From: Cudoniella acicularis
Lineage: Eukaryota > Ascomycota > Leotiomycetes > Helotiales > Helotiaceae
NCBI GenBank assembly: GCA_013054445.1
Contig: JAAMPI010000076.1
Location: forward strand, 1-64,000
Length of the DNA stretch: 64,000 nt
Direction: 5' to 3'
Both the position numbers and the translations under genes were made by a program. This document shows, one piece after another, positions 1 through 64,000 of the stretch (its first letter is position 1; each line of letters starts with the position of its first letter). A model generated the notes under the pieces. The model was not told the origin of the DNA, did not search any database, and saw only the letters and a list, made by a program, of their open reading frames with translations.

Positions 1-582
1 CTAATTAGAATTGAATAAGTTATAATTAATTATTCTAGAGGAGCGGTGTGTGGTTCGGGTGATTTCGGGTGGTCGGAATGGGGGTGCACGGACTTAGTGT
101 ATACATGAGACCTGTCCCGAACATCTAACATAACTTTAGTCAATGACTCCTATTCCAGAATCTCTTTCAGCGTTGTCTCGGTCTTCTTGCCAGGTATGAT
201 AAAGGCGGCACCACGGAGTTCATGAATAGGAATTATCTAGACAACAGTGGGTGAATCTCGATCTTCGGTGAGATAGTACACGACTATTACCAGAGAGCTA
301 GAAACTTTGCGACTGAGACATTCCGCTTCAAGGTTGAGGTAGAGGGTTTGTGGTTCTGGAGTCGATTGGGGGGTTGAGATGCAAAGTTGTTTTATCTACC
401 CCGTATCAAGGTATTATTTTGGCTACAGGTTCACGGTCGGTCTAGAAGGGATACTATAAAGATGATTACGACAAACAACAGCCAAACAACGAGGGAAAGA
501 GCCGTTCAATTCATAATGAAAGGTGCAAAAGCAGCATCTTCAACCTCTTATCCATCACTCATCTTGTAGACTTTCAGGTAAT
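1..582. other. Left-edge sequence without a recognisable gene
   Basis: I see no convincing coding region here. Open stretches are short, lack splice-compatible neighbours and show no family motif. The stretch includes the presumed 3' flank of the minus-strand UstYa-like gene that stops at 583. More cluster genes could lie off the left edge. Confidence 0.4.
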
Positions 583-1608
583 CTATGGACCGAAACTTCC
601 TTCCTCTTTTTTCGGCACGATAAAGTCTTCAAGGGGTGTCGGGATTGTTTTCGTGTTTGTCCATGCATGGAACGAGTCCCAATCAATGCATTTACGATCC
701 CATGCAGTAACACCCACATACCCTAAAGAGGCTCTAGGTTCCCATTGCATGGTATTAACTGTCAAGTCCGGTTTGCACATGAGGCCTTGTCGGAGAACCT
801 CCATGCAGTGTTCTGTTGGCAGAAAAGGCTAAGTCAACTAGGATTTCTTCACATGTTAAGGAATCTGATAGACGTACGAAAGTGCTCCATGGTAAATGAC
901 CCCGCAAGGTCCGAGTAGTACTCTTTGTAGTTCATTTGATACATTCGTTTCTGGGGGGATTTAGCGAAACTGCACTAAAATTTCAACCACAGCTAATGAC
1001 GAACCAAGCAATGGAGCTGGTGGTATACTGCGTAGTAACCAACATAACCACCAGTTTCTTTGATCGCGATTGAAGACTTGTTCATTATCTTCATATCCTG
1101 TGCTGAAATTTCAACCATGCTCGCTGGTGACCAGTTAGCCAATACCGTTTACAGAGGTCCAGACCAAGACGTACATTCTGTCAAGCCCGACCATGCTTCA
1201 TCCAACTCCGGGCGTGGCTCGCCAAAGAATGGACTCAACTCAGTTGCTGTTAAATCAAGGCTCTGAATTTTGTATTGAACAATAGCATGAGCAGGAGCTT
1301 CGGATTGAGTTAGCACCTGTACGAAAACCAACAAACTAGAACGGTGGTAAGTTATTTTACTCACAGTACGGCTCCTCAACCTCTTCTCGAGCGAACTGTA
1401 CTTTGATTTCGCATGAGTGGAACGTATTGAAGATTAGCATACTGACGTTGAGAGCCAATAAAGCTGCTTGCACAATGAGAAAAATGAAATAGCCCTTCTG
1501 CAGATTAATCCGTGAGGAGTATTCTTTCTGAGAGTTGTAAGCCTCATCAGAAGCGCTTTCAACGCCGGCCAGGAACGGCTCCTCCTCATTCTTCTCACTG
1601 ATGGTCAT
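583..1608 (-). CDS. UstYa/DUF3328-family protein A (5 exons, 262 aa)
   Basis: Proposed exons on the minus strand are 1365-1608, 1175-1297, 1005-1123, 878-950 and 583-812, totalling 789 nt and closing in frame. The ATG at 1608 is chosen because the open frame upstream has no ATG. A cytosolic head is followed by one membrane segment near residues 33-55. Then come the family landmarks: YSPA after the first intron, PRPELDEAW, the first His-Cys motif YHQLHCL, and the second motif HCMEVLRQ followed by a conserved Cys. Intron 1 ends at CCGAAG, just after a GCTAAC branch site. Known UstYa proteins are type II membrane oxidases that cross-link ribosomal peptides (ustiloxin, phomopsin, asperipin) or cyclochlorotine-type products. 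Here the gene is next to, and on the same strand as, a repeat-peptide precursor, so a role in macrocyclising that peptide is inferred. The third intron donor (GTTCGT) is the weakest junction. Confidence 0.88.
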
Positions 1609-3180
1609 GACGGTATGTATCTTGGTGCTGTTCACCGTAGTCCAACAGAAACAAAACTTGAGTCGCCAGTGTTACAAGTGATTTACTGAGTTGTAAGGCA
1701 ATTTTTGGGGACTGTCAGAGTTAGGAAGAGAGGCGAGGTAATCAATGATGGGCTAATTCGAGAGGTGAGGGTGTGTACTATGTTCTGTCTTACAGCGGAG
1801 GACAGTATAGGGCTAGGGACCATCATGCATGGCATAAGCCCATGGGTAACAAAAAGAAATTGAACCAAATTACGTCAAGGGTACGGCACATCCGAAAATG
1901 ACAAACATGCAGCAATCGCCAACATGCAGCAATCACTAGCTTTCGGCATCGGACATATTTATTATCCACGTTGATAATCCTATCTCATATTATGTAGAAA
2001 AGAGTAGCGGTGAGGAGGGAAATCAAGCATGAGCATCTGCAAGTCTGTAGGATGAAACAAGACGCAAAATCTACATGTGCTAATCATCCTGAATAGGCCC
2101 AGGAAGAGCAAAGGCATTATAAACCCAATGTGGCGGGATTCCTGGATAGTACAGGCCGGTGCGGGGGATATCGGAAGAGAATCCGTTCTTCTTCCGGTTT
2201 AATTTATCCCATGCGTGGGTGCATTATTCGTTCTATTAGACTTTCCGACACTTTCCAACAATAAGTCGCTGTTGGTCGACTCGGCAGTAGCAAGTAAGAT
2301 AAGAGAAAGAATGGTCCCGAAAAGGCAGCTGCTTTCTGATCTTCTGTGCGTAGACCCATGTTATTGATTTATGTAAGGTTACTGTTGGAAATTTTGTTAA
2401 TTACATTATTAAAATCTTGCATCTTATAACTTAGCCTAATTTCATAAAGTGAGTATGTGATTAGGAGGCAAAAGAGCAGTTGGAGCGAAATTTATGCCTA
2501 GCTACTAGCCAATACGCGTTTGCCTGGCCTATCTGCGTCAAATTCGAAATACCTTACTTCCCGAAAATCACTGAACCAAATGCATGTCACCCCCTCATCC
2601 CGCCGCACTTGGTGCCGTATGCGGCTTGGACTTCGCTTCAGGCCGCAGGCGAATAGTGCAGAGCACAAAATCACGTTGAAGTTTACATCTACCCGGAATA
2701 CCAATCCTTGCGTTGGGCAAGGTAAATTACTCGGAGCGGGGTTATTATCATTTAGTTACCAAATTTGCAATGACTTTAATGATCATGTGGCAGGACGAAT
2801 TAGAAGCTCGGGTACAGAGTCGAACTTGGGAGGTTGCATAGCGATAGAGTAAAATGGGCGGTGAGATTGCTTATGGAGAATGCTGGAGTTCCTTACTGAG
2901 GTGATATAGACATTATTTGGTTGAACAGAGATGACACAGAAATCCGTAGGTACAGGTTGTAACGAATGAGTTTGGGTGAATGCTAGTCAGAGTACAGGAC
3001 CCTGAATGAGAGAACCCCAATTCAGAAAACTGTTCCCTTCTATTCCATTCCAGTTTTAACACCCAGAATATAAATGAAACCTAGACGTCCGTCCGAGTGC
3101 AGAACCCACGTGCATGATTTTCTAGAGAACCACAGTATTGCACTGATTGAGGGCGTCTGAACAGGCCACCAGCATACACT
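1609..3180. other. Intergenic region between UstYa-like A and the precursor gene
   Basis: About 1.6 kb with no supported gene. The longest open frame (about 110 codons, plus strand, 2520-2852) starts at TTG, has no ATG near its start and no motif I recognise. The region should contain the promoter of the minus-strand UstYa-like gene and the 3' end of the precursor transcript. Confidence 0.4.
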
Positions 3181-3744
3181 CTACTGGTCCTCAACAACAT
3201 CCTAGAGACAGATATCAGTAATTCGCGTACTGTCAAAAATTGCAAGAGGCTCAAGAGCAGGGACGTACAGCCTTATAGTAATTCTGGAAGAGTGCGTCCA
3301 AGTTGTTCTCGGAACGCTAATCTCAAATTAGCCAGAAGCATTGAAAGGGTTTTCCAAGAGATTCTGTATACTTTTTTCTGATCCTCAACAACGCCCTAAA
3401 CACTATTACTTCTTGATTACATTGGAGAACAGATAATTTGATGAGCAGGGACTTACAGCCTTGTAATAATTTTGGAAGAGGGCGTCCAAGTTGTTCTCGG
3501 AACGCTAATCTCAAATTAGCCTAAGATATTGAACGATCGTTCAAAAGGAATTCGGTATACTCTTTTCTGATCCTCAACAACGTCCTAAACACCGTCGGTT
3601 TCTTGGTCAGTCTGGAGAATAGATACGAGTGGAGACGTACAGCCTTGTAGTAATTCTGGAACAACGCGTCCAAATTGTTCTCTGAACGCTATTCTCCGAT
3701 TAACTTGAGGTACTAAGAAATTGTTTGAACAGGATTTGGTATAC
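3181..3744 (-). repeat. Three tandem intron-containing repeat units (about 186 bp) in the precursor gene
   Basis: Anchors such as the CGCT at the 48-nt exon edge recur at 3315, 3503 and 3687, spacings of 188 and 184 bp. Each unit holds a GTATAC-type intron, a 48-nt exon, a GTACGT/GTAAGT-type intron and a 24-nt (or terminal 21-nt) exon. The spacing is not a multiple of three, so no single frame reads through. Only the spliced product shows the protein repeat. Confidence 0.92.
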
Positions 3745-3822
3745 CTTGCTTTCTACTGGCATTGGGGCTGCGGCTGTAAGGGCAGCGGCCATAGCAATGA
3801 AGCAAAGTTTGGAGAAATGCAT
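3181..3822 (-). CDS. Secreted repeat-peptide (RiPP, dikaritin-like) precursor, 7 exons, 96 aa
   Basis: Minus-strand exons are 3745-3822, 3641-3688, 3561-3584, 3457-3504, 3372-3395, 3269-3316 and 3181-3201: 291 nt, six phase-0 introns of 55-67 bp. Exon 1 starts at an ATG with AAAA before it and encodes a signal peptide (MHFSKLCFIAMAAALTAAA) ending in P-M-P-V-E-S-K. The three 48-nt exons each encode RSENNLDALFQNYYKA. The two internal 24-nt exons encode DVVEDQKR and GVVEDQKK, and the last exon encodes DVVEDQ and the stop. Splicing places KR, KRR and KKR exactly at the start of each repeat, so Kex2-type cleavage would release three near-identical 21-residue peptides with a Tyr-Tyr pair. Donors are GTATAC (introns 1, 3, 5) or GTACGT/GTAAGT (introns 2, 4, 6), and acceptors are all NTAG. 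The secreted, Kex2-bounded repeat layout beside two UstYa genes matches fungal dikaritin precursors. The product is unknown, and I recognise no described core. Confidence 0.92.
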
Positions 3823-5315
3823 TTTTACTTCAGTTCTTTTTAGAAATTGGGATGCCAAAGGTTTTTACTCTGGAGCACTTGGAAATGGATTTTTGTCCAG
3901 CAATATTGTAATCAACATACCCGCTTTTCTCCGAGGGGATTTAGTCCTATATATAAAAATGCGATTTATCAAGAAAAAGAAGGAGTCACATGCCTGTTGA
4001 ATCTCGAGGGTCGGGTGTTTAGCTACTTTGGCCTCTGCAGGCGATAAGCACATTGTTGTTCTCTACAAGCGGTAACCACATCTTTAGCCTATGCAGGCGG
4101 CGAGCTCATCTTTACTTCTAAGTGGTTAGCACTCTGTAAACCCCCTAGTCACCGAGTAAAAATAAGAAAGGGTATAAATAAGAGTTGCTATCAGTTAATT
4201 GATAGGCTTACTCTCTGTTTCACTTGCTATCTTTGTGCAAAGTTCGGTTAAAGTAATTAGCCGAATAAACTTGCTGTTCGTTTTGTTATATATCCTTGTA
4301 TAGAAAATACCGCTTCTCTAGAAACTGAGCGAAGATGCAACAAGCTTTGGAAAGCAATTGTTATTGATTAATCAAATAAGTTTAATTTATATTTCGCTTT
4401 GTACATTTGAGTGTCAAGTCCCACCCTTTTAAAAACCGAGTAAAGCTTGCTAGCAGCCGTCAATGCAAGAAACTACCCGAAGAGGGAGAAGGGAAAGGCA
4501 CTGATTATCCTTGAAAACAGTACAGGTATTCCTTATACAATTCTAGTACTCTACGATCCCAACCTGTATCTTTCCACGCCTTCCCCCTCTGGTTACGGTT
4601 GCAAGCCTGCAGCCTTGCAGGTTTGCAACCGTACTAGCTTAAAAACGTACATATGCACATCGATATTGAGATAGGACGTCTTGTGGATTACCCAAAGACG
4701 AGGAAGGTCTAAACGATCCAAGATGACAGATATAACTGTAAACGGGATCGGTGAGTCGGGGTTGACAGGCAAGAAAGTTATAACAATCACTTTTCATAAG
4801 ACACAAGTGGTCAAGTCGGACCAATAAACACTAACCGCGCTAAAGACGCCGCCCGTTGCCGATAGAAAGACACGCCGTCAGGGATACCACCAACACCGGC
4901 TACCTATACGTTATGCACAAGACGAAAATGCTCGGCCGCACCACGGCCGTACCAACCTGGGTTGCCAGTCACAACGCATACATGAGTTGGCTTTTACGTA
5001 GGTGTTCGGCCCATGAAGAATTTGACGACGATTGGGTACAGATAGCGATTTATGCACTACCTATGCACCACCTGTAGGATTCATTATCATATGCTACATT
5101 CAGCTAACTTCCCTAAGTGCGGGGGGTCCTAGCTTATGCTTATGTGCTTAAGCAACTGGTGATAGCTTTGGATTGATTTCTGTAGATACTTTCACCTTAG
5201 ACCCTACTCTTCATTTCGTCAAACGGTCAAAGTTCGATACTCGTTGACAAATTCATATCTTTATTTTCCGTTGCAACCGTTTCTTAGGACATTATCTTTC
5301 ATAAACTTATTTTCA
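3823..5315. other. Intergenic region between the precursor gene and UstYa-like B
   Basis: About 1.5 kb lies between two divergently transcribed genes. Short open frames (for example 4856-5077 from a TTG start, and 4447-4674) have no recognisable family and no clear splice partners. The region probably holds both promoters, including a TATA-like site described separately. Confidence 0.4.
3948..3957 (-). promoter_or_regulatory. Possible TATA box of the precursor gene
   Basis: TATATATA, read on the minus strand after TTTT, lies about 126-135 bp upstream of the precursor ATG. The sequence is nearly palindromic, so orientation is not proven. No plus-strand gene starts just downstream. Confidence 0.35.
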
Positions 5316-6545
5316 ATGTCCTTCGAATACTCAGAGCTCGCTTCCGATGACAACCATTCCAATGATGGCCTTGAGAAAATTGGTTTTCTCCGCGAAGTAA
5401 AACGCCGCTCTTCACGATATGACTTTTCCCGCGGACTCTGTTCTCTGAAGACTTTTGCAAACGTATTTTCTTGGATTTTGGTTACCGGCCTCACTCTGGC
5501 CTTGATCTACAGACCCGAATCCCCAGGGCCTGGATGTGCTGATTTTGGACTGAGTCGCTATTGTATGCATACATCTATCTACCTTTACCCATTCTCTGAT
5601 GGAGAAACACAAAACTCTACGAGACATATTTTTCTGAGTCTGACAAACTACAGCACCCGCGTACAATGAGATAGAATATCACGACGTCGTTTTCAAGCGT
5701 GGCTTCGGGGCTCACAAGGACACCTACTCTCAGTTTCAGGGATGGCCGACTGACGAGATAGATCAACTGTGGGACGAGTCATACGAAAGTGAGTGGCTTA
5801 TTTAAAGATTTTGGTATCACAACGTACGCCAATACATTGACTAACACATTTTAAGACGGCTTCAGCATGCACATCGACTCTGCGACCCACGACCGTCTTT
5901 ACAACAAGACAATGCACTTTCCTGTACACGGTTACGAGAGCACTTATGTTGTCGGGTTAGATGTATTTCACCAGCTGCACTGTCTGGTAAGTGGTTGAAA
6001 AAGCCTAGACATGCCCCAGATAGACCGGCTGAGTTTACAATCAACGTAATCGCAGAACAGAATTCGAAAGGCGTTTTACCCCCGTCGATATAACAACTCG
6101 ATGATAAACCCTGATGGGACAATTGACTGGGCGAAATGGATGCACATTAGTATGTTATTCAGGGGCTGGCTTGCATGTTTCTCATTTCTAGTCAACTGAG
6201 TCCTTGAGTCATGCATGCTGATCTCAATTGTTCATGTCTCTAGACCACTGCATCGAGAGTATACGACAATCAATAACTTGTAGCTCTGATGTCACGGCCA
6301 ACGGTTTCGACTGGTTCCCCCAAACCCACTACATGCGGCCGAGGCTCGACACGGTGCATAGGTGTCGTAACTTCTCGCGGATCAAAGAATTCGCTTTCGA
6401 GCGTTTTGTGCCGCTGAACAACCTCCAGTCCAATGTTGAAGCCGATGGCAAACTTGTCGACTATACAGGGGTGTTTCCCGACCCAGAGGCGCAGGAAAAC
6501 TGGCTCATCCCCTCTGATTGGCATCATACCGTGGACGAAATTTAA
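5316..6545 (+). CDS. UstYa/DUF3328-family protein B (5 exons, 302 aa)
   Basis: Exons are 5316-5562, 5654-5788, 5856-5986, 6056-6149 and 6244-6545: 909 nt, in frame. Donors are GTATGC, GTGAGT, GTAAGT and GTATGT, and all acceptors are AG. The protein has a basic cytosolic N-terminus, one membrane segment near residues 48-66, YSPAYNEIEY at the start of the lumenal domain, the first family motif FHQLHCL and the second motif HCIESIRQ with a following Cys. The C-terminal tail (P-D-P-E-A-Q...W-L-I-P) is typical of the family. Known members act as copper-dependent or Cys/His-coordinated peptide cyclases in RiPP pathways. Having two different UstY-type genes around one precursor resembles UstYa/UstYb of the ustiloxin cluster. 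It is divergent from the precursor gene. A division of labour between the two oxidases is inference. Confidence 0.93.
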
Positions 6546-7145
6546 GTTCCCAACGATTGGCTGTGATGACCTGTAACTTGCCAAGGGATACAAAGTAGCG
6601 GATATTTCGGGAAGTTAGTATAGGTGGGCGATGACATTTGGTAAATTGGACATTGTTCTAGCAGTAGTGGTAGATAAACTTTCAAGCCAAATTGTTACAG
6701 CACTTTTTTAGCGTTTATTACACGTGCACCTCCTTGTAAAGTTTCCTATAGATGCGCACCTGACTATAATCCGCTTATATTTCACTCTTCCAAAGTCTTC
6801 CTACTTGCTCCCAGAGGTTTACACGCTTTACTCCATATCGTTATAGCATATAATAGCCCTTCAATTGTAAGGCAGGAATCCCTTAGAAACTCGGTATTCT
6901 AAAACTCTAATGCCCGCCGTGCCTTTCAGTTGGATCCTACTCGATCATGCGCATGCCCCGCCTTTAACGACGGCACCCGCTTTATCCCAGGGTTTGCATA
7001 TGTCGGCTATATTCGATAAGCCTATCTCGTAAAAAAATTTAGTCAAAGGTGTCAGCTCGTTTAATATTTTCTCGCATACCAGCTTTTAACCCCCTCCTCC
7101 CCCTTTTTTTTTTGGCTCCAGTCTAGCAGCAGTAACTAGGACAAA
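6546..7145. other. Intergenic region upstream of the GNAT gene
   Basis: About 600 bp with no gene seen. A poly-pyrimidine stretch with a run of T (about 7090-7113) lies 30-50 bp upstream of the GNAT start codon, as is common in fungal promoters. Confidence 0.4.
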
Positions 7146-7950
7146 ATGTCGTATTCCATCCAACTAGCCACAGAAGCCGATCTTCACGAAATGACGGAGG
7201 TAATGGTTGCAGCGCTATCAGACGATTCATGCTGGCAAGGGATGAAAGGATCATGGACAGATAAGGAAGAATATGAGTTCACGCTTGAGACTCTACGAGT
7301 GAGTATGAACGGGTCTCAGGCAGGGGCATATAAGTGTTGGAAGGTAATTGATAAGAATGGGTACCTCTACCTAATTTTCATACGAGATAGGATCTAATGA
7401 ATTGGTAAAGGAAAATTCTCGCCTGGGCTGGCCTCGGGTATCCCAGCTCCCTTGGGGAAGAACAAAAGAACTGGGTTATAACTACAACTACATATCAAAT
7501 CCCACCAGGTCGAAACCAAAAGATCCTCGAATTCTTCCGTAATTCGATCCTGCTATTACCGATGAAACATGGATATGATAACGCGAAACACTTCCGTAAG
7601 TATCCGGCTTCTTCTTTCTCTGAGGAAATTAACAAGAATAATTAGAGCGACAAAATATTATGGTTTGTCCAGAGTATCAACGCCGAGGATTAGGTCGGCT
7701 CCTTACAGAAAAGTGTAATGAGGTTGCCGATGCTAGTAGGGCAGCTACGTATGTGAGAGCTCAATCTAAGGCTGCGGGGCTTTTCATTCAGATGGGATAT
7801 GAGGTTCTAGAGAAGATTGATTTTGATTTATGTGATTTTGGCGCTAACCTTAAAGATGGGAAGACCTCTGTTTTTGTTATGAAGAGAGAGCCAGGTGCAA
7901 AAGAGCAGCAGGGAAGAAGATTTCCAGATTGGATTGAAGATGAGGTCTAG
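7146..7950 (+). CDS. GNAT-family N-acetyltransferase (3 exons, 234 aa)
   Basis: Exons are 7146-7360, 7411-7595 and 7646-7950: 705 nt, in frame. A GTGAGT inside exon 1 looks like a donor, but the frame stays open past it. The junction at GTACCT...TAAAG restores K-N-G-K-I-L-A-W-A-G-L, the second strand of the GNAT fold. The acetyl-CoA binding motif A is V-C-P-E-Y-Q-R-R-G-L-G-R-L-L near residues 138-151, followed by the usual F-I-Q-M-G-Y-E-V (residues about 180-187). It is a fungal GNAT of the small-molecule or peptide N-acetyltransferase kind. The substrate cannot be read from sequence. It is co-oriented with and 600 bp downstream of UstYa-like B, so it may be a tailoring enzyme of the peptide locus, but position is the only support. 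Confidence 0.85.
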
Positions 7951-8419
7951 AGTCTAGACTTTAAACTACGTACTTTACGTTCAGACATTAGAGCAGTTGA
8001 GGAGTCTAGGGTGTACAGTGTAGAAGACATGATATTTAAAGACCACCAGAACTAATAAAATCCTCTCATCTCTCATATTTGTTCTTAACCTAGTTCGCCT
8101 TTTTCCGGAGGCGGACGGGTCACGCGTACTGTTACTGACGTGAAGAAAAGATTCATTTCATGTCTAGCATCCCATTTACCAAGGTCAGTAGAATAGGGGA
8201 ATTGATAGAGTCACTAATGTGCCTTCTTTGGTTTCGAGGACGATCCTTCGATCCTATTAGTCTGGGTCTACAACTCGCAGAAATTTATGTTTTTAATAGG
8301 TTTCTACTAATTATTAGAGCTTGCGATATCCAGATTCTTGCCCCTGAACGTGACTACCTTTTTTTGTGGGAAGAGGGGGGAAAGGGCCTTTTTTTCGCTG
8401 CCTCTAGTAGCTAGAAAAC

Positions 8420-9780
8420 CTATAGCTGTCGTAGTCAGTCGCTAAGCACATAGTCGTCGATCAGAAGACACTAGTCCCACACTCCTTAGCGCCTGAATTC
8501 CAAGACGACGTAGACGCCCGGGGCCGAGCCTTTGGCGAGGAAGACTGACGTCGAGCTGCCGGCAGAGCCTTAATCTATGCTTGTAGAGAGGATTCTAGTG
8601 GCGACTCTAGCCCTAATAGCGATTCGGACAGCGGCATCCCGTACGACTCGGATACTAGCGTCGACCCTGACCAGACCCCTAAAAAGCTAGCCTAAAGGCC
8701 TATAGTCCGACGAACGTTTAAGTGAGATACCTAGACTAATCTCTAAAAGATAAAAAACAACTTAGCTAGAATCGTACGAATTAAAGAGACCTCTTACCAG
8801 AGGAAGCGATACCCTAGACTGTCTAAGCCCTAGTAGCCAACTATCGACATTACGGCAATTAGTACTCTAGGAACTCACTTTAACCTAAAGCGTCCTAAAA
8901 ACGAGGCCTTTATAGCCGGCTCATACGAGATCGATTAAGTCTTTTAAGAACGAGATAGTACTACTCTTCTTAAGCCCGGCTTAGAAAGCCACGAAGACCT
9001 TAGCTTTGTCTTAGAAGCTTATTTAGATTACCTCGATGTTTTTTTCTAAGACTATATCAGACGTTCTACCTCTATACCGCTCGTACGACTATAAAATCGA
9101 TCTTAAAGCCGATAATAGTCTGGGATATTGTTATAGACCTAGTTCGACGCCAGGATAGATTAACTTAATAATAGTCAACTTAATGACTTGATTCGACGCT
9201 CGTCGATTCAATGACTTAACGACTGACCGANTNACTCACTATCCAGGGGANTCGCTTACGGACTNCNTCGCTTACTAGCGCTATTTNTNTAGTTAAATAG
9301 AGCTTCTCNCTCNNNGAGAACCTCTTCTTCTCTCCTTAGTTTAGTCTCTTCGATAATANAGCACCTTCTTNNAAATACGTCCCNACGTGACGTCAGGGCC
9401 CTAGTGCCTTTGCAGAGCCGTAACAGATNATAGACNNAGTNNTAGANANACNTTAATATCTTAAAGCTAAACTAGCCTCTATAATCGCTAGATCTTTCCC
9501 TAATTAAGAATTTATAGAGGTATATTAAGAATATTCTAAGTAGGAAGAGATACCTGATTAAAAATATCACTAAGATAGAAATAGAATTAAGAGAGTTATA
9601 GCCTAAAATCAGTATTAATTTCTTAGTTAAGTTAAATAAAAGTATATTACGGCGTTTAGATATATATATTTAAAACAAAGGAAGGGCTATAAAGTATTAG
9701 AATAGCTTTAAAATTGCCTAAATTAGAAGTGATTTGACCTTGTCGTTCTTAAGTTATAAGTGTTTAAAGTGAGGGGGGTC
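8420..9780. mobile_element. RIP-mutated relic of an unidentified element, with ambiguous bases
   Basis: A frame running from 8588 to about 9050 on the plus strand stays in register for more than 150 codons and is broken only by TAA, TAG and TGA. This is the pattern expected when CAA/CAG/TGG are hit by repeat-induced point mutation. It begins with an acidic Ser/Asp-rich stretch. I do not recognise the family. Scattered N bases between 9231 and 9452 suggest a collapsed or unresolved repeat. From 9450 on the sequence becomes AT-rich with no open frame. Confidence 0.55.
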
Positions 9781-10213
9781 TATATCGCTTAATAACGCAC
9801 AGGCCATGGAACCGATTGTATATCCAATTCCGGTTTAGTCTTAGCGCAAAGCTCTCACGAGTGCCCCACACAAAAATTACGGTAATCTTCGCGTGCGCCA
9901 AGCTTGTGGCGGTAATAACTGTGGCTATGAGCAGTCCATCCCCAAAATCCTGACCTCCGCAGTTTCACTTTGTTTTGACCAGGCATGCTCCACGACGACC
10001 ACCTCCACCACCGCAGTTTATTACACAATTCGCGGAACTATCCAGCATTCGCCTGCGACTCCTGGAAGCCACGGGGTATTCGAACCAGCACGCAGCATGG
10101 TGCAAGCCATCACGCCCGCCCGACATCCTCATTGCCGCAATCATTGCACGCCCTTTCACAAATTTAATTTTCGATCAGATACTGCCATCCGAAGCATGTA
10201 AACAGGACTCGAA

Positions 10214-12433
10214 ATGAACGGAAACGAGACCCGAAGGAAACGAGACCTTCATGTCGCAGAAAGCAATACCTTCGAAAGACATCGTGAAACTCAACCTCTT
10301 GATCCGATAGAGACCGAGATTCAGGACTGTGGCATACCAGACCCGTGTGGCAGGAACATCTTGGATCACAATTCTCATCTAGGTGTTGAGTCTCCATGGG
10401 ACATTCCGTGGGGCACGTCTCCAAGGGGCACCTCTCTCTGGGGTACTTCTCCACGCAGCCCTTCCCCATCCGGTACTCCATGCGAATCTACTTCGTGCGG
10501 CACATCTCCTTGTACGGACGCAACACAAAGCTCGACTATACATAGCTCACAGTTGCCGCTTGTTGGCCGCGAGGACGACATCCTGGTTCCAACTGTTGGG
10601 CAGATCAATGGCACTTTTACAGCTGGCCAAAGGATGTGGACTTCATATGTCAGCAGTGCAGAACGATACTCACCTAGCAGCCTGCCACCCTGCTGCTTGC
10701 AACCGTCAATCGTACTGAAAGATATCCCCCAGCTTCCTGAAGATATACGCGGAAAGCGATCAATCAGTGGGCACGCCTTATGGAATATTCCATGCCCAGA
10801 ACTAGCCAATGCAGATGTTGGAAGTTCTGATGGCGTTGCCAGTACTGATGATGAGCCTTGGCGCCCGGAGCATGTCTTTGGTGCCCAGAAAACTTTCAGT
10901 CTTTGGATAAAGAAGCCTGTCGTTTGTGGAATATCCCCAGAATCTGCTTTCGATAAGGATCGACTACCAGGTCCGAATGGCCTCGCCATCCTCACACTCT
11001 GCTGGTCATACATCTTCTCGGTACGCCTCCTCGAGATGCAACATAGGCGCATACAATACTCCGCAATCATGTCCCCTATCTTAACATGTAATTCCGGCTT
11101 GCAGAAGAAAGACGTTATTTTGTCCCTTGGTCACTCATCAAAGAAGCTGGTGCGGTGGCTCTGCGCAGTTCTAGCGCCTGGGGTGGGATGGCTTGCCAAA
11201 GGGAGTGTGCCGCCTTGGACTGCGCACTGCAACCAAGATGTTCAATTCATTATTAGTACAGAGCTATCAACGAATGAGTTTGTCCAGGAGAAACCTCCTT
11301 CTTTTGTTGAGGCTGTCGACCTCATCCTTGAGCTTTGCGCCCTCTATGACTTCAGTTCTCAGCCTACAGAAGCTTTCTTAGCTGCCCTATTATTCCCGTT
11401 CCACGCCACACAAGACTTGCAGCCTCGACTCCCCCTGCCTCAAATCCCTCCACTTACGGAAGTATCGCATAAAGCTCCAGAATACATCCGAGATTATGCG
11501 AACGATATTCGATACTACATGACCCTTAGTGTATCCGCACGCGTTATTGGCTCTGCGATTTGGAGCATTTTCTGGGAGCCAGGTATCCATTCCAATGTTG
11601 CTAGCGCTTGGCTTGGCTCGATATACAATGTACTTCAACCACTTCTCGAAGCTGCTAATATGGAATTGCTTGCTAAGGTTTTGGCGATTCGCAACCCGAG
11701 GCTTGCACCACTTTGGCTTGGCTTCTTGAGATGTGGTTCCAGCCAGGTGTTAGACATGATTGGGCGCTATTTGACGACGCATCATGAGCACTCACCAGGT
11801 TGGTCTTTAGGGTACCCAGATCTTGATGTTGCTGCATGGACCGGCTCGAAACAGTCGTTCCTACATGAAGAATGCTCTCGCATCTACAAAGATCATGATA
11901 TTTTCGTCTCAACTGCGGACGTTCTCCGCCATCGCTTTAATTTTCGACTTGCAGAGAAGGATACCTTCTACTTTGGCTGGCAACCGTTTGGTACAATAAA
12001 GATGGAGCAGATCGAGCCCGAACTCTGGCCGCGACTGGAATCTCCATCTCCCTTGCGACAATATACACAGTGGGTTTGGTGGTTGGATAAGATCAAGGTT
12101 AACGAATGTTATGTGCACAAGACTACGATCGAAAAAGGGTTTTCACACGACAAGAGGGCCAGCAGTCGGGGTGCTGTTAAGAGTACGAATGAGAGTCTTT
12201 CATTGGGACATATGAAGAATGATATTATACATACGACTCCTACGGCACTACCCGCTCAACCCCCTAATAGAGCTGTCCCAATTAAATCATTCAAACAAGG
12301 GCCGTCAAAACAAGCAACTCTTCATATACTGAGAATGGGTTCATGGGAGGCGACTGGAGATCGGACTCTGGATAGTATGGGAATCCCAGAAGTGCGGAAG
12401 CATGAGTGGCTTAGAGGTGAACGCGAGATGTGA
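10214..12433 (+). CDS. Hypothetical protein, uninterrupted 739 aa
   Basis: A single uninterrupted frame starts at ATG 10214 and ends at TGA 12433. I do not recognise a named domain. The first 130 residues are low complexity, rich in Ser, Pro, Gly and Thr, with a degenerate W/S-G-T-S-P repeat (residues about 57-100). From about residue 215 the protein is folded-looking, with hydrophobic helices (a stretch near residue 250 could be membrane-associated), many Trp residues and a conserved-looking block ending W-W-L-D-K-I-K-V-N-E near residue 630. The basic tail is disordered. No RIP-type stops interrupt it although it sits between repeat relics, so it is probably expressed. It resembles the large uncharacterised proteins common in Leotiomycetes and Sordariomycetes, but that is an impression. 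An upstream intron with a different start cannot be excluded. Confidence 0.7.
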   Translation: MNGNETRRKRDLHVAESNTFERHRETQPLDPIETEIQDCGIPDPCGRNILDHNSHLGVESPWDIPWGTSPRGTSLWGTSPRSPSPSGTPCESTSCGTSPCTDATQSSTIHSSQLPLVGREDDILVPTVGQINGTFTAGQRMWTSYVSSAERYSPSSLPPCCLQPSIVLKDIPQLPEDIRGKRSISGHALWNIPCPELANADVGSSDGVASTDDEPWRPEHVFGAQKTFSLWIKKPVVCGISPESAFDKDRLPGPNGLAILTLCWSYIFSVRLLEMQHRRIQYSAIMSPILTCNSGLQKKDVILSLGHSSKKLVRWLCAVLAPGVGWLAKGSVPPWTAHCNQDVQFIISTELSTNEFVQEKPPSFVEAVDLILELCALYDFSSQPTEAFLAALLFPFHATQDLQPRLPLPQIPPLTEVSHKAPEYIRDYANDIRYYMTLSVSARVIGSAIWSIFWEPGIHSNVASAWLGSIYNVLQPLLEAANMELLAKVLAIRNPRLAPLWLGFLRCGSSQVLDMIGRYLTTHHEHSPGWSLGYPDLDVAAWTGSKQSFLHEECSRIYKDHDIFVSTADVLRHRFNFRLAEKDTFYFGWQPFGTIKMEQIEPELWPRLESPSPLRQYTQWVWWLDKIKVNECYVHKTTIEKGFSHDKRASSRGAVKSTNESLSLGHMKNDIIHTTPTALPAQPPNRAVPIKSFKQGPSKQATLHILRMGSWEATGDRTLDSMGIPEVRKHEWLRGEREM

Positions 12434-12494
12434 GGAGGTTGTGTTGATGTTGACGGCTATATGATTGCCGAGTTGTGTAAGCAAAGGCCAAGAA

Positions 12495-12902
12495 TTACTT
12501 CTTCTTCTTCTCACTCCCTTTCCTGCTACCTCTCTGCTTCGCACCAACAGGCCCAGCAGTTTTATAGTCATACTCATACTCCCAATCTCCACTAGAATCC
12601 CCTTGGCGGCTACGGTAGTAACGGCTGTTGCGTTCTTCCCAGATCCATTCACTCCAAGTGCGCTTGTGAACAGTCGACTGATCCTATGCGAGTTCATCTT
12701 CGGAGCCCCCAGATTCTCGTTTCCCTTTCCCCTTTCCAATTTCAGGCCCAGGAGTTTTGTAATCATACTCATACTCCCATTCCCCAAATTCCCCTGCACG
12801 ACTGCGATAGTAGCGGCTGTTGTCTTCTTCCCAAACCCATCTGCTCCACGGTTGAGCGTGAGCGCCGGTTTTAACAGCCGACTGATCCCATGCTAGTTCA
12901 TC
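12495..12902 (-). repeat. Two-unit in-frame tandem duplication, 204 bp each
   Basis: Unit 1 is 12699-12902 and unit 2 is 12495-12698. Both begin GAT GAA CT(A/C) GCA. The fifth codon is TGG in unit 1 and TAG in unit 2. Both encode the same W-(V/I)-W-E-E-x-N-S-R-Y-Y-R-S-R...W-E-Y-E-Y-D-Y-K-T module, and unit 2 ends with a Lys run and a natural TAA at 12495. Only the TAG keeps unit 2 out of the protein. Confidence 0.85.
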
Positions 12903-13316
12903 TGTACCCCCAGAGTCGACCCTAACGTGTCCACCGGCACTAGAGCTGGATGGTCCGGAGTCTCCAATACCCATATTATCGAAATACTCTGTCACCTCAT
13001 CTAAACCTGGCTCATCTATAGTCTCGTCGACGTCAGGAGTTAATGGCCTATAAGCCACGTGTTTCGTTTGATATTCGTGAGGGGCAAGCTCGTGAGCTCT
13101 GCTGAGCCCTAAAGGGTAGTACTTTTCGCCACATGAGCATGGTACGTAGCAGATCCTCCATCCAACACCATCATTTCCGTGAATTCCAGCCTGACATACT
13201 TCAAAGCTTCTTCTACACTTTTTACATTTTGTGAATTGGAGTTTTTGGTGCTGCTCCATTGAATGCCCACACCGGGAGCAATTTCCTTCTTTGGCTCTAC
13301 CAGAGCTTGTCGACAT
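12684..13316 (-). CDS. Cys-rich zinc-binding-like hypothetical protein (210 aa)
   Basis: The frame opens at 13550, but I prefer the internal ATG at 13316 because the Cys-rich domain follows directly. Residues about 12-66 hold C-S-R-C-G-H, C-K-K-C-R-R, a further Cys-Gln, then C-Y-V-P-C-S-C-G, a plausible two-site zinc fold. An acidic linker follows, then a C-terminal module W-x-x-W-V-W-E-E-D-N-S-R-Y-Y-R-S-R...W-E-Y-E-Y-D-Y-K-T-P-G-P. The same module occurs again immediately downstream in the same frame, beyond a TAG at 12684-12686. The molecular role is unknown, and I do not recognise a described family. The longer start at 13550 (288 aa) is the alternative. Confidence 0.65.
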   Translation of the reverse strand: MSTSSGRAKEGNCSRCGHSMEQHQKLQFTKCKKCRRSFEVCQAGIHGNDGVGWRICYVPCSCGEKYYPLGLSRAHELAPHEYQTKHVAYRPLTPDVDETIDEPGLDEVTEYFDNMGIGDSGPSSSSAGGHVRVDSGGTDELAWDQSAVKTGAHAQPWSRWVWEEDNSRYYRSRAGEFGEWEYEYDYKTPGPEIGKGKGKRESGGSEDELA

Positions 13317-13550
13317 CGTGACGTGTTTAATTTCTCTGTTATCGGATTCTCTCGTTCGCGTCGCATTGGACTTCTGAGATGACGGACAGGTCTGCCTTTT
13401 GACCTTGCTCAGCTTCCCTCTTCCAAAGCTCCTAGTGAGGCTAATTGCGCTAGTATCTGCGCGCAGGAATGATTCATCGATCTTTTCAGGAAATGCTGGA
13501 GGAAACCGAGCTATCGAGGTTACGCCCTGTGAACATGCTCTTGCCTGCAT

Positions 13551-14345
13551 GGGTTTGTGACTATCACACCTATCATGATGGATCTGTCGTCCAATGCATT
13601 CCGAGCCTACAGGATGCCTGTTTCATACATCGAATAGAGTGACACTCTGGCGGCTGCCTAATCCTTGTCATATACTCGGTGGCAAGGTTCGTTGCATACA
13701 TATGGAATACTCGGCCGCAGGCAGCTTGCTGAACAAACCACATGGCATTCGAAAGTCTGCTCGACCTCTGCAGGATGACATCTGTGAAAATTTGCGTCAA
13801 ATTTATCGACAGGCTTAGGAAAGGGTAACTCGACATCAGTGCTCCATAATATATAGATAATTCATAGTCTCATTGAATCTAAACAATTGCGTCGGTTGCT
13901 GTTTTGTGTTGCTTCAATAGATTAGCATTAAGATAGAACATTTTGGCAGCAGGAAGGGACTGAAGCGTTCTTCTAGAATGTAACGTTCTGTTATCACGTG
14001 AGATCTCAATGTCACGTGAACGGGGTTTACTTAGCCTTAGAAGCGTCAAGCAGGTTCTGGTAGAGCGTTATCCTAATCAAGTGATGATATTAGAATATGA
14101 GTTGAGCACACGCTCTAACATAGGAAAACTATATAGCTATATAGGTCGTGGTGGTAGTAGTTCAGTGATTCCCTAGTTCAGGCCACGGGCACTGAACTGC
14201 TGAACTGCTAAACTGATCACGTGAATCGTCACATGATCCTAGGTCGTGACATAGAAGTTTCTATAAGCAGTCACGTGCATGTCTTTGCTTTGTTGCCCTC
14301 GAGCATCTCTCCCCACCTCTATCATTACACCCCTAAACTGAAGCC
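13551..14345. other. Intergenic region rich in CACGTGA motifs
   Basis: No gene was seen. Palindromic CACGTG cores occur at about 13997, 14014, 14218 and 14272. A small inverted repeat (agttcagg...ctgaact) near 14177-14207 could be an end of the transposon that follows. Confidence 0.4.
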
Positions 14346-16046
14346 ATGAACGACCGTGCCAGTGAAGCCCTTGCAGAGGGCTTCCTACCTAGTGAGTCTC
14401 GAACATACGATGCCAGATCAAAACGCAGTGGAGTCCCTCTTTCTACCCTCCATCATCGTGCGCAAGGGCGACGCTCGAAAGAACAGAAGGTCTAGAGCCA
14501 ACAATATCTCACTCCGTCGGAAGAGAAAGCTCTTGAAAAGTATCTGAAAGTAGTATCCGACCTCGGAAATCCTGTGCGGATCAAGTTTGTACCTTCACTA
14601 GCCTTTACTATCGCCCGCCAACGTTTAACGACAGATAAAGCGATCAACCCTCCCGGCAAGAATTAGGCTCAGGGCTTCGTGAGGCGTCATCCGGCACTCA
14701 AATCAAGAAGAGTGAGGGCAATAGATTAGAAACGTCACGAGAACAACATATATAACAAGATTATATACTAGTTTGATGTGATTAGGAAGGTATTATAGGA
14801 TTAGGACATCCTGCCAGAGAATGTCTATAATATAGACGAGACGGGAGTCATGCTATATATGCTTAGCTCTGTCAAAGCTCTGATAAGCAAGAATGATCCG
14901 CGAGACTATAGAGGTGCGGGGGTCAAGCGGACGATAGTGACTGCTATCGAGTATATAAGTGCGGACGGTAGGTCTTTATTACTAATGATTATTTGGCCTA
15001 CTACTACTCATCGAAGCAACTAGACTACTTTTCCCACCCCTGGTTAGCACTATACATGCTCTAAATCTGGATATACCGACTCCAAGATTAGCTTCTAGTA
15101 GCTTAAGCGTGTTTTTGCCCCCTAGACCAAAGGATGTGCTAACCTAAAACCACGTGTACTAATTTATAACGGCTTTAGGACCTATAAGACGCTTAAAATC
15201 CTAGAATTTTGTTTAGAAAACAATATCATTCTATGTCGTCTACCTTCTTACACTTTACACAAGCTCTAGCCTTGTAACGTCGGAGCCTTTACACCTTTGA
15301 AGGCAGCCTATCGAGATCGGGTTGAACGACTGTTTTAAGGAGGAACAAATACTATCGGTAAGGAACATTTCACCTCCCTCTATAGCCCTACAAAGGAAAA
15401 GGCGTTCACGAAGAGGAATATCACCTCGGCATAGGCTACAAGTGGTTTGTTTCCCTTTAACCCAGATAGAGTACTCAGAACTACACCGAAGCCCCCTACT
15501 CAACCGACCGGTCCAGAAGCCGGTATAGTACAAGTGGATTCTTGTCTATAAGACAAAGTCGTAAAAACGCCTGTGACGCCCGTGTCAGCAGAGGCTCTTA
15601 CGTCGTTATATAATCTAATTAAACAGGATACTCACACACTTGATAAGACGAGTACACAACACCTATAAAAGCGTGTAGAGAAGCTTGCCTATGCCGCTCA
15701 AAGAACATTTGCCGAATGTGCCCTCCTTAATGATAGAAATCAACTCGTAACCGCAATAAACAACGAAGCCAAAGTTCGTTGATCAACCAAGTCCGTAGTC
15801 CTAGGGAAGGCGAAGGTGATGAGTTATGGGGACATCGAGGAGGCACGAGCAAAGCGTGCTGCGAAGGAGGCTACAAAAGGGAAAGGAAAACGTGGTCGGA
15901 AGCGCAAGAATGTTGAGCTAGAGGCAGGTAAGCCAACGCCAGAAGTAGAAATGGCTCATGCTGCGAAAACGGCCACATGTGGCAAGGAGAACCGTGATCG
16001 GAAGCGTAAAGGTGCTGCAGTTGAGGCAGGAAAGCCCGAACCAGAG

Positions 16047-16085
<39 letters not shown>

Positions 16086-16121
16086 TGGCCATGGAGGGCA
16101 CCAGTGGCGCGGATGTTCTAG
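14346..16121 (+). mobile_element. Decayed pogo/Fot1-type (Tc1-mariner, CENP-B-like) transposase
   Basis: One reading frame is in register from ATG 14346 to the TAG at 16119-16121 (592 codons) but is interrupted by several TAG stops and one TAA. The N-terminus looks like a Psq/CENP-B helix-turn-helix region. The catalytic core shows N-M-D-E-T-G near codon 165. Further on come F-C-L-E-N-N-I-I-L-C-R-L-P-S and L-Q-P-C-N-V-G, the usual block around the second and third acidic residues of this family. The C-terminus is a basic K/R-rich tail plus a Glu-Pro dipeptide run (about 16038-16085). Most stops fit TGG->TAG or CAG->TAG, so RIP is the likely inactivator. I did not find a convincing pair of terminal inverted repeats. 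Confidence 0.82.
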
Positions 16122-16948
16122 GCACAGTCGCCTTCAATTCCGCGACCCAATACTATTCGGTCTAGAGCAGCCTTGGACTCCTTCAGATCTTCAATTCCCA
16201 ATCCGTCCCGATTATCCACTCTTGCCAGGTCGCAGCCTCCTCCCCGTGTGTATGTGTCCTTATATCCACGCTTCGCACTGATGTCTCGTATTGATATAGA
16301 AGGAAATTGGACGTGAAGCAGTAGGTTCTGCAACATTTAGTGTACGCGGAGTACTTTCAGTGCCAGCCTATCGACGGGCGCCGTATAAATCATCTCCGCA
16401 TCGGCATCGCTGTTTGAAAGGTAGTCCAAGGGAGTGTATAAATTGGTGAACGTCAATAATGTTGGCGGTGCTGTATGTCTCTGTTGTCAGCATTGCTTGG
16501 TGGTTTGGGTCAACGTGCTTGGTACAATGCTCGATAAAGTTGTTATCGTAAATTCTGGAGTTCTACAAACAATTAAAAACAAGTACAGTACAGTATCAGC
16601 AAGAGCTGCGTGAACAAGGTGTAGCATTACATGCTGCGCTGACCTGGTTGGTGTTGTTGCTGACGGTAACGGGCCTTGTGTCAGCCAGAGTCCTTGAAAG
16701 CCGTGGCTGGTGGTGGATCGGTCATTGATTATATAAGCGAGTTTACGGTTCTGGTGGCGTAATTACTAAACTTTTACAGGAGGTGCGGGGTCATGGTAGA
16801 CCTAACCGAAAGTCGTTAGTTCTGTCAATCAGAAGTACCAGCCCCGTGTGGCGAACCAACACTAATTGCCGTCCCATAGCAGCTACAAGGCTCATGCCGA
16901 TTTCGAGTATGATAATGCGGCCATGAGGCTCAAGTACGACAATTTTAC

Positions 16949-17137
16949 AAGTATAACGGATTAAAAGAGATCGATAATAGAGCTGTGGCAGAGGAATTCT
17001 ATAATAGTCTAAATAGACCCTTCCCCTATATTTGGCGCGAGGGCGACGACACGAACATAATTTTTCGGGATAAGGGGTTTAGAGTGTCAAGGAATGACTA
17101 TAAAGCAAGACTTGTAAAGCAGTTTAAGAGACACTAA
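16949..17137 (+). other. Short uninterrupted open tail with protein-like composition
   Basis: Sixty-two codons are open to a TAA at 17135, with no start codon inside. The frame reads as a well-mixed sequence (A-E-E-F-Y-N-S-L-N-R-P-F-P-Y, then F-R-V-S-R-N-D-Y-K-A-R-L). I do not recognise it. It is surrounded by repeat relics and may be the surviving end of an element protein. Confidence 0.35.
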
Positions 17138-17149
17138 ATTTTATATATA

Positions 17150-20100
17150 GTTTAAGATGCTTAAGTTTAAGGTACCTATCAATTTTCTCGGCACGGTAGG
17201 TTTCTCGCTACGTAGGGACGGACGTTAGTTAATTATTTTTATTCCTATCTTATCTTATTATATACTAGTAGTCAAAGTCTTTACTAGTATAGAGGGGAAG
17301 TGTAGAGGGACGGGAGGCCTCTAAAATAGAAGACAAAAACTGATGACTGAAAGACTCGAATCTCTAGGAAGGATGGTTGTTGTTCCTCTCTAGGAGAGGG
17401 GGAGAGACCTTATATACATGAATATAGTCACGTGCTACGGCACGTGACACAGAACCCCACTACAGAAGCCGGTTTTATAAGCGACTGTAGGCACTGATTA
17501 AATATAGTCAATTACCTATGTCAATAACGGACTAATTAAGCTACTACTCTATAATTATCTTATTACTCTAGATACTCGTGTCTTATTAGGTCTTAAAGTT
17601 CGGCGCGGAGGCAACTAGACATCTGTTCTCTCTCTCCTTATTAAAACTTTATAAAACAATTATATAAGTAATAGCTCGCTGTTTATTTATAGCTATAGAC
17701 TAGTTACTAGCGTTATTATTAAACGTAATTAGCTCTTTCTTAATATTACTCGTATTAAGAGTAATATTTAGTATATTAATAAACTAGTTACGATTAAGTA
17801 GACAGGTATAGGGAATTAGGACAAACTGCCTATTAAATCTAGTATAACTATCTACTTAGAAGACATTAGGGTTAGTTCTAATAACCCTAAACTCTAAGAC
17901 AAGTGTCTTATTAACCTCTTTCTAATAAGGATAGACATTTATAGAGATTAGAAGAATAAAGACTATAACTAAATTTATAGTTATAATACGAGTTTTTCTT
18001 TTATATATAAGAATAACTTAAATTAAAATAATAGAAAAGAGATAGAGAAATAGATATAAATTATTCTTAGATTATAATTATTTAAATATTATAAATAGTA
18101 AACTTAGATAGTTTATATTTATTAATAGAATTATTAGCTTTTAAAAGCCTTTTTCTAATATATTTCTATTTTTATTATACTATATAATAGCTAAGGCTAC
18201 GCTATACTATAAGAAGAATCTATCTTAAGAGATTAAAAGATTTATTTTTAAAGAGATCTTATTTAGGCTTCTTAAGAGCTAACTTAGCCCCCTTAAATAT
18301 AGTTATATAGAATTAATAACTTTCGTATAATAGAACTAAATAATAAATAAATTATAATTAGTTATTAAAAAGAAAAGCGAGGTTAAGTAGCGCCTAAATA
18401 GAGCGGCGACGCTAACTAATTATATTAGAAATAATATAATATTAAAATAATACTAGTATTTTAATAATATTCTAAAAGCCTATTTAGGTCCTTATTACCC
18501 TAGCTACTATACTACTAGGGTTAAATAAATATAGGCTAGAATCTATAGCCTATCTCTATTTATTTTAAAAGTTTTTAGTTTTAATATCTTATAATATAAA
18601 TATTATAATTAATTAAGGCTTTATTATTTAATGTTTTAGAAAAAAGATAAAGTCTTTATCTTAATAAAAGACTATAAAGATTATTAAACGACTAATTAAG
18701 ACTTATTAATCAACTCTAAAAATAATAGAGTCTTTTAAATAAAAGATTAAAAAGAAGACCGCTAAATAACTTAAGAATAAAAACTTTTATTAATAAATTA
18801 TAATATTTAAAATAAAAAGAGATATACTTAAAAGAGAATTTAGCGCTAATGCCTTTATTCTAATAAAGTAGAAAAGAAAGCTTATAATTTATATTTCTTA
18901 TACTTTTTTTAACGATCTTTAATAACTCTTTTAACTAGAAGATATTACTAGATACTATCTCTTACTAGTAATTAAGACATCTAATATATTTAAGAGTTAT
19001 AAAAAAAAAATAAAAAAATTATATTATTAATTATAAAAAGAAGGCGTTAATAAGTAAAGAAGTTACGTATAAAAAGAAAAAAGATTTAGTATAGAACTAA
19101 TCTCTAGCCCTAGGGGGTCTAGAGAAGCCCTCTTTTTATTAGCTATCTGTTACTAATAGGGGTCTAATATTAAGGCCTAATAATAATAGAAATTAATAGT
19201 ATTATCTAGTATCTCGTGTTACGTATTAAGTGTTTTAGAACTATAATCCTAGATATTAGAAGTTTTATTACCGATATTATTCCGGATATCCGCCGTCGAT
19301 CTAAACTACGTGACGGGCCCCCCCCCTAGCAGGTAAGCGAACTATATTATATTAATATTCTAAATAAAAGATATAAGGCTAAAAGAAGAGATAAATTAAA
19401 TAGTTATATAGATAAAGTTTAATAAAATAGTTTTTAAATATCTAATTTATTCTTTTTTTATATCTTTTTCTAGTTTATATTATAATCTAATCTTTAAATT
19501 CTATAATTCGTTTATAGCTTATAATAGTTTTCTTTTCTTAGGAATTCTTATTCTTAAGACATCTTATCTACTAAATAAGATATTTAACTCTTTTATCTTA
19601 TACTCGCTTTTTAAATAAATCTATTCTTAAATAGTTTTCTTTATAGATAGCCTTAAATACTTTAATAAGCTCTAGGCTTATATCTTTTACTTTTTATTAG
19701 ATATTATCTTTATATAAAAAACCTTTCTATTTTATAAAATATTAAAATAGTTTTATCTTGTTTTTATTTAATAAATAATATTTTAGCCTACTATATTTCG
19801 CCTACTCCTTAGTTACTACTAAGCGGCTATATTATTATACTTTCTATATATACTAGTTTATCTTTTATCTAGAAAGATTAGAGCTATAATATAGAGATCA
19901 GGCTTTTAAAGAAACGCTAGAATATATAGCTTATTATAAGATAAGATCGATTATAAAAGGATTAATAATAGATTATTAAGATAATAGTAGAGTCTAGGTA
20001 TTATTATTAATATCGTCTCTAGATTCTTTTAGAATTTCTTAATCCCCGCTAATTAGGCTTATTAAGCATCTTATAAGTATTATAACTATAGCTTTTAAAC

Positions 20101-22470
20101 TATTAATCTTTTTTCTTTTCTTCTTAATAATATTTATCTAAATACTAGATAACGGTTCTACTCTTATAAAACTAGATAAGGCGACGCTAGACCTACTAGT
20201 TATAAAGTATTAAGAGATCTTATTATAACTTAATTCTATTTATACGCTTATTATCCTAGTTATATTTAAAGGAAAGTCGTTATTAGAACTCGAGTATAGT
20301 ATTATAAGTATAATAAGATCTATATTATTAGACTTAAGGTTTATAACTAAATAATTTATAAAATTATAATAAAATATATTATTTAAAGGCTTAGACTTAA
20401 TCTCGTAATATCTATCCTAATCAGGTTTAGGGCTAAAGATAGAAGTTCGTCGCTTATCTTAGAACTATAGCCGTTTTAGCTTAGGCTTATTAATATCTGA
20501 CTTTATTCTTAAAATATCTAATTAGCTTTCTAAATCAAGTCGACGGTTCTTTTCTATATTAGATATATTAATAGAATAATAATCTTAAAGATAAGGCTAT
20601 ATATATTAGTCTAACTCGAGTATTATACTATATAAAGAACTATATAGATATTAGATTATCTTAATATAATTAATATTCTAGATATCTTTTTATATATATT
20701 TCTAAATATATTATAACTATTAAGCCTAGTTTATAAACTAATATATCTATTAAATAGTAGGCTATTATAATTTATAAAGATATCTAGGATAGTGTCTAGT
20801 ATAGGTAAAGATATAGTAGAAAGTAATAGGGTTATACTAGAGAGGTATATTAAATCTATTAATATAACCTTAGTAATAAAGCTTTTAGTTAGCCTTATTT
20901 ATAATCTATTTATTATATTTAAAATAATATATAATAAACCTATATCGTCTTTTAAGATTAGCTTTATAGTAGCGATATATATAATTCTATTAATTAATAA
21001 TAGAGATATTAATATAATATAAAAGAGTTTATATTAATAATAAATAGAATAGAAGTTAAAATAGAAAAGGACTAACTAACCTTTAAATCGGCTATACGTA
21101 ACTAGACACTAGATAGTAGTCTAATATAGGCCTTAGTACTAGCTAGTATACGACTTAATAATCGTCTTTATAGAGTATAATAAGGTTCTAAAGAATAGAC
21201 CGGCCTTTAGGGCTATAGAGAGAGACTAGCTAGAATAAGATATATATTAAGCGGTTATGTTTAGGTATTATATAATAGATATAGTTAAAGAAAGAGTAAT
21301 AATAATTGTCTTAACTAGGTTTATAAGTATTATAGGACTAGTGATTTTAAGATTAGCTCTAGCGGCGCTTTTTTAGCTCTTCTAGAATAAGCCGCTACTA
21401 TTCTTTATATAGTTTATATCGTTAAGTTTAAAGCTCTCGACTAGCCTCTTTATTAGTCGTCTTAATCTCTTTAGTTAGGTTATTAATCTGTTCTTTAAGA
21501 GCGACGATATCTAGTTAGCGTTTAAGCTTATATTATATCTATACTAGTAGTGACTACTAGAGCTTAGGATTATACTATATAGACATCCTATAGAAGCTCT
21601 TAAGATAGTCTTTTTAGAACGACTGATTTAAGAAGTTATTTTATCTATCTATACTCTCTTTAGCTATATAATGTATTTAGAATACTTTAAGACCTAATTA
21701 TCTAAAAAACTTTATTAGTTTTATATCTATATAGCTGTTTACTTATTATAAGTTAGCTAAAAGTAATCTAGGAGATAAGAAGAAGCTTATTATTCGTTTT
21801 AATAAACGCTTTATATCTAATAATATAGATAATATAATTTAAAAAGCTATTTTATTAAATAGTATTTAAGAGTTATCTAATATATATAAAAGCCTTTTAG
21901 ATCTTTCTAGTTAAACTATTATATAATATAGCTTAAAAAACTAATAGCGATTTATAATCCTAGCTAAGAGCCCCCTAAATCATAACTAAAAACCTCCTAG
22001 ACCTATAAATCGACTTTATATAGTCTAGATAGCACTTTTCGTTAACCCTCTATATAATCTAGACTCTACTATCCTTCCTAGTATTAAATATAGCTTCGTC
22101 TGACTAAATGACCTTCTGCTAGTCTCCTCCTAAGTTGCCGTTATCCCTGTAGGCTATATAGTCCGATGTCCCCTACCACCGGTGTTCCCGTGCGAAAGCT
22201 AATTGCTTCTTAGCTTATACCCGTGATATAAAGGGCTAGAGGCATATAATACAGCGCTAGTAGCTATACTTTCAAAGTTCTTGTCAAATAGTACGCGTAG
22301 AGGCTACGATGCCTAGTTACTAGTAGACCTACTCAAAGGTTAAGCGACAGGTACTATGATTTCTTATAATATAATAGATAATTTGGTATATTAATCGAAT
22401 AGACAATAATAACTAATAGTACTTCTTACCTTTACACGTAGTCCTACTCGATTTATCTTTATAGATCGAC
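17150..22470. repeat. Very AT-rich, RIP-like block without genes
   Basis: About 5.3 kb dominated by TA-rich words (tatta, aataat, ctattat, ttaga) with stops in all frames and no credible open frame. The one 76-codon ORF at 20792-21022 is composition-driven. This is how heavily RIPed retroelements look. A run of C at about 19319-19326 and the more GC-rich patch at 17280-17470, which contains TCACGTGC and GCACGTGACA, are probably less-mutated LTR or edge sequence. No element family can be named from what is left. Confidence 0.65.
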
Positions 22471-22472
22471 CT

Positions 22473-22649
22473 TGTCACGGAGTTGGTTCACGTGACCTGT
22501 TCTACACGTGACGGCGCTAGGCCTAAGCGAGGTTCGGGCAGAGGTTAAATACGTGGCAGCTTCTCCCTTCCCCTTCTTCCCTTCTTCGTCGATTATTCTA
22601 AGAAATAGAGCACTGTTTAGTTTTGACTTCTCCTGAGTGCTCTATGACA
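22473..22649 (+). mobile_element. Candidate solo LTR or LTR end
   Basis: A 177-bp segment begins TGTCAC and ends ATGACA, so its ends form the short inverted TGTCA...TGACA border typical of retroelement LTRs. It contains CACGTGA motifs and a pyrimidine-rich stretch. A partner copy or target-site duplication was not identified. Confidence 0.35.
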
Positions 22650-22833
22650 GACCTAGTAGAGGCTCGTGGCATATAGAGTTCTTTAAAGATGTTTCCCTAA
22701 GATTTTCTGTTATGTTATATTTAGCGTACTCTAGTGTGTCTTAAGATATCCTAATTGTCGCATAGCTTATATAGTAAAGAGGATAATAGAATATCATATT
22801 TCATTTTAAATATCAGGTAAAAATAATTAATAG

Positions 22834-23097
22834 TTATATTATGTCTAGTCTTCCGTCTGTCCTTAGCGAGTGTCTGCGGTGTGTTTCGTGCTCGCAGTAG
22901 GCTAGAACATGCCTTACTGTCTCCTTGCCTCCTCCGCAGCTACAAAGTCGTGTCGCGTATCCTGGGACTCTTAATCGTCTGAGGGTATCGCTAAGTCCTG
23001 TGACACCTGTACGGAGCTGGATTACCATCGAGCTTTCGGCTTTATAGAGGTTATTATGGAGGTCGAGGACCTCTTTAATACGGCCTCTCCGGCCCAA
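22834..23097 (-). mobile_element. LINE (non-LTR retrotransposon) C-terminal remnant
   Basis: Eighty-eight codons encode the signature L-H-N-N-L-Y-K-A-E-S-S...L-R-T-G-V-T-G-L...R-V-P-G-Y, then C-S-C-G-G-G-K-E-T-V-R-H-V-L-A-Y-C. This is the segment after the RNase H domain in fungal Tad1-like LINEs. The rest of the element is not recognisable in the adjacent AT-rich DNA. Its upstream end lies directly beside a truncated dehydrogenase fragment. Confidence 0.7.
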
Positions 23098-23129
23098 GAA
23101 ATTGGGTTGATGATTTAGAAGTAAGAAAT

Positions 23130-23555
23130 ACTTGCAGCAAACTGTCCACCGGCCTTTTGAATCTGTTCAGCAATTTTGGTTGAGGTATCGGGATGCATAG
23201 TCGAGCAATCCATGTATATCTTGCCCTCGATACTTCCTGACGCAATGATCTCATTCGTGGTTTCTTGAAGAACTGCATCATTGCCTACCTGCAAACGGTT
23301 AGTGAGCAGCTGTGGTGTGGAATTTCCTAGATGGCTGCTTACACAAGAAAAATTAATCTCGCACTTGCTTGCGAGCTCCTTCACTGTCTCTATGGGTACT
23401 GCACCCAACTTTTTCAAAGATTTACCCCTTGACAGAGTCCGGTTTGTGTATGTCGAAGGTGGAGAGGAAGATGCTGTGAGGTATTTTTGCAGGTTGTTGG
23501 ACATACCAATTCCCATAGACCCAAGTCCTATCCAGCCGACTGGAGGTTGTACCAT
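23130..23555 (-). pseudogene. Truncated 3-hydroxyisobutyrate dehydrogenase-like gene, N-terminal part
   Basis: Exon 1 (23343-23555) starts with ATG and encodes G-W-I-G-L-G-S-M-G-I-G-M, the NAD-binding Rossmann glycine motif of the beta-hydroxyacid dehydrogenase family. A normal intron (23289-23342, GTAAGC...GCAG) joins it to exon 2, which contains D-C-S-T-M-H-P-D-T-S, the family's substrate-binding block. Similarity ends at A-G-G-Q-F-A-A around 23130 and the frame closes a few codons later, where LINE-like sequence begins. The catalytic Lys half is missing, so this is a 5' fragment of roughly 120 residues. Members oxidise 3-hydroxyisobutyrate or related hydroxyacids, but this copy should be inactive. 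Confidence 0.75.
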
Positions 23556-23961
23556 TTTTGGGAATTCTTTTGAGCAGTGAAATGTTAAGAAAACGTGGAG
23601 AATTCGGGAGTTGCTAGATATACAAATATTAATCAAATAATCAACAAATCGTAGCCCACGTTTTGTAAACCAGAATTACAATTCCGGTGCATGCATGGAA
23701 AGCTTGTCAGTGGACACCTGGGAGCAGGCGGATGTTGGGTGGGTATGGGTCTGCCCGACGGATTGCAAAGGGGACTGAGAACTCCATCCTTAACCCAATA
23801 TCAAGATCTCGGTGCTCCACTGACTGTTCTACCCGACAATTTCTACAGCAATTCCACATTATATCTAGTAGGATAAACGAATTGCTTTTCAAAGTATCAG
23901 AACAATTTGACATCAACACTCATTCCAAAATCATTTCGAATTTCTCCTCACTCAAAAAGTG

Positions 23962-24430
23962 CACCTAACATGAGTTTCGGAAAACTTTACTACTACCCAA
24001 AGGCGCCTCGTGCGACCATGTGCTTGTACATTGCAGAACCCAACAAGTACAAAACATCTCTCCAAATACTCTCTAACCTCTTTGCAGACTTGACATAGAG
24101 TATGTCGAAACATGGCCAATAAAAGTCGATGCAAGCAAAGGCGGAGTTGGAGTAGACTACCTTTCAAACTTCCCACCCGGAAAAGTTCCCGTTTTAGAAC
24201 GTCCCGACTGATTCGAAGTCTACGAGTGCATTAGTATTTCGGTATATCGTACGTTTCATAATTGTGAAGTGCAGATTTTTCAGCTAACAAGAAACAGTTG
24301 CAAGACAAAATCCACAAACAAACCTTCTTGGTTCAACCTTTGAAGAAGAGGCAGCGATTTTGCAGTGAGAATTTCTTTTCAACTCTCGTATGAATTTTAC
24401 AACTTCGCCAACAACATCAACATGGCTGGA
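23962..24430 (+). pseudogene. Broken EF1B-gamma/GST-like gene fragment
   Basis: The fragment starts ATG-S-F-G-K-L-Y-Y-Y-P-K-A-P-R-A-T-M, the typical opening of the EF1B-gamma-type GST N-domain. An intron-like junction near 24090 is followed by L-D-I-E-Y-V-E-T-W-P and L-S-N-F-P-P-G-K-V-P-V-L-E. A TGA then replaces a sense codon (about 24209), followed by E-V-Y-E-C-I-S-I-S-V-Y and, after another break, Q-N-P-Q-T-N-L-L-G-S. The rest of the protein is absent. GSTs of this class often occur in fungal secondary-metabolite clusters. This copy is dead. Confidence 0.65.
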
Positions 24431-24439
24431 AGCACTGAT

Positions 24440-26280
24440 GGCGACAAATACCGAATCCACAATGATTCTTGAGCAAACTATTGTTCAAAATCAAACTGCA
24501 TATGTTCCACCACCTATGTGTGCACAGCCAATACCCATGTAAGTATTTCAAGCTCTTATTTCAGAAGAATAAATTTTATAAATTAACAAAATTATAGAAT
24601 CTCAGGAGATATGCAGTGTGTAGAAGCGTTCTTCACCAGTTTTCACCGCAATTTCCCAGTATTACACCAAGCTTCCTTTCACATCATATCAGCACCAACA
24701 CTACTGCTTAATATAATTACATGTATAGGAAGTCTATACTGCCAATCAACCGCCACCGAAGCGTCACGAGAAGCACCATTCGAAAGCACATTAGCTTCCA
24801 CGCAGAAATATGTAAGTTCCCCTCTCACCATTTTACAAAAACCGGTTCTTTTACCTTATAAATAATATCTGATTAATTCCAGGTCGAGCAAAACCGCTCT
24901 CGTTACCAAGAAACACGAGTCTTCCCAACCTTCCTCCTCGATTACCTCGGAATCTACGACGGAGATCACGGTTCCTTCCTCAATGCGCAACGTATCCACC
25001 GAGATCTAGTAGACGCAGTACGCATGCTCCAAATGTCACACGACGGTGCATCCAGTTCCAATTTCGACGAATCGAGCGGTGACGAAGAAGACGAGAATAT
25101 AAACGGCAATTTAGACGACGCATCATCAATGGAAGCACGCTGGTAGGAATTCATCAAGATTGAATCACGCAGACGGTACGTAACTCCACTCATTCCAATC
25201 TAACTACAAAATGGAGAAAGAAGGGTTAGTTTATAAGAGTAAATAGAAGCATCTACTGCCTCTTGGAACGCCCTAAGACTACACGACGACGCCTCTCCGT
25301 ACTAACAGACAAACAATCCGCGCAAATCTCCTCGGCTTTAAAAGCCATCGCCAAACTCGTTCCTCGAAATCAACGACCGGTGTTCAACTTCTTCGATTTT
25401 TCGGAGGATGGATGAGCTGTTTCTAGGTAGGGTGGGGAAAGAAGGGGAGGGAGAAGAGGGAAAGAGTTTGTGGCATACGTTTTGGGTGTTGTGGTATTAT
25501 ACTTTTATTACACTGTCGCATCCGGATAGCTTGCTTGTTACGGGGGTCGTGGAGTCAAATTTGAGTTTGGCGATTGCGATGGCGGGGCATTTGGCGACGC
25601 TGAGGAGTAAGGATAAGAGGGATACTTATGAGGATGGGGATCTTTTTCGGATTGTAAGTCTTCCTTATTCCCTTATTACTTGAACCGTCTTTTTCTTTTT
25701 CAGAGGAAATAGGAGTAGAAGTTTGGCTAACGAGGAGAGGAGATAGTTATACGGCCTCGAACTCGCCCTCGAAATCATAAACCCCTTGAAATCCACACCA
25801 GCGCCCGCACTCGGAGCTCCCTTCGTCACGCTCCTCGGGTTTAAAATCTGTCTCCTCGGATGGCGACTCGTCCGCTTAACCATGTGCGAAGCTGCCGCGT
25901 CAGCGAAAAGAGGTGTGCGTTCTAACCCGTGTAAATTTGTGTTGGATGCTATTATGAAGAATGTAAATCAAGGAGAGACCGAGGGTCTAGGAAATGTGGG
26001 TGGGAGGCAGAAGGGGTGATTAGTAAAACGGAATGTAGGTATTTGGAGTGGATTGTGAGGTGTTTTAGGAAGAGGGGGAGCTGGCTGGCGGGAAGTGGAT
26101 TGCAGCTGTTATTAAGGAGAGTTTGGGGAAGACTAATGAGGTTTATAAGGAGAGTGTTGGGAGGGAATGAATTGGATCATGAGCTTTTATTTCTGAGATG
26201 TTTTGAAAAGGGCATTAGGAATTTTGTGATTTTATGCTATCGTGAGAAACAGAATAGAATTTCAAGTATAATGCTAATTA
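24440..26280 (+). pseudogene. Decayed fungal-specific transcription factor (Fungal_trans-type)
   Basis: Segments read V-E-A-F-F-T-S-F-H-R-N-F-P-V-L-H-Q-A-S-F, R-V-F-P-T-F-L-L-D-Y-L-G-I-Y-D-G, I-Y-C-L-L-E-R-P and W-H-T-F-W-V-L-W-Y-Y-T-F-I-T-L. This layout matches the middle homology region of fungal zinc-finger regulators. Intron-like joints occur near 24540-24600 and 24813-24882. Stops (W-TAG at 25144-25146; TGA near 25416), frame changes and the absence of any N-terminal zinc finger mark it as a relic. It may once have regulated neighbouring genes that are now also broken. Confidence 0.6.
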
Positions 26281-26579
26281 TTTTTTAAGATCACCTGCCT
26301 AAACTAAATGGAGCGAATTATTTTGCGATGTAAAAGACTCGAGATTACTTCGCGAAATAGTTGGCATCTTCTAGACTTTACATGCTTCAATTTTGGGTTA
26401 CTGCATTTGCTTTACTAGTTTGAACGAGACTTCGACTCATTAAATGACACTCATTCAACTAAACCGCAGCTCGATAAGTTCTGAGCAAGCCAAAGTCACC
26501 ACAACTCTGGACTGTGCGTCTATATTTTATTTATTACTTGATATTTCAAGAATCAACTTCAAGCTACTCGGCAAGCAAG

Positions 26580-27280
26580 ATGGAAGACGATCACTACGCT
26601 ATCCTTGGAGTGGAGCCAAAGGCCACGCAGGATGTTATCAAGAAGAGGTATTGCAAACTCGCTCTCAAATGGCATCCCGATGAAAGCCGTAAGGACTCTG
26701 AGGAGGACGATGACTAGGCAAATGAATATTTCAAGGTGGTGAGAGAAAGCACTGTACGGTACTTTTGATTCGTTCTCTTGTTTTAACAAATAATGTCAGA
26801 TTGGTAGATCTCACGAAATTCTCATAAACGAGACCTCTCGGAAAACTTCGATATACGGTATCGCAACATAAAAGGACAGCCTTCAGAGAATACAAGACGG
26901 ATCTTAACGACTGCGAGGAAGAAACGACCCGATAAGTTTGATACAGATGAGAAATTTGTGAGCGGAGAGAATGCGAAACAGCACGCAGCGAACGCAACAA
27001 AGGGACCGGGAGATGCGACCAGAAGATGGCAAGAAGAAGCAAAGAAAAGAAAAGAGAGGACTTCAAAAAGCGCAGTGATTCAGCAAGAGAAAGCAGAGGA
27101 AGAGTTGCTTCAGTGGTGCATTGAACGATGGTCGGTGGCAAAAGCCAGGTTTGACTCTTTTATCCCGGATTCCGTTTCTACCTTGCGGAACTTGGAGGAA
27201 GAACAAATACAAATGGATCTTCAAGAAGACGAAGATCGCGTGCGAGAAATGAATGAGATCTGTTGCATTATTAGGTAATA
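26580..27280 (+). pseudogene. Disrupted J-domain (DnaJ-like) protein gene
   Basis: An ATG at 26580 opens a J-domain: M-E-D-D-H-Y-A-I-L-G-V, then K-L-A-L-K-W-H-P-D-E with the HPD tripeptide. A TAG at 26715-26717 stops it after 45 codons, although the sequence after the stop (A-N-E-Y-F-K-V-V) continues the domain. About 200 bp further on, a frame ending at 27278 encodes a strongly charged Lys/Glu-rich coiled-coil tail. It is probably a former J-domain co-chaperone-like protein of about 200 residues. The single stop could be CAG->TAG. Confidence 0.6.
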
Positions 27281-28416
27281 AGCACTATTCTAGGCTTAAG
27301 GTTTAAACCTTACTAGAATCTTCTAGGTTGTTCTTTGATTTATAAGCTTTGATTTATAAGCGTTGATTTCTAAGCGTTGATTTCTAAGTTATAGAAGCTT
27401 CTAGTAACTACACTTGTAGTATATATAGTCCGCTCACCCTTTGTAGATAGATAAGTCTTTAAGTCAAATTCATATTATTATTCTATATACTTGAATCACT
27501 CTCGACCTAACAGTCGACTCTTCTTCCGCTATCCACACCTTAGCCGCCTACCGACGACTATATAGATATATCTTCTATATACTATATACCGCGTACTACG
27601 GTTATACCCTTACCTCCAACACTTCCCTATATCCCCCACTCTCATTCGCCCGCTTAACCTTCCCTTCTTTCTTATAAAATCCAAAATAAACAAAAACTGT
27701 CAACAAACAACCTTCTAACCCAAGCCATAGAACCCCCTCTCTTACCTTCCTTCCCTCTCCTTCCCCCTACCCTCTAAACACCACACCGATAATCCCTCTT
27801 AGAAAAATCCCCCTAATCACCACCGCCTCTCCCAGTTCCCAAGTCCCCCTCTCTTAGATCCCCCGATCTAAGGCTTGAACACGCATATGCGGCTCACATC
27901 CAATCCTTCTGGAGATTGATTTCTAGTGTTTTCACTAGGGGAATTGCTCGGTCGGGAAAGTAGTCGAAATGCCATCCTTCAATTGCTCCCTTATCTTCTC
28001 TGCCCCAAAAGATTAAGAAATTAAAAAAGTAAGTTAATTTTTGATTTGGGAAGAGGGTTCTGTGACTTGGTTTAGTAGTATAAAAAATTTTTTTTTTTTG
28101 AGGTAGATAAATTATTAAATGCTAAGCCTAATTAGGATCGCTTATATTAGGGGCTAATATTGTTTTAGCTAGTGTCTTTTTTTAACGAGCATTTATATTT
28201 AGTCTCGCTTATGAAATATTCAAAATCACAAAGGCATTATATAATCTAAGACTCTTCAAAATCACCGCGAAAGAAGCAACATATATCATCAAATCCTGTT
28301 CAATACTAGATATCTTCTAGTGGGAATATACATTGTAGAATAATAGTTTACAACATAGCCAAAAGCTGCCACCCTATCTATAAGTATCCGCCCTTCATTT
28401 CATTCATGCATGGGAA
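27281..28416. other. Gene-free stretch between the relic zone and VPS54
   Basis: I see no coding region. The part up to about 27640 contains a short direct repeat (gatttataagc / gatttctaagc, four copies near 27339-27388) and retroelement-LTR-like sequence. A pyrimidine-rich stretch follows, then AT-rich DNA with a T run near 28088. Confidence 0.4.
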
Positions 28417-31400
28417 TTATGCCTTCGCATCCCCTGTTTGCGTCTTCGATTCTGTAGAAGCAGTGATACTCTTCTTCTCCTCCGTGTCTGTCGTGTTTTC
28501 ATTGGCCTTTGTGCCATTAGTTGCGGTTACGCCATTCTGTGTTGGCTTAGGAGATTCAGCCTTAGGTTTTAGGATAGTCTTGTCTTTCACCAGCTTGATA
28601 AGGTAGTCTCCAGTGTCGCCTGCGCCATCTAAACCACCAATTTTTGTCTTGAAGTGTTCTGCATCGCGAAGCATTCTGTTTTGAGTATAAGCACAATTCT
28701 TTTGACCAAAAGTGGGAAAATGAAACATACCTTTGTTGAGCTGCTTCGCTCCCCAGGGTCACATCACCGAAAGCTTTCCCCCATTGCTCTTTATAGCTCT
28801 TGAATACAGGCTGCATAATCATACGAACTGTCATGTCTGGAAGATATTTGCTGAGAACACGATGCAGAGTGCCAGTTTCTTTTGTTAACGTCTCCATGTA
28901 GGGATTGACACCCTCCTTCCCCCCTCTCTCCCAGTCAATGGTCTTCATCGACTTTGCGCGTGCAGTTGCGCGGCTAGCCATGATTTCGACTAGCTTGTCG
29001 TATATGGACTGCTGGTGTTCTAAATATGCCCGTCGTACCTTATCAAATTCACCCATCAAACTTGAGACAGCGGAGCCTGATCCTGCATGGCGACGAACGA
29101 ATTCGCGGACATGTGGAATCAAGCTGCTTATAAATGACAATGCTTGCGCTGCTAAGGCAAGATGTTTGGTGGTGATATTTTTCAACCCCGCCGAGAGAGT
29201 AGCACCAGCGCCGAGAATAAGCTGTGTACATCGAGAGTTGAAGAGTGTGAGATAAGAGAGGATCGAGGTTGCGATTTCGGAGGTCATCGATGGTATGCCG
29301 GTATTTAGGTGGAGGAAGGTAGACAGGCCATGAAGACAAAGGATGCCGGAGACTGGAAGAAGGAATGACTCGCTTTCGATGACTGCTGGTCTCGTACTAG
29401 ATTTAGATGGTGCGGCGGAAGGTGTGGAAGTACCGGAATTCTCATTGGCTTGTAAGGAGAGAACCGATGCATTCGACAAAGTGTTGGTAGTTGCTGGAAG
29501 CCATATTTTGCTCCCAGTGGTCCATGCTTCTGCGTCTTGCGTGCTTGCGGAAAGGATGCGTGTCAATGCTTCTTTGTCAGAATCCGTAAAATCTCTCGCA
29601 TCCCAAGGATCTGCTTCCATGCCAGTAGCAAGTGCTTGTCGCTCAGATTCGCCCTGCTCCCGAACGAAATCCTTGATGTGACCATTAACCACATTTTTTA
29701 ATGCTGTACCGCTTCGTCCAGAAACTGCTTCGCACTCATTTGCAAAGAGAAGATTGAGGGTGAAATATCTCAAAAATCTCTCTACCGGAAGATGCACACT
29801 CTGTTCGGACCGTACACGCAAGACCTTTACTATTTTGTCATGTGCAATATCAACGGCCTGACCTAAGAGATTTGACATGTCCAGAGTTTGATGCATTTCT
29901 TCTTGGATCTCTCGACTAGAATTTGGGTTTCCTGGAGTAGAGTTCATCCGAGCACCAATAGCTGCCATGTTTGGACTTCTTGGAGGAGATTTCATACCTT
30001 CCGGGGTCGTATCCCCAAGAGTACTCGTTACATCTAACAGTACTTTGACCTGTGTCCCAAGCCTTCTCAGAGTCTCTCCAATTCCAATGTAAATTTTTTT
30101 GAGGAGATCTTCGGCATCATCAGAATCCAATGACCGCAAGTTCCGTGCTAATATTGTGGACTTTTCTTGCTGAGATTTTTGCCTGCCGCCTCCAATTGTT
30201 GATACTGACATCATGGAATCTGCATCATCTTCGTTTGAAGCTGGCAATGGCCGGCGAACGAGATTACGTATTTCTCGTAAGACTGAGTCTCGATAAGCAG
30301 AAGTTGCTGGCGAAGTATGCCGACTTCGATGAAGACCACTTAAATTCGATAGGAGCTCAGACCTAAATCCATCGTCCAGAGCCAAGTATGATGGAAATGC
30401 AGATGGCTCACGATTGTGGCCGCCTCTTGACCGTTTAGACGTGTTACTCCATCGCTGCAGGATATCAGGGGTAGAAACAGACTCTACGTGCCGCCTTAGA
30501 TCCCCAAGGAGAGCATTTAGAAATCTTGTCTCAAATGTTTTGCCAATTCGGAAACGAAGAGTGTCAAGGTCATTCGTGACGCCTTGTAATGCCGTGGCGC
30601 CTCTTAGGTCACGAAGTTGTTTCTGGCGTTGTCCAGCCATATTTCCTTGATCTTCACCAGAGACAAGCTTCTCCAAACCATCAATTGCATCAAGCGCTTT
30701 TTCAACCTCGCCTTTATCAACTAAAGATTCGCAAGTAGCTACCCCTTCAACAATTCGTTTGAGTTGTTGAACGGCATCTCCCAGCTGTTTGAGATTTTCC
30801 CTCCTCCGTTTTTGGTTGACGATATTCAAGCCTCCAATAGCCATCTCCTCGTCTAATTCCTTCAGCTCTTTTCTCAGCGCCTTTATTTGCTCTACAGAGT
30901 CCGCGGCCTCTGAGTGAAGTTCCCGAAGTGATCCGAGGGCAGCAAAAAAGGAAGTAGAGGCATTAGATATCGAGTTTATTAAATGAACCTCAATTGTATC
31001 CATGTACCAAGAGAGCTTTTCTTGGAGGATTGCATTTGTCGCCAGAGCTTTTCGAGGACCAGCTGCACTCCCATTTTGCCCCTTCCGCTCATCAGGCGTT
31101 CCTGGTACTGGTCTTACAACCTCCGATCGTTCACTCACAACGTCAAATGTCCGCGGGTTTTCCAGGTGAAAATCGTCATCGAAATATACTGTCGGTATTG
31201 TTGATAGAGGCGTAGGCGCATGTGCTGCTCGTCTATAGGATCCCCCACTCGTCCTTCGTTTTATTGTTGGGCCTTCAATAGATGATGCTAGAGAAGCCAA
31301 GGAAGCTTTCTTCGCGAGGTTTGGGCGGCTTGATGGGTGTCGTTCCTGGTCCAGCAGATCTGAAAAATCGTCCACCTTACTACCTTTCCTTAACAATTGG

Positions 31401-31942
31401 GTTCCTCCTTCCTCCTCATTCTCTTTCGCTCGTTGTAGTGCATCATACAAAGCCCCAACTTGCGACAGATATGGCCTAAATTCTGAAGGATCGATAGCGG
31501 GTATATTCGTGAGGGCAACCGGCGGAATATCTCGAGCAGTGGGTGGTTTATGGGTGCTTGATGGTGGTGCCGAAGTGTGTGGGATGAGGCCTGTTCGAAC
31601 AATTGGTGGTTGAAGGAGGGTGGATATAGCTGTAGCTGTGATTAGAACTCACAACATCCTATCCCGACTAGAATTCTTACCATTCTGGCCCGACTCGCTC
31701 ACACCATGCCAATGTGACGCTGTATCTAATGTGCCCCCTATCGAATGTATGGAGCTAGTTGTAGACCCTCGCCGGGGATGGTATCTACCACTGGAGCCTG
31801 GTCTGCAAAGTATTAGCACTATTCTCCCTGTTGAGGACTATAACACCTATATTTACCTGGGGAAGGGGTATTCGTGTCGAGAGAAAGAGGGAGAATTAGG
31901 GGAGAGGCTGTCCACCGAATGGCGAGGGAATGGGGACGACAT
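28417..31942 (-). CDS. vps54: Vps54, GARP tethering complex subunit (4 exons, 1123 aa)
   Basis: Exons are 31857-31942, 31681-31802, 28731-31635 and 28417-28675: 3372 nt, in frame. The ATG at 31942 gives M-S-S-P-F-P-R-H-S-V-D, the usual fungal Vps54 start. A Ser/Pro-rich N-terminus leads into P-P-V-A-L-T-N-I-P-A-I-D-P. Next come V-Y-F-D-D-D-F-H-L-E-N-P-R-T-F-D (residues about 219-234), a coiled-coil region (about 310-360) and the C-terminal Vps54-like domain ending L-H-R-V-L-S-K-Y-L-P. Vps54, with Vps51, Vps52 and Vps53, tethers endosome-derived vesicles at the trans-Golgi. The C-terminal tail after the last intron is Lys/Thr-rich and looks disordered. The gene is divergent from MCM5 with a 650-bp shared upstream region. 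Confidence 0.95.
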
Positions 31943-32592
31943 GATTGATAGAAATTAAGTGTCACACAACCGATGCGCTCATTAACTGCAACTTCCAACC
32001 TCCCCCACGGCCGCGCAATAGCTAGAAGACCAAATATGTGCGGGTGTTAAGGGCGGTTCGTGCCGCTGACGGCGATTCCTCTGTAGGCCACGGAGGCCTT
32101 TGGGATGCCAGCACGGTTTATCGAATATGGCTGGCTAGACGGCTATCGGGGTATCATTGCTGGGAAGAACACGGCTTTGAAATAGTAGCAGAACAGGAGT
32201 TGGAGCTTGTCGAACTGGCACGAAATCGTACAAAGGGCATGGCCGGTATGGAGATGGAGGTGCTGGTGGTGATGGTGAATTGTTACGTATGACAAACGGG
32301 CTACCAGGGTCTCCTTTCAGCCTTCACTGAATTTGCTTAATCGGGACTGGCATATGATTGGTCCCGCAGATCTTCCGCAGAGACCCGCTTAGCTAAGAAA
32401 GCCGGTCTCTTATGCAGGCTCTTTACGCGTGTTGTCGCGTCGGCGGCCACCTCCTGAAAACGCGTCGACAAGAACTCCCGGCGCCAATTTCAGAACATCA
32501 ATTCCACCACCACCTCTTCCCTTTGCCACAACACCACCACTTCGCTACCTACACTCAATACTCGATACACATAGAGGCTCTCACGAGGCATC
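31943..32592. promoter_or_regulatory. Divergent promoter region of vps54 and mcm5
   Basis: 650 bp lie between two start codons pointing away from each other. It contains ACGCG words (for example near 32428 and 32461) that resemble the MluI cell-cycle box used by fungal MBF, plausible for a replication gene. No gene was seen inside. Confidence 0.4.
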
Positions 32593-34898
32593 ATGGATCG
32601 ACAATCTGTTTTCTCTTTGAGTGTTCTGCCACCGGACTACGAGGGCACCGAAGACACTCGGGGTCAAATCCAGGCACAACTCGAACAATTCATTCTGCAG
32701 TTTCGTCTCGACAACGCTTTCATATACAGGTAAGGAAGCGCTTGGTATGGGACTTAGCATTAACTAATGCTATGCAGAGACCAAATTCGCGAAAATGTTC
32801 TCCTGAAGCAGTACTACTGCGACGTCGACGTCGGACACCTTATCTCCTTCAACGAAGAGCTCGCGCATAGACTCGTAACGGAGCCCGCAGAGATAATCCC
32901 GCTTGTAAGGCTCTCGGGCTTTAGCCCAAAAACAGCTATTGATGAGTTATAGTTCGAGATTGCCCTGAAGAAATGTACACATCGAATCGTCTTCCCCTCC
33001 ACCAAGGACATCGTCATTCCAGAGCATCAGCTCCTACTCCACTCCTCAGCTGGTGACATTTCAATCCGAAATCTCGACGCTCTTACAATCTCGCGACTGG
33101 TTCGAGTTCCAGGTATTGTAATTGGTGCCTCAGTTTTGTCTTCAAAAGCAACAGCTCTTCATATCCAATGCAGGAATTGCCATGGAACGAAAATTTTGCC
33201 AGTCGCTGGCGGCTTTGCTGGTGTTTCCCTTCCCCGAATGTGCGACAGACAAAAAGCGGTTGGGGATACTCCTTGTCCCATGGACCCATATGTTGTGATC
33301 CACGAAAGCAGTCAGTTCGTCGATCAGCAAATTATCAAGCTGCAGGAGGCCCCAGACCAGGTCCCGGTGGGAGAACTCCCAAGACATGTTCTCATTTCCA
33401 CGGACCGATACCTTACAAATCGTGTAGTTCCTGGATCAAGATGTACAATCACGGGCATTTTCTCAATTTATCAAAACAAGCAATCTAAAGGGTCTTCTAC
33501 AACCTCCGCCGTAGCCATCAGAACACCATATTTGCGAGCAGTCGGTATCCACAGCGATGTTGATCACACGGCAAAAGGAAACGCCGTCTTCTCCGAAGAG
33601 GAAGAACAAGAGTTCTTAGAAATGAGCCGAAGACCCGACTTATACACCGTATTTGCAAACTGCATAGCACCCTCAATCTACGGCAATGCAGACATAAAAA
33701 AAGCCATCGCATGCCTACTTCTCGGCGGATCCAAGAAAATCCTACCAGACGGAATGAAACTACGAGGAGATATCAACGTCCTCCTCCTGGGTGACCCCGG
33801 AACCGCTAAATCCCAACTCCTGAAATTCGTCGAGAAAGTAGCCCCTATCGCCATCTACACATCCGGCAAAGGTTCCTCAGCAGCCGGTCTCACAGCATCC
33901 GTGCAGCGCGATCACACAACGCGAGAGTTCTACCTAGAAGGAGGAGCCATGGTGTTAGCTGACGGCGGTGTAGTCTGCATCGACGAGTTCGATAAGATGC
34001 GCGACGAGGACCGAGTTGCTATCCACGAAGCTATGGAACAGCAAACCATTTCCATTGCCAAAGCCGGCATCACCACGATTTTGAATGCCCGGACGTCAGT
34101 TCTCGCGGCTGCTAATCCCATCTTTGGACGATATGACGACCTCAAGACACCAGGAGAGAACATCGACTTCCAGACCACCATTCTCTCGCGTTTCGACATG
34201 ATCTTCATTGTAAAAGACGACCATGACCGTAACAGAGATGAGACGATCGCCAAGCACGTGATGCACATCCATAAGGGAGCTCACGGTGTAGAAGAACAAG
34301 CCGAGTCAGAAATCCCAGTCGACAAAATGAAGCGCTACATAAGCTACTGCAAATCGTGGGCCTCCCTTCCCCTTTTCTCAAAAATAAAAACTAACCCCAA
34401 CCAAGACGCTGCGCACCCCGCCTCTCCCCCGAAGCCGCCGAAAAGCTCTCTTCCCACTTCGTCTCCATCCGCAAGCAAGTCCACGCCGCAGAACTCGAAG
34501 CCAACGCGCGCTCCTCAATCCCCATCACAGTCCGACAACTAGAAGCCATAATCCGGATCACCGAATCTTTGGCAAAACTCTCCCTCTCAACCATCGCCAC
34601 GGAATCACACGTCGATGAAGCCATCCGCCTCTTCCTCGCGTCAACCATGGACGCAGTGACGATGGGCAGTGGACAGGGAAGCAAAGAGTTGAATGACGAG
34701 GTTAATAAGTTGGAGGATGAGTTGAGGAGGAGGCTGCCGATTGGGTGGTCTACTAGTCTTGCCACGCTCAAGAGGGAGATTTGCGAGGGGAAGGGGTATA
34801 GTGAGCAAGCTCTCGCTAGAGCGATTACGGTCTTGCAGAGGAGGGATACTATTACAATTCGTGGCCAAGGGGCGCAGGTTTATAGGAGTGGTGCTTGA
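32593..34898 (+). CDS. mcm5: DNA replication licensing factor MCM5 (4 exons, 719 aa)
   Basis: Exons are 32593-32729, 32778-32904, 32953-34355 and 34406-34898: 2160 nt, in frame. The in-frame TAG at 32950 lies inside a 48-bp intron (GTAAGG...TATAG), whose removal joins I-I-P-L to F-E-I-A-L-K-K-C. The N-terminal zinc ribbon uses Cys 161, 164, 185 and 196. The AAA+ core has Walker A G-D-P-G-T-A-K-S (368-375), Walker B C-I-D-E-F-D-K-M (430-437) and the arginine finger S-R-F-D (about 500). The last intron (GTGGGC...CCAAG) sits between Y-C-K-S and R-C-A-P-R-L-S. The product is one of six subunits of the replicative helicase that licenses origins in G1. Length is as expected for fungal Mcm5. Confidence 0.97.
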
Positions 34899-35587
34899 TT
34901 GGGCTTTCTTGCCTCTTGCTTTGTTTTGGGAGGAGAAATGAGAATGACGAGACTTTAGGATCTGGGTGTATGTCTGGCGTTTAGAGTTCTGTTTTTGTTC
35001 GTTTGAATACCATACCATTAGGGCGGGCGGACAGGAAGGTTGGGAGGAACGAAGCGTTACTTAGTTAATCATGAACGAAAGTATGATATGATAGATGGAT
35101 GATGTAGAAATGGTAAACAAGATTCGAGTTCCAAATCGGTCACGATTTCCGAGAATATTTTCCCTCGTAAAGCCTAGTGGTTTCCTGGTACTGTAGTTAT
35201 GAGCTTGCATTTTACCCCAGCCTTTAACTCCTCGCCATTCATGTGTTGTACAGACAGGATTTTGAATTGATTGATTGATTAGATTGGATTTTCTCTTTTA
35301 TGCCATCAACGATACACCTCAATCATTCATTATCGTACATTCACAGGTGTAGTCAGTCCCGCGTCACCAAATAGGAGCGCCGCGCCAAAATTTCATGCCC
35401 ATAAAAACCCGCCATAAGTACGCATCTACCCCCCATAGTATGCACCCGTTCGCTGACTTGAGGGCCTTCTTCTTCTCGCCCCTTGAACGCCGTGGACTTA
35501 TATCCTCCGCCTAAAAATGCAGAGTTTTTTTTTTGGAATCGGCCCGCCGTTCGTCAAATATTCATACACAGCAACGGCCGCAATTCT
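34899..35587. other. Region between the 3' ends of mcm5 and ctk1
   Basis: About 690 bp between convergent genes, presumably holding both 3' UTRs and terminators. A tandem TTGA/GATT stretch lies near 35263-35290. No gene was seen. Confidence 0.4.
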
Positions 35588-38500
35588 TCATTTGGCGGTT
35601 GTAATCGAAGTAAGCTTCGAAGCGGGTAGACTAGGTGGTCCCATCTGAACTCGCTTCGCATCCCGTTCCGCAGCCTCGCCTTCTGGGGCTCGTTTCTTTT
35701 CTTTCTCCACTTTGGAGGCGGCTTCTTTTTGTGCTAGTCTTCGCGCTTCTTTATCTTTTCGCTCGTTCTCTTTTCGAAGTGCCTTAGATTCGAACTCGTG
35801 CCAGTCACCCTCGAGTTTTGATAATCTGGGGTAATTGTTAGCAGATGGCTTATTTGAAATACCAAAGAAGACTTACTCAATGGCCTGCCTTGGCCTTGGC
35901 TCCTCCGTCATGAAGTACGGATGCTCAAGGACGTCGGATGCGGAGGGACGTTTCACAGGATCATATTGAAACATGGCGTCGAGCAGATCGTAGGCAGCAG
36001 GCGTAACCCGTTCTTTGTACTTCTCTGCGAAAACGTTAGGCCGACGCGCTGTAGGTCGCAAAAGTTCGAACCAGGCCATATCGACCAAGCCTGGCCAGTC
36101 AATTTTGTTGGGGGTTCCAAGAATGGCATAAATCTTCTCTAGTTGGCTGATTTCTCCACCGTCACCGGGGAAAATGGCATGGCGTGTAAAGATCTCCACG
36201 AGAACACAAGCGGCACTCCAAATATCAACTGCGGGCCCATATTGTGTTTCTCCCAGAAGTAGTTCCGGGGATCTGTACCAGATAGTGATGACCCGATTTG
36301 TGTAATCGAGCTGTCGTCGCTTGGCATAAAATCGAGCAAGTCCGAAATCTGCGAGTTTTAACTGACCCTCGGTGCTTACAAGAATGTTCGCAGCCTTGAT
36401 ATCTCGATGAAGGACACCACGCCGGTGAAGATAGTCGAGACCTTCGAAGAGTTGTTTGGCCAGATGCTTCTTGTGAGCTGGCTCCAATTTGAATGTGGGA
36501 TGGTTGAGGAGTCCTGTGAGATCGTGGGAAAGATATTCGAAAACCATAAAGCAATCGTTCTTTTCCACCATGACTTCATGCAGATTGACGATATTTGGGT
36601 GCTTCAAAGACTGAAGCAGCTTTATCTCTCGTACTGCAGTAACTGGGAACCCATCTCGCTCTCCTTCCATGCGTATCTTTTTTAGGGCAACCAAGTCTTT
36701 AGTGTAAACGTGTATCGCTTTAAAGACCTTGCCATATGTCCCAGAACCAACAACTGACTCATTTCCAGGCTTTCTGTAATAAACCGAATCCGACTTCTTG
36801 AATTCTTCAGACAGTTGAGGCCTTGGCTTTGGTCGTTTCAAGATCTTCTTGACTTTTTTGGTTGTAGGAACTTGCGGCTCGCGGACGTCCGGACGTCTAG
36901 TGGATGAAGGCTCTGTTGGGGTTACACGTGATGGTGGTACTCGAGAACGGTCTGGGCTGGTCTGAACATCTTTTCGTGGAGGACCAGCACTCAATTTCTG
37001 AGATATCTCGGGCTTTGGTGTAGTAGGCGTTGTCTTTGATGATGCCTTAAACGCGAAACTAAACTTCGATGAATTTTGTTGGCTCTGCGATCCACTGGAT
37101 GCAGGCTTATTCGGAGGTGGCATCTCATCATCGTCCTTCTTACCCGTGTCTTTGTCCTCTACCTGCAACGCCTTTGAGGGCCGGAAAAGGTTTTCGGGGT
37201 CCTCTTCCTCTGCTGGCCGAGCTTTATGCTGAGGTGTACCTTCATGGGAGCCAGATTGAGAAGGGAACTGTTGCTGAGGAGAAACATGTTGCGGGGTGCC
37301 GTTGCCAGAATTGTTGTGTTGTCCGCGACCTGCTCCACCTTGGGCAGCGCTCGCGTTCCAATGAAGGTTCTGAAAGTGTCCACCACGTCCCCGATATTCT
37401 CCTCGACCTCCCCGTGGAATAAAGTGATTGCCACGGAAACCTCGCATGTTACCTCGAAAATTTGGCTGGTATCCATGATTCATCGGCCCTGACGGCGCTG
37501 CTTGATATGAAGGCGAATGGGATTGATTATTATAATATTGCCCTTGTGGTCCCGGAGAAGAGTAGTTCGGCTGTTGCTGATAGTTTTGGGGGTATTGCCT
37601 ACGATCGAGTTAGATTTTATCTTCAATGGGAAAGGACATTGCTGCTTACGGTTGTGGAGAATATTGTTGACCACCCCACCCACCTCTTCCTGCACCATAG
37701 GGAGAATGCGCTTGAGGTGATCCCTGATAAGAATTCGGGGTCATATGATGCTGAGGAGACTGTGAGTACTGCCTTGGGTCGACCGGAGGGCCCTGGTTAT
37801 ACTGAGGCTTGAGAGGAAACGCAGCTTGCATCTGTTGATGAGGATTATAGCCCTGCTGATTGTAGTAGCCTCGCCCGGCCATCTTGCCTGATTTAACCTC
37901 AACACTATTTGCACCTGATGCAGAGGCAGTTTCTCTTCCTGAGTTGACCTCAATACTGTTTGCACCCGAAGCAGTTGGCGGTCTCGGACCCTTAGGATTA
38001 GATTTATTGGGACGATACTCGTCTATTAGTGGTCTTTCACCCTTGTCTCTAGATGGAGATCGATTCCGGGGAGCTTTGGAAAGCCGAGGGGCTCGAGGTG
38101 ATTGTTGGCGAGAGCGATTAGGAGGCTCGTAGCGATCGATATCAGGAGATTGGCGTCTAGGCAGGGGTGATTGATCTCTTTTGTGAAATTTCTCTCTTGG
38201 CTTATCAAACGGCGATCTCTCGCGCGGTTTTTGATAATGGGGAGGAGGTGATCGATGTCGCCTCGAGGTCGTATCGTGGCGTGAAGGAGAATGACGGCGA
38301 GCAAGTTCGTGTCTATCGCGTTTTGGGCTTGGCGACCGTCCGCGTCTATCGAATGACTCTGGATCCCTGTGATACTTCGACCTGCTGTCCGTCCGTGTAT
38401 CTTGAGGTCTGCGTTCGGTGCGTTCAGTGCGCTCAGTGCGTTCAGTCGACCGTTTCCGAGGTGGGAGTGGTGAGAGACTTCGTCGCTTTTTCTCTGGCCT

Positions 38501-39103
38501 CGATGATCCTCGATCTAAACGAGACGGGCTTCGGGATAGATCCCTTCTTGACTTCTTGTGATGGCTTCGAGTTGGAGAAGGACTACGGCTCTTGCGACGT
38601 TTAGCTGATGATGGCGAGTGGTGGGTGCTGCTTCGTTTTGGCTTTTCGGAGCCTCGTGTGTCCAGTAGCTCTCGACCTCTGTTGCGCTCCCGCACCTCCT
38701 CTCCAGACTCTCTTCTTGGTGATCGGGATACCCTCCTCCTCCGCTCGTGGCTACGCTCGTGGCTGCGTTCGCGCGGTCTGTCGTGGTGATGCGAAACCGG
38801 CCTTGACTTAACTGGACTGCGATCTCTTTCCCTAGATTCCCTGGGTTCCCTGTCGCTCTCGTGGCGACGTGATGCGGGAGATCGCGATCTTCTGGGCCTG
38901 GTGGTGACTCCTCGATCAACTCTACCTCGTTCTCTGCGATCTTCACCGTGGCTCCAGCTGTCTTTCATTGCGACATACCGGGCGGGAGAATGTTGTGAAG
39001 GTGGTGGTTTGGAGATGCTGTCGGAAGGACATTTTAGTCCACCTACGGCAGCACCCATTCTCTCGGTTAAATGACCAGGTCCAGTATCTCTTCTCTGAGC
39101 CAT
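35588..39103 (-). CDS. ctk1: CTD kinase catalytic subunit Ctk1 (CDK12-like), 3 exons, 1137 aa
   Basis: Exons are 37650-39103, 35877-37598 and 35588-35825: 3414 nt, in frame. The first 400 residues are an Arg/Ser-rich, SR-like region with SPxR repeats. A Gln/Tyr-rich stretch follows, then RGG-type repeats (residues about 534-560). The kinase domain carries G-S-G-T-Y-G (about 769-774), P-V-T-A-V-R-E (cyclin-binding helix, about 803-809), H-R-D-I-K-A-A-N (about 882), D-F-G (about 902) and I-W-Y-R-S-P-E. The last intron splits the codon after R-Q-A-I and leads to a conserved charged tail (W-H-E-F-E-S-K-A-L-R-K-E). Ctk1/Lsk1 phosphorylates Ser2 of the RNA polymerase II C-terminal repeats during elongation. 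The long RS-rich head is usual for filamentous fungi and animal CDK12 but absent in budding yeast. Confidence 0.95.
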
Positions 39104-39472
39104 GGCTGACTAGAATTGAAACCCAACGTGGAAGAAAAACAAATGAAGAAGGATTGAGAGGTGTAAAAATGAGAGTAAAGTTGTTGCCGGAGCAAGTGCA
39201 CTTACCAGCAGGTTTGCGTCGAAGCTCGTCGCGGCGGCATCTGGTTGTGGTGCTGGTGCGGGTTGAAAGCGAGAGCAACGATTTACGGGGCCCTTCTCTT
39301 TCCTTCACTCGATGCGCGGCTCGCCAGCCGAACGAACTGCGAACTGTCCTCCCTAACCTTTTGCCAGGCGCGCATCACACATTGGGTCACACGGATATGC
39401 AAGTTATCTACGGTGCGCAAAAGCACGAAGCACTTCAACGAGAGCAAGCAAAACTGAGCTGTTTCCTCCTCT

Positions 39473-40123
39473 TCACGAGTTTTTGTTTGGTTGTGGCGTG
39501 AGCTGCGAACTCGGCCAGAAAACTGGAACGATATCAGAATATCGCCACAACACAATTCCACTCCAGACTCCTGTAAACCACCAACAATTCAACCTTGGAT
39601 GCGTGTGCCACGACTGTCTCTCATAAAGTGAGGTTGAATAGTGAGAACGACGTGCTCCAGCACTGCAAGCCTGATATCGTAGACTGAAAACCAACAAGAG
39701 GGCACAAGCATTGCGTGGGTAGTGTTGAGGGTGTAAATCGTCGTAGATGGCTATTCGTAATGGGGAACGATAATATTGATTTCCTGTTCCTATTTCAAGA
39801 TATTCGATAGGTCCACTAAGAAAGGACGATCTGGCTTGCGCATGACTGATATATCCTTGCTGGTGGAAACAGTCATTCGCTGCAGAAACGAAGTACATTG
39901 CTGAGGAGAGTTCAGAGTAGACAATAGTCAGAGCCCTGAAGAGTTGGTCTGTAGACAGACAATGTTCTTGTCTGCGGCATTTGAGATGGTACCAGAACAG
40001 TTGGCGTGGGGGAAGAGCCCAAACCAGTGCAAGGCCGAAGAACGACGTCAAGCATTTCAATATGTATCGCAAATTCACACCTGTTGGTCGACAATTCCGC
40101 GACGGCGATATATCGCTTGCCAT
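39473..40123 (-). CDS. Doubtful hypothetical ORF (216 aa)
   Basis: An ATG-initiated open frame of 216 codons lies upstream of ctk1 on the same strand. I recognise no domain. The composition is rich in Cys, His, Trp and Tyr and does not look like a typical fungal protein, and the frame may be fortuitous within the ctk1 upstream region. Neighbouring minus-strand frames (39912-40151 and 40175-40402) could be joined to it by introns, but I found no junction set I trust. Confidence 0.25.
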   Translation of the reverse strand: MASDISPSRNCRPTGVNLRYILKCLTSFFGLALVWALPPRQLFWYHLKCRRQEHCLSTDQLFRALTIVYSELSSAMYFVSAANDCFHQQGYISHAQARSSFLSGPIEYLEIGTGNQYYRSPLRIAIYDDLHPQHYPRNACALLLVFSLRYQACSAGARRSHYSTSLYERQSWHTHPRLNCWWFTGVWSGIVLWRYSDIVPVFWPSSQLTPQPNKNS

Positions 40124-41276
40124 CGAGTGACACGAATCCTCCCATACTCAAGAAATCAGCGAGTGCGACCGGTATTATGTGCGTTCGTAGGCTCCAGCGA
40201 AGACCCCAGAAGGATCATGGCTGGCGTCTTTCTTTGAAAACCAAATTCTATTCTCAGCCAGCACGAACTGTTGTATCAGTTCTTGGTGATTGAGGCCCGT
40301 AAAGCCGAGCTCTGCGCCAGGCTCCGCGTGCAAAGTGAAGATGACATGAGCGCGACAATCATGCCAGCCGCTCAACTGATAAAGCGACCGCGCCGACATC
40401 AATAATTCTCCGCAGATGGTCCCCTGCTTCCAACACCCTCTGCCTTGTATATCATTTCTACACGATGTAGACTAGGTGATGGTGGATGATAGTTCTTCCA
40501 AGAAGACTTCGTCGGGTGGTCTTCGTCATCTTGGGGGAACGGTGTAATGTACCTGTGAGGTTAGGGACAACATCGTCCTTGCGACCAGTTCGCTCAGTAA
40601 ATACTGCGATGGTGTATTAAAAAGGCGCTTGATGTTCGAGATAATAACGATGCTTGTAGTTAGGATGTGGCTGTCTGGCTGTTGGGCTGTCTGGAAGTTG
40701 TGATGATGCAGGTTGACAGTCTTTGAAGAGCAGCACCCACGAGAGTTGTTTGATGGTGTGGTGTTCTGTGGGCTACGCCTGGAGCTGTGCATTCTGTGGC
40801 ATTCAAGTTAGGGATTAGCCGAGATCACATGCCGATTGTCTAGCTCCGGGTTTCTCCGATTGAGCTATCAACATCCTTCTCATTTGTGAAATCAAGGACT
40901 GTGTGAAAGTTCACATATTGCTTGCTCTACATACATTGCGTCACAACGTTCCGATGAATACTGGATATTCGAATTGAAGTTTTTGCTAGTCGTTTCGCGT
41001 TGTTCAGATGGCGTAGATGACACCAGCAGTCTTGGGTCACACGAGGAGAAGCCCTCACACGAGGAGGTAGGACTCACAAATGAAGCCCGCTCACAAAGAG
41101 AGAGATATTCAAGTCATGAGAGAAAATTTACGGTCTGTAAACTTCCACTTCGCCTTTCTTCGCCCTCTTCCGCCTGCAAGGCTCAGTCACAGAGAAGCAC
41201 TCACAAAGGGAGAGACTTGGATTCCCACGAATCCCGGTTGTATGGAAAACCAGGCAACACAGGATCTATTATTCCC
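40124..41276. other. Region upstream of ctk1 and downstream of the acetyltransferase gene
   Basis: No supported gene. Around 41035-41220 the words cacacgagga and ctcacaaag recur imperfectly (a weak short tandem motif). Confidence 0.35.
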
Positions 41277-42952
41277 TCAAGAGTTTTCTAAAAGAAACCC
41301 CAGTCTCTGCTCTATTCGGTCAAGTAGCAGCCACACTTTCTCATCATCCAGGACTCCTTTGTTGTAAGTCACATGTATCATACAATCACCACCCTTCAAA
41401 CTTACAACACCAAAGTACAGCATATAGCCAACACAAGACTTTGTCGATCCAACCGAAAACTCCAAATTTTTGATCCTGCAAGGACCTGCTTCTTCACCGT
41501 CTTCGCCTCCAAAATCTCCATCAAAAGCACCAAGATTTGATACGGTATACGCACGTTCACTCATGAGCCCAATAGAAGGAAGAATCTGCGCTGCAAAAGC
41601 CTCCTCATCTTCTCGAGCAGTAGCCATGACCATGAAGTCCTGAAGTGGAATCGGCGTACTTTGCTTCGTTTCTGACAGTCTATCCTTAAGCCAATCGTTA
41701 CACTTTCTTGCGAGATTCCAAAACTGCGGGTAGTTCATGATGACTCTATTTCCTATGAGAGGAGACGATTCAGAACCAGAAATTCTCAAAATCGGCGCAG
41801 TACCGACTTTTCGAAAATCGCCAACGAAAGAATTGTGCGTCATAGTGCTCGCCAAGTTTCTGAGATTGTCTTTTTGCTTCGAATAGCGTCGGCAGTCTAC
41901 CTGGGTGGCCAATATGCGATATTTGGATGACGGGTAGATGTCTGTCGCTAGAGTCACATCAATGAGCGTGGATAGCATCGCCGTGAAAGTCGTATTGTTC
42001 TTCTTGCAAGCTTCAAGACATTTTACTAGCACAGACTTATCTAGCCGTAGGCTTCGCAACACTGTCTTAGCACGGATGTCTGCTCTGCCTCGCTGTTCCA
42101 ACGGTGGTACTTTCATCGAATAGGTCGCCTCCTCGAAAAACCAGTCTTTCTTTCGGAGAATGAGCCGAAGGATAAGGAGCCAAATGCAAACCAAGACGAT
42201 TCGAATCATAGAAGCTTTTCGCTTCTGCTCTTGAAAAATGGCAACAGGATCCGCAGGTGGAGCTGCATCTGGCGTCGTTATAATCGAAGGGTTAGAATGA
42301 TTTCCACTCTTGGACACCTCATTAAGGGCAGCGAGCAAACTTTTATGAAACAAAGTCCCACCAATACCATCGCAGATACTATGGTGGAAGATGAAGACGA
42401 CATGAACATCGTTGACAACAATTACTTTCCAGAGCGGAAGCGTCCTGTCTTCGGTGTCGAACCAGTCGTTGTGTGCTTTTTGCAGAAGTTCTTGCATCCC
42501 AGAATCCGAATCATCATATTCGTTGATGAATGATACACATTTATTCAAATCAATCCTTTTCAACTTGGCCTTCCACACTCGGTGCTTCCCCGTCTGCTTC
42601 GTCGATGGTTGCGACACCAGTATCACAGAAAGATTCGGATGCTGCTCAATCACTATTCCAAGTGCCGCGAAAAATGCTTCTTTGCTCAAAGGGTTCTTGT
42701 TGAGCTGGTGATTATACGAGCCAAAGACAATTATGTTCGAGAAAAGTCCCAGCTCGTGGTAGAGCTTGTGCAGTGTGTCTCCTTGGCCTTTTTCTTTAGT
42801 CAGTACACTTCAATTTTTAACGAGGCAAAATTAAATATGTCAACTCATTACTTACCAGCCGGACGAACAAGGTCGAATTTATCTGTTTCTTCCGGTAATT
42901 GTTCTTGCTGGTTTACCGCGGTATCTTTTTTAACGGCATTTTTAGGGGACAT
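41277..42952 (-). CDS. Alcohol acetyltransferase-like (AATase/condensation-fold) protein, 2 exons, 537 aa
   Basis: Exons are 42856-42952 and 41277-42793: 1614 nt, in frame. The ATG at 42952 is followed by a charged head, then E-K-G-Q-G-D-T-L-H-K-L-Y-H-E-L-G-L-F after the intron. The acyltransferase active-site motif H-H-S-I-C-D-G lies at about residues 169-175. The C-terminal half carries A-Y-T-V-S-N-L-G-A-F, typical of the family. A hydrophobic segment near residue 225 (V-L-V-C-I-W-L-L-I-L) suggests membrane association. Relatives of yeast Atf1/Atf2 transfer acetyl or other acyl groups from CoA to alcohols and sterols. The substrate here is unknown. No biosynthetic partners are adjacent. Confidence 0.88.
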
Positions 42953-43872
42953 TGTCGCGTCGTGTTTGAAATTCCGTGTCTGCAGACAGGAAGAAATTTT
43001 GTAATGCAAAGCGTAAGCATAAGTGTATAAGTACAGAATGAAATCAAAAATCCCAAGGTCAGAAGTCTGAAGAAGGCCAACAACTCTTCGACCAGAGAAG
43101 TCCCGGGTATGGAATGCCGTCTAGACAGCTCAGTGGTGGCTGCAACTATGATCGGATAGCAAGTTTCCGAACCAAGATCCCTGCTTGGAAAGGGGACGAC
43201 TGACAGGGTATATTCACGTGGCTTATGGGAGATACGGTATGTCGCACAGTCGCGTACCTGGGCAAATACGGGGTTGTTGAGGAACGCCGACGCCCTCACT
43301 ACCAAAAGAGGAATTATTAACTGGCAGAAGGTGTTGGAATTAATTGCGCTTCTTTCGCTTTCCACGGAGAGGTAACCAATTCACCTCTTGAATTCGCTAA
43401 ATGTTTCAGGGCTTACTGTAGGTTACAACCGGCCCGGAGGTGATCAATTCCTTTGAGTCGGCACACGTGGCGTCCGCCTGCCATGTCAGAAGCACCAATT
43501 TCAACTTCCGAGTTCCAGCCCGGTGGATGACTGGGTGAGGCTCGGGAGAAAAAGAATCGAGAAATTGAAGCTAACCCCTTTCCCTAGTATTTAGAGGCAA
43601 TGCAATGACATAAATGGCAGGGGATAGAAATGTTCGAGTCAAGTGTCATTGGTACTAGGATTGATTTCTACCGTGCTTCAAACAGCCCAGTTTTGTGACT
43701 TATCACCAAAGGAGTCCTCTTTTCAACTCGAATCAATCCGTGCTGTTCTGACATACCTCAAGTGAACAGCTTGTATAACAAGCACAGCCAGCATTCCGAT
43801 CCCACACAACATTTCGTAATGTTTCCAAGCATGAGATATCAAGTTCACAACTCACACCCAACCTCTTACTAC
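42953..43872. other. Intergenic region downstream of the MarR-GNAT gene
   Basis: About 920 bp with no gene seen. It contains the upstream region of the acetyltransferase-like gene. A CACGTG lies near 43464. Confidence 0.35.
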
Positions 43873-44841
43873 TCACAACCTCGACCCTCCAACATCCTCG
43901 ACAACAGCAACCAAAACCCCCTCATCCACCAGCACAAACCTACAAGATTCATACAAATGCCTCGCGGCATCCAGCCCCTTAAAAGTCCAAAGATGCACCT
44001 CCTTAAACCCCATCTCATCCACAAACCTCACCCCCTCCTCTAGCATCCTCCTCCCAATCCCCGCACCCCTCAAACCCCCTTGCACAATAAACGCACGCAA
44101 ATGCGCTTGGTTGTCGCCTACATCCTCAATATACAGCGTCCCCACGATTTCTTTTTTAATTTGGGTTTTTTCGTCTTCTCGATCGAGAATAGCTACCCAC
44201 GCTTCATTTCTGGCATCGCCAAGACGAGTCAAGAGGTCCCCGAGCCCGGTGGCGAGTTGGGCTTCGAATAAGCGGCCGAATCCTACGGTGCGGGAATAAT
44301 AGCTCATGTGCATGTCTATCGTGCGCCCTAGGAGACTTGGGTGGTAACCACGACTGATGGTAATATTTGGGGGGAGCTGCTTTTTCTGTGATAGTGGTTG
44401 TTGGTGGCCTAATCGCTGGTCTCGTAGTGCATCGGCATAAATCTTCACCCCTTCAAGGATTTTCGCTGGAGAGGAATAGTGTGTCTGAGCTAAAGCTTCG
44501 AAGACTTGTTTCTCCGCAAAAGTGTTGATTTTGTCGAGGGTTTTTAAGCCTTCGGTTGTTAATGATAGTAAACTCTCCTCGTCTTTCTCTTCTTGGTTTT
44601 GGTTTGAAGTGATTTCTCCAGTTTGCAGGAGTGATTTTAGCACTTGGTTTACGGCTGGTGGTGAGAGATTTAAGGAGGTGCAGAGAGAGGTTTTTGTGGT
44701 TGCGCGACCGGATCCGATCTCGATGATGGTGTGGACGGAAGATGGGGGGAGGTCGGTTCCCGCGAGGGTGGTGTCCATGAAGCCGAATTCGCGGACGAGT
44801 TGGCGGGAGGCGTCGCGGATGTAGGGGATGAGGTGGGTCAT
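43873..44841 (-). CDS. MarR-type HTH fused to GNAT acetyltransferase, intronless, 322 aa
   Basis: A single uninterrupted frame runs from ATG 44841 to the stop at 43873. Residues about 1-130 form a MarR-like winged helix: R-E-F-G-F-M at the start, then T-I-I-E-I-G-S-G-R-A-T-T, the recognition-helix region L-N-L-S-P-P-A-V-N-Q-V-L-K-S-L, and L-L-S-L-T-T-E-G. Residues about 165-315 form a GNAT domain with the acetyl-CoA loop Q-G-G-L-R-G-A-G-I-G-R-R-M-L and the following E-V-H-L-W-T-F. MarR-GNAT fusions are a bacterial architecture, where they acetylate small molecules or amino acids. The lack of introns, unlike nearly all neighbours, fits acquisition from bacteria. The substrate and any DNA binding in a fungus are unknown. 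Confidence 0.88.
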   Translation of the reverse strand: MTHLIPYIRDASRQLVREFGFMDTTLAGTDLPPSSVHTIIEIGSGRATTKTSLCTSLNLSPPAVNQVLKSLLQTGEITSNQNQEEKDEESLLSLTTEGLKTLDKINTFAEKQVFEALAQTHYSSPAKILEGVKIYADALRDQRLGHQQPLSQKKQLPPNITISRGYHPSLLGRTIDMHMSYYSRTVGFGRLFEAQLATGLGDLLTRLGDARNEAWVAILDREDEKTQIKKEIVGTLYIEDVGDNQAHLRAFIVQGGLRGAGIGRRMLEEGVRFVDEMGFKEVHLWTFKGLDAARHLYESCRFVLVDEGVLVAVVEDVGGSRL

Positions 44842-45273
44842 TTTGAAGGTTGGGTATGGTGATCTGATCTGGTCTGAATGTGAATAGCTTCTTTTTTGTG
44901 AGTGTGTTTTGAAGTTGTGAAGGTGAGTGAGGTTAGGTGTGGTCTTGGCGGAGGATAAGGCGGCCTATAGAATCTGTTAGAATTGCAGCTGTGGCGCTTT
45001 GCAGATGCGTGAACACAAGGTGGTTAAGATAAACTAAACCATTAAGAACACTTCCGATATGCTCCTGGATTATAGGAGTTATAATAACGCAGAAAGTCGT
45101 TCCACTTTTAGACACTGGTATCACGCAGAACCGCCCATAACACGAGTAGATTGAACGATTCTATGAGTTTCGAGATGCTATGAGCCCAGCTATCACCAGA
45201 TCTTCTCGATGTTGTGTAAATGCTGGCTCATAAGCCCTTAACCATCAAGTTGCTACACTTAGACATATCTCGC
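44842..45273. other. Intergenic region between srp72 and the MarR-GNAT gene
   Basis: 430 bp containing the 3' flank of srp72 and the 5' region of the MarR-GNAT gene's neighbour side. No feature recognised. Confidence 0.3.
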
Positions 45274-47294
45274 TCATTTCTTTCCCTTCTTCTTGTTCTT
45301 TGATTTTCCGCCGACACCACCGGGGGCCTTCTCTACTTTCACGGCACCACCACCTGCCAATTCTAAGCTCTCCCCCTCTTCTTTCACAACTCCACCCTGT
45401 GTCAAATCATTTGCTTTCTTCTTTCCTTTTTTCCCCTTAGGTCGATATGTACTCCTGTCTCTCAATGGAAGCCATCTTTCTGGGTCCATTTTCTTGCCTT
45501 CCTCAAAGTCCTTTGGCATTTTGCTCTTCCTTATTTTTCGTTGCTTCGCCGGTTTCTCTTTCTCTTTCTCGTTCGATTCCGCTTGCCGTTTCTTGCTTGC
45601 TATTTCAGATGGAGGCGTTGGTAGTGAAGGGATCCCTGCTTTTTCAAGTGCTGCTGCGTCGACCCCAGAAATCAAGCGAGATACAGGTGTAAGCTTTTCA
45701 AGATCGGGAGCGACTTTGGCAATGTCGGTTGTGGCGTATGAAGCTACAAAGCCGGCAATCGCTATACGATCATTAGGATCTTGAGCTCGAAGGGAAGAAA
45801 ATATCTCTCCGGCTGCTGACAAATCAGCTGGATTAGAAGAGCTGAGAAGAGACTCTCCTGCTGCTCGGAACAGTGAGACGGATGGTTTCGATTTTCGCCG
45901 CCAGTAAGATGCAGCTTTCCCTAATTCCACTTTTATGGGATTCTTGCGCCCTGATAAGCGATATAAAGAAACGACAAGGGCCACAAGACCAGGCGCAAAT
46001 CGTACATCTTGGTCAGCAGGAGATGTTGACTCTTCAAGCCGTTTGAAAAATGATTCCAAAAGGGATATAGCTGGGCCAGGGTTGTTCGTCAAAATATAAA
46101 GCTGGATTATAACGAGGATAAGTCCAACATCATTGGGCCTCTTCTCCAGAAGTGGCAAAATTTGCTTCAACCCGGCCTTCTCAGGCTCGCATTTGGCATG
46201 GGCTGCGGCATTAAGAACTGATAGAGTATTGACGAATGGGGAGATGGTAGGAGCGGGAGATTTTGCAATGATTGACGCAGTCGAATAAGCAACACCGGAG
46301 TACTTTAGTGATTGGAGATCAATGGTGTATCTATTTCTCCGTAAAATGCTTGCTTGATGTTCAAAGTGTTTCTCTCCATGCGTAAGGGTAGGGACTGAGT
46401 CGAAGAGCCTTTGGGTCATGAATGGGTTATCGTTCTTGGTTGACGCAGCAAGGGAGTTGTTTTGGGCAATAACCCTGGTTGGTGGCTCAGGGACACTATA
46501 AAAGTCAGCAAAAATGTGCGAGATAATCTTCTGTTACATACTCAGCGATATTGATCATTCTCTCTAGAGCTTCCGCCTCTGCCAACTTGCCAAGCTTTGT
46601 GAAAACATAGGCTTGTTGTACCATGATTGGCAACACCTCTGACCTTTTTTCCTCGTCACTCAACTCGTCTAAAGCCTCACACAAGTCCCTTGCTCTTTTG
46701 AGTAGCACATTCCCCGCAGCCAAATCTCCTCTTGCGATACAACCACAGGCCGCATTGTACGACGTCTCGAACGCTTCGAGGTCCTCCCTGCCGGGTTTCT
46801 TTCTGCTCTTCTCGACTTTATCCCCGTTACCCTGCCACTCCAACCTGCGCATCTACAGCTGAGCTGTTAATCCTCAGATCGTTCTCCTCGCCCTCTATTG
46901 GTGCACTCTGTGCGCTCAATTCCTTGTATATTTTCGCAGCGTCCTCAAATTTCTCGGCACGATAAGCTACTTGTGCAGCGACATGCAGTAGGCCCCTCTT
47001 GCCTCCCCTCTGCGCCAGCTTTTCGGCTTCTTCGAGCTGTCCCGTTTTGTACAACGCATATGCTTTCTCGAGGATGCACTGTTCTGCGAGTTTGTCTCCG
47101 CCATCATCGAGGGCTCGTAGGGCATCGTCGAAACGATCAAGCTTGAGGAGCGCTACTACTCTGGTATGCAAAGCTTCGGGGTAATTTTTCGACGATCGGA
47201 GGACTGCATTGGCCGCTTTCAAAATCTCCTCGTGGTCGTCAATGCTGGTATTTTTGAGAAGAGAGGACAGCACTGCTGCTGGATTTGAGGCCAT
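45274..47294 (-). CDS. srp72: Signal recognition particle subunit SRP72, 2 exons, about 657 aa, with an apparent one-base frameshift
   Basis: Exons are 46542-47294 and 45274-46495, with the intron GTATGT...TATAG. The N-terminal half is TPR-like (A-N-A-V-L-R-S-S-K-N-Y-P-E-A; E-Q-C-I-L-E-K-A-Y-A-L-Y). The middle has F-E-T-S-Y-N-A-A-C-G. The C-terminus is a Lys-rich RNA-binding tail with the family motif R-K-S-K-M-P-K-D-F and D-P-E-R-W-L-P-L-R-D-R-S. The frame changes near 46840: I-N-S-S-A-V-D-A-Q in one frame continues as L-E-W-Q-G-N-G in another, with one extra G between CAG and TTG. Removing that base makes the total 1974 nt, in frame. SRP72, with SRP68, holds the SRP core and targets ribosomes to the ER. 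It is probably functional and carries an assembly error, unless the indel is real. Confidence 0.92.
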
Positions 47295-48155
47295 CGCGGC
47301 CGGATGCTTCTGGTCTGGTGCTGGGCGGATGGCTACCGTATGTGTCGCATATTCCTGCAATCTCTCAAACAGCCCAGTTTGTGAGCTACCAAGGCGTTTG
47401 TAGAGTGCTGGCGGGAGGTGGAACAGCACGCGATGGCGGGGTCCTTTTTTGGTGCGAAGAAATGTATGTGGGGGATTCGCTTGGGCCCGCCAATGAGATC
47501 GCAGCCCCTAGGGGGCACTCTATTTACAGTTTTATGTCAAAGGTAGTTCCAAGGCAGGTTCGCCGGTTTAGTTTCTTTGCATCCTGATGTCGTGCATTTG
47601 CATTAGGAGGATTTGAGCAGAGATTTGCCTATTTAGCCACAAGTACGGGCGCATATTCCATAGAGCACGTTGATTTACTGTTTACTGGTATAAACCCTGT
47701 CTCTGTAGTCCTTGCTGCATTCTAAATCAAGCTCCCGCCCGTTACCCGTGCCGGCACTCCCACTCCAACGCAGACAAGAGAAGCCTCTTGCAGATGGTTG
47801 GAGCCTCAGAAAAGACCGCAAGCGCGGGCATGAAGCATGAAGCATGAAGCACGGAAGAACAGCGTTCGTTCCACAAGGGCTTGCATATCCATGGCTGATA
47901 TGAGGCTTTGGCTGTTCGCTAACGCGCCCGCCCCTTGTCCGGCACTCCAGGCCACAGCGTCAAGCTTGACAAGGCTGGCTCTTGCTTCTTATCCTCTTTT
48001 CCATCAGAATCTTCTTCACTTGTCATCCAACAATTGCTGAGATTGAGGTTTCAGGGCCGATCGGCTAAAGGCAGTCCAACTTCTTCGTTCTATTCAGCCA
48101 AAGTAAGCTTGAAACGCTGTGCCGTCACCCCACCATATCTAACGAACTGCCAGAG
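47295..48155 (+). promoter_or_regulatory. Shared srp72/stuA upstream region with short upstream ORFs before stuA
   Basis: 860 bp lie between divergent start codons. Upstream of stuA is a three-copy tandem of atgaagc (from 47830). It creates a six-codon uORF (47830-47847) and a second ATG at 47837 opening a 67-codon uORF (47837-48040). If the stuA transcript starts upstream of these, they would precede the main ATG. Leader uORFs are known to control Aspergillus stuA translation. Transcript ends here are not known. Confidence 0.45.
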
Positions 48156-49233
48156 ATGGTCTCGAAAGATTCATCTCTTATAACTCTACCTCCATTTAAC
48201 AACCCAAATCCACAAGCTCAATCAACTCCTCAATACCCACCAATTGCAACTTCTGGACCCGGTATCATGTATCATCCATCGCATATGTCTAGCCCACAGT
48301 CGCCCCCAATGAACCAGGGCCCAGCAGGTGGCTTACAGCCCTACCCGCCTCCACCTCAGCCGGAGGCAAATCAAGAAAGTCAAGCCTCGAATCAATATCC
48401 ACAATACTCCTACGACATCCAATTGAAGTATCCACAACAACAGCAAGAGAACCATAGCCCACATCAGCAATATAACCCCGGTCAAGGCCTCCCACTGCCA
48501 TCAATGTCGACCAGCGGTCTACCTCCGCTTAGTCAAGGAGGCTATCCTCCGATTCCAGGTCAACAAGAATTAGCTATGGATACCACAGGGCAGATTGCAC
48601 CTCCAGGTTCGAAGCCGAGAGTCACAGCTACCCTATGGGAAGATGAGGGTACATTGTGCTTCCAAGTTGACGTCAAAGGAACCTGCGTAGCTCGACGCGA
48701 AGGCAAGTTCTTCAATTTAACTTTCTTATCCCCTTGACCTTTAGCTCCAATCCCGCTCCCATCTCAGGCATCCCCTAATCCTTAGTGCAACAGATAACCA
48801 CATGATCAACGGTACCAAACTCCTCAATGTCGCCGGAATGACGCGAGGTCGCCGCGATGGCATCCTGAAAGCCGAGAAACAAAAGCACGTCGTGAAAATC
48901 GGTCCCATGCACCTGAAAGGCGTGTGGATCCCCTTCGAGCGCGCCCTTGAATTCGCCAACAAGGAGAAGATCACCGAGATGCTCTACCCGCTATTCGTCC
49001 ATAACATTGGCGCCCTGCTATACCATCCCATCAACCATTCACAAGGCAGAGTTTTCCCTCCACAGCCACCACAACAGGCGAATATGGGTCAGGTACCCCC
49101 TCCGTTGCAGATGATGAGACCGCAGGAGCAGGGCGGTCAACAGCGAATGGAAGGCGTGAATCTGAATGGAAATGGAGAGCGTATGGGTGACGAGCAGCAA
49201 CAGCAACAACAGCATAGACCGCTGTACTCTTGA
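48156..49233 (+). CDS. stuA: APSES transcription factor StuA, 2 exons, 328 aa
   Basis: Exons are 48156-48702 and 48794-49233: 987 nt, in frame. A Gln/Pro-rich N-terminus of about 150 residues precedes the APSES DNA-binding domain. That domain begins [13 protein letters not shown], continues C-V-A-R-R-E | [19 protein letters not shown], and runs through [12 protein letters not shown] to L-L-Y-H-P. The intron interrupts the domain, and its donor must be GCAAGT, not GT, to keep the conserved junction. StuA is a bHLH-like developmental regulator of sporulation, effector genes and secondary metabolism. The protein ends soon after the domain in a poly-Gln run, whereas typical StuA is nearly twice as long with a basic NLS tail. 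An extra 3' intron may have been missed. Confidence 0.93.
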
Positions 49234-49956
49234 ACGAGCTACCCGCAACCCCCGCACGAAACCTAGGACGGCCAAAATTGACATGTCGAAAATAAGGGAA
49301 ACGGATATAAAGGATGGAAAACAGCGTTATTATGATGAGATACCTATGCTAGCGATGCAACGGGCGTTAATGTCTGCTATGGATATGGAAGGAGGATTTC
49401 TTGCTCATTCATCGTGTTGGCGGTGCGATTTTCCTTGGTTGGTGAGGAGGCTGTCTGCCTGACAAGAGAGCATATCAGGCGTGTCGTTTTGCCTTGCAAG
49501 AGTGACATGAGATGGGAACCTGGAAATTTGGAGGTGCAAAACTCACATTCTCTCTCCTACGTAGCTTTAGCTACTAATAACGAATCACGAATAACAAAAT
49601 ATCCACACAAACTCACTCCTACTGTTTCAAAAATGTCTTATGTGACTATCTAGCGAATTAAGTGGGTATAAGCTTAATTATTTATCCTCTTTACGCCGAA
49701 TAGCTAGTATACAAGAGCTGATCCTACTTTTCTTTTGTGGTTCTCTCATTATTTTTGTTGATATACATTAAGCAAAGCCTTCCGTCCCTCATTATTGCAC
49801 TAGTTCCCTCACTAATACTCGTAATGAAACCCTAAGCTATCGGTAAAGCACAGACATGAATTGCCAGATGCAAAATCGAATGCAGAAAGACTTGAAGGGA
49901 ACCTCCGTGCTCCAGACTCCATCGTACATTTTTTGCCACCGTTGGACGCCAATTAT
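49234..49956. other. 3' region of stuA and convergent BTB gene
   Basis: About 720 bp between convergent genes. Open frames at 49166-49462 and 49414-49653 have no recognisable family. They could contain a missed 3' exon of stuA, but I found no convincing junction. Confidence 0.3.
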
Positions 49957-50928
49957 TTAGATACCGCTCTGACGGGGGCGCTTGCGGGAGCTACCGGGAG
50001 TATGGCTTGGGCCGGGGTGCATCTTCTCGTTCTTTTCTCTCTTGAGCTTTTCGTCCAAGACACGGGCTATTATAACGTTAGCAATTATGATTCCATCAAG
50101 AATAGACCCAAAGTAACTCACTGAGAACGTCGTATCCGAATTGTGGAAATTCCAAGCACATGGATCTGAGCTCGTCCTCCGCCTCTGCACGCAGTGTGTG
50201 TGATCTCGTAGCCCAGAAGTTGGCGACTGGAGCACGGATAGTCGTATCGTCCTTTTGAGTGTGTGCATAGACATATCTCGCATATGCGATCTCTCCCTTG
50301 GCTGTTGAGTTCACACAATGGATCTTGCTTGATGCTAAAGACTTTAGTTGTGGTAGGTGGAAGTTGTCTGCAAGCGTATAGACTCGGGCATGTTTGAGGA
50401 GCTGGTCGCCAGTTTCGTCAACGAGAGGGGTTGAGGGGTCGCGCTCGAGATCACGAGAGTTGGCAATCTTGCGCGGGAAGTAATCGCCCGTGTAGAGGAA
50501 TTCGAGGAAACATCCAACCGCATCGAGATCTTCGTCAACAAGGTCAATTCGCCGTTCCTAGATTTTTGCATCAGAAGAGCCCGCTTATATGATAAATTAC
50601 ATCGACTTACACCAACATTACTGAACTTGGAACATTCGCTGGCGAAAAATGGACTTGTGGTGAGTAAGGCTTGATGCGCCGTGAGAAGCGCCTGCTCATC
50701 GCCTCGACCAACCAGTAAACCAACAACAGGACTCTTCAGGTAATCGATATATGTAACACGTGCGGGGACATCCTCCATAGCTTCTTCCGGGAACGGCAGG
50801 CCATTCTCATCGTCATCTGTAGGTGCGGCTGCGGAGTTAATTTCGACAACTGGTTCCTCGCCACCCATCGCGAGGTCGCCAACCTCGTCGGCGGCAGTAT
50901 CGGGGAAGTGATTCTCTGCGTTCCCCAT
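49957..50928 (-). CDS. BTB/POZ domain protein, 3 exons, 287 aa
   Basis: Exons are 50611-50928, 50122-50557 and 49957-50066: 864 nt, in frame. An acidic head (residues 1-50) is followed by the BTB fold. It reads Y-I-D-Y-L-K-S-P-V-V-G-L-L-V-G, then A-H-Q-A-L-L-T-T-S-P-F-F-A-S-E-C, and after the first intron D-L-D-A-V-G-C-F-L-E-F-L-Y-T-G-D-Y and A-R-V-Y-T-L-A-D-N-F-H-L-P-Q-L-K. A helical region and a basic tail (S-S-R-K-R-P-R-Q) that could be a nuclear signal end the protein. Fungal proteins of this type are common and mostly uncharacterised. BTB domains dimerise or recruit Cul3 ligases, but no second functional domain shows which applies. Confidence 0.9.
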
Positions 50929-51822
50929 TAAGTTGTATTGATATATGGGTGACTGTCAATTGGTGTTAAACGGACACTTTCGAGAAAATGGGGTAAAAGG
51001 TGGTATTTCTAGAATAAATTACGGGAACGGAATTCACAATTGTGATAACGAGTGACTGAAAACAGATTTTGTGCGCAAGTGTCTCAAATCTGATGGAAAC
51101 GGCAACGATTGAAAGCAATGAGGGGGTGGGGAAACTTCGAAAATCGAGGAGGCTGGGAGCTTTGAAGCTTTGAAAGATACTCGAAGCTTCAGTTGGTGCC
51201 TTGTTGAGGCCTTGCGACACAGGCCCCAATAAGCTAGCAAATCAGAAGGGAGGCGATTGTTCAACATCTGGCGGGACTTGAAAAGGAAAATTCCAACGTC
51301 ACTCGTACAAGATTGCTCTTCTCTACGATTTATACTCGGTCGCTTTTTTCCCGAGTGCCAAGAAGGATTAAAAAGCCGAATATTTCACCAATACTCGCAG
51401 TACAATAGCAACTCAGACATGTCACAATAACTAGGCAGTCGCTTTCACCTCAAATCCAGGTCCTCGATACGGAGTCACTTAGATGTACTTTCTGCTCAAA
51501 AAGCTGAGTGGCTTTGCTACTATGGAGCATTAACAATAGGCACATCACTCAGAAAATACCCGATCGAGTAGCTACTACGCCCACAATAAATCACACGAGC
51601 ACGGTGATCGTCGCCCAAACGGCTACAAATTGAGGGTATGGCTACTAACACGCTCTAGGAGTTAATTGTGGCGATCAATCTACTCTTACGTGCAATCTTT
51701 CTATGCCAACACACCGATTTCCTATGCAAGGCCCGAACACCAAGGCTATGGTATCAAATGAAGAAAAAGAGCCCAATACCGACCCGAACGCCATACGCTA
51801 TGGCAAAACATAACCCAGCAGC
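50929..51822. other. Intergenic region between the BTB and PAP2 genes
   Basis: About 890 bp with no gene seen. It should contain the BTB gene promoter and the 3' flank of the PAP2 gene. Short frames here have no family features. Confidence 0.35.
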
Positions 51823-53273
51823 TCAATTACGCCTCCGAAGTCTTTCTCCAGTTGTAGGTGTAGATTTGTCTAGCCTCAAACACCAAAGCAACACATCCTC
51901 CAAAGGTAGCAACACCAGAAATACCCGATTGCAAAGAAAAGCGGTAGTGGCCACGAGGAAGGCAACACAGGCGTCGAGATAATAGTGGTTCGCAGTGGCA
52001 ACTATAGTGATGAGGATCAAAAGTGGATACGTGAAGGCGAAAAAGATATAAAACATAACCCATGGTTTCGATTTCCGTTGTTCCCCGGGCTCGAGAGTTT
52101 TGCGGAATACCCCAGAGTGGTACAACATGGTACAGCCAATGCAGAAGGAATACCCGAAGTGCATCGAAGGCATAGCGGCCAAGGAGTTCACATATTTTCC
52201 TTTCATCCACACGCTTTGCGCATTATTGTGCCCAACACTGTCGAGAAATCCATACTCCTGGGGAAGCAGTCGAGGCGGCATGCAAGGATAAAAAATAAAT
52301 ATGACAAACGCAATCAAGTTTGTCAGTGTCATTGTTCGTCGTACTACTGCGAATGTGTTAAATGACGGAGCTGCGAAGTAGTACCACGCAATGAATCTGT
52401 CAAGCGTCAGAAGAAAAGTACAAGTTTCAAGGACCTGAACATACCCAACAGTTCCAGGAATATGGATCAGAGCATACGATCGATTCAAAACCGTCAAGAA
52501 TGTCTGGTGGCCTTTTATGAAAAACTGCTGGACCTCTCTTTCTGGAATAGGCCAAAGGAAATTAAGCCAAGAAAACTGCTCAAATTCCAGTACTGCGAGA
52601 CCACTTCAACAAATTAGCGCTATGTTTTCTCTCGGGGTAAGGAGCCAGGAGGAACCGAGAGGATGAGACATCCTCTTACTGTGGGAAATTGAGGGAAACG
52701 GCAAAGAAATAAGTTGCTTACTGGTCCTGCGCAACATCCCATATACCTGTTTTCGAAAATATTGACTGCGAAAGGAGACTGGTACATCGATAAAAAGCGT
52801 ACGTTATTATCCAGTAAAACATTTCCATCAAGAATGGGAATCGCTGCATGATTCTGCTGTGGAAATTATCCGCAAATCTGGGTGTGTTTGGCGTATAGAG
52901 TGTCGTTCTGCAACATCTTCTCTTCTTCGACGGATATTTTGTGGTAGTTAGCGAGCCTATACTACAGTCATCTGTTTCGGTGCTGGTCATGTAATCTCGT
53001 GCAAGAAGGTCATCGGAAGACCGTGCGGACACATTATCAGGGCCGTCGTCCAAAATATTGTATCGTCTCCTTTCGAATATCCGGAAACCGCGTCGTCTGT
53101 TTAGAATCATTGACCCGACAAGAATGCTGGCAACCATCTTGTTTTCTGTTAGTGAAATTCATTGAGCTTTAAAGTTGGAAGCTCACAATCGGCTCTGCCC
53201 AACCTGGTAATCGCCAAGCGGGATTGCTATTCCATTGCAGTTCCTCGTACGGAACTGTCATGTTTGGTGCCAT
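51823..53273 (-). CDS. PAP2/Aur1-like integral membrane protein, 4 exons, 411 aa
   Basis: Exons are 53187-53273, 52722-53137, 52445-52603 and 51823-52396: 1236 nt, in frame. The intron GTATGT...GACAG joins H-I-P-G-T-V-G to F-I-A-W-Y-Y-F, a conserved block of the Aur1-like branch. The protein has at least five hydrophobic segments. The phosphatase-type motifs are S-L-A-A-M-P-S-M-H-F-G-Y-S (about residues 293-305) and A-N-H-Y-Y-L-D-A (about 350-357), which supply the catalytic His residues and Asp. Relatives include inositol phosphorylceramide synthase and other lipid phosphatases or transferases of the Golgi/ER. The rather divergent N-terminus argues against it being Aur1 itself. The substrate is not predictable. 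Confidence 0.9.
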
Positions 53274-56200
53274 GATTTGGATATATATCGTCGCTCGTGC
53301 TAGATATTCTTAAATATCGTATACCGGAAGTCCGGATATGTCAAACTAAAAAGATATAAGAAAGTTTAAGAATGGAATTCCCCAGTGAGTGAGATGCTGT
53401 TGTCGAAGAGTAGCCGCTGAAACAATGGTAATGGTGGCGGGGTATTCCTTTAGTTGTTTTCCGTCATCCCACCAGCCTGCGTCGATACAATACTGGCACT
53501 ATTCTCAATTTCAAAATTCCCAGCTTTAAAATAGAATCGAACGTTGAACCTTAGGGTTGAAGAGAAGGAAGAGGAATTCAAGGAAGGATAAAGCTTCGCC
53601 TTTATCAACCGATGGTACGTCAACAAGGGCACGAGACAAGCACCAAGGCACTTGACGACAGGGTTAGCAAAGCGTTGTTTATGTTACTTCATGTAGGGAG
53701 TGGAGCATGTGGAAGTTAGTCGGTTACTTATAAATTTCCTTAGCTTGCGACGTTGCCATCCAACACACCTACGATTCAGCGTTGATCTTCAGTTCAGGTT
53801 CTTTTCTTAGATGTATGCCAAGGAACCTGTCTTCAGGTACAGTTTATATTTTACGGGCGGTGATTCGACGTTGCATTATCAGATGCGGAGCCAATGGGTC
53901 GCTTGTCAATCGTCCGTACTGGTGATTGGTTGTGTGGATTAGACCAAGAAGCTTACGACGACAACAAGCAATACAGACGAAAGCGGCGTTTGAGGATTTT
54001 GCTCGCTCTCTATGCACCGGATGGAATTGAGATTTGACCTTGGTTTATTCACCCTCGAGGGAAAGCCACATTGAGATCAATTGTTCTCTTTGGGTGTCTT
54101 ACTACCATATGACACGAATTCACGGCAGAGATTTCTCGCACAGCTTTCCGTATTCCAACAAATTCTCACCATCACTTTCTACAAAAACCCTCGATGCGGC
54201 AACCTCATCGGGCCGCTCTTGCCAGGGGGGAAAGAAACGATGACGAAGCTTCAAAACTCGCAGTCCTGCACGGTTGCACCAACGCAAGCACCAATCGAGA
54301 TTAAAATGTGGTATTCTCCCCGAGCCTCCCCCTTATCATGGTTGTCGTCCCAGTAAGCATCCCCGTCCGAGCGCCACACCCGATATCCTCCCCTGCGATT
54401 GTTCTTGCTGCGTCGCATTTCTGTGCTTAACTACCGGCTCGGACGGCACTTCGGATTTTCATAATTCACAGGGTTTGACAATGTAACTATTCCACACCAT
54501 TTTGCGTCTACCAAGACGGGAAGACTTTATGAGTACCTGTACTGGATAGTCGGAACAGAAATCTTGGTTCAATTTTCTTCGCCCCACACATCACAAGTTT
54601 TGCACTAACTGCATGACTTAAAAAATGGAGACGCCATAACAGTCCACACCAAAAACAGCAAACAACCACGCGACATAACCACGAATCATCTAGCCCTTTT
54701 CTCCATTTTCACTCCTCCGGTCCCCAAAACTGTACTATGATTGGACACTCCAAAACGTTTATCAACTAGACTTCCAGTCTTTGAACTAGCTAGCTTCCGC
54801 CAAGACACGCACCGCGGCGAAACTCAAAAAGCTCCACGGGAATTTGTTCATGGAAAATCATCGGATATCGCTCTCGCTGTTTCAAATTTTGCGTATCGGG
54901 ACGGTAACTTCGTATTTCGTACGGGGTGTTCATCTCTTCTATTTTCATACGAGATTTCCGAGAAGTATATGCCAAGTGGTAGAGGTGATGACTCGTGAGG
55001 TAAGTAAACGAATATGCTTTGGAAATGGTTGAATTATGCTGAAGAAAGTTCTTCCTAAAAATAAGGCCAAATTAAAAATCTATTTCGTTTCATACCTACT
55101 TTTAACTCTTTCTAGGTCTAGAATACTAGGTGATGTCGTGCCGCAGCCCCTTCTATCACAAGGTTAACAGGTTGGCCTTCCTCGCCAAGCAGACTGCCTC
55201 TTCAAGAAACTGAAGAAAGTAGAAAAACAAGTCTATGTTCATCCTTAGATCACACTATTCACCACGGGACAAGAAAATCCAAGAATACGATGTTTTCTTA
55301 GCGTACTCTTTCTTGTTTTCCGCTTGTTCCGAGGTAGAGAATCATGGATAAGACTCCGGTGTGGAGATTGAGGTCTCGGGGCCTTGGCTTCCCCTTTCTT
55401 TGACACATTGATAGGTTTTAGGTTCGAGCCGTTGTCGGGTGAAGCGTCTTGGGATTCTTGGGTTTTGCGAGCGGAAATAGGGGAGGCGGAGGAACGGGGA
55501 AGTTCATGGCTACGTAATGCGGCTTTGATAGTGAAGGGCTGGAATAAGGGCTGCCTGCTAGGATCTATACACGATAATACATCAAGAGTGTTGTCCTGTT
55601 GTTATGTGCCAATGTATGCTTTATTTTTAACTTTGAAAGGGGGAGACTTGAGTCAAGTGAAGCCTTAAGCAGCTTGCACTGATCAGTAATTCAGGTGCTG
55701 TGTGCAACCATCAGACTTCATTCCCTTTTGTGACTAGTTCCCTTGAGAATCTTAGGAAGCATTTCAATGATTCGACCCGATTCTCTACTCTTGCCAAGTA
55801 ATCTTCCAGCCTCTTTATACTAGAGCTTCTTATATTTTTGGGCCAGATTTTAAGAGAACGAGTGCCGCCTGGTTTTTTTTCCCCAACAACGGAAAAGTGT
55901 TTACTGAAGGCTGAAGCCTCGTGTTTTCTTGCCGGATCAACATATCTCTTGACCACAATATTTATTTAAGTTGCCACAAGTTTAGATTCTCTAAAGAGCA
56001 GCATAGTAAGATATTACTGTCTTTAATTTGTCGTCCCTTCCCGCATTTTCTTAATTTCTCCACCCGAGTTTCTAACTTTCTACATACCCTATCTTGCCTT
56101 GCTTCGCTCCCATACATTCTCACGCCTCAGTCTATTTAGTCTTTCAGAAACATTGTCACTTACTTCACTCTCATATGTATCATTCCTAATAGAACTCAAG

Positions 56201-56757
56201 TTCCGTCCACTCTCTCTAAGTCTGGTTTTTGGATTCCATCTAGGTAATTATCATAATGTTTATGCCTCTTCTCCTAGCTATTGTTTTCCAGTTAGCCGTC
56301 ACTTTGTAATGTAACGACCAACCTACTACACTAAGTACCTTCCTTACTTTCTCCCCTTAGCTCTTTACTCTACTCATTTCATTTTAATATCACCAAAGAG
56401 AAGCAGAAGAAAAAAGAACGCGAAGCTGGAGAGATCAACGATTCCTCTATTAATTCCTCATACATGGTCCAAGGGCTCCCTTTCTCTTAGATACCCCGAT
56501 ATATGCTATAATACACAAAAGCATGCACGCATTTCAATGCTCTCTTTCCCCTCATCTGTTGGTACAGTCTCCACCACCGATACCTTGGTAATGTTACACT
56601 CACTCACTGGTGCCATGAGTCCAAACGCCCTTCTCCAGAGCCAACACAATAAATCGTCCCAAATGCACGCTCAAAAATTCGAAGCGTAGGTAAGCACAAA
56701 CACGCAAACACGCAAACACAAAAAACCTCATCTCATCTCGATGAATTGCATGACGCA
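53274..56757. other. 3.5-kb stretch without a supported gene
   Basis: No open frame here has ATG start, splice partners and protein-like composition together. The stretch is not strikingly AT-rich and lacks transposon motifs. Pyrimidine-rich tracts occur near 56030-56420. It may hold long UTRs of the PAP2 and SET9 genes, a non-coding transcript, or a gene with introns too short-exoned to see. Confidence 0.35.
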
Positions 56758-58978
56758 TCACATCGTAATTCTATCCTTCTTGATCCTCCTCCCGCCCCAT
56801 CCACTTTTCTTCTTCTTCATCTCTGGCTCTTCTTCTTTGGGTGTTGAAGCCGCTTCACTAATCTCCCTCGTTCCAGCACGGCTCTCTGTCGCGCTGCGAT
56901 TCCGCTTGCGGACTAGTCGCTCTTCTTCAGGTCTAATAAACCGGTGGACAGTTCTGTGATCTAAAACCCGCTCTTCCGTGTCGTTTCTACCCTCTTTGTC
57001 GGTTTTGGGCCACATATACCCGTATAGTTTACTGTGACGTTCACAGCGAGGGCAAGAGGAGCGTGTGAAATAGGCGTCTTCTTGCACGAAAGGCTCTTCG
57101 CATATCTTGCAGTTGATCCATGCTGATGCTGGTTGTGCTAGTAAGGCTGGGGTTAGGACATAATCGCCTGGGACTCTCTTCGATCTAGTGCGTTCCTTAT
57201 CACCGCTTTCACTTGAGATAGAGTCCCTTCTCTTCTTTTTCTTGCTGGGCTTGTTCTCTGTTGTGGAGCCTGGCTCGTCAAGTTTTCTCTTCTTCAACTT
57301 TTGAGTGGAGGTCGCCGTGGAATTTCCAAAATCGCCGTCCTGGAACAACACACTGTCCAATTCAGATAAAACCGAGCCGTCATCTGGTTCTACCGCTGGA
57401 TGTTGTAGTGTTGTTGACTTTCCAACAAGTATCGTTTCGCCAGCCTTGGCCTGCTCCAAGGGAGCTGGTTGCTTACGTCCTCTGGGCTTCCTCGCCTTAG
57501 GTATAGCATTAGTCACAATTCTCGACTCCACCACAATCGTATCTTCATCCACAGATGTGGCATCTGTTGATGTCTGGCCATCGTTTGAAGTCGTTGACAT
57601 GCTGCCTCGCCGAGAACCAAAAGCAGAGTCAGTCGGAGATGGCTGGTTACTGGCTGGTTCGGAAAAACTCAAATTAGATTCCTCCGTCTTGATTTTGGTT
57701 GCAGTTCTGGCCCTCTTGGAAGTTGGGGACGGTACCGGCAACTCAGCTGTTCGTTTGCGCTTGGATGTAGGTCGGGTCGGCTCAGCTGATGGCGACTTCT
57801 TGGAAGGCGATGCCTCATTTTTCAGCTCGGTCTCCCTCTTACGCTTGAGGTTAGAAACTGCTGGCTCAAAGGAGGGTGATTTCCCCAATGGTGATTCCAC
57901 ATTCTTAAACCGGGAAAGTGATCTTGGCGTTCTCTTCGGCACGTGAGGGCGAATGTTGATATCTGGTGTCATAGACTGATTCCGGGAAGAGGTTTCAGCG
58001 GAATCAAGCCGCCTCCTTTGGCGGAAAGAGTATGAAGGCCCATTTCCGGATGACTCATCTTCGATGGAGAGCTTTGGGACACTTTCACTGTCACCATCTT
58101 CCCCCTGAGACCAGCCATTTTGGCATTTGTCCTCGCAAGTTTTACACAAACATTCGCAATTGTCCTCTCCAAAGTAATTCTCCCCTACATGAAAAGTTAG
58201 CAAACACTATAGTCATCTTCGAAGTGCAACTTACCATAGCTGACAGTAATTTCGTCCCCAATTTCAATATCCCGTACAGCAATAATTTCCATTCCAGCAT
58301 TTCCAGCGGTCATTAGTTTAGCATTTGCTCCACAGTCATGATTTGCGAATCGAGCTGGTCCAAGAAACAATGATGCTGCTCGGTTTCGGCTCGATACCAC
58401 GATACTGAAATCCCGACGGCTTAACTTGATGTGATCTTCCTCTTCTGGAGTCATAATGACCTGTATCCCACACAAGTACTTGACCACCTCTCCCTTCTTA
58501 ATATACCTTCTTGCCGTGACCGCGGCCTCATGCGTATCGATCGTATATCTGTTGGTTGTCGCGACCTCGAAAGGGCAGTCTGGCAAGTAAATGTTTATGT
58601 ACTTCTTCAAATGCTTTCTGAAATCCTCCTTCTCTTTCTCCGTCTTGAGGTTCTCCAAGAACTTCTTCAATCCAGGTAGCGCAAGTAGTTGAGTTTCTGC
58701 TTTTGAGGGGTCCTTCTCGACTATTACAGACATCTGGAGAATGTTGGTGACATCTTCCTCTCGAATACCACGGGAAGAGTGGTATGCGCTCTTGTTTTTG
58801 CGAATGGCCGTCCAGAAGTAGACCTGTATTCGAATATCAGAGTCGGTCCTCTTCAATGCGCCACGGTAAATAGGGGACTTACATGATCAACAAGCGCATC
58901 TGTCAAGATATCGTCGTAGGAGGTCAACTGACTGAGCGTAAGGCGCTCCTTCTTTGCAGCAGCGTTTTGTGGAGGCAT
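56758..58978 (-). CDS. set9: Histone H4-K20 methyltransferase Set9 (Suv4-20 type), 3 exons, 703 aa
   Basis: Exons are 58883-58978, 58235-58823 and 56758-58184: 2112 nt, in frame. The ATG at 58978 gives [15 protein letters not shown], and the frame open upstream is not needed. The SET domain spans about residues 105-235: [13 protein letters not shown], the cofactor-binding [12 protein letters not shown], and G-D-E-I-T-V-S-Y-G followed, across the second intron, by the post-SET Cys cluster C-E-C-L-C-K-T-C. A long Ser/Lys-rich disordered region follows. A further C-x2-C...C-P-R-C pair near residue 600 is typical of fungal Set9. The enzyme methylates Lys20 of histone H4 and links to DNA-damage checkpoint control. 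Confidence 0.95.
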
Positions 58979-59626
58979 GGCGACTATGATGATATCCTTT
59001 CCAATTTCATGCGAGAGAAAAACCCGTGTGTTGTGCTGAAAAGCGGTGTCGTAAAGGGTGTTGAGTAATGTACTTTGCGGTTTAAAGGAACGACTAGAAG
59101 CGATGCCGGCCAATGAGTGAATGCGATTTCGCAAAGGTTTTGGAGTCCAAATGAAGCGACTCTTCTAGCGCAAAGAAAGTCAATGTTGGCTTTGCTGCTG
59201 CCCTCAAATTTGTCGATATCTATCCTTCTAAAGGGGAGGCGCAGCCTATCCCTCCGGGGCTCTCTCAGCTCAGCACTTGTTCCGTACTTAGAATTTTTGC
59301 CAGGGGTTGATGTGAGGTGTGAGAGGCATCAGCTAGATGTGGTGTGGTACAAAAGAAGACCGAGTTTTTGAAAAGGAGAATCTTGAGTTGCCAACATGTC
59401 AGATCCAGTCAAGGTCTAACAGCCATCAGCAAGCCCAAGTCAATATTGTCGCAATCGACAGACAGCGGCATGGGCCTCCTGTGGTGTTGGCGCATTAATT
59501 GAGAAGGCGGGTCAAAATGGCACGTGCAGCCGAGCTAGACTAGAACGAGACGGCTACAGATAAATCGCGAAATCGAAAGTTGAGTTGTGAACGACCAGAA
59601 TCTTGAAGTCCTATTATACAGCCGCG
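58979..59626. promoter_or_regulatory. Divergent upstream region of set9 and the uL14m gene
   Basis: About 650 bp between two divergent start codons, with no gene seen. An open frame continues upstream of the Set9 ATG but has no other ATG in a good context. Confidence 0.35.
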
Positions 59627-60206
59627 ATGATACAATTAAAGGTATACTGCCCTATTGTTGCTATAGTCTATTCTAGATCTAACGTGCAAACCGCAGAGCA
59701 TGCTTAATTGCATCGACAACTCTGGCGCCGCCATTGTTGAATGCGCCAAAGTAATGAAAATGAAACGAGCCGCAAAGATTGGTCCGTCCAATTTTCCTCT
59801 CTTTCTTTGCTTCGCTGCTTTCGATGAGTACTTACTCAACACACAGGCGATCGTATAATAGTGGTGGTGCAGAAGCAAAGGAATTTCGGTCCGGAGTCAG
59901 GTCCTGGTGCAAGTGTCTCTACATCCGCCGCCAACAAGGTCCGAAGAGGAGATATCAGACATGCCGTTGTGGTCAGAACGAAGAAGAAGCTTCAGAGACC
60001 CGATGGAAGTGTTGTGAAGTTCGACGACAATGCGTGTGTGTTGATCAACAAGGCTGGGGAGCCAATTGGCACGAGATTAAATGGTAGGTTTTGGTTGTAT
60101 AAGGGTCAGGAGTATCGCGCTAATCAGAATTATAGGTGTGGTCGGAACCGAATTGAGGAAGATGAAGTGGTCCAAGATCCTTTCCTTGGCTCCGATGCAT
60201 TTGTAG
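59627..60206 (+). CDS. mrpl38: Mitochondrial large-subunit ribosomal protein uL14m, 4 exons, 135 aa
   Basis: Exons are 59627-59641 (five codons), 59697-59781, 59847-60083 and 60136-60206: 408 nt, in frame. The spliced start M-I-Q-L-K | [12 protein letters not shown] is the classical opening of L14. It continues V-V-V-Q-K-Q-R, then [16 protein letters not shown], then [16 protein letters not shown], and ends [16 protein letters not shown]. The bacterial-type sequence identifies the mitochondrial rather than the cytosolic uL14. It lies at the subunit interface of the mitoribosome. The second intron has the less common donor GTCCGT, and the 15-nt first exon is easily missed by automated annotation. 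Confidence 0.95.
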
Positions 60207-60419
60207 GATATTTGTACACAAGTCATGAATGCTGTAGCATAGGGAAAAGGCGTTTCGAGAAGAAAGTCATTTGGAGTCATTTGGAAAATCTAAAAACTCT
60301 TCCCACCATTCCAGGCTTTTGGAAATAGCCAACCGTATACGCCATTGTCCTTATGCAGATGCAAGACGCCGTGAACCAGTCCATAAAGATGCCCATCCCC
60401 TAAAGCCGCACCCAGGGTA

Positions 60420-61102
60420 TCATGAGAAGATGTGACCACACCCACAACAAACATAGAAGAGTTTCTAGTTACACTATTAGTCGAGATTTAGACTCTTGAT
60501 GGAATTTATACCCACCATACCTGTCTCGGCAGATCTCTGCTGAGACTGGAAGAAGACTGCATCCTCGGTTTTGCACTTTGGGCAAGTCTTGTTCGACCTT
60601 GGAAGCTAAAACGTGCAAAATTAGACATCAGCAAGAGTGTTACTATGAAAGGTTTTTCAAAACAGGTTGCTTGATCTCCTTCACATCCGCAACAATCTTC
60701 TTTTCTCGGTGCGATTCATCCACTGCGCCACCTCGTACCAGTTCAATTCTGCCTTCACACATAATGACAGAACCACACAATAAACAGAGAGGTAAACCAA
60801 CAGTTGGGTCCGATCCAACATCTTGCGTAACGCCAGCAGTTTCACCGACGGCGTTGTTGAGGATGTTGCGGAAGACACAGGCCGAGGTTGCTTCTTCGGA
60901 ATATTGGCAGGTCCGGCAAGCAAAGTTGAGGCGGTGGGTGTCGGGATCCTCCTTTGGATACAACATGTTCGAACTGTAATACATTAGCACTTGAAGTTGC
61001 GCGCAAGACTTAGGAGACTCACCATTCGCTGCAGAATCTGAAAGTGATCTGCTCCATATTTTTCTTGGACTCTTCGCCGGAACTGGATGCTGGGGAAGCC
61101 AT
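60420..61102 (-). CDS. rpb9: RNA polymerase II subunit RPB9, 4 exons, 128 aa
   Basis: Exons are 61023-61102, 60802-60973, 60516-60605 and 60420-60464: 387 nt, in frame. The first zinc ribbon reads F-C-S-E-C then C-R-T-C, and the second T-C-P-K-C then [11 protein letters not shown]. The 196-bp second intron (GTTGGT...TTTAG) joins G-S-D-P-T to L-P-R-S-N-K-T-C, the conserved inter-ribbon linker. The donor GTGGGT before the last exon was chosen over an earlier GTATGG because only it gives E-T-G-M-K-L-F-Y. Rpb9 supports transcription fidelity and start-site choice. The gene is tail-to-tail with uL14m and head-to-head with ess1. Confidence 0.95.
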
Positions 61103-61596
61103 GACGATTTGGGCGATGGAAAATGCCTCCGAGTCGTTAAGAGGGCGGTGGATTGGATATTTGATTGCAAATGAGTATCAGCGTTGTTTGCGGAAGCGTT
61201 TGCGAATAACGCGTTCGTGATTGTGATCTGGTGGTGGGCTTGAATACTTTCGATGAAGGAATTATTCGATTATCAGAAGCGTTCACTGGGGGCGAGTTTG
61301 GGGCTAGGAGCCTTGGACAAAGGCGGGATGGACGGCTGCGCTTGCCCCTGGAATTCCATTCCTGCTAGGGCGCTAAACTTTAAATTCTCTAGCCCAATCA
61401 CGTGCTCAGTACCCCGCCATGGGAGGTGATCACCTGGACCACCAGTAGACCTTCCATAAGCTTCAGGACCCCCATCGCCCCTTGCAGCACACCTCAACAA
61501 GCACAAAAAGCCTCCGTTTCTCTGTGCAACCTTCGAGCAAACATCCTCTTCATTCTCTCTACCAAGACATTCTCAAGCCCAAAAGGTTCCACAAAA
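61103..61596. promoter_or_regulatory. Divergent promoter region of rpb9 and ess1
   Basis: 494 bp between head-to-head genes that both act on RNA polymerase II transcription. It contains CACGTG near 61400. No gene was seen. Confidence 0.4.
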
Positions 61597-62362
61597 ATGG
61601 TAAGTCAAGCGCTCGATTGTCGCCCATTTTTCTTTGTTTACATCCCCTTTTCTTCGCCTAGCAACAGCGGGAGCTTGCTAACGATAGTACAAGACTGACG
61701 CAGGATTGCCGCCCGGATGGGAGGTCCGCCACTCGAATTCGAAGAATCTACCATACTATTTCAACCAGTCCCAGCAGATGTCCAGATGGGAGCCTCCGCC
61801 AGGAACAGACACCGAAAAGCTCAAGACCTATATGGCTGAGAACCACAGTGCGCCTGAGATCAGACCCGAGGCTGGTGGACCCAATGGAAACGCTGCGAAT
61901 AATGGCAAGATCCGCGCAAGTCACCTCTTGGTGAAGCATAGGGATAGCAGACGCCCTAGTAGCTGGCGTGAAGTACGTTATTTACTATATTGAAGCTTCA
62001 TTTTTGCGATTGGAAGTAGAACCGGGCTAACGGAGATACAGTCGGAGATCAAGCGCACGAAAGAAGAGGCTATGAGTATCATTCTTGGCCACGAAGCTCG
62101 CATTCGAAATGGACAATCATCTCTTGGCCAACTCGCTGTTAGTGAGTCGGATTGTAGTAGCGCGAGAAAAATGGGTGATTTGGGGTTCTTTGGCAGAGGC
62201 GACATGCAAAAGGAGTTCGAAGAGGCAGCTTTCCAATTAAAGCCTGGAGAGGTCAGCCATGTCGTCGAGACTGCCTCGGGTCTGCATTTGATTGAGAGGT
62301 AAGATTTGTGGACTATATCTCACTTGGTCACTGAAAACTAACCAATTCTTAGATTAGAATAA
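61597..62362 (+). CDS. ess1: Peptidyl-prolyl isomerase Ess1/Pin1 (parvulin), 4 exons, 182 aa
   Basis: Exons are 61597-61599 (the ATG alone), 61694-61972, 62042-62298 and 62353-62362: 549 nt, in frame. The acceptor GTACAAG at 61693 is required to give M | T-D-A-G-L-P-P-G-W-E-V-R. The WW domain (residues about 5-36) has both Trp residues and Y-Y-F. The linker is Asn/Gly-rich. The rotamase domain starts I-R-A-S-H-L-L-V-K-H, carries the basic phosphate-binding loop (R-D-S-R-R-P-S-S-W-R) and G-D-L-G-F-F-G-R-G-D-M, and ends G-L-H-L-I-E-R-L-E. Ess1/Pin1 isomerises phospho-Ser/Thr-Pro bonds, notably in the polymerase II C-terminal repeat. It is complete. Confidence 0.95.
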
Positions 62363-62526
62363 ACGATCTTTACGACTGGACATAAGAACATGGTTACAAC
62401 ACCAAAGTGTTTGATATGGGATGGTATATACCGGCATATGCTTTGGCTTATCTGCGCAAAAAGCTTTACGGTAAACAATTGATGAGATGATATCAATACA
62501 GCGGTCTTTCTCTACATATCTATAGG

Positions 62527-64000
62527 TCACAAACCCACCAGAGAATCAATGGCCTTTACTATGGGTGGCACTGATGTCAGTGCTAATGTGATGATTCCGA
62601 ATAAACTCATACTTAGGCTCGACAAAGCTGCAGCTCTCGGATCCGTTACCAGTAAAAGTGCGGTTGCGATTGCGGAGGAATTTCCCCCTAGCGTGACGCC
62701 CCTTGTCACGTAGTCATCTAGTTTGACACGTCAGCTGCAAGGTACCAAGCAATCAGTGCATTGATCAACCGATCACTTGATGTCGTGATCACCAATGTTG
62801 TCCAAAGACAACCTTTTCACGATGTGATGCGAGTGACTCTCCAAGATTGGGTTTGTGTCACTTCACAATCCGTCCAATCTGAAAAGCAAGATTATCCGAC
62901 TGACCTTCAGGAATTCTCAACCACTCTAGGATTCGCTGTCCAACCAGTACCCCCATGATACCACTCATGATAGCCAGCGCGGCATTCGTGTTGACATCCC
63001 CGCCCAGATTCTTTGTCGCAGGCGTAGCCAAGGCAAGCGTCAGACTTCTTCCCGCAAAAGCAAGGCTTCGTGTTGACGATATGCCAATAGCGTAACACAG
63101 AACTGGATATCCAAAAAGCGAGCCTATGGAAATTGCAACATTTGGGATAACAATGGCGAAGAAATGGCGTCTCAACTCTTGCCGGTATGAAAACATAGGT
63201 AGTGCTAGGGCGACGATACTAGCATCCAAGACGCTCCCAAATACATCTCCTGCTCCTGGAATTGAGAGGTTCTTTCTCCCATGCCAGAGATCGAGGTAAT
63301 CTGTTCCGGTTTTGTAACTGCCTAGAACTTGGTCGAGGCTCTCTCCTCGCATAAGGCTAAGTATCCAGATCCCGAGGACGGTAATGGCTGAGGATACGAG
63401 GACAGGATGCAGGAATTGTCTCCATTTTGGGGGAAGGGCGAGTGCGGTGAAGTAAGCAAGTACGTTGAAGGTTAGTTGGGCGGGCATGGCGTAGCCAGTT
63501 GCATAATAGATTGGAAGACCAACAAAAAGGAAGAGGATTAGGTAAGTGAGGCGATCAAAGTTGCGGTTGATGAAAGCGGCCCAGCGTTGAGGGCGTGTTA
63601 GGGGTAGAGGCGTTTGTTGGGGTGGGCTTGGGGGCCTGCTGTCTTGGACTGAGAAGTCGGTCTCGGGTGGTCCTCCTGTACCTCTGATTCGAGAGGGATC
63701 TTGTGTTCTTCGGGGTGCAATTAGGTCGTTGGCTATGTCTTCTCGAATGCCTGGTGTGGATGTTCCGCTCGTAAGGCTAGGAGTGGTCATTCCACTCGGG
63801 AGAGTCACTTGAAAGTCTTGTCTGCTAGAGCTGACTTGAGACAGAGGGATGGCATCGTCTTCTCTACCCATTTCTTCGGCACGTTCAGTCATTGCCCGCT
63901 TAGATGAGCCTGTGATAAGCTGTAATACCCTAACGAGCCATGCTGTGATAGCTACTACGACGAAGAAACCGATGACTGGACATATGTCAGGGGGTAGTAG
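62527..64000 (-). CDS. LrgB-family membrane protein (glycolate/glycerate translocator-like), 5' end outside window
   Basis: Visible exons are 62905-64000 (open to the window edge) and 62527-62717, joined by an intron GTCAGT...ACTAG. The part entering at the right edge is a membrane segment (C-P-V-I-G-F-F-V-V-V-A-I-T). A Ser/Pro-rich hydrophilic loop follows. Next are several membrane helices and the LrgB signature L-A-L-A-T-P-A-T-K-N-L-G-G-D-V-N-T-N-A-A-L-A, then G-V-L-V-G-Q. The last exon adds D-D-Y-V-T-R-G-V-T-L-G-G-N-S-S-A-I-A-T-A. Bacterial LrgB works with LrgA, and the plant homologue PLGG1 fuses both and moves glycolate and glycerate. The fungal proteins are similar fusions of unknown substrate, so the missing N-terminus is probably LrgA-like. 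Start not visible. Confidence 0.9.

Follow-up and report, generated by a model that had tools for sequence, protein, structure and literature searches.

A seven-exon gene of Cudoniella acicularis for a probable Kex2-processed, UstYa-modified RiPP precursor

The window, which is the whole stretch of 64,000 nucleotides analysed here, comes from the genome of the helotialean leotiomycete Cudoniella acicularis, and its first base is also the start of the contig (C1571). Near this end lies a small, intron-rich gene on the minus strand with a UstYa/DUF3328 gene on either side. The features of the region are as follows, the precursor exons being those of the spliced model.

583..1608, minus strand: UstYa-1, five exons, 262 aa, two HxxHC motifs (PF11807, E 4.3e-39)
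3181..3822, minus strand: RiPP precursor gene, 7 exons, 96-residue product (spliced model and homologue P0001)
3745..3822, minus strand: exon 1, hydrophobic leader by hydropathy, a likely signal peptide, ending ...VESK
3641..3688, minus strand: exon 2, core repeat 1, RSENNLDALFQNYYKA
3561..3584, minus strand: exon 3, follower/linker DVVEDQKR with a Kex2 site
3457..3504, minus strand: exon 4, core repeat 2
3372..3395, minus strand: exon 5, follower/linker GVVEDQKK
3269..3316, minus strand: exon 6, core repeat 3
3181..3201, minus strand: exon 7, terminal follower DVVEDQ and stop codon
5316..6545, plus strand: UstYa-2, five exons, 302 aa, two HxxHC motifs (PF11807, E 1.3e-43; hand-built model)
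7140..7947, plus strand: GNAT acetyltransferase-like gene (PF13508 on the piece 7642-7947)

An earlier, sequence-only reading had proposed seven exons and six canonical introns for the precursor, and both the coordinates and the translation were reproduced on the minus strand between 3822 and 3181. The exons measure 78, 48, 24, 48, 24, 48 and 21 nt in order, the length of every internal exon being divisible by three, and the introns 56, 56, 56, 61, 55 and 67 nt; all six of the latter are GT...AG and in phase 0. A YTRAY branch-like motif is found 10-30 nt upstream of the 3' end in five of them, and none was present when it was looked for in intron 4. The longest visible frame, 3323-3514, which the same reading had described as covering one exon out of register, agrees with a stop-to-stop frame at 3326-3520.

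The spliced product runs MHFSKLCFIAMAAALTAAAPMPVESK-RSENNLDALFQNYYKA-DVVEDQKR-RSENNLDALFQNYYKA and, after this second repeat, GVVEDQKK-RSENNLDALFQNYYKA-DVVEDQ. Its N-terminus is hydrophobic, with 9-residue hydropathy as high as 2.5, and its three identical repeats, each containing NNLDALFQNYY, are separated by Kex2 sites, the third being closed by the stop codon rather than by a dibasic site. Kex2-processed repeat proteins (KEPs) are defined by a signal peptide and at least three repeats of at least eight residues, each no longer than 100, between KR, KK, RK or RR (PMC7329392); here there are three repeats with a unit of 24 residues. The leader, multiple cores and recognition motifs used as a criterion for dikaritin precursors are likewise present in the model. 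Each repeat had been thought to begin exactly after a dibasic site: whilst the Kex2-type spacing holds, the border itself does not, as the opening R of each repeat is the second residue of the KR or KKR site, and the Kex2 product is hence expected to start SENN.... In the middle linker, the sequence DQKR-R allows two possible cut positions. The unmodified predicted 21-mers have a calculated [M+H]+ of 2475.13 or 2417.13.

The strongest context for the precursor is given by its two flanking UstYa genes, to which the earlier reading made no reference. UstYa-1 and UstYa-2 lie 1.6 kb and 1.5 kb from the precursor respectively, and their spliced models, set by hand with four introns each, are open; that of UstYa-1 equals the C. 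acicularis annotation G7Y89_g1859, itself a prediction, over 262 of 262 residues. Both neighbours provide the DUF3328 domain with two HxxHC motifs adjoining a precursor that is a criterion for dikaritins. DUF3328 proteins are described in the available text of PMC12048977 as the class-defining enzymes of dikaritins, although active in non-RiPP pathways too; two HxxHC motifs are suggested there to be a reliable mark of the RiPP-related members, and a role in the active site is suspected for them. An AlphaFold model of UstYa-1, made from a 19-sequence alignment and of middling confidence (mean pLDDT 71.4, pTM 0.54), predicts a long N-terminal helix (30-64) followed by a domain, with the HxxHC motifs on two helices neighbouring in sequence (154-169 and 183-198). 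UstYa-1 had no match to PDB sequences at E up to 1.

None of the 48 tyrosinase (PF00264) and none of the 10 S41 peptidase (PF03572) matches in the genome falls on this contig. UstYa-1 is separated from the start of the contig by 582 bases, and the cluster may hence be cut. The GNAT-like gene is a possible cluster member; its piece 7140-7394 has no Pfam match, and GNAT genes are found alongside one RiPP clan of lichens (PMC12048977). Elsewhere in the window, GC content measured per 500 bases falls to 19-28% across 17500-22000, the surroundings having roughly 40-46%; this AT-rich island may represent a block of mutated repeats. The 18 runs of N in the window are all confined to 9231-9452, and a Vps54-like gene (28565-31648) and an alcohol-acetyltransferase-like gene (41280-42809) are found on the minus strand.

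At the DNA level, the precursor locus contains three near-copies of a unit of approximately 118 nt, spaced 188 and 184 nt apart. The 48-nt core exons differ from one another by 7, 6 and 4 bases without a single amino-acid change; these differences occupy eight variable sites and require at least nine substitutions, all of which are synonymous. Under a uniform model, with 0.1875 per synonymous change, the chance of such an outcome is about 3e-7, and in transition-biased simulations all changes were synonymous at a rate of 2.5e-5 (1/40,000) when seven were made and 0.004 when four were made. The remaining five reading frames of these exons vary between copies, leaving exactly one of six with synonymous differences only. 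The matching introns (I1/I3/I5 and I2/I4/I6) have diverged, indels included. Between the 24-nt follower exons E3 and E5 there are two substitutions, D/G and R/K, both of them nonsynonymous. Judged from these substitution patterns, the core is under selection whilst the follower tolerates change, and the feature at 3822-3181 is real and coding.

In order to find relatives, 5.8 billion proteins were searched with the precursor, giving 1130 candidates; the search admits proteins of about 53-168 residues sharing exact words, and longer arrays could escape it. The sole match at E up to 10 was P0001 (E8E14_010639), an 85-aa hypothetical protein of the sordariomycete Neopestalotiopsis sp. 37M, and hence of a different class. 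A homologous repeat precursor does therefore exist elsewhere, the lack of which, together with transcript data against splicing or expression, had been named as refuting the proposal. P0001 has NNLDALFQNYY twice, with KR five residues before each copy, as well as a leader similar to that of the Cudoniella precursor, whereas its flanks are different (AETEG... AVPPA); the identity amid differing flanks points to NNLDALFQNYY as the conserved segment. The closest of 32 UstYa-2 relatives, at 56% identity, is E8E14_010684 of the same strain. As E8E14_010639 and E8E14_010684 are each on a 700159-bp contig, the core and the UstYa-2 relative appear to co-occur on one contig, but with locus tags 45 apart we do not claim adjacency. 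The search with UstYa-1 returned six matches, comprising its own gene, four relatives at 43-48% identity (from Pseudocercospora musae, Septoria linicola and two Cercospora species) and one further fragment, with no Neopestalotiopsis relative among them.

The searches gave one row for the precursor and 32 for UstYa-2, none of them named as Cudoniella, in keeping with an annotation of these genes that was missed or altered. The expectation that automated annotation would overlook the precursor is in this way backed indirectly, as the database does include a Cudoniella protein. The presence of the same core in so distant a fungus suggests that it probably represents a real, uncharacterised natural product.

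We consider it very probable that 3181-3822 is the gene for a Kex2-processed, UstYa-modified (dikaritin-like) RiPP precursor. Sequence data show a spliced frame that is open, a core under selection, the Kex2 spacing, two intact UstYa genes with two HxxHC motifs each and the recurrence of the core in another class, and from the flanking UstYa genes, the synonymous-only divergence and the distant homologue the original proposal of a RiPP-like Kex2 repeat precursor gains support; in vivo splicing, secretion, cleavage, cross-linking, the core borders, the product and its role at this locus we infer. The leader would direct the precursor into the secretory pathway, where Kex2 cleavage after KR or KKR would free three 21-mers, SENNLDALFQNYYKA[D/G]VVEDQ, with EDQ-KR acting as the proposed follower. 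The two UstYa oxidases, predicted to be membrane-anchored, would then cross-link side chains within NNLDALFQNYY, Tyr (YY) being the likeliest site and Phe perhaps another, and trimming of the flanks would leave a small mono- or bicyclic peptide. Release, cross-linking and trimming are proposed here by likeness to ustiloxin and asperipin-2a. A survey of Kex2 repeat precursors reports DUF3328 genes near 22% of them, the immediately neighbouring position being the commonest, and finds Tyr in 65.6% of repeats with such a gene nearby against 38.2% of those without (PMC7329392); the Cudoniella precursor fits this pattern of a DUF3328 neighbour and Tyr. Counting against the UstYa-modified reading are the lack of a branch-like motif in intron 4, the exclusively nonsynonymous differences between followers 3 and 5, the absence of tyrosinase and S41 peptidase matches from a contig that may cut the cluster, the lack of a Neopestalotiopsis relative among the matches of UstYa-1, the gap of 45 between the Neopestalotiopsis locus tags, and the activity of DUF3328 proteins in non-RiPP pathways as well.

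An alternative that we regard as improbable is that a secreted, Kex2-processed peptide stays linear, in the manner of a pheromone or hormone, and that the UstYa genes serve another product or none. In its favour, 6120 of 7878 Kex2 repeat proteins lack a DUF3328 gene within their 15 nearest genes, and mating factors almost never have one nearby (PMC7329392); conservation of the whole 11-mer would also suit a receptor ligand. Here two intact UstYa genes directly flank the precursor, the core contains YY, and core and UstYa-2 relative recur in Neopestalotiopsis, each on a contig of 700159 bp, all of which argues against a linear product. Kexin-cleaved repeat proteins that remain unmodified as effectors, surface peptides or wall components do exist (Rep1-like; PMC6374014), but a precursor with only three copies, an acidic follower and UstYa neighbours makes this reading highly unlikely. 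Equally hard to credit is a tandem DNA repeat, decayed or never coding, that reads as peptide repeats by chance: the three DNA copies and the lack of any single usable ORF at 3181-3822 would be expected of it, yet the eight variable core sites are all synonymous in one, and only one, of the six frames, which led to its rejection, and the identical 11-mer occurs in another fungal class.

Other precursors of the Kex2-processed, UstYa-associated type were sought in the same genome, where the PF11807 profile has 146 exon-level matches. Words of 6 residues repeated at least three times were looked for in 30 loci, each 2.5-3.8 kb long, that surround the best UstYa matches (six window loci being covered as well) and in eight further 6-kb stretches; repeated words were present in seven of the 30 loci, including two overlapping pairs, and in three of the eight stretches. 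The arrays examined among the positives were L005, L009, L017, L018, L038, L041 and L042. One of these is a second split gene:

3255-2805 of contig C980 (L005), minus strand: intron-split Kex2 repeat precursor adjoining a UstYa gene

It has a leader and three YPDEKLYAEEY repeats, with three phase-1 introns, one ahead of each repeat, and the 5-7 bases that distinguish its cores from one another leave the amino acids unchanged. Its sequence is unrelated to that of the 3181-3822 precursor, although both arrays are laid out with intron boundaries. On contigs C279, C1160, C368 and C1634 the repeats are consecutive in one open frame with no introns between them; these four arrays and that of C980 resemble Kex2 repeat precursors whose cores are different. 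The 17-kb contig C279 (L009/L029) has 13 UstYa exon matches and an array of at least five STDGPSIAIPWTKNYGEYEEKR-like units, whilst the UstYa-adjacent arrays of C1160, C368 and C1634 (L038, L041 and L042) consist of five copies of KRDDQDSAYIIQYK, three of EEVDAGLFTSLDGVWASYGYDEKK and three of DGDDKVxYTWSLPE respectively. Tyrosinase matches are found on C1160 at 61436-62126, about 3 kb from its array. The units on C1520 (L017) are DEDLAKYGKR-like and interrupted by in-frame stops, so that this precursor may have decayed or been misread, and repeated words are present in the array examined on C689. No paralogue of the 3181-3822 precursor was found: a DNA search of the genome matched this locus only, and a protein search matched only the three known core exons at E up to 10, being empty at E 0.001 because single exons score too low.

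The type of precursor, a Kex2-processed RiPP of the UstYa kind, is already known, and diversity of cores is normal for it; what distinguishes the present example is a core conserved in two fungal classes and the recurrent layout of one intron per repeat. In agreement with the earlier statement that the core has not been described, LDALFQNYY, NNLDALFQ, LFQNYY and FQNYY are all absent from the texts of open-licence PMC papers, a scope that excludes figures and supplements. Nor did introns inside fungal RiPP precursor repeats figure in the titles and abstract openings surveyed, the original PhomA, victorin and GigA descriptions being outside the scope, and we do not claim that the layout is new to the literature; the word 'intron' does not occur in the available texts of PMC7329392, PMC7317419 and PMC12048977, and in those of PMC9233826, PMC6374014 and PMC9769878 it occurs in other contexts only. 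Cores and Kex2 followers here occupy separate phase-0 exons, of 48 and 24 nt respectively, and the C980 precursor has a phase-1 intron before each repeat; we tentatively suggest, as a possibility we do not favour, that such arrays are intron-bounded cassettes, copies of which could be gained, lost or splice-skipped with the frame intact. If so, this could be a fungal route to diversifying RiPP arrays, and would conceal such genes from surveys starting at annotated proteins. The kingdom-wide survey of Kex2 repeats did start from annotated proteins (PMC7329392), and would hence miss an unannotated precursor with exons of 21-78 nt; two intron-split precursors are found among the loci examined in this one genome. 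The locus also offers a testable RiPP core that a leotiomycete shares with a sordariomycete, and two candidate cyclases are encoded alongside.

Amongst known systems, the dikaritins of ustiloxin type (UstA, and PhomA with UstYa/UstYb) share with the Cudoniella gene a leader, a repeated core flanked by ED and KR motifs, and DUF3328 genes in the cluster (PMC6514808). Their core YAIG is unlike NNLDALFQNYY, however, and the five-gene definition of Ding et al., as given in PMC12048977, includes a tyrosinase, a peptidase or transporter, and a methyltransferase. The Cudoniella contig, which ends just beyond UstYa-1, has no tyrosinase match, and the repeat array of its precursor is interrupted by introns. 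Asperipin-2a (aprA/aprY, core FYYTGY) is likewise the product of a small cluster with a Tyr-rich core and a UstYa-family oxidase, its four genes being described without a tyrosinase in the available text of PMC6514808; it has one UstYa gene where Cudoniella has two, and the cores are unrelated. The precursor of the epichloecyclins (GigA) is likewise secreted and built of repeats, and one of the four genes in its cluster is of the DUF3328 family, but its 27-residue repeats are imperfect and kexB lies within the cluster (PMC7317419); in Cudoniella the single kexin P-domain match of the genome is on another contig (C972), and the cores are perfect copies.
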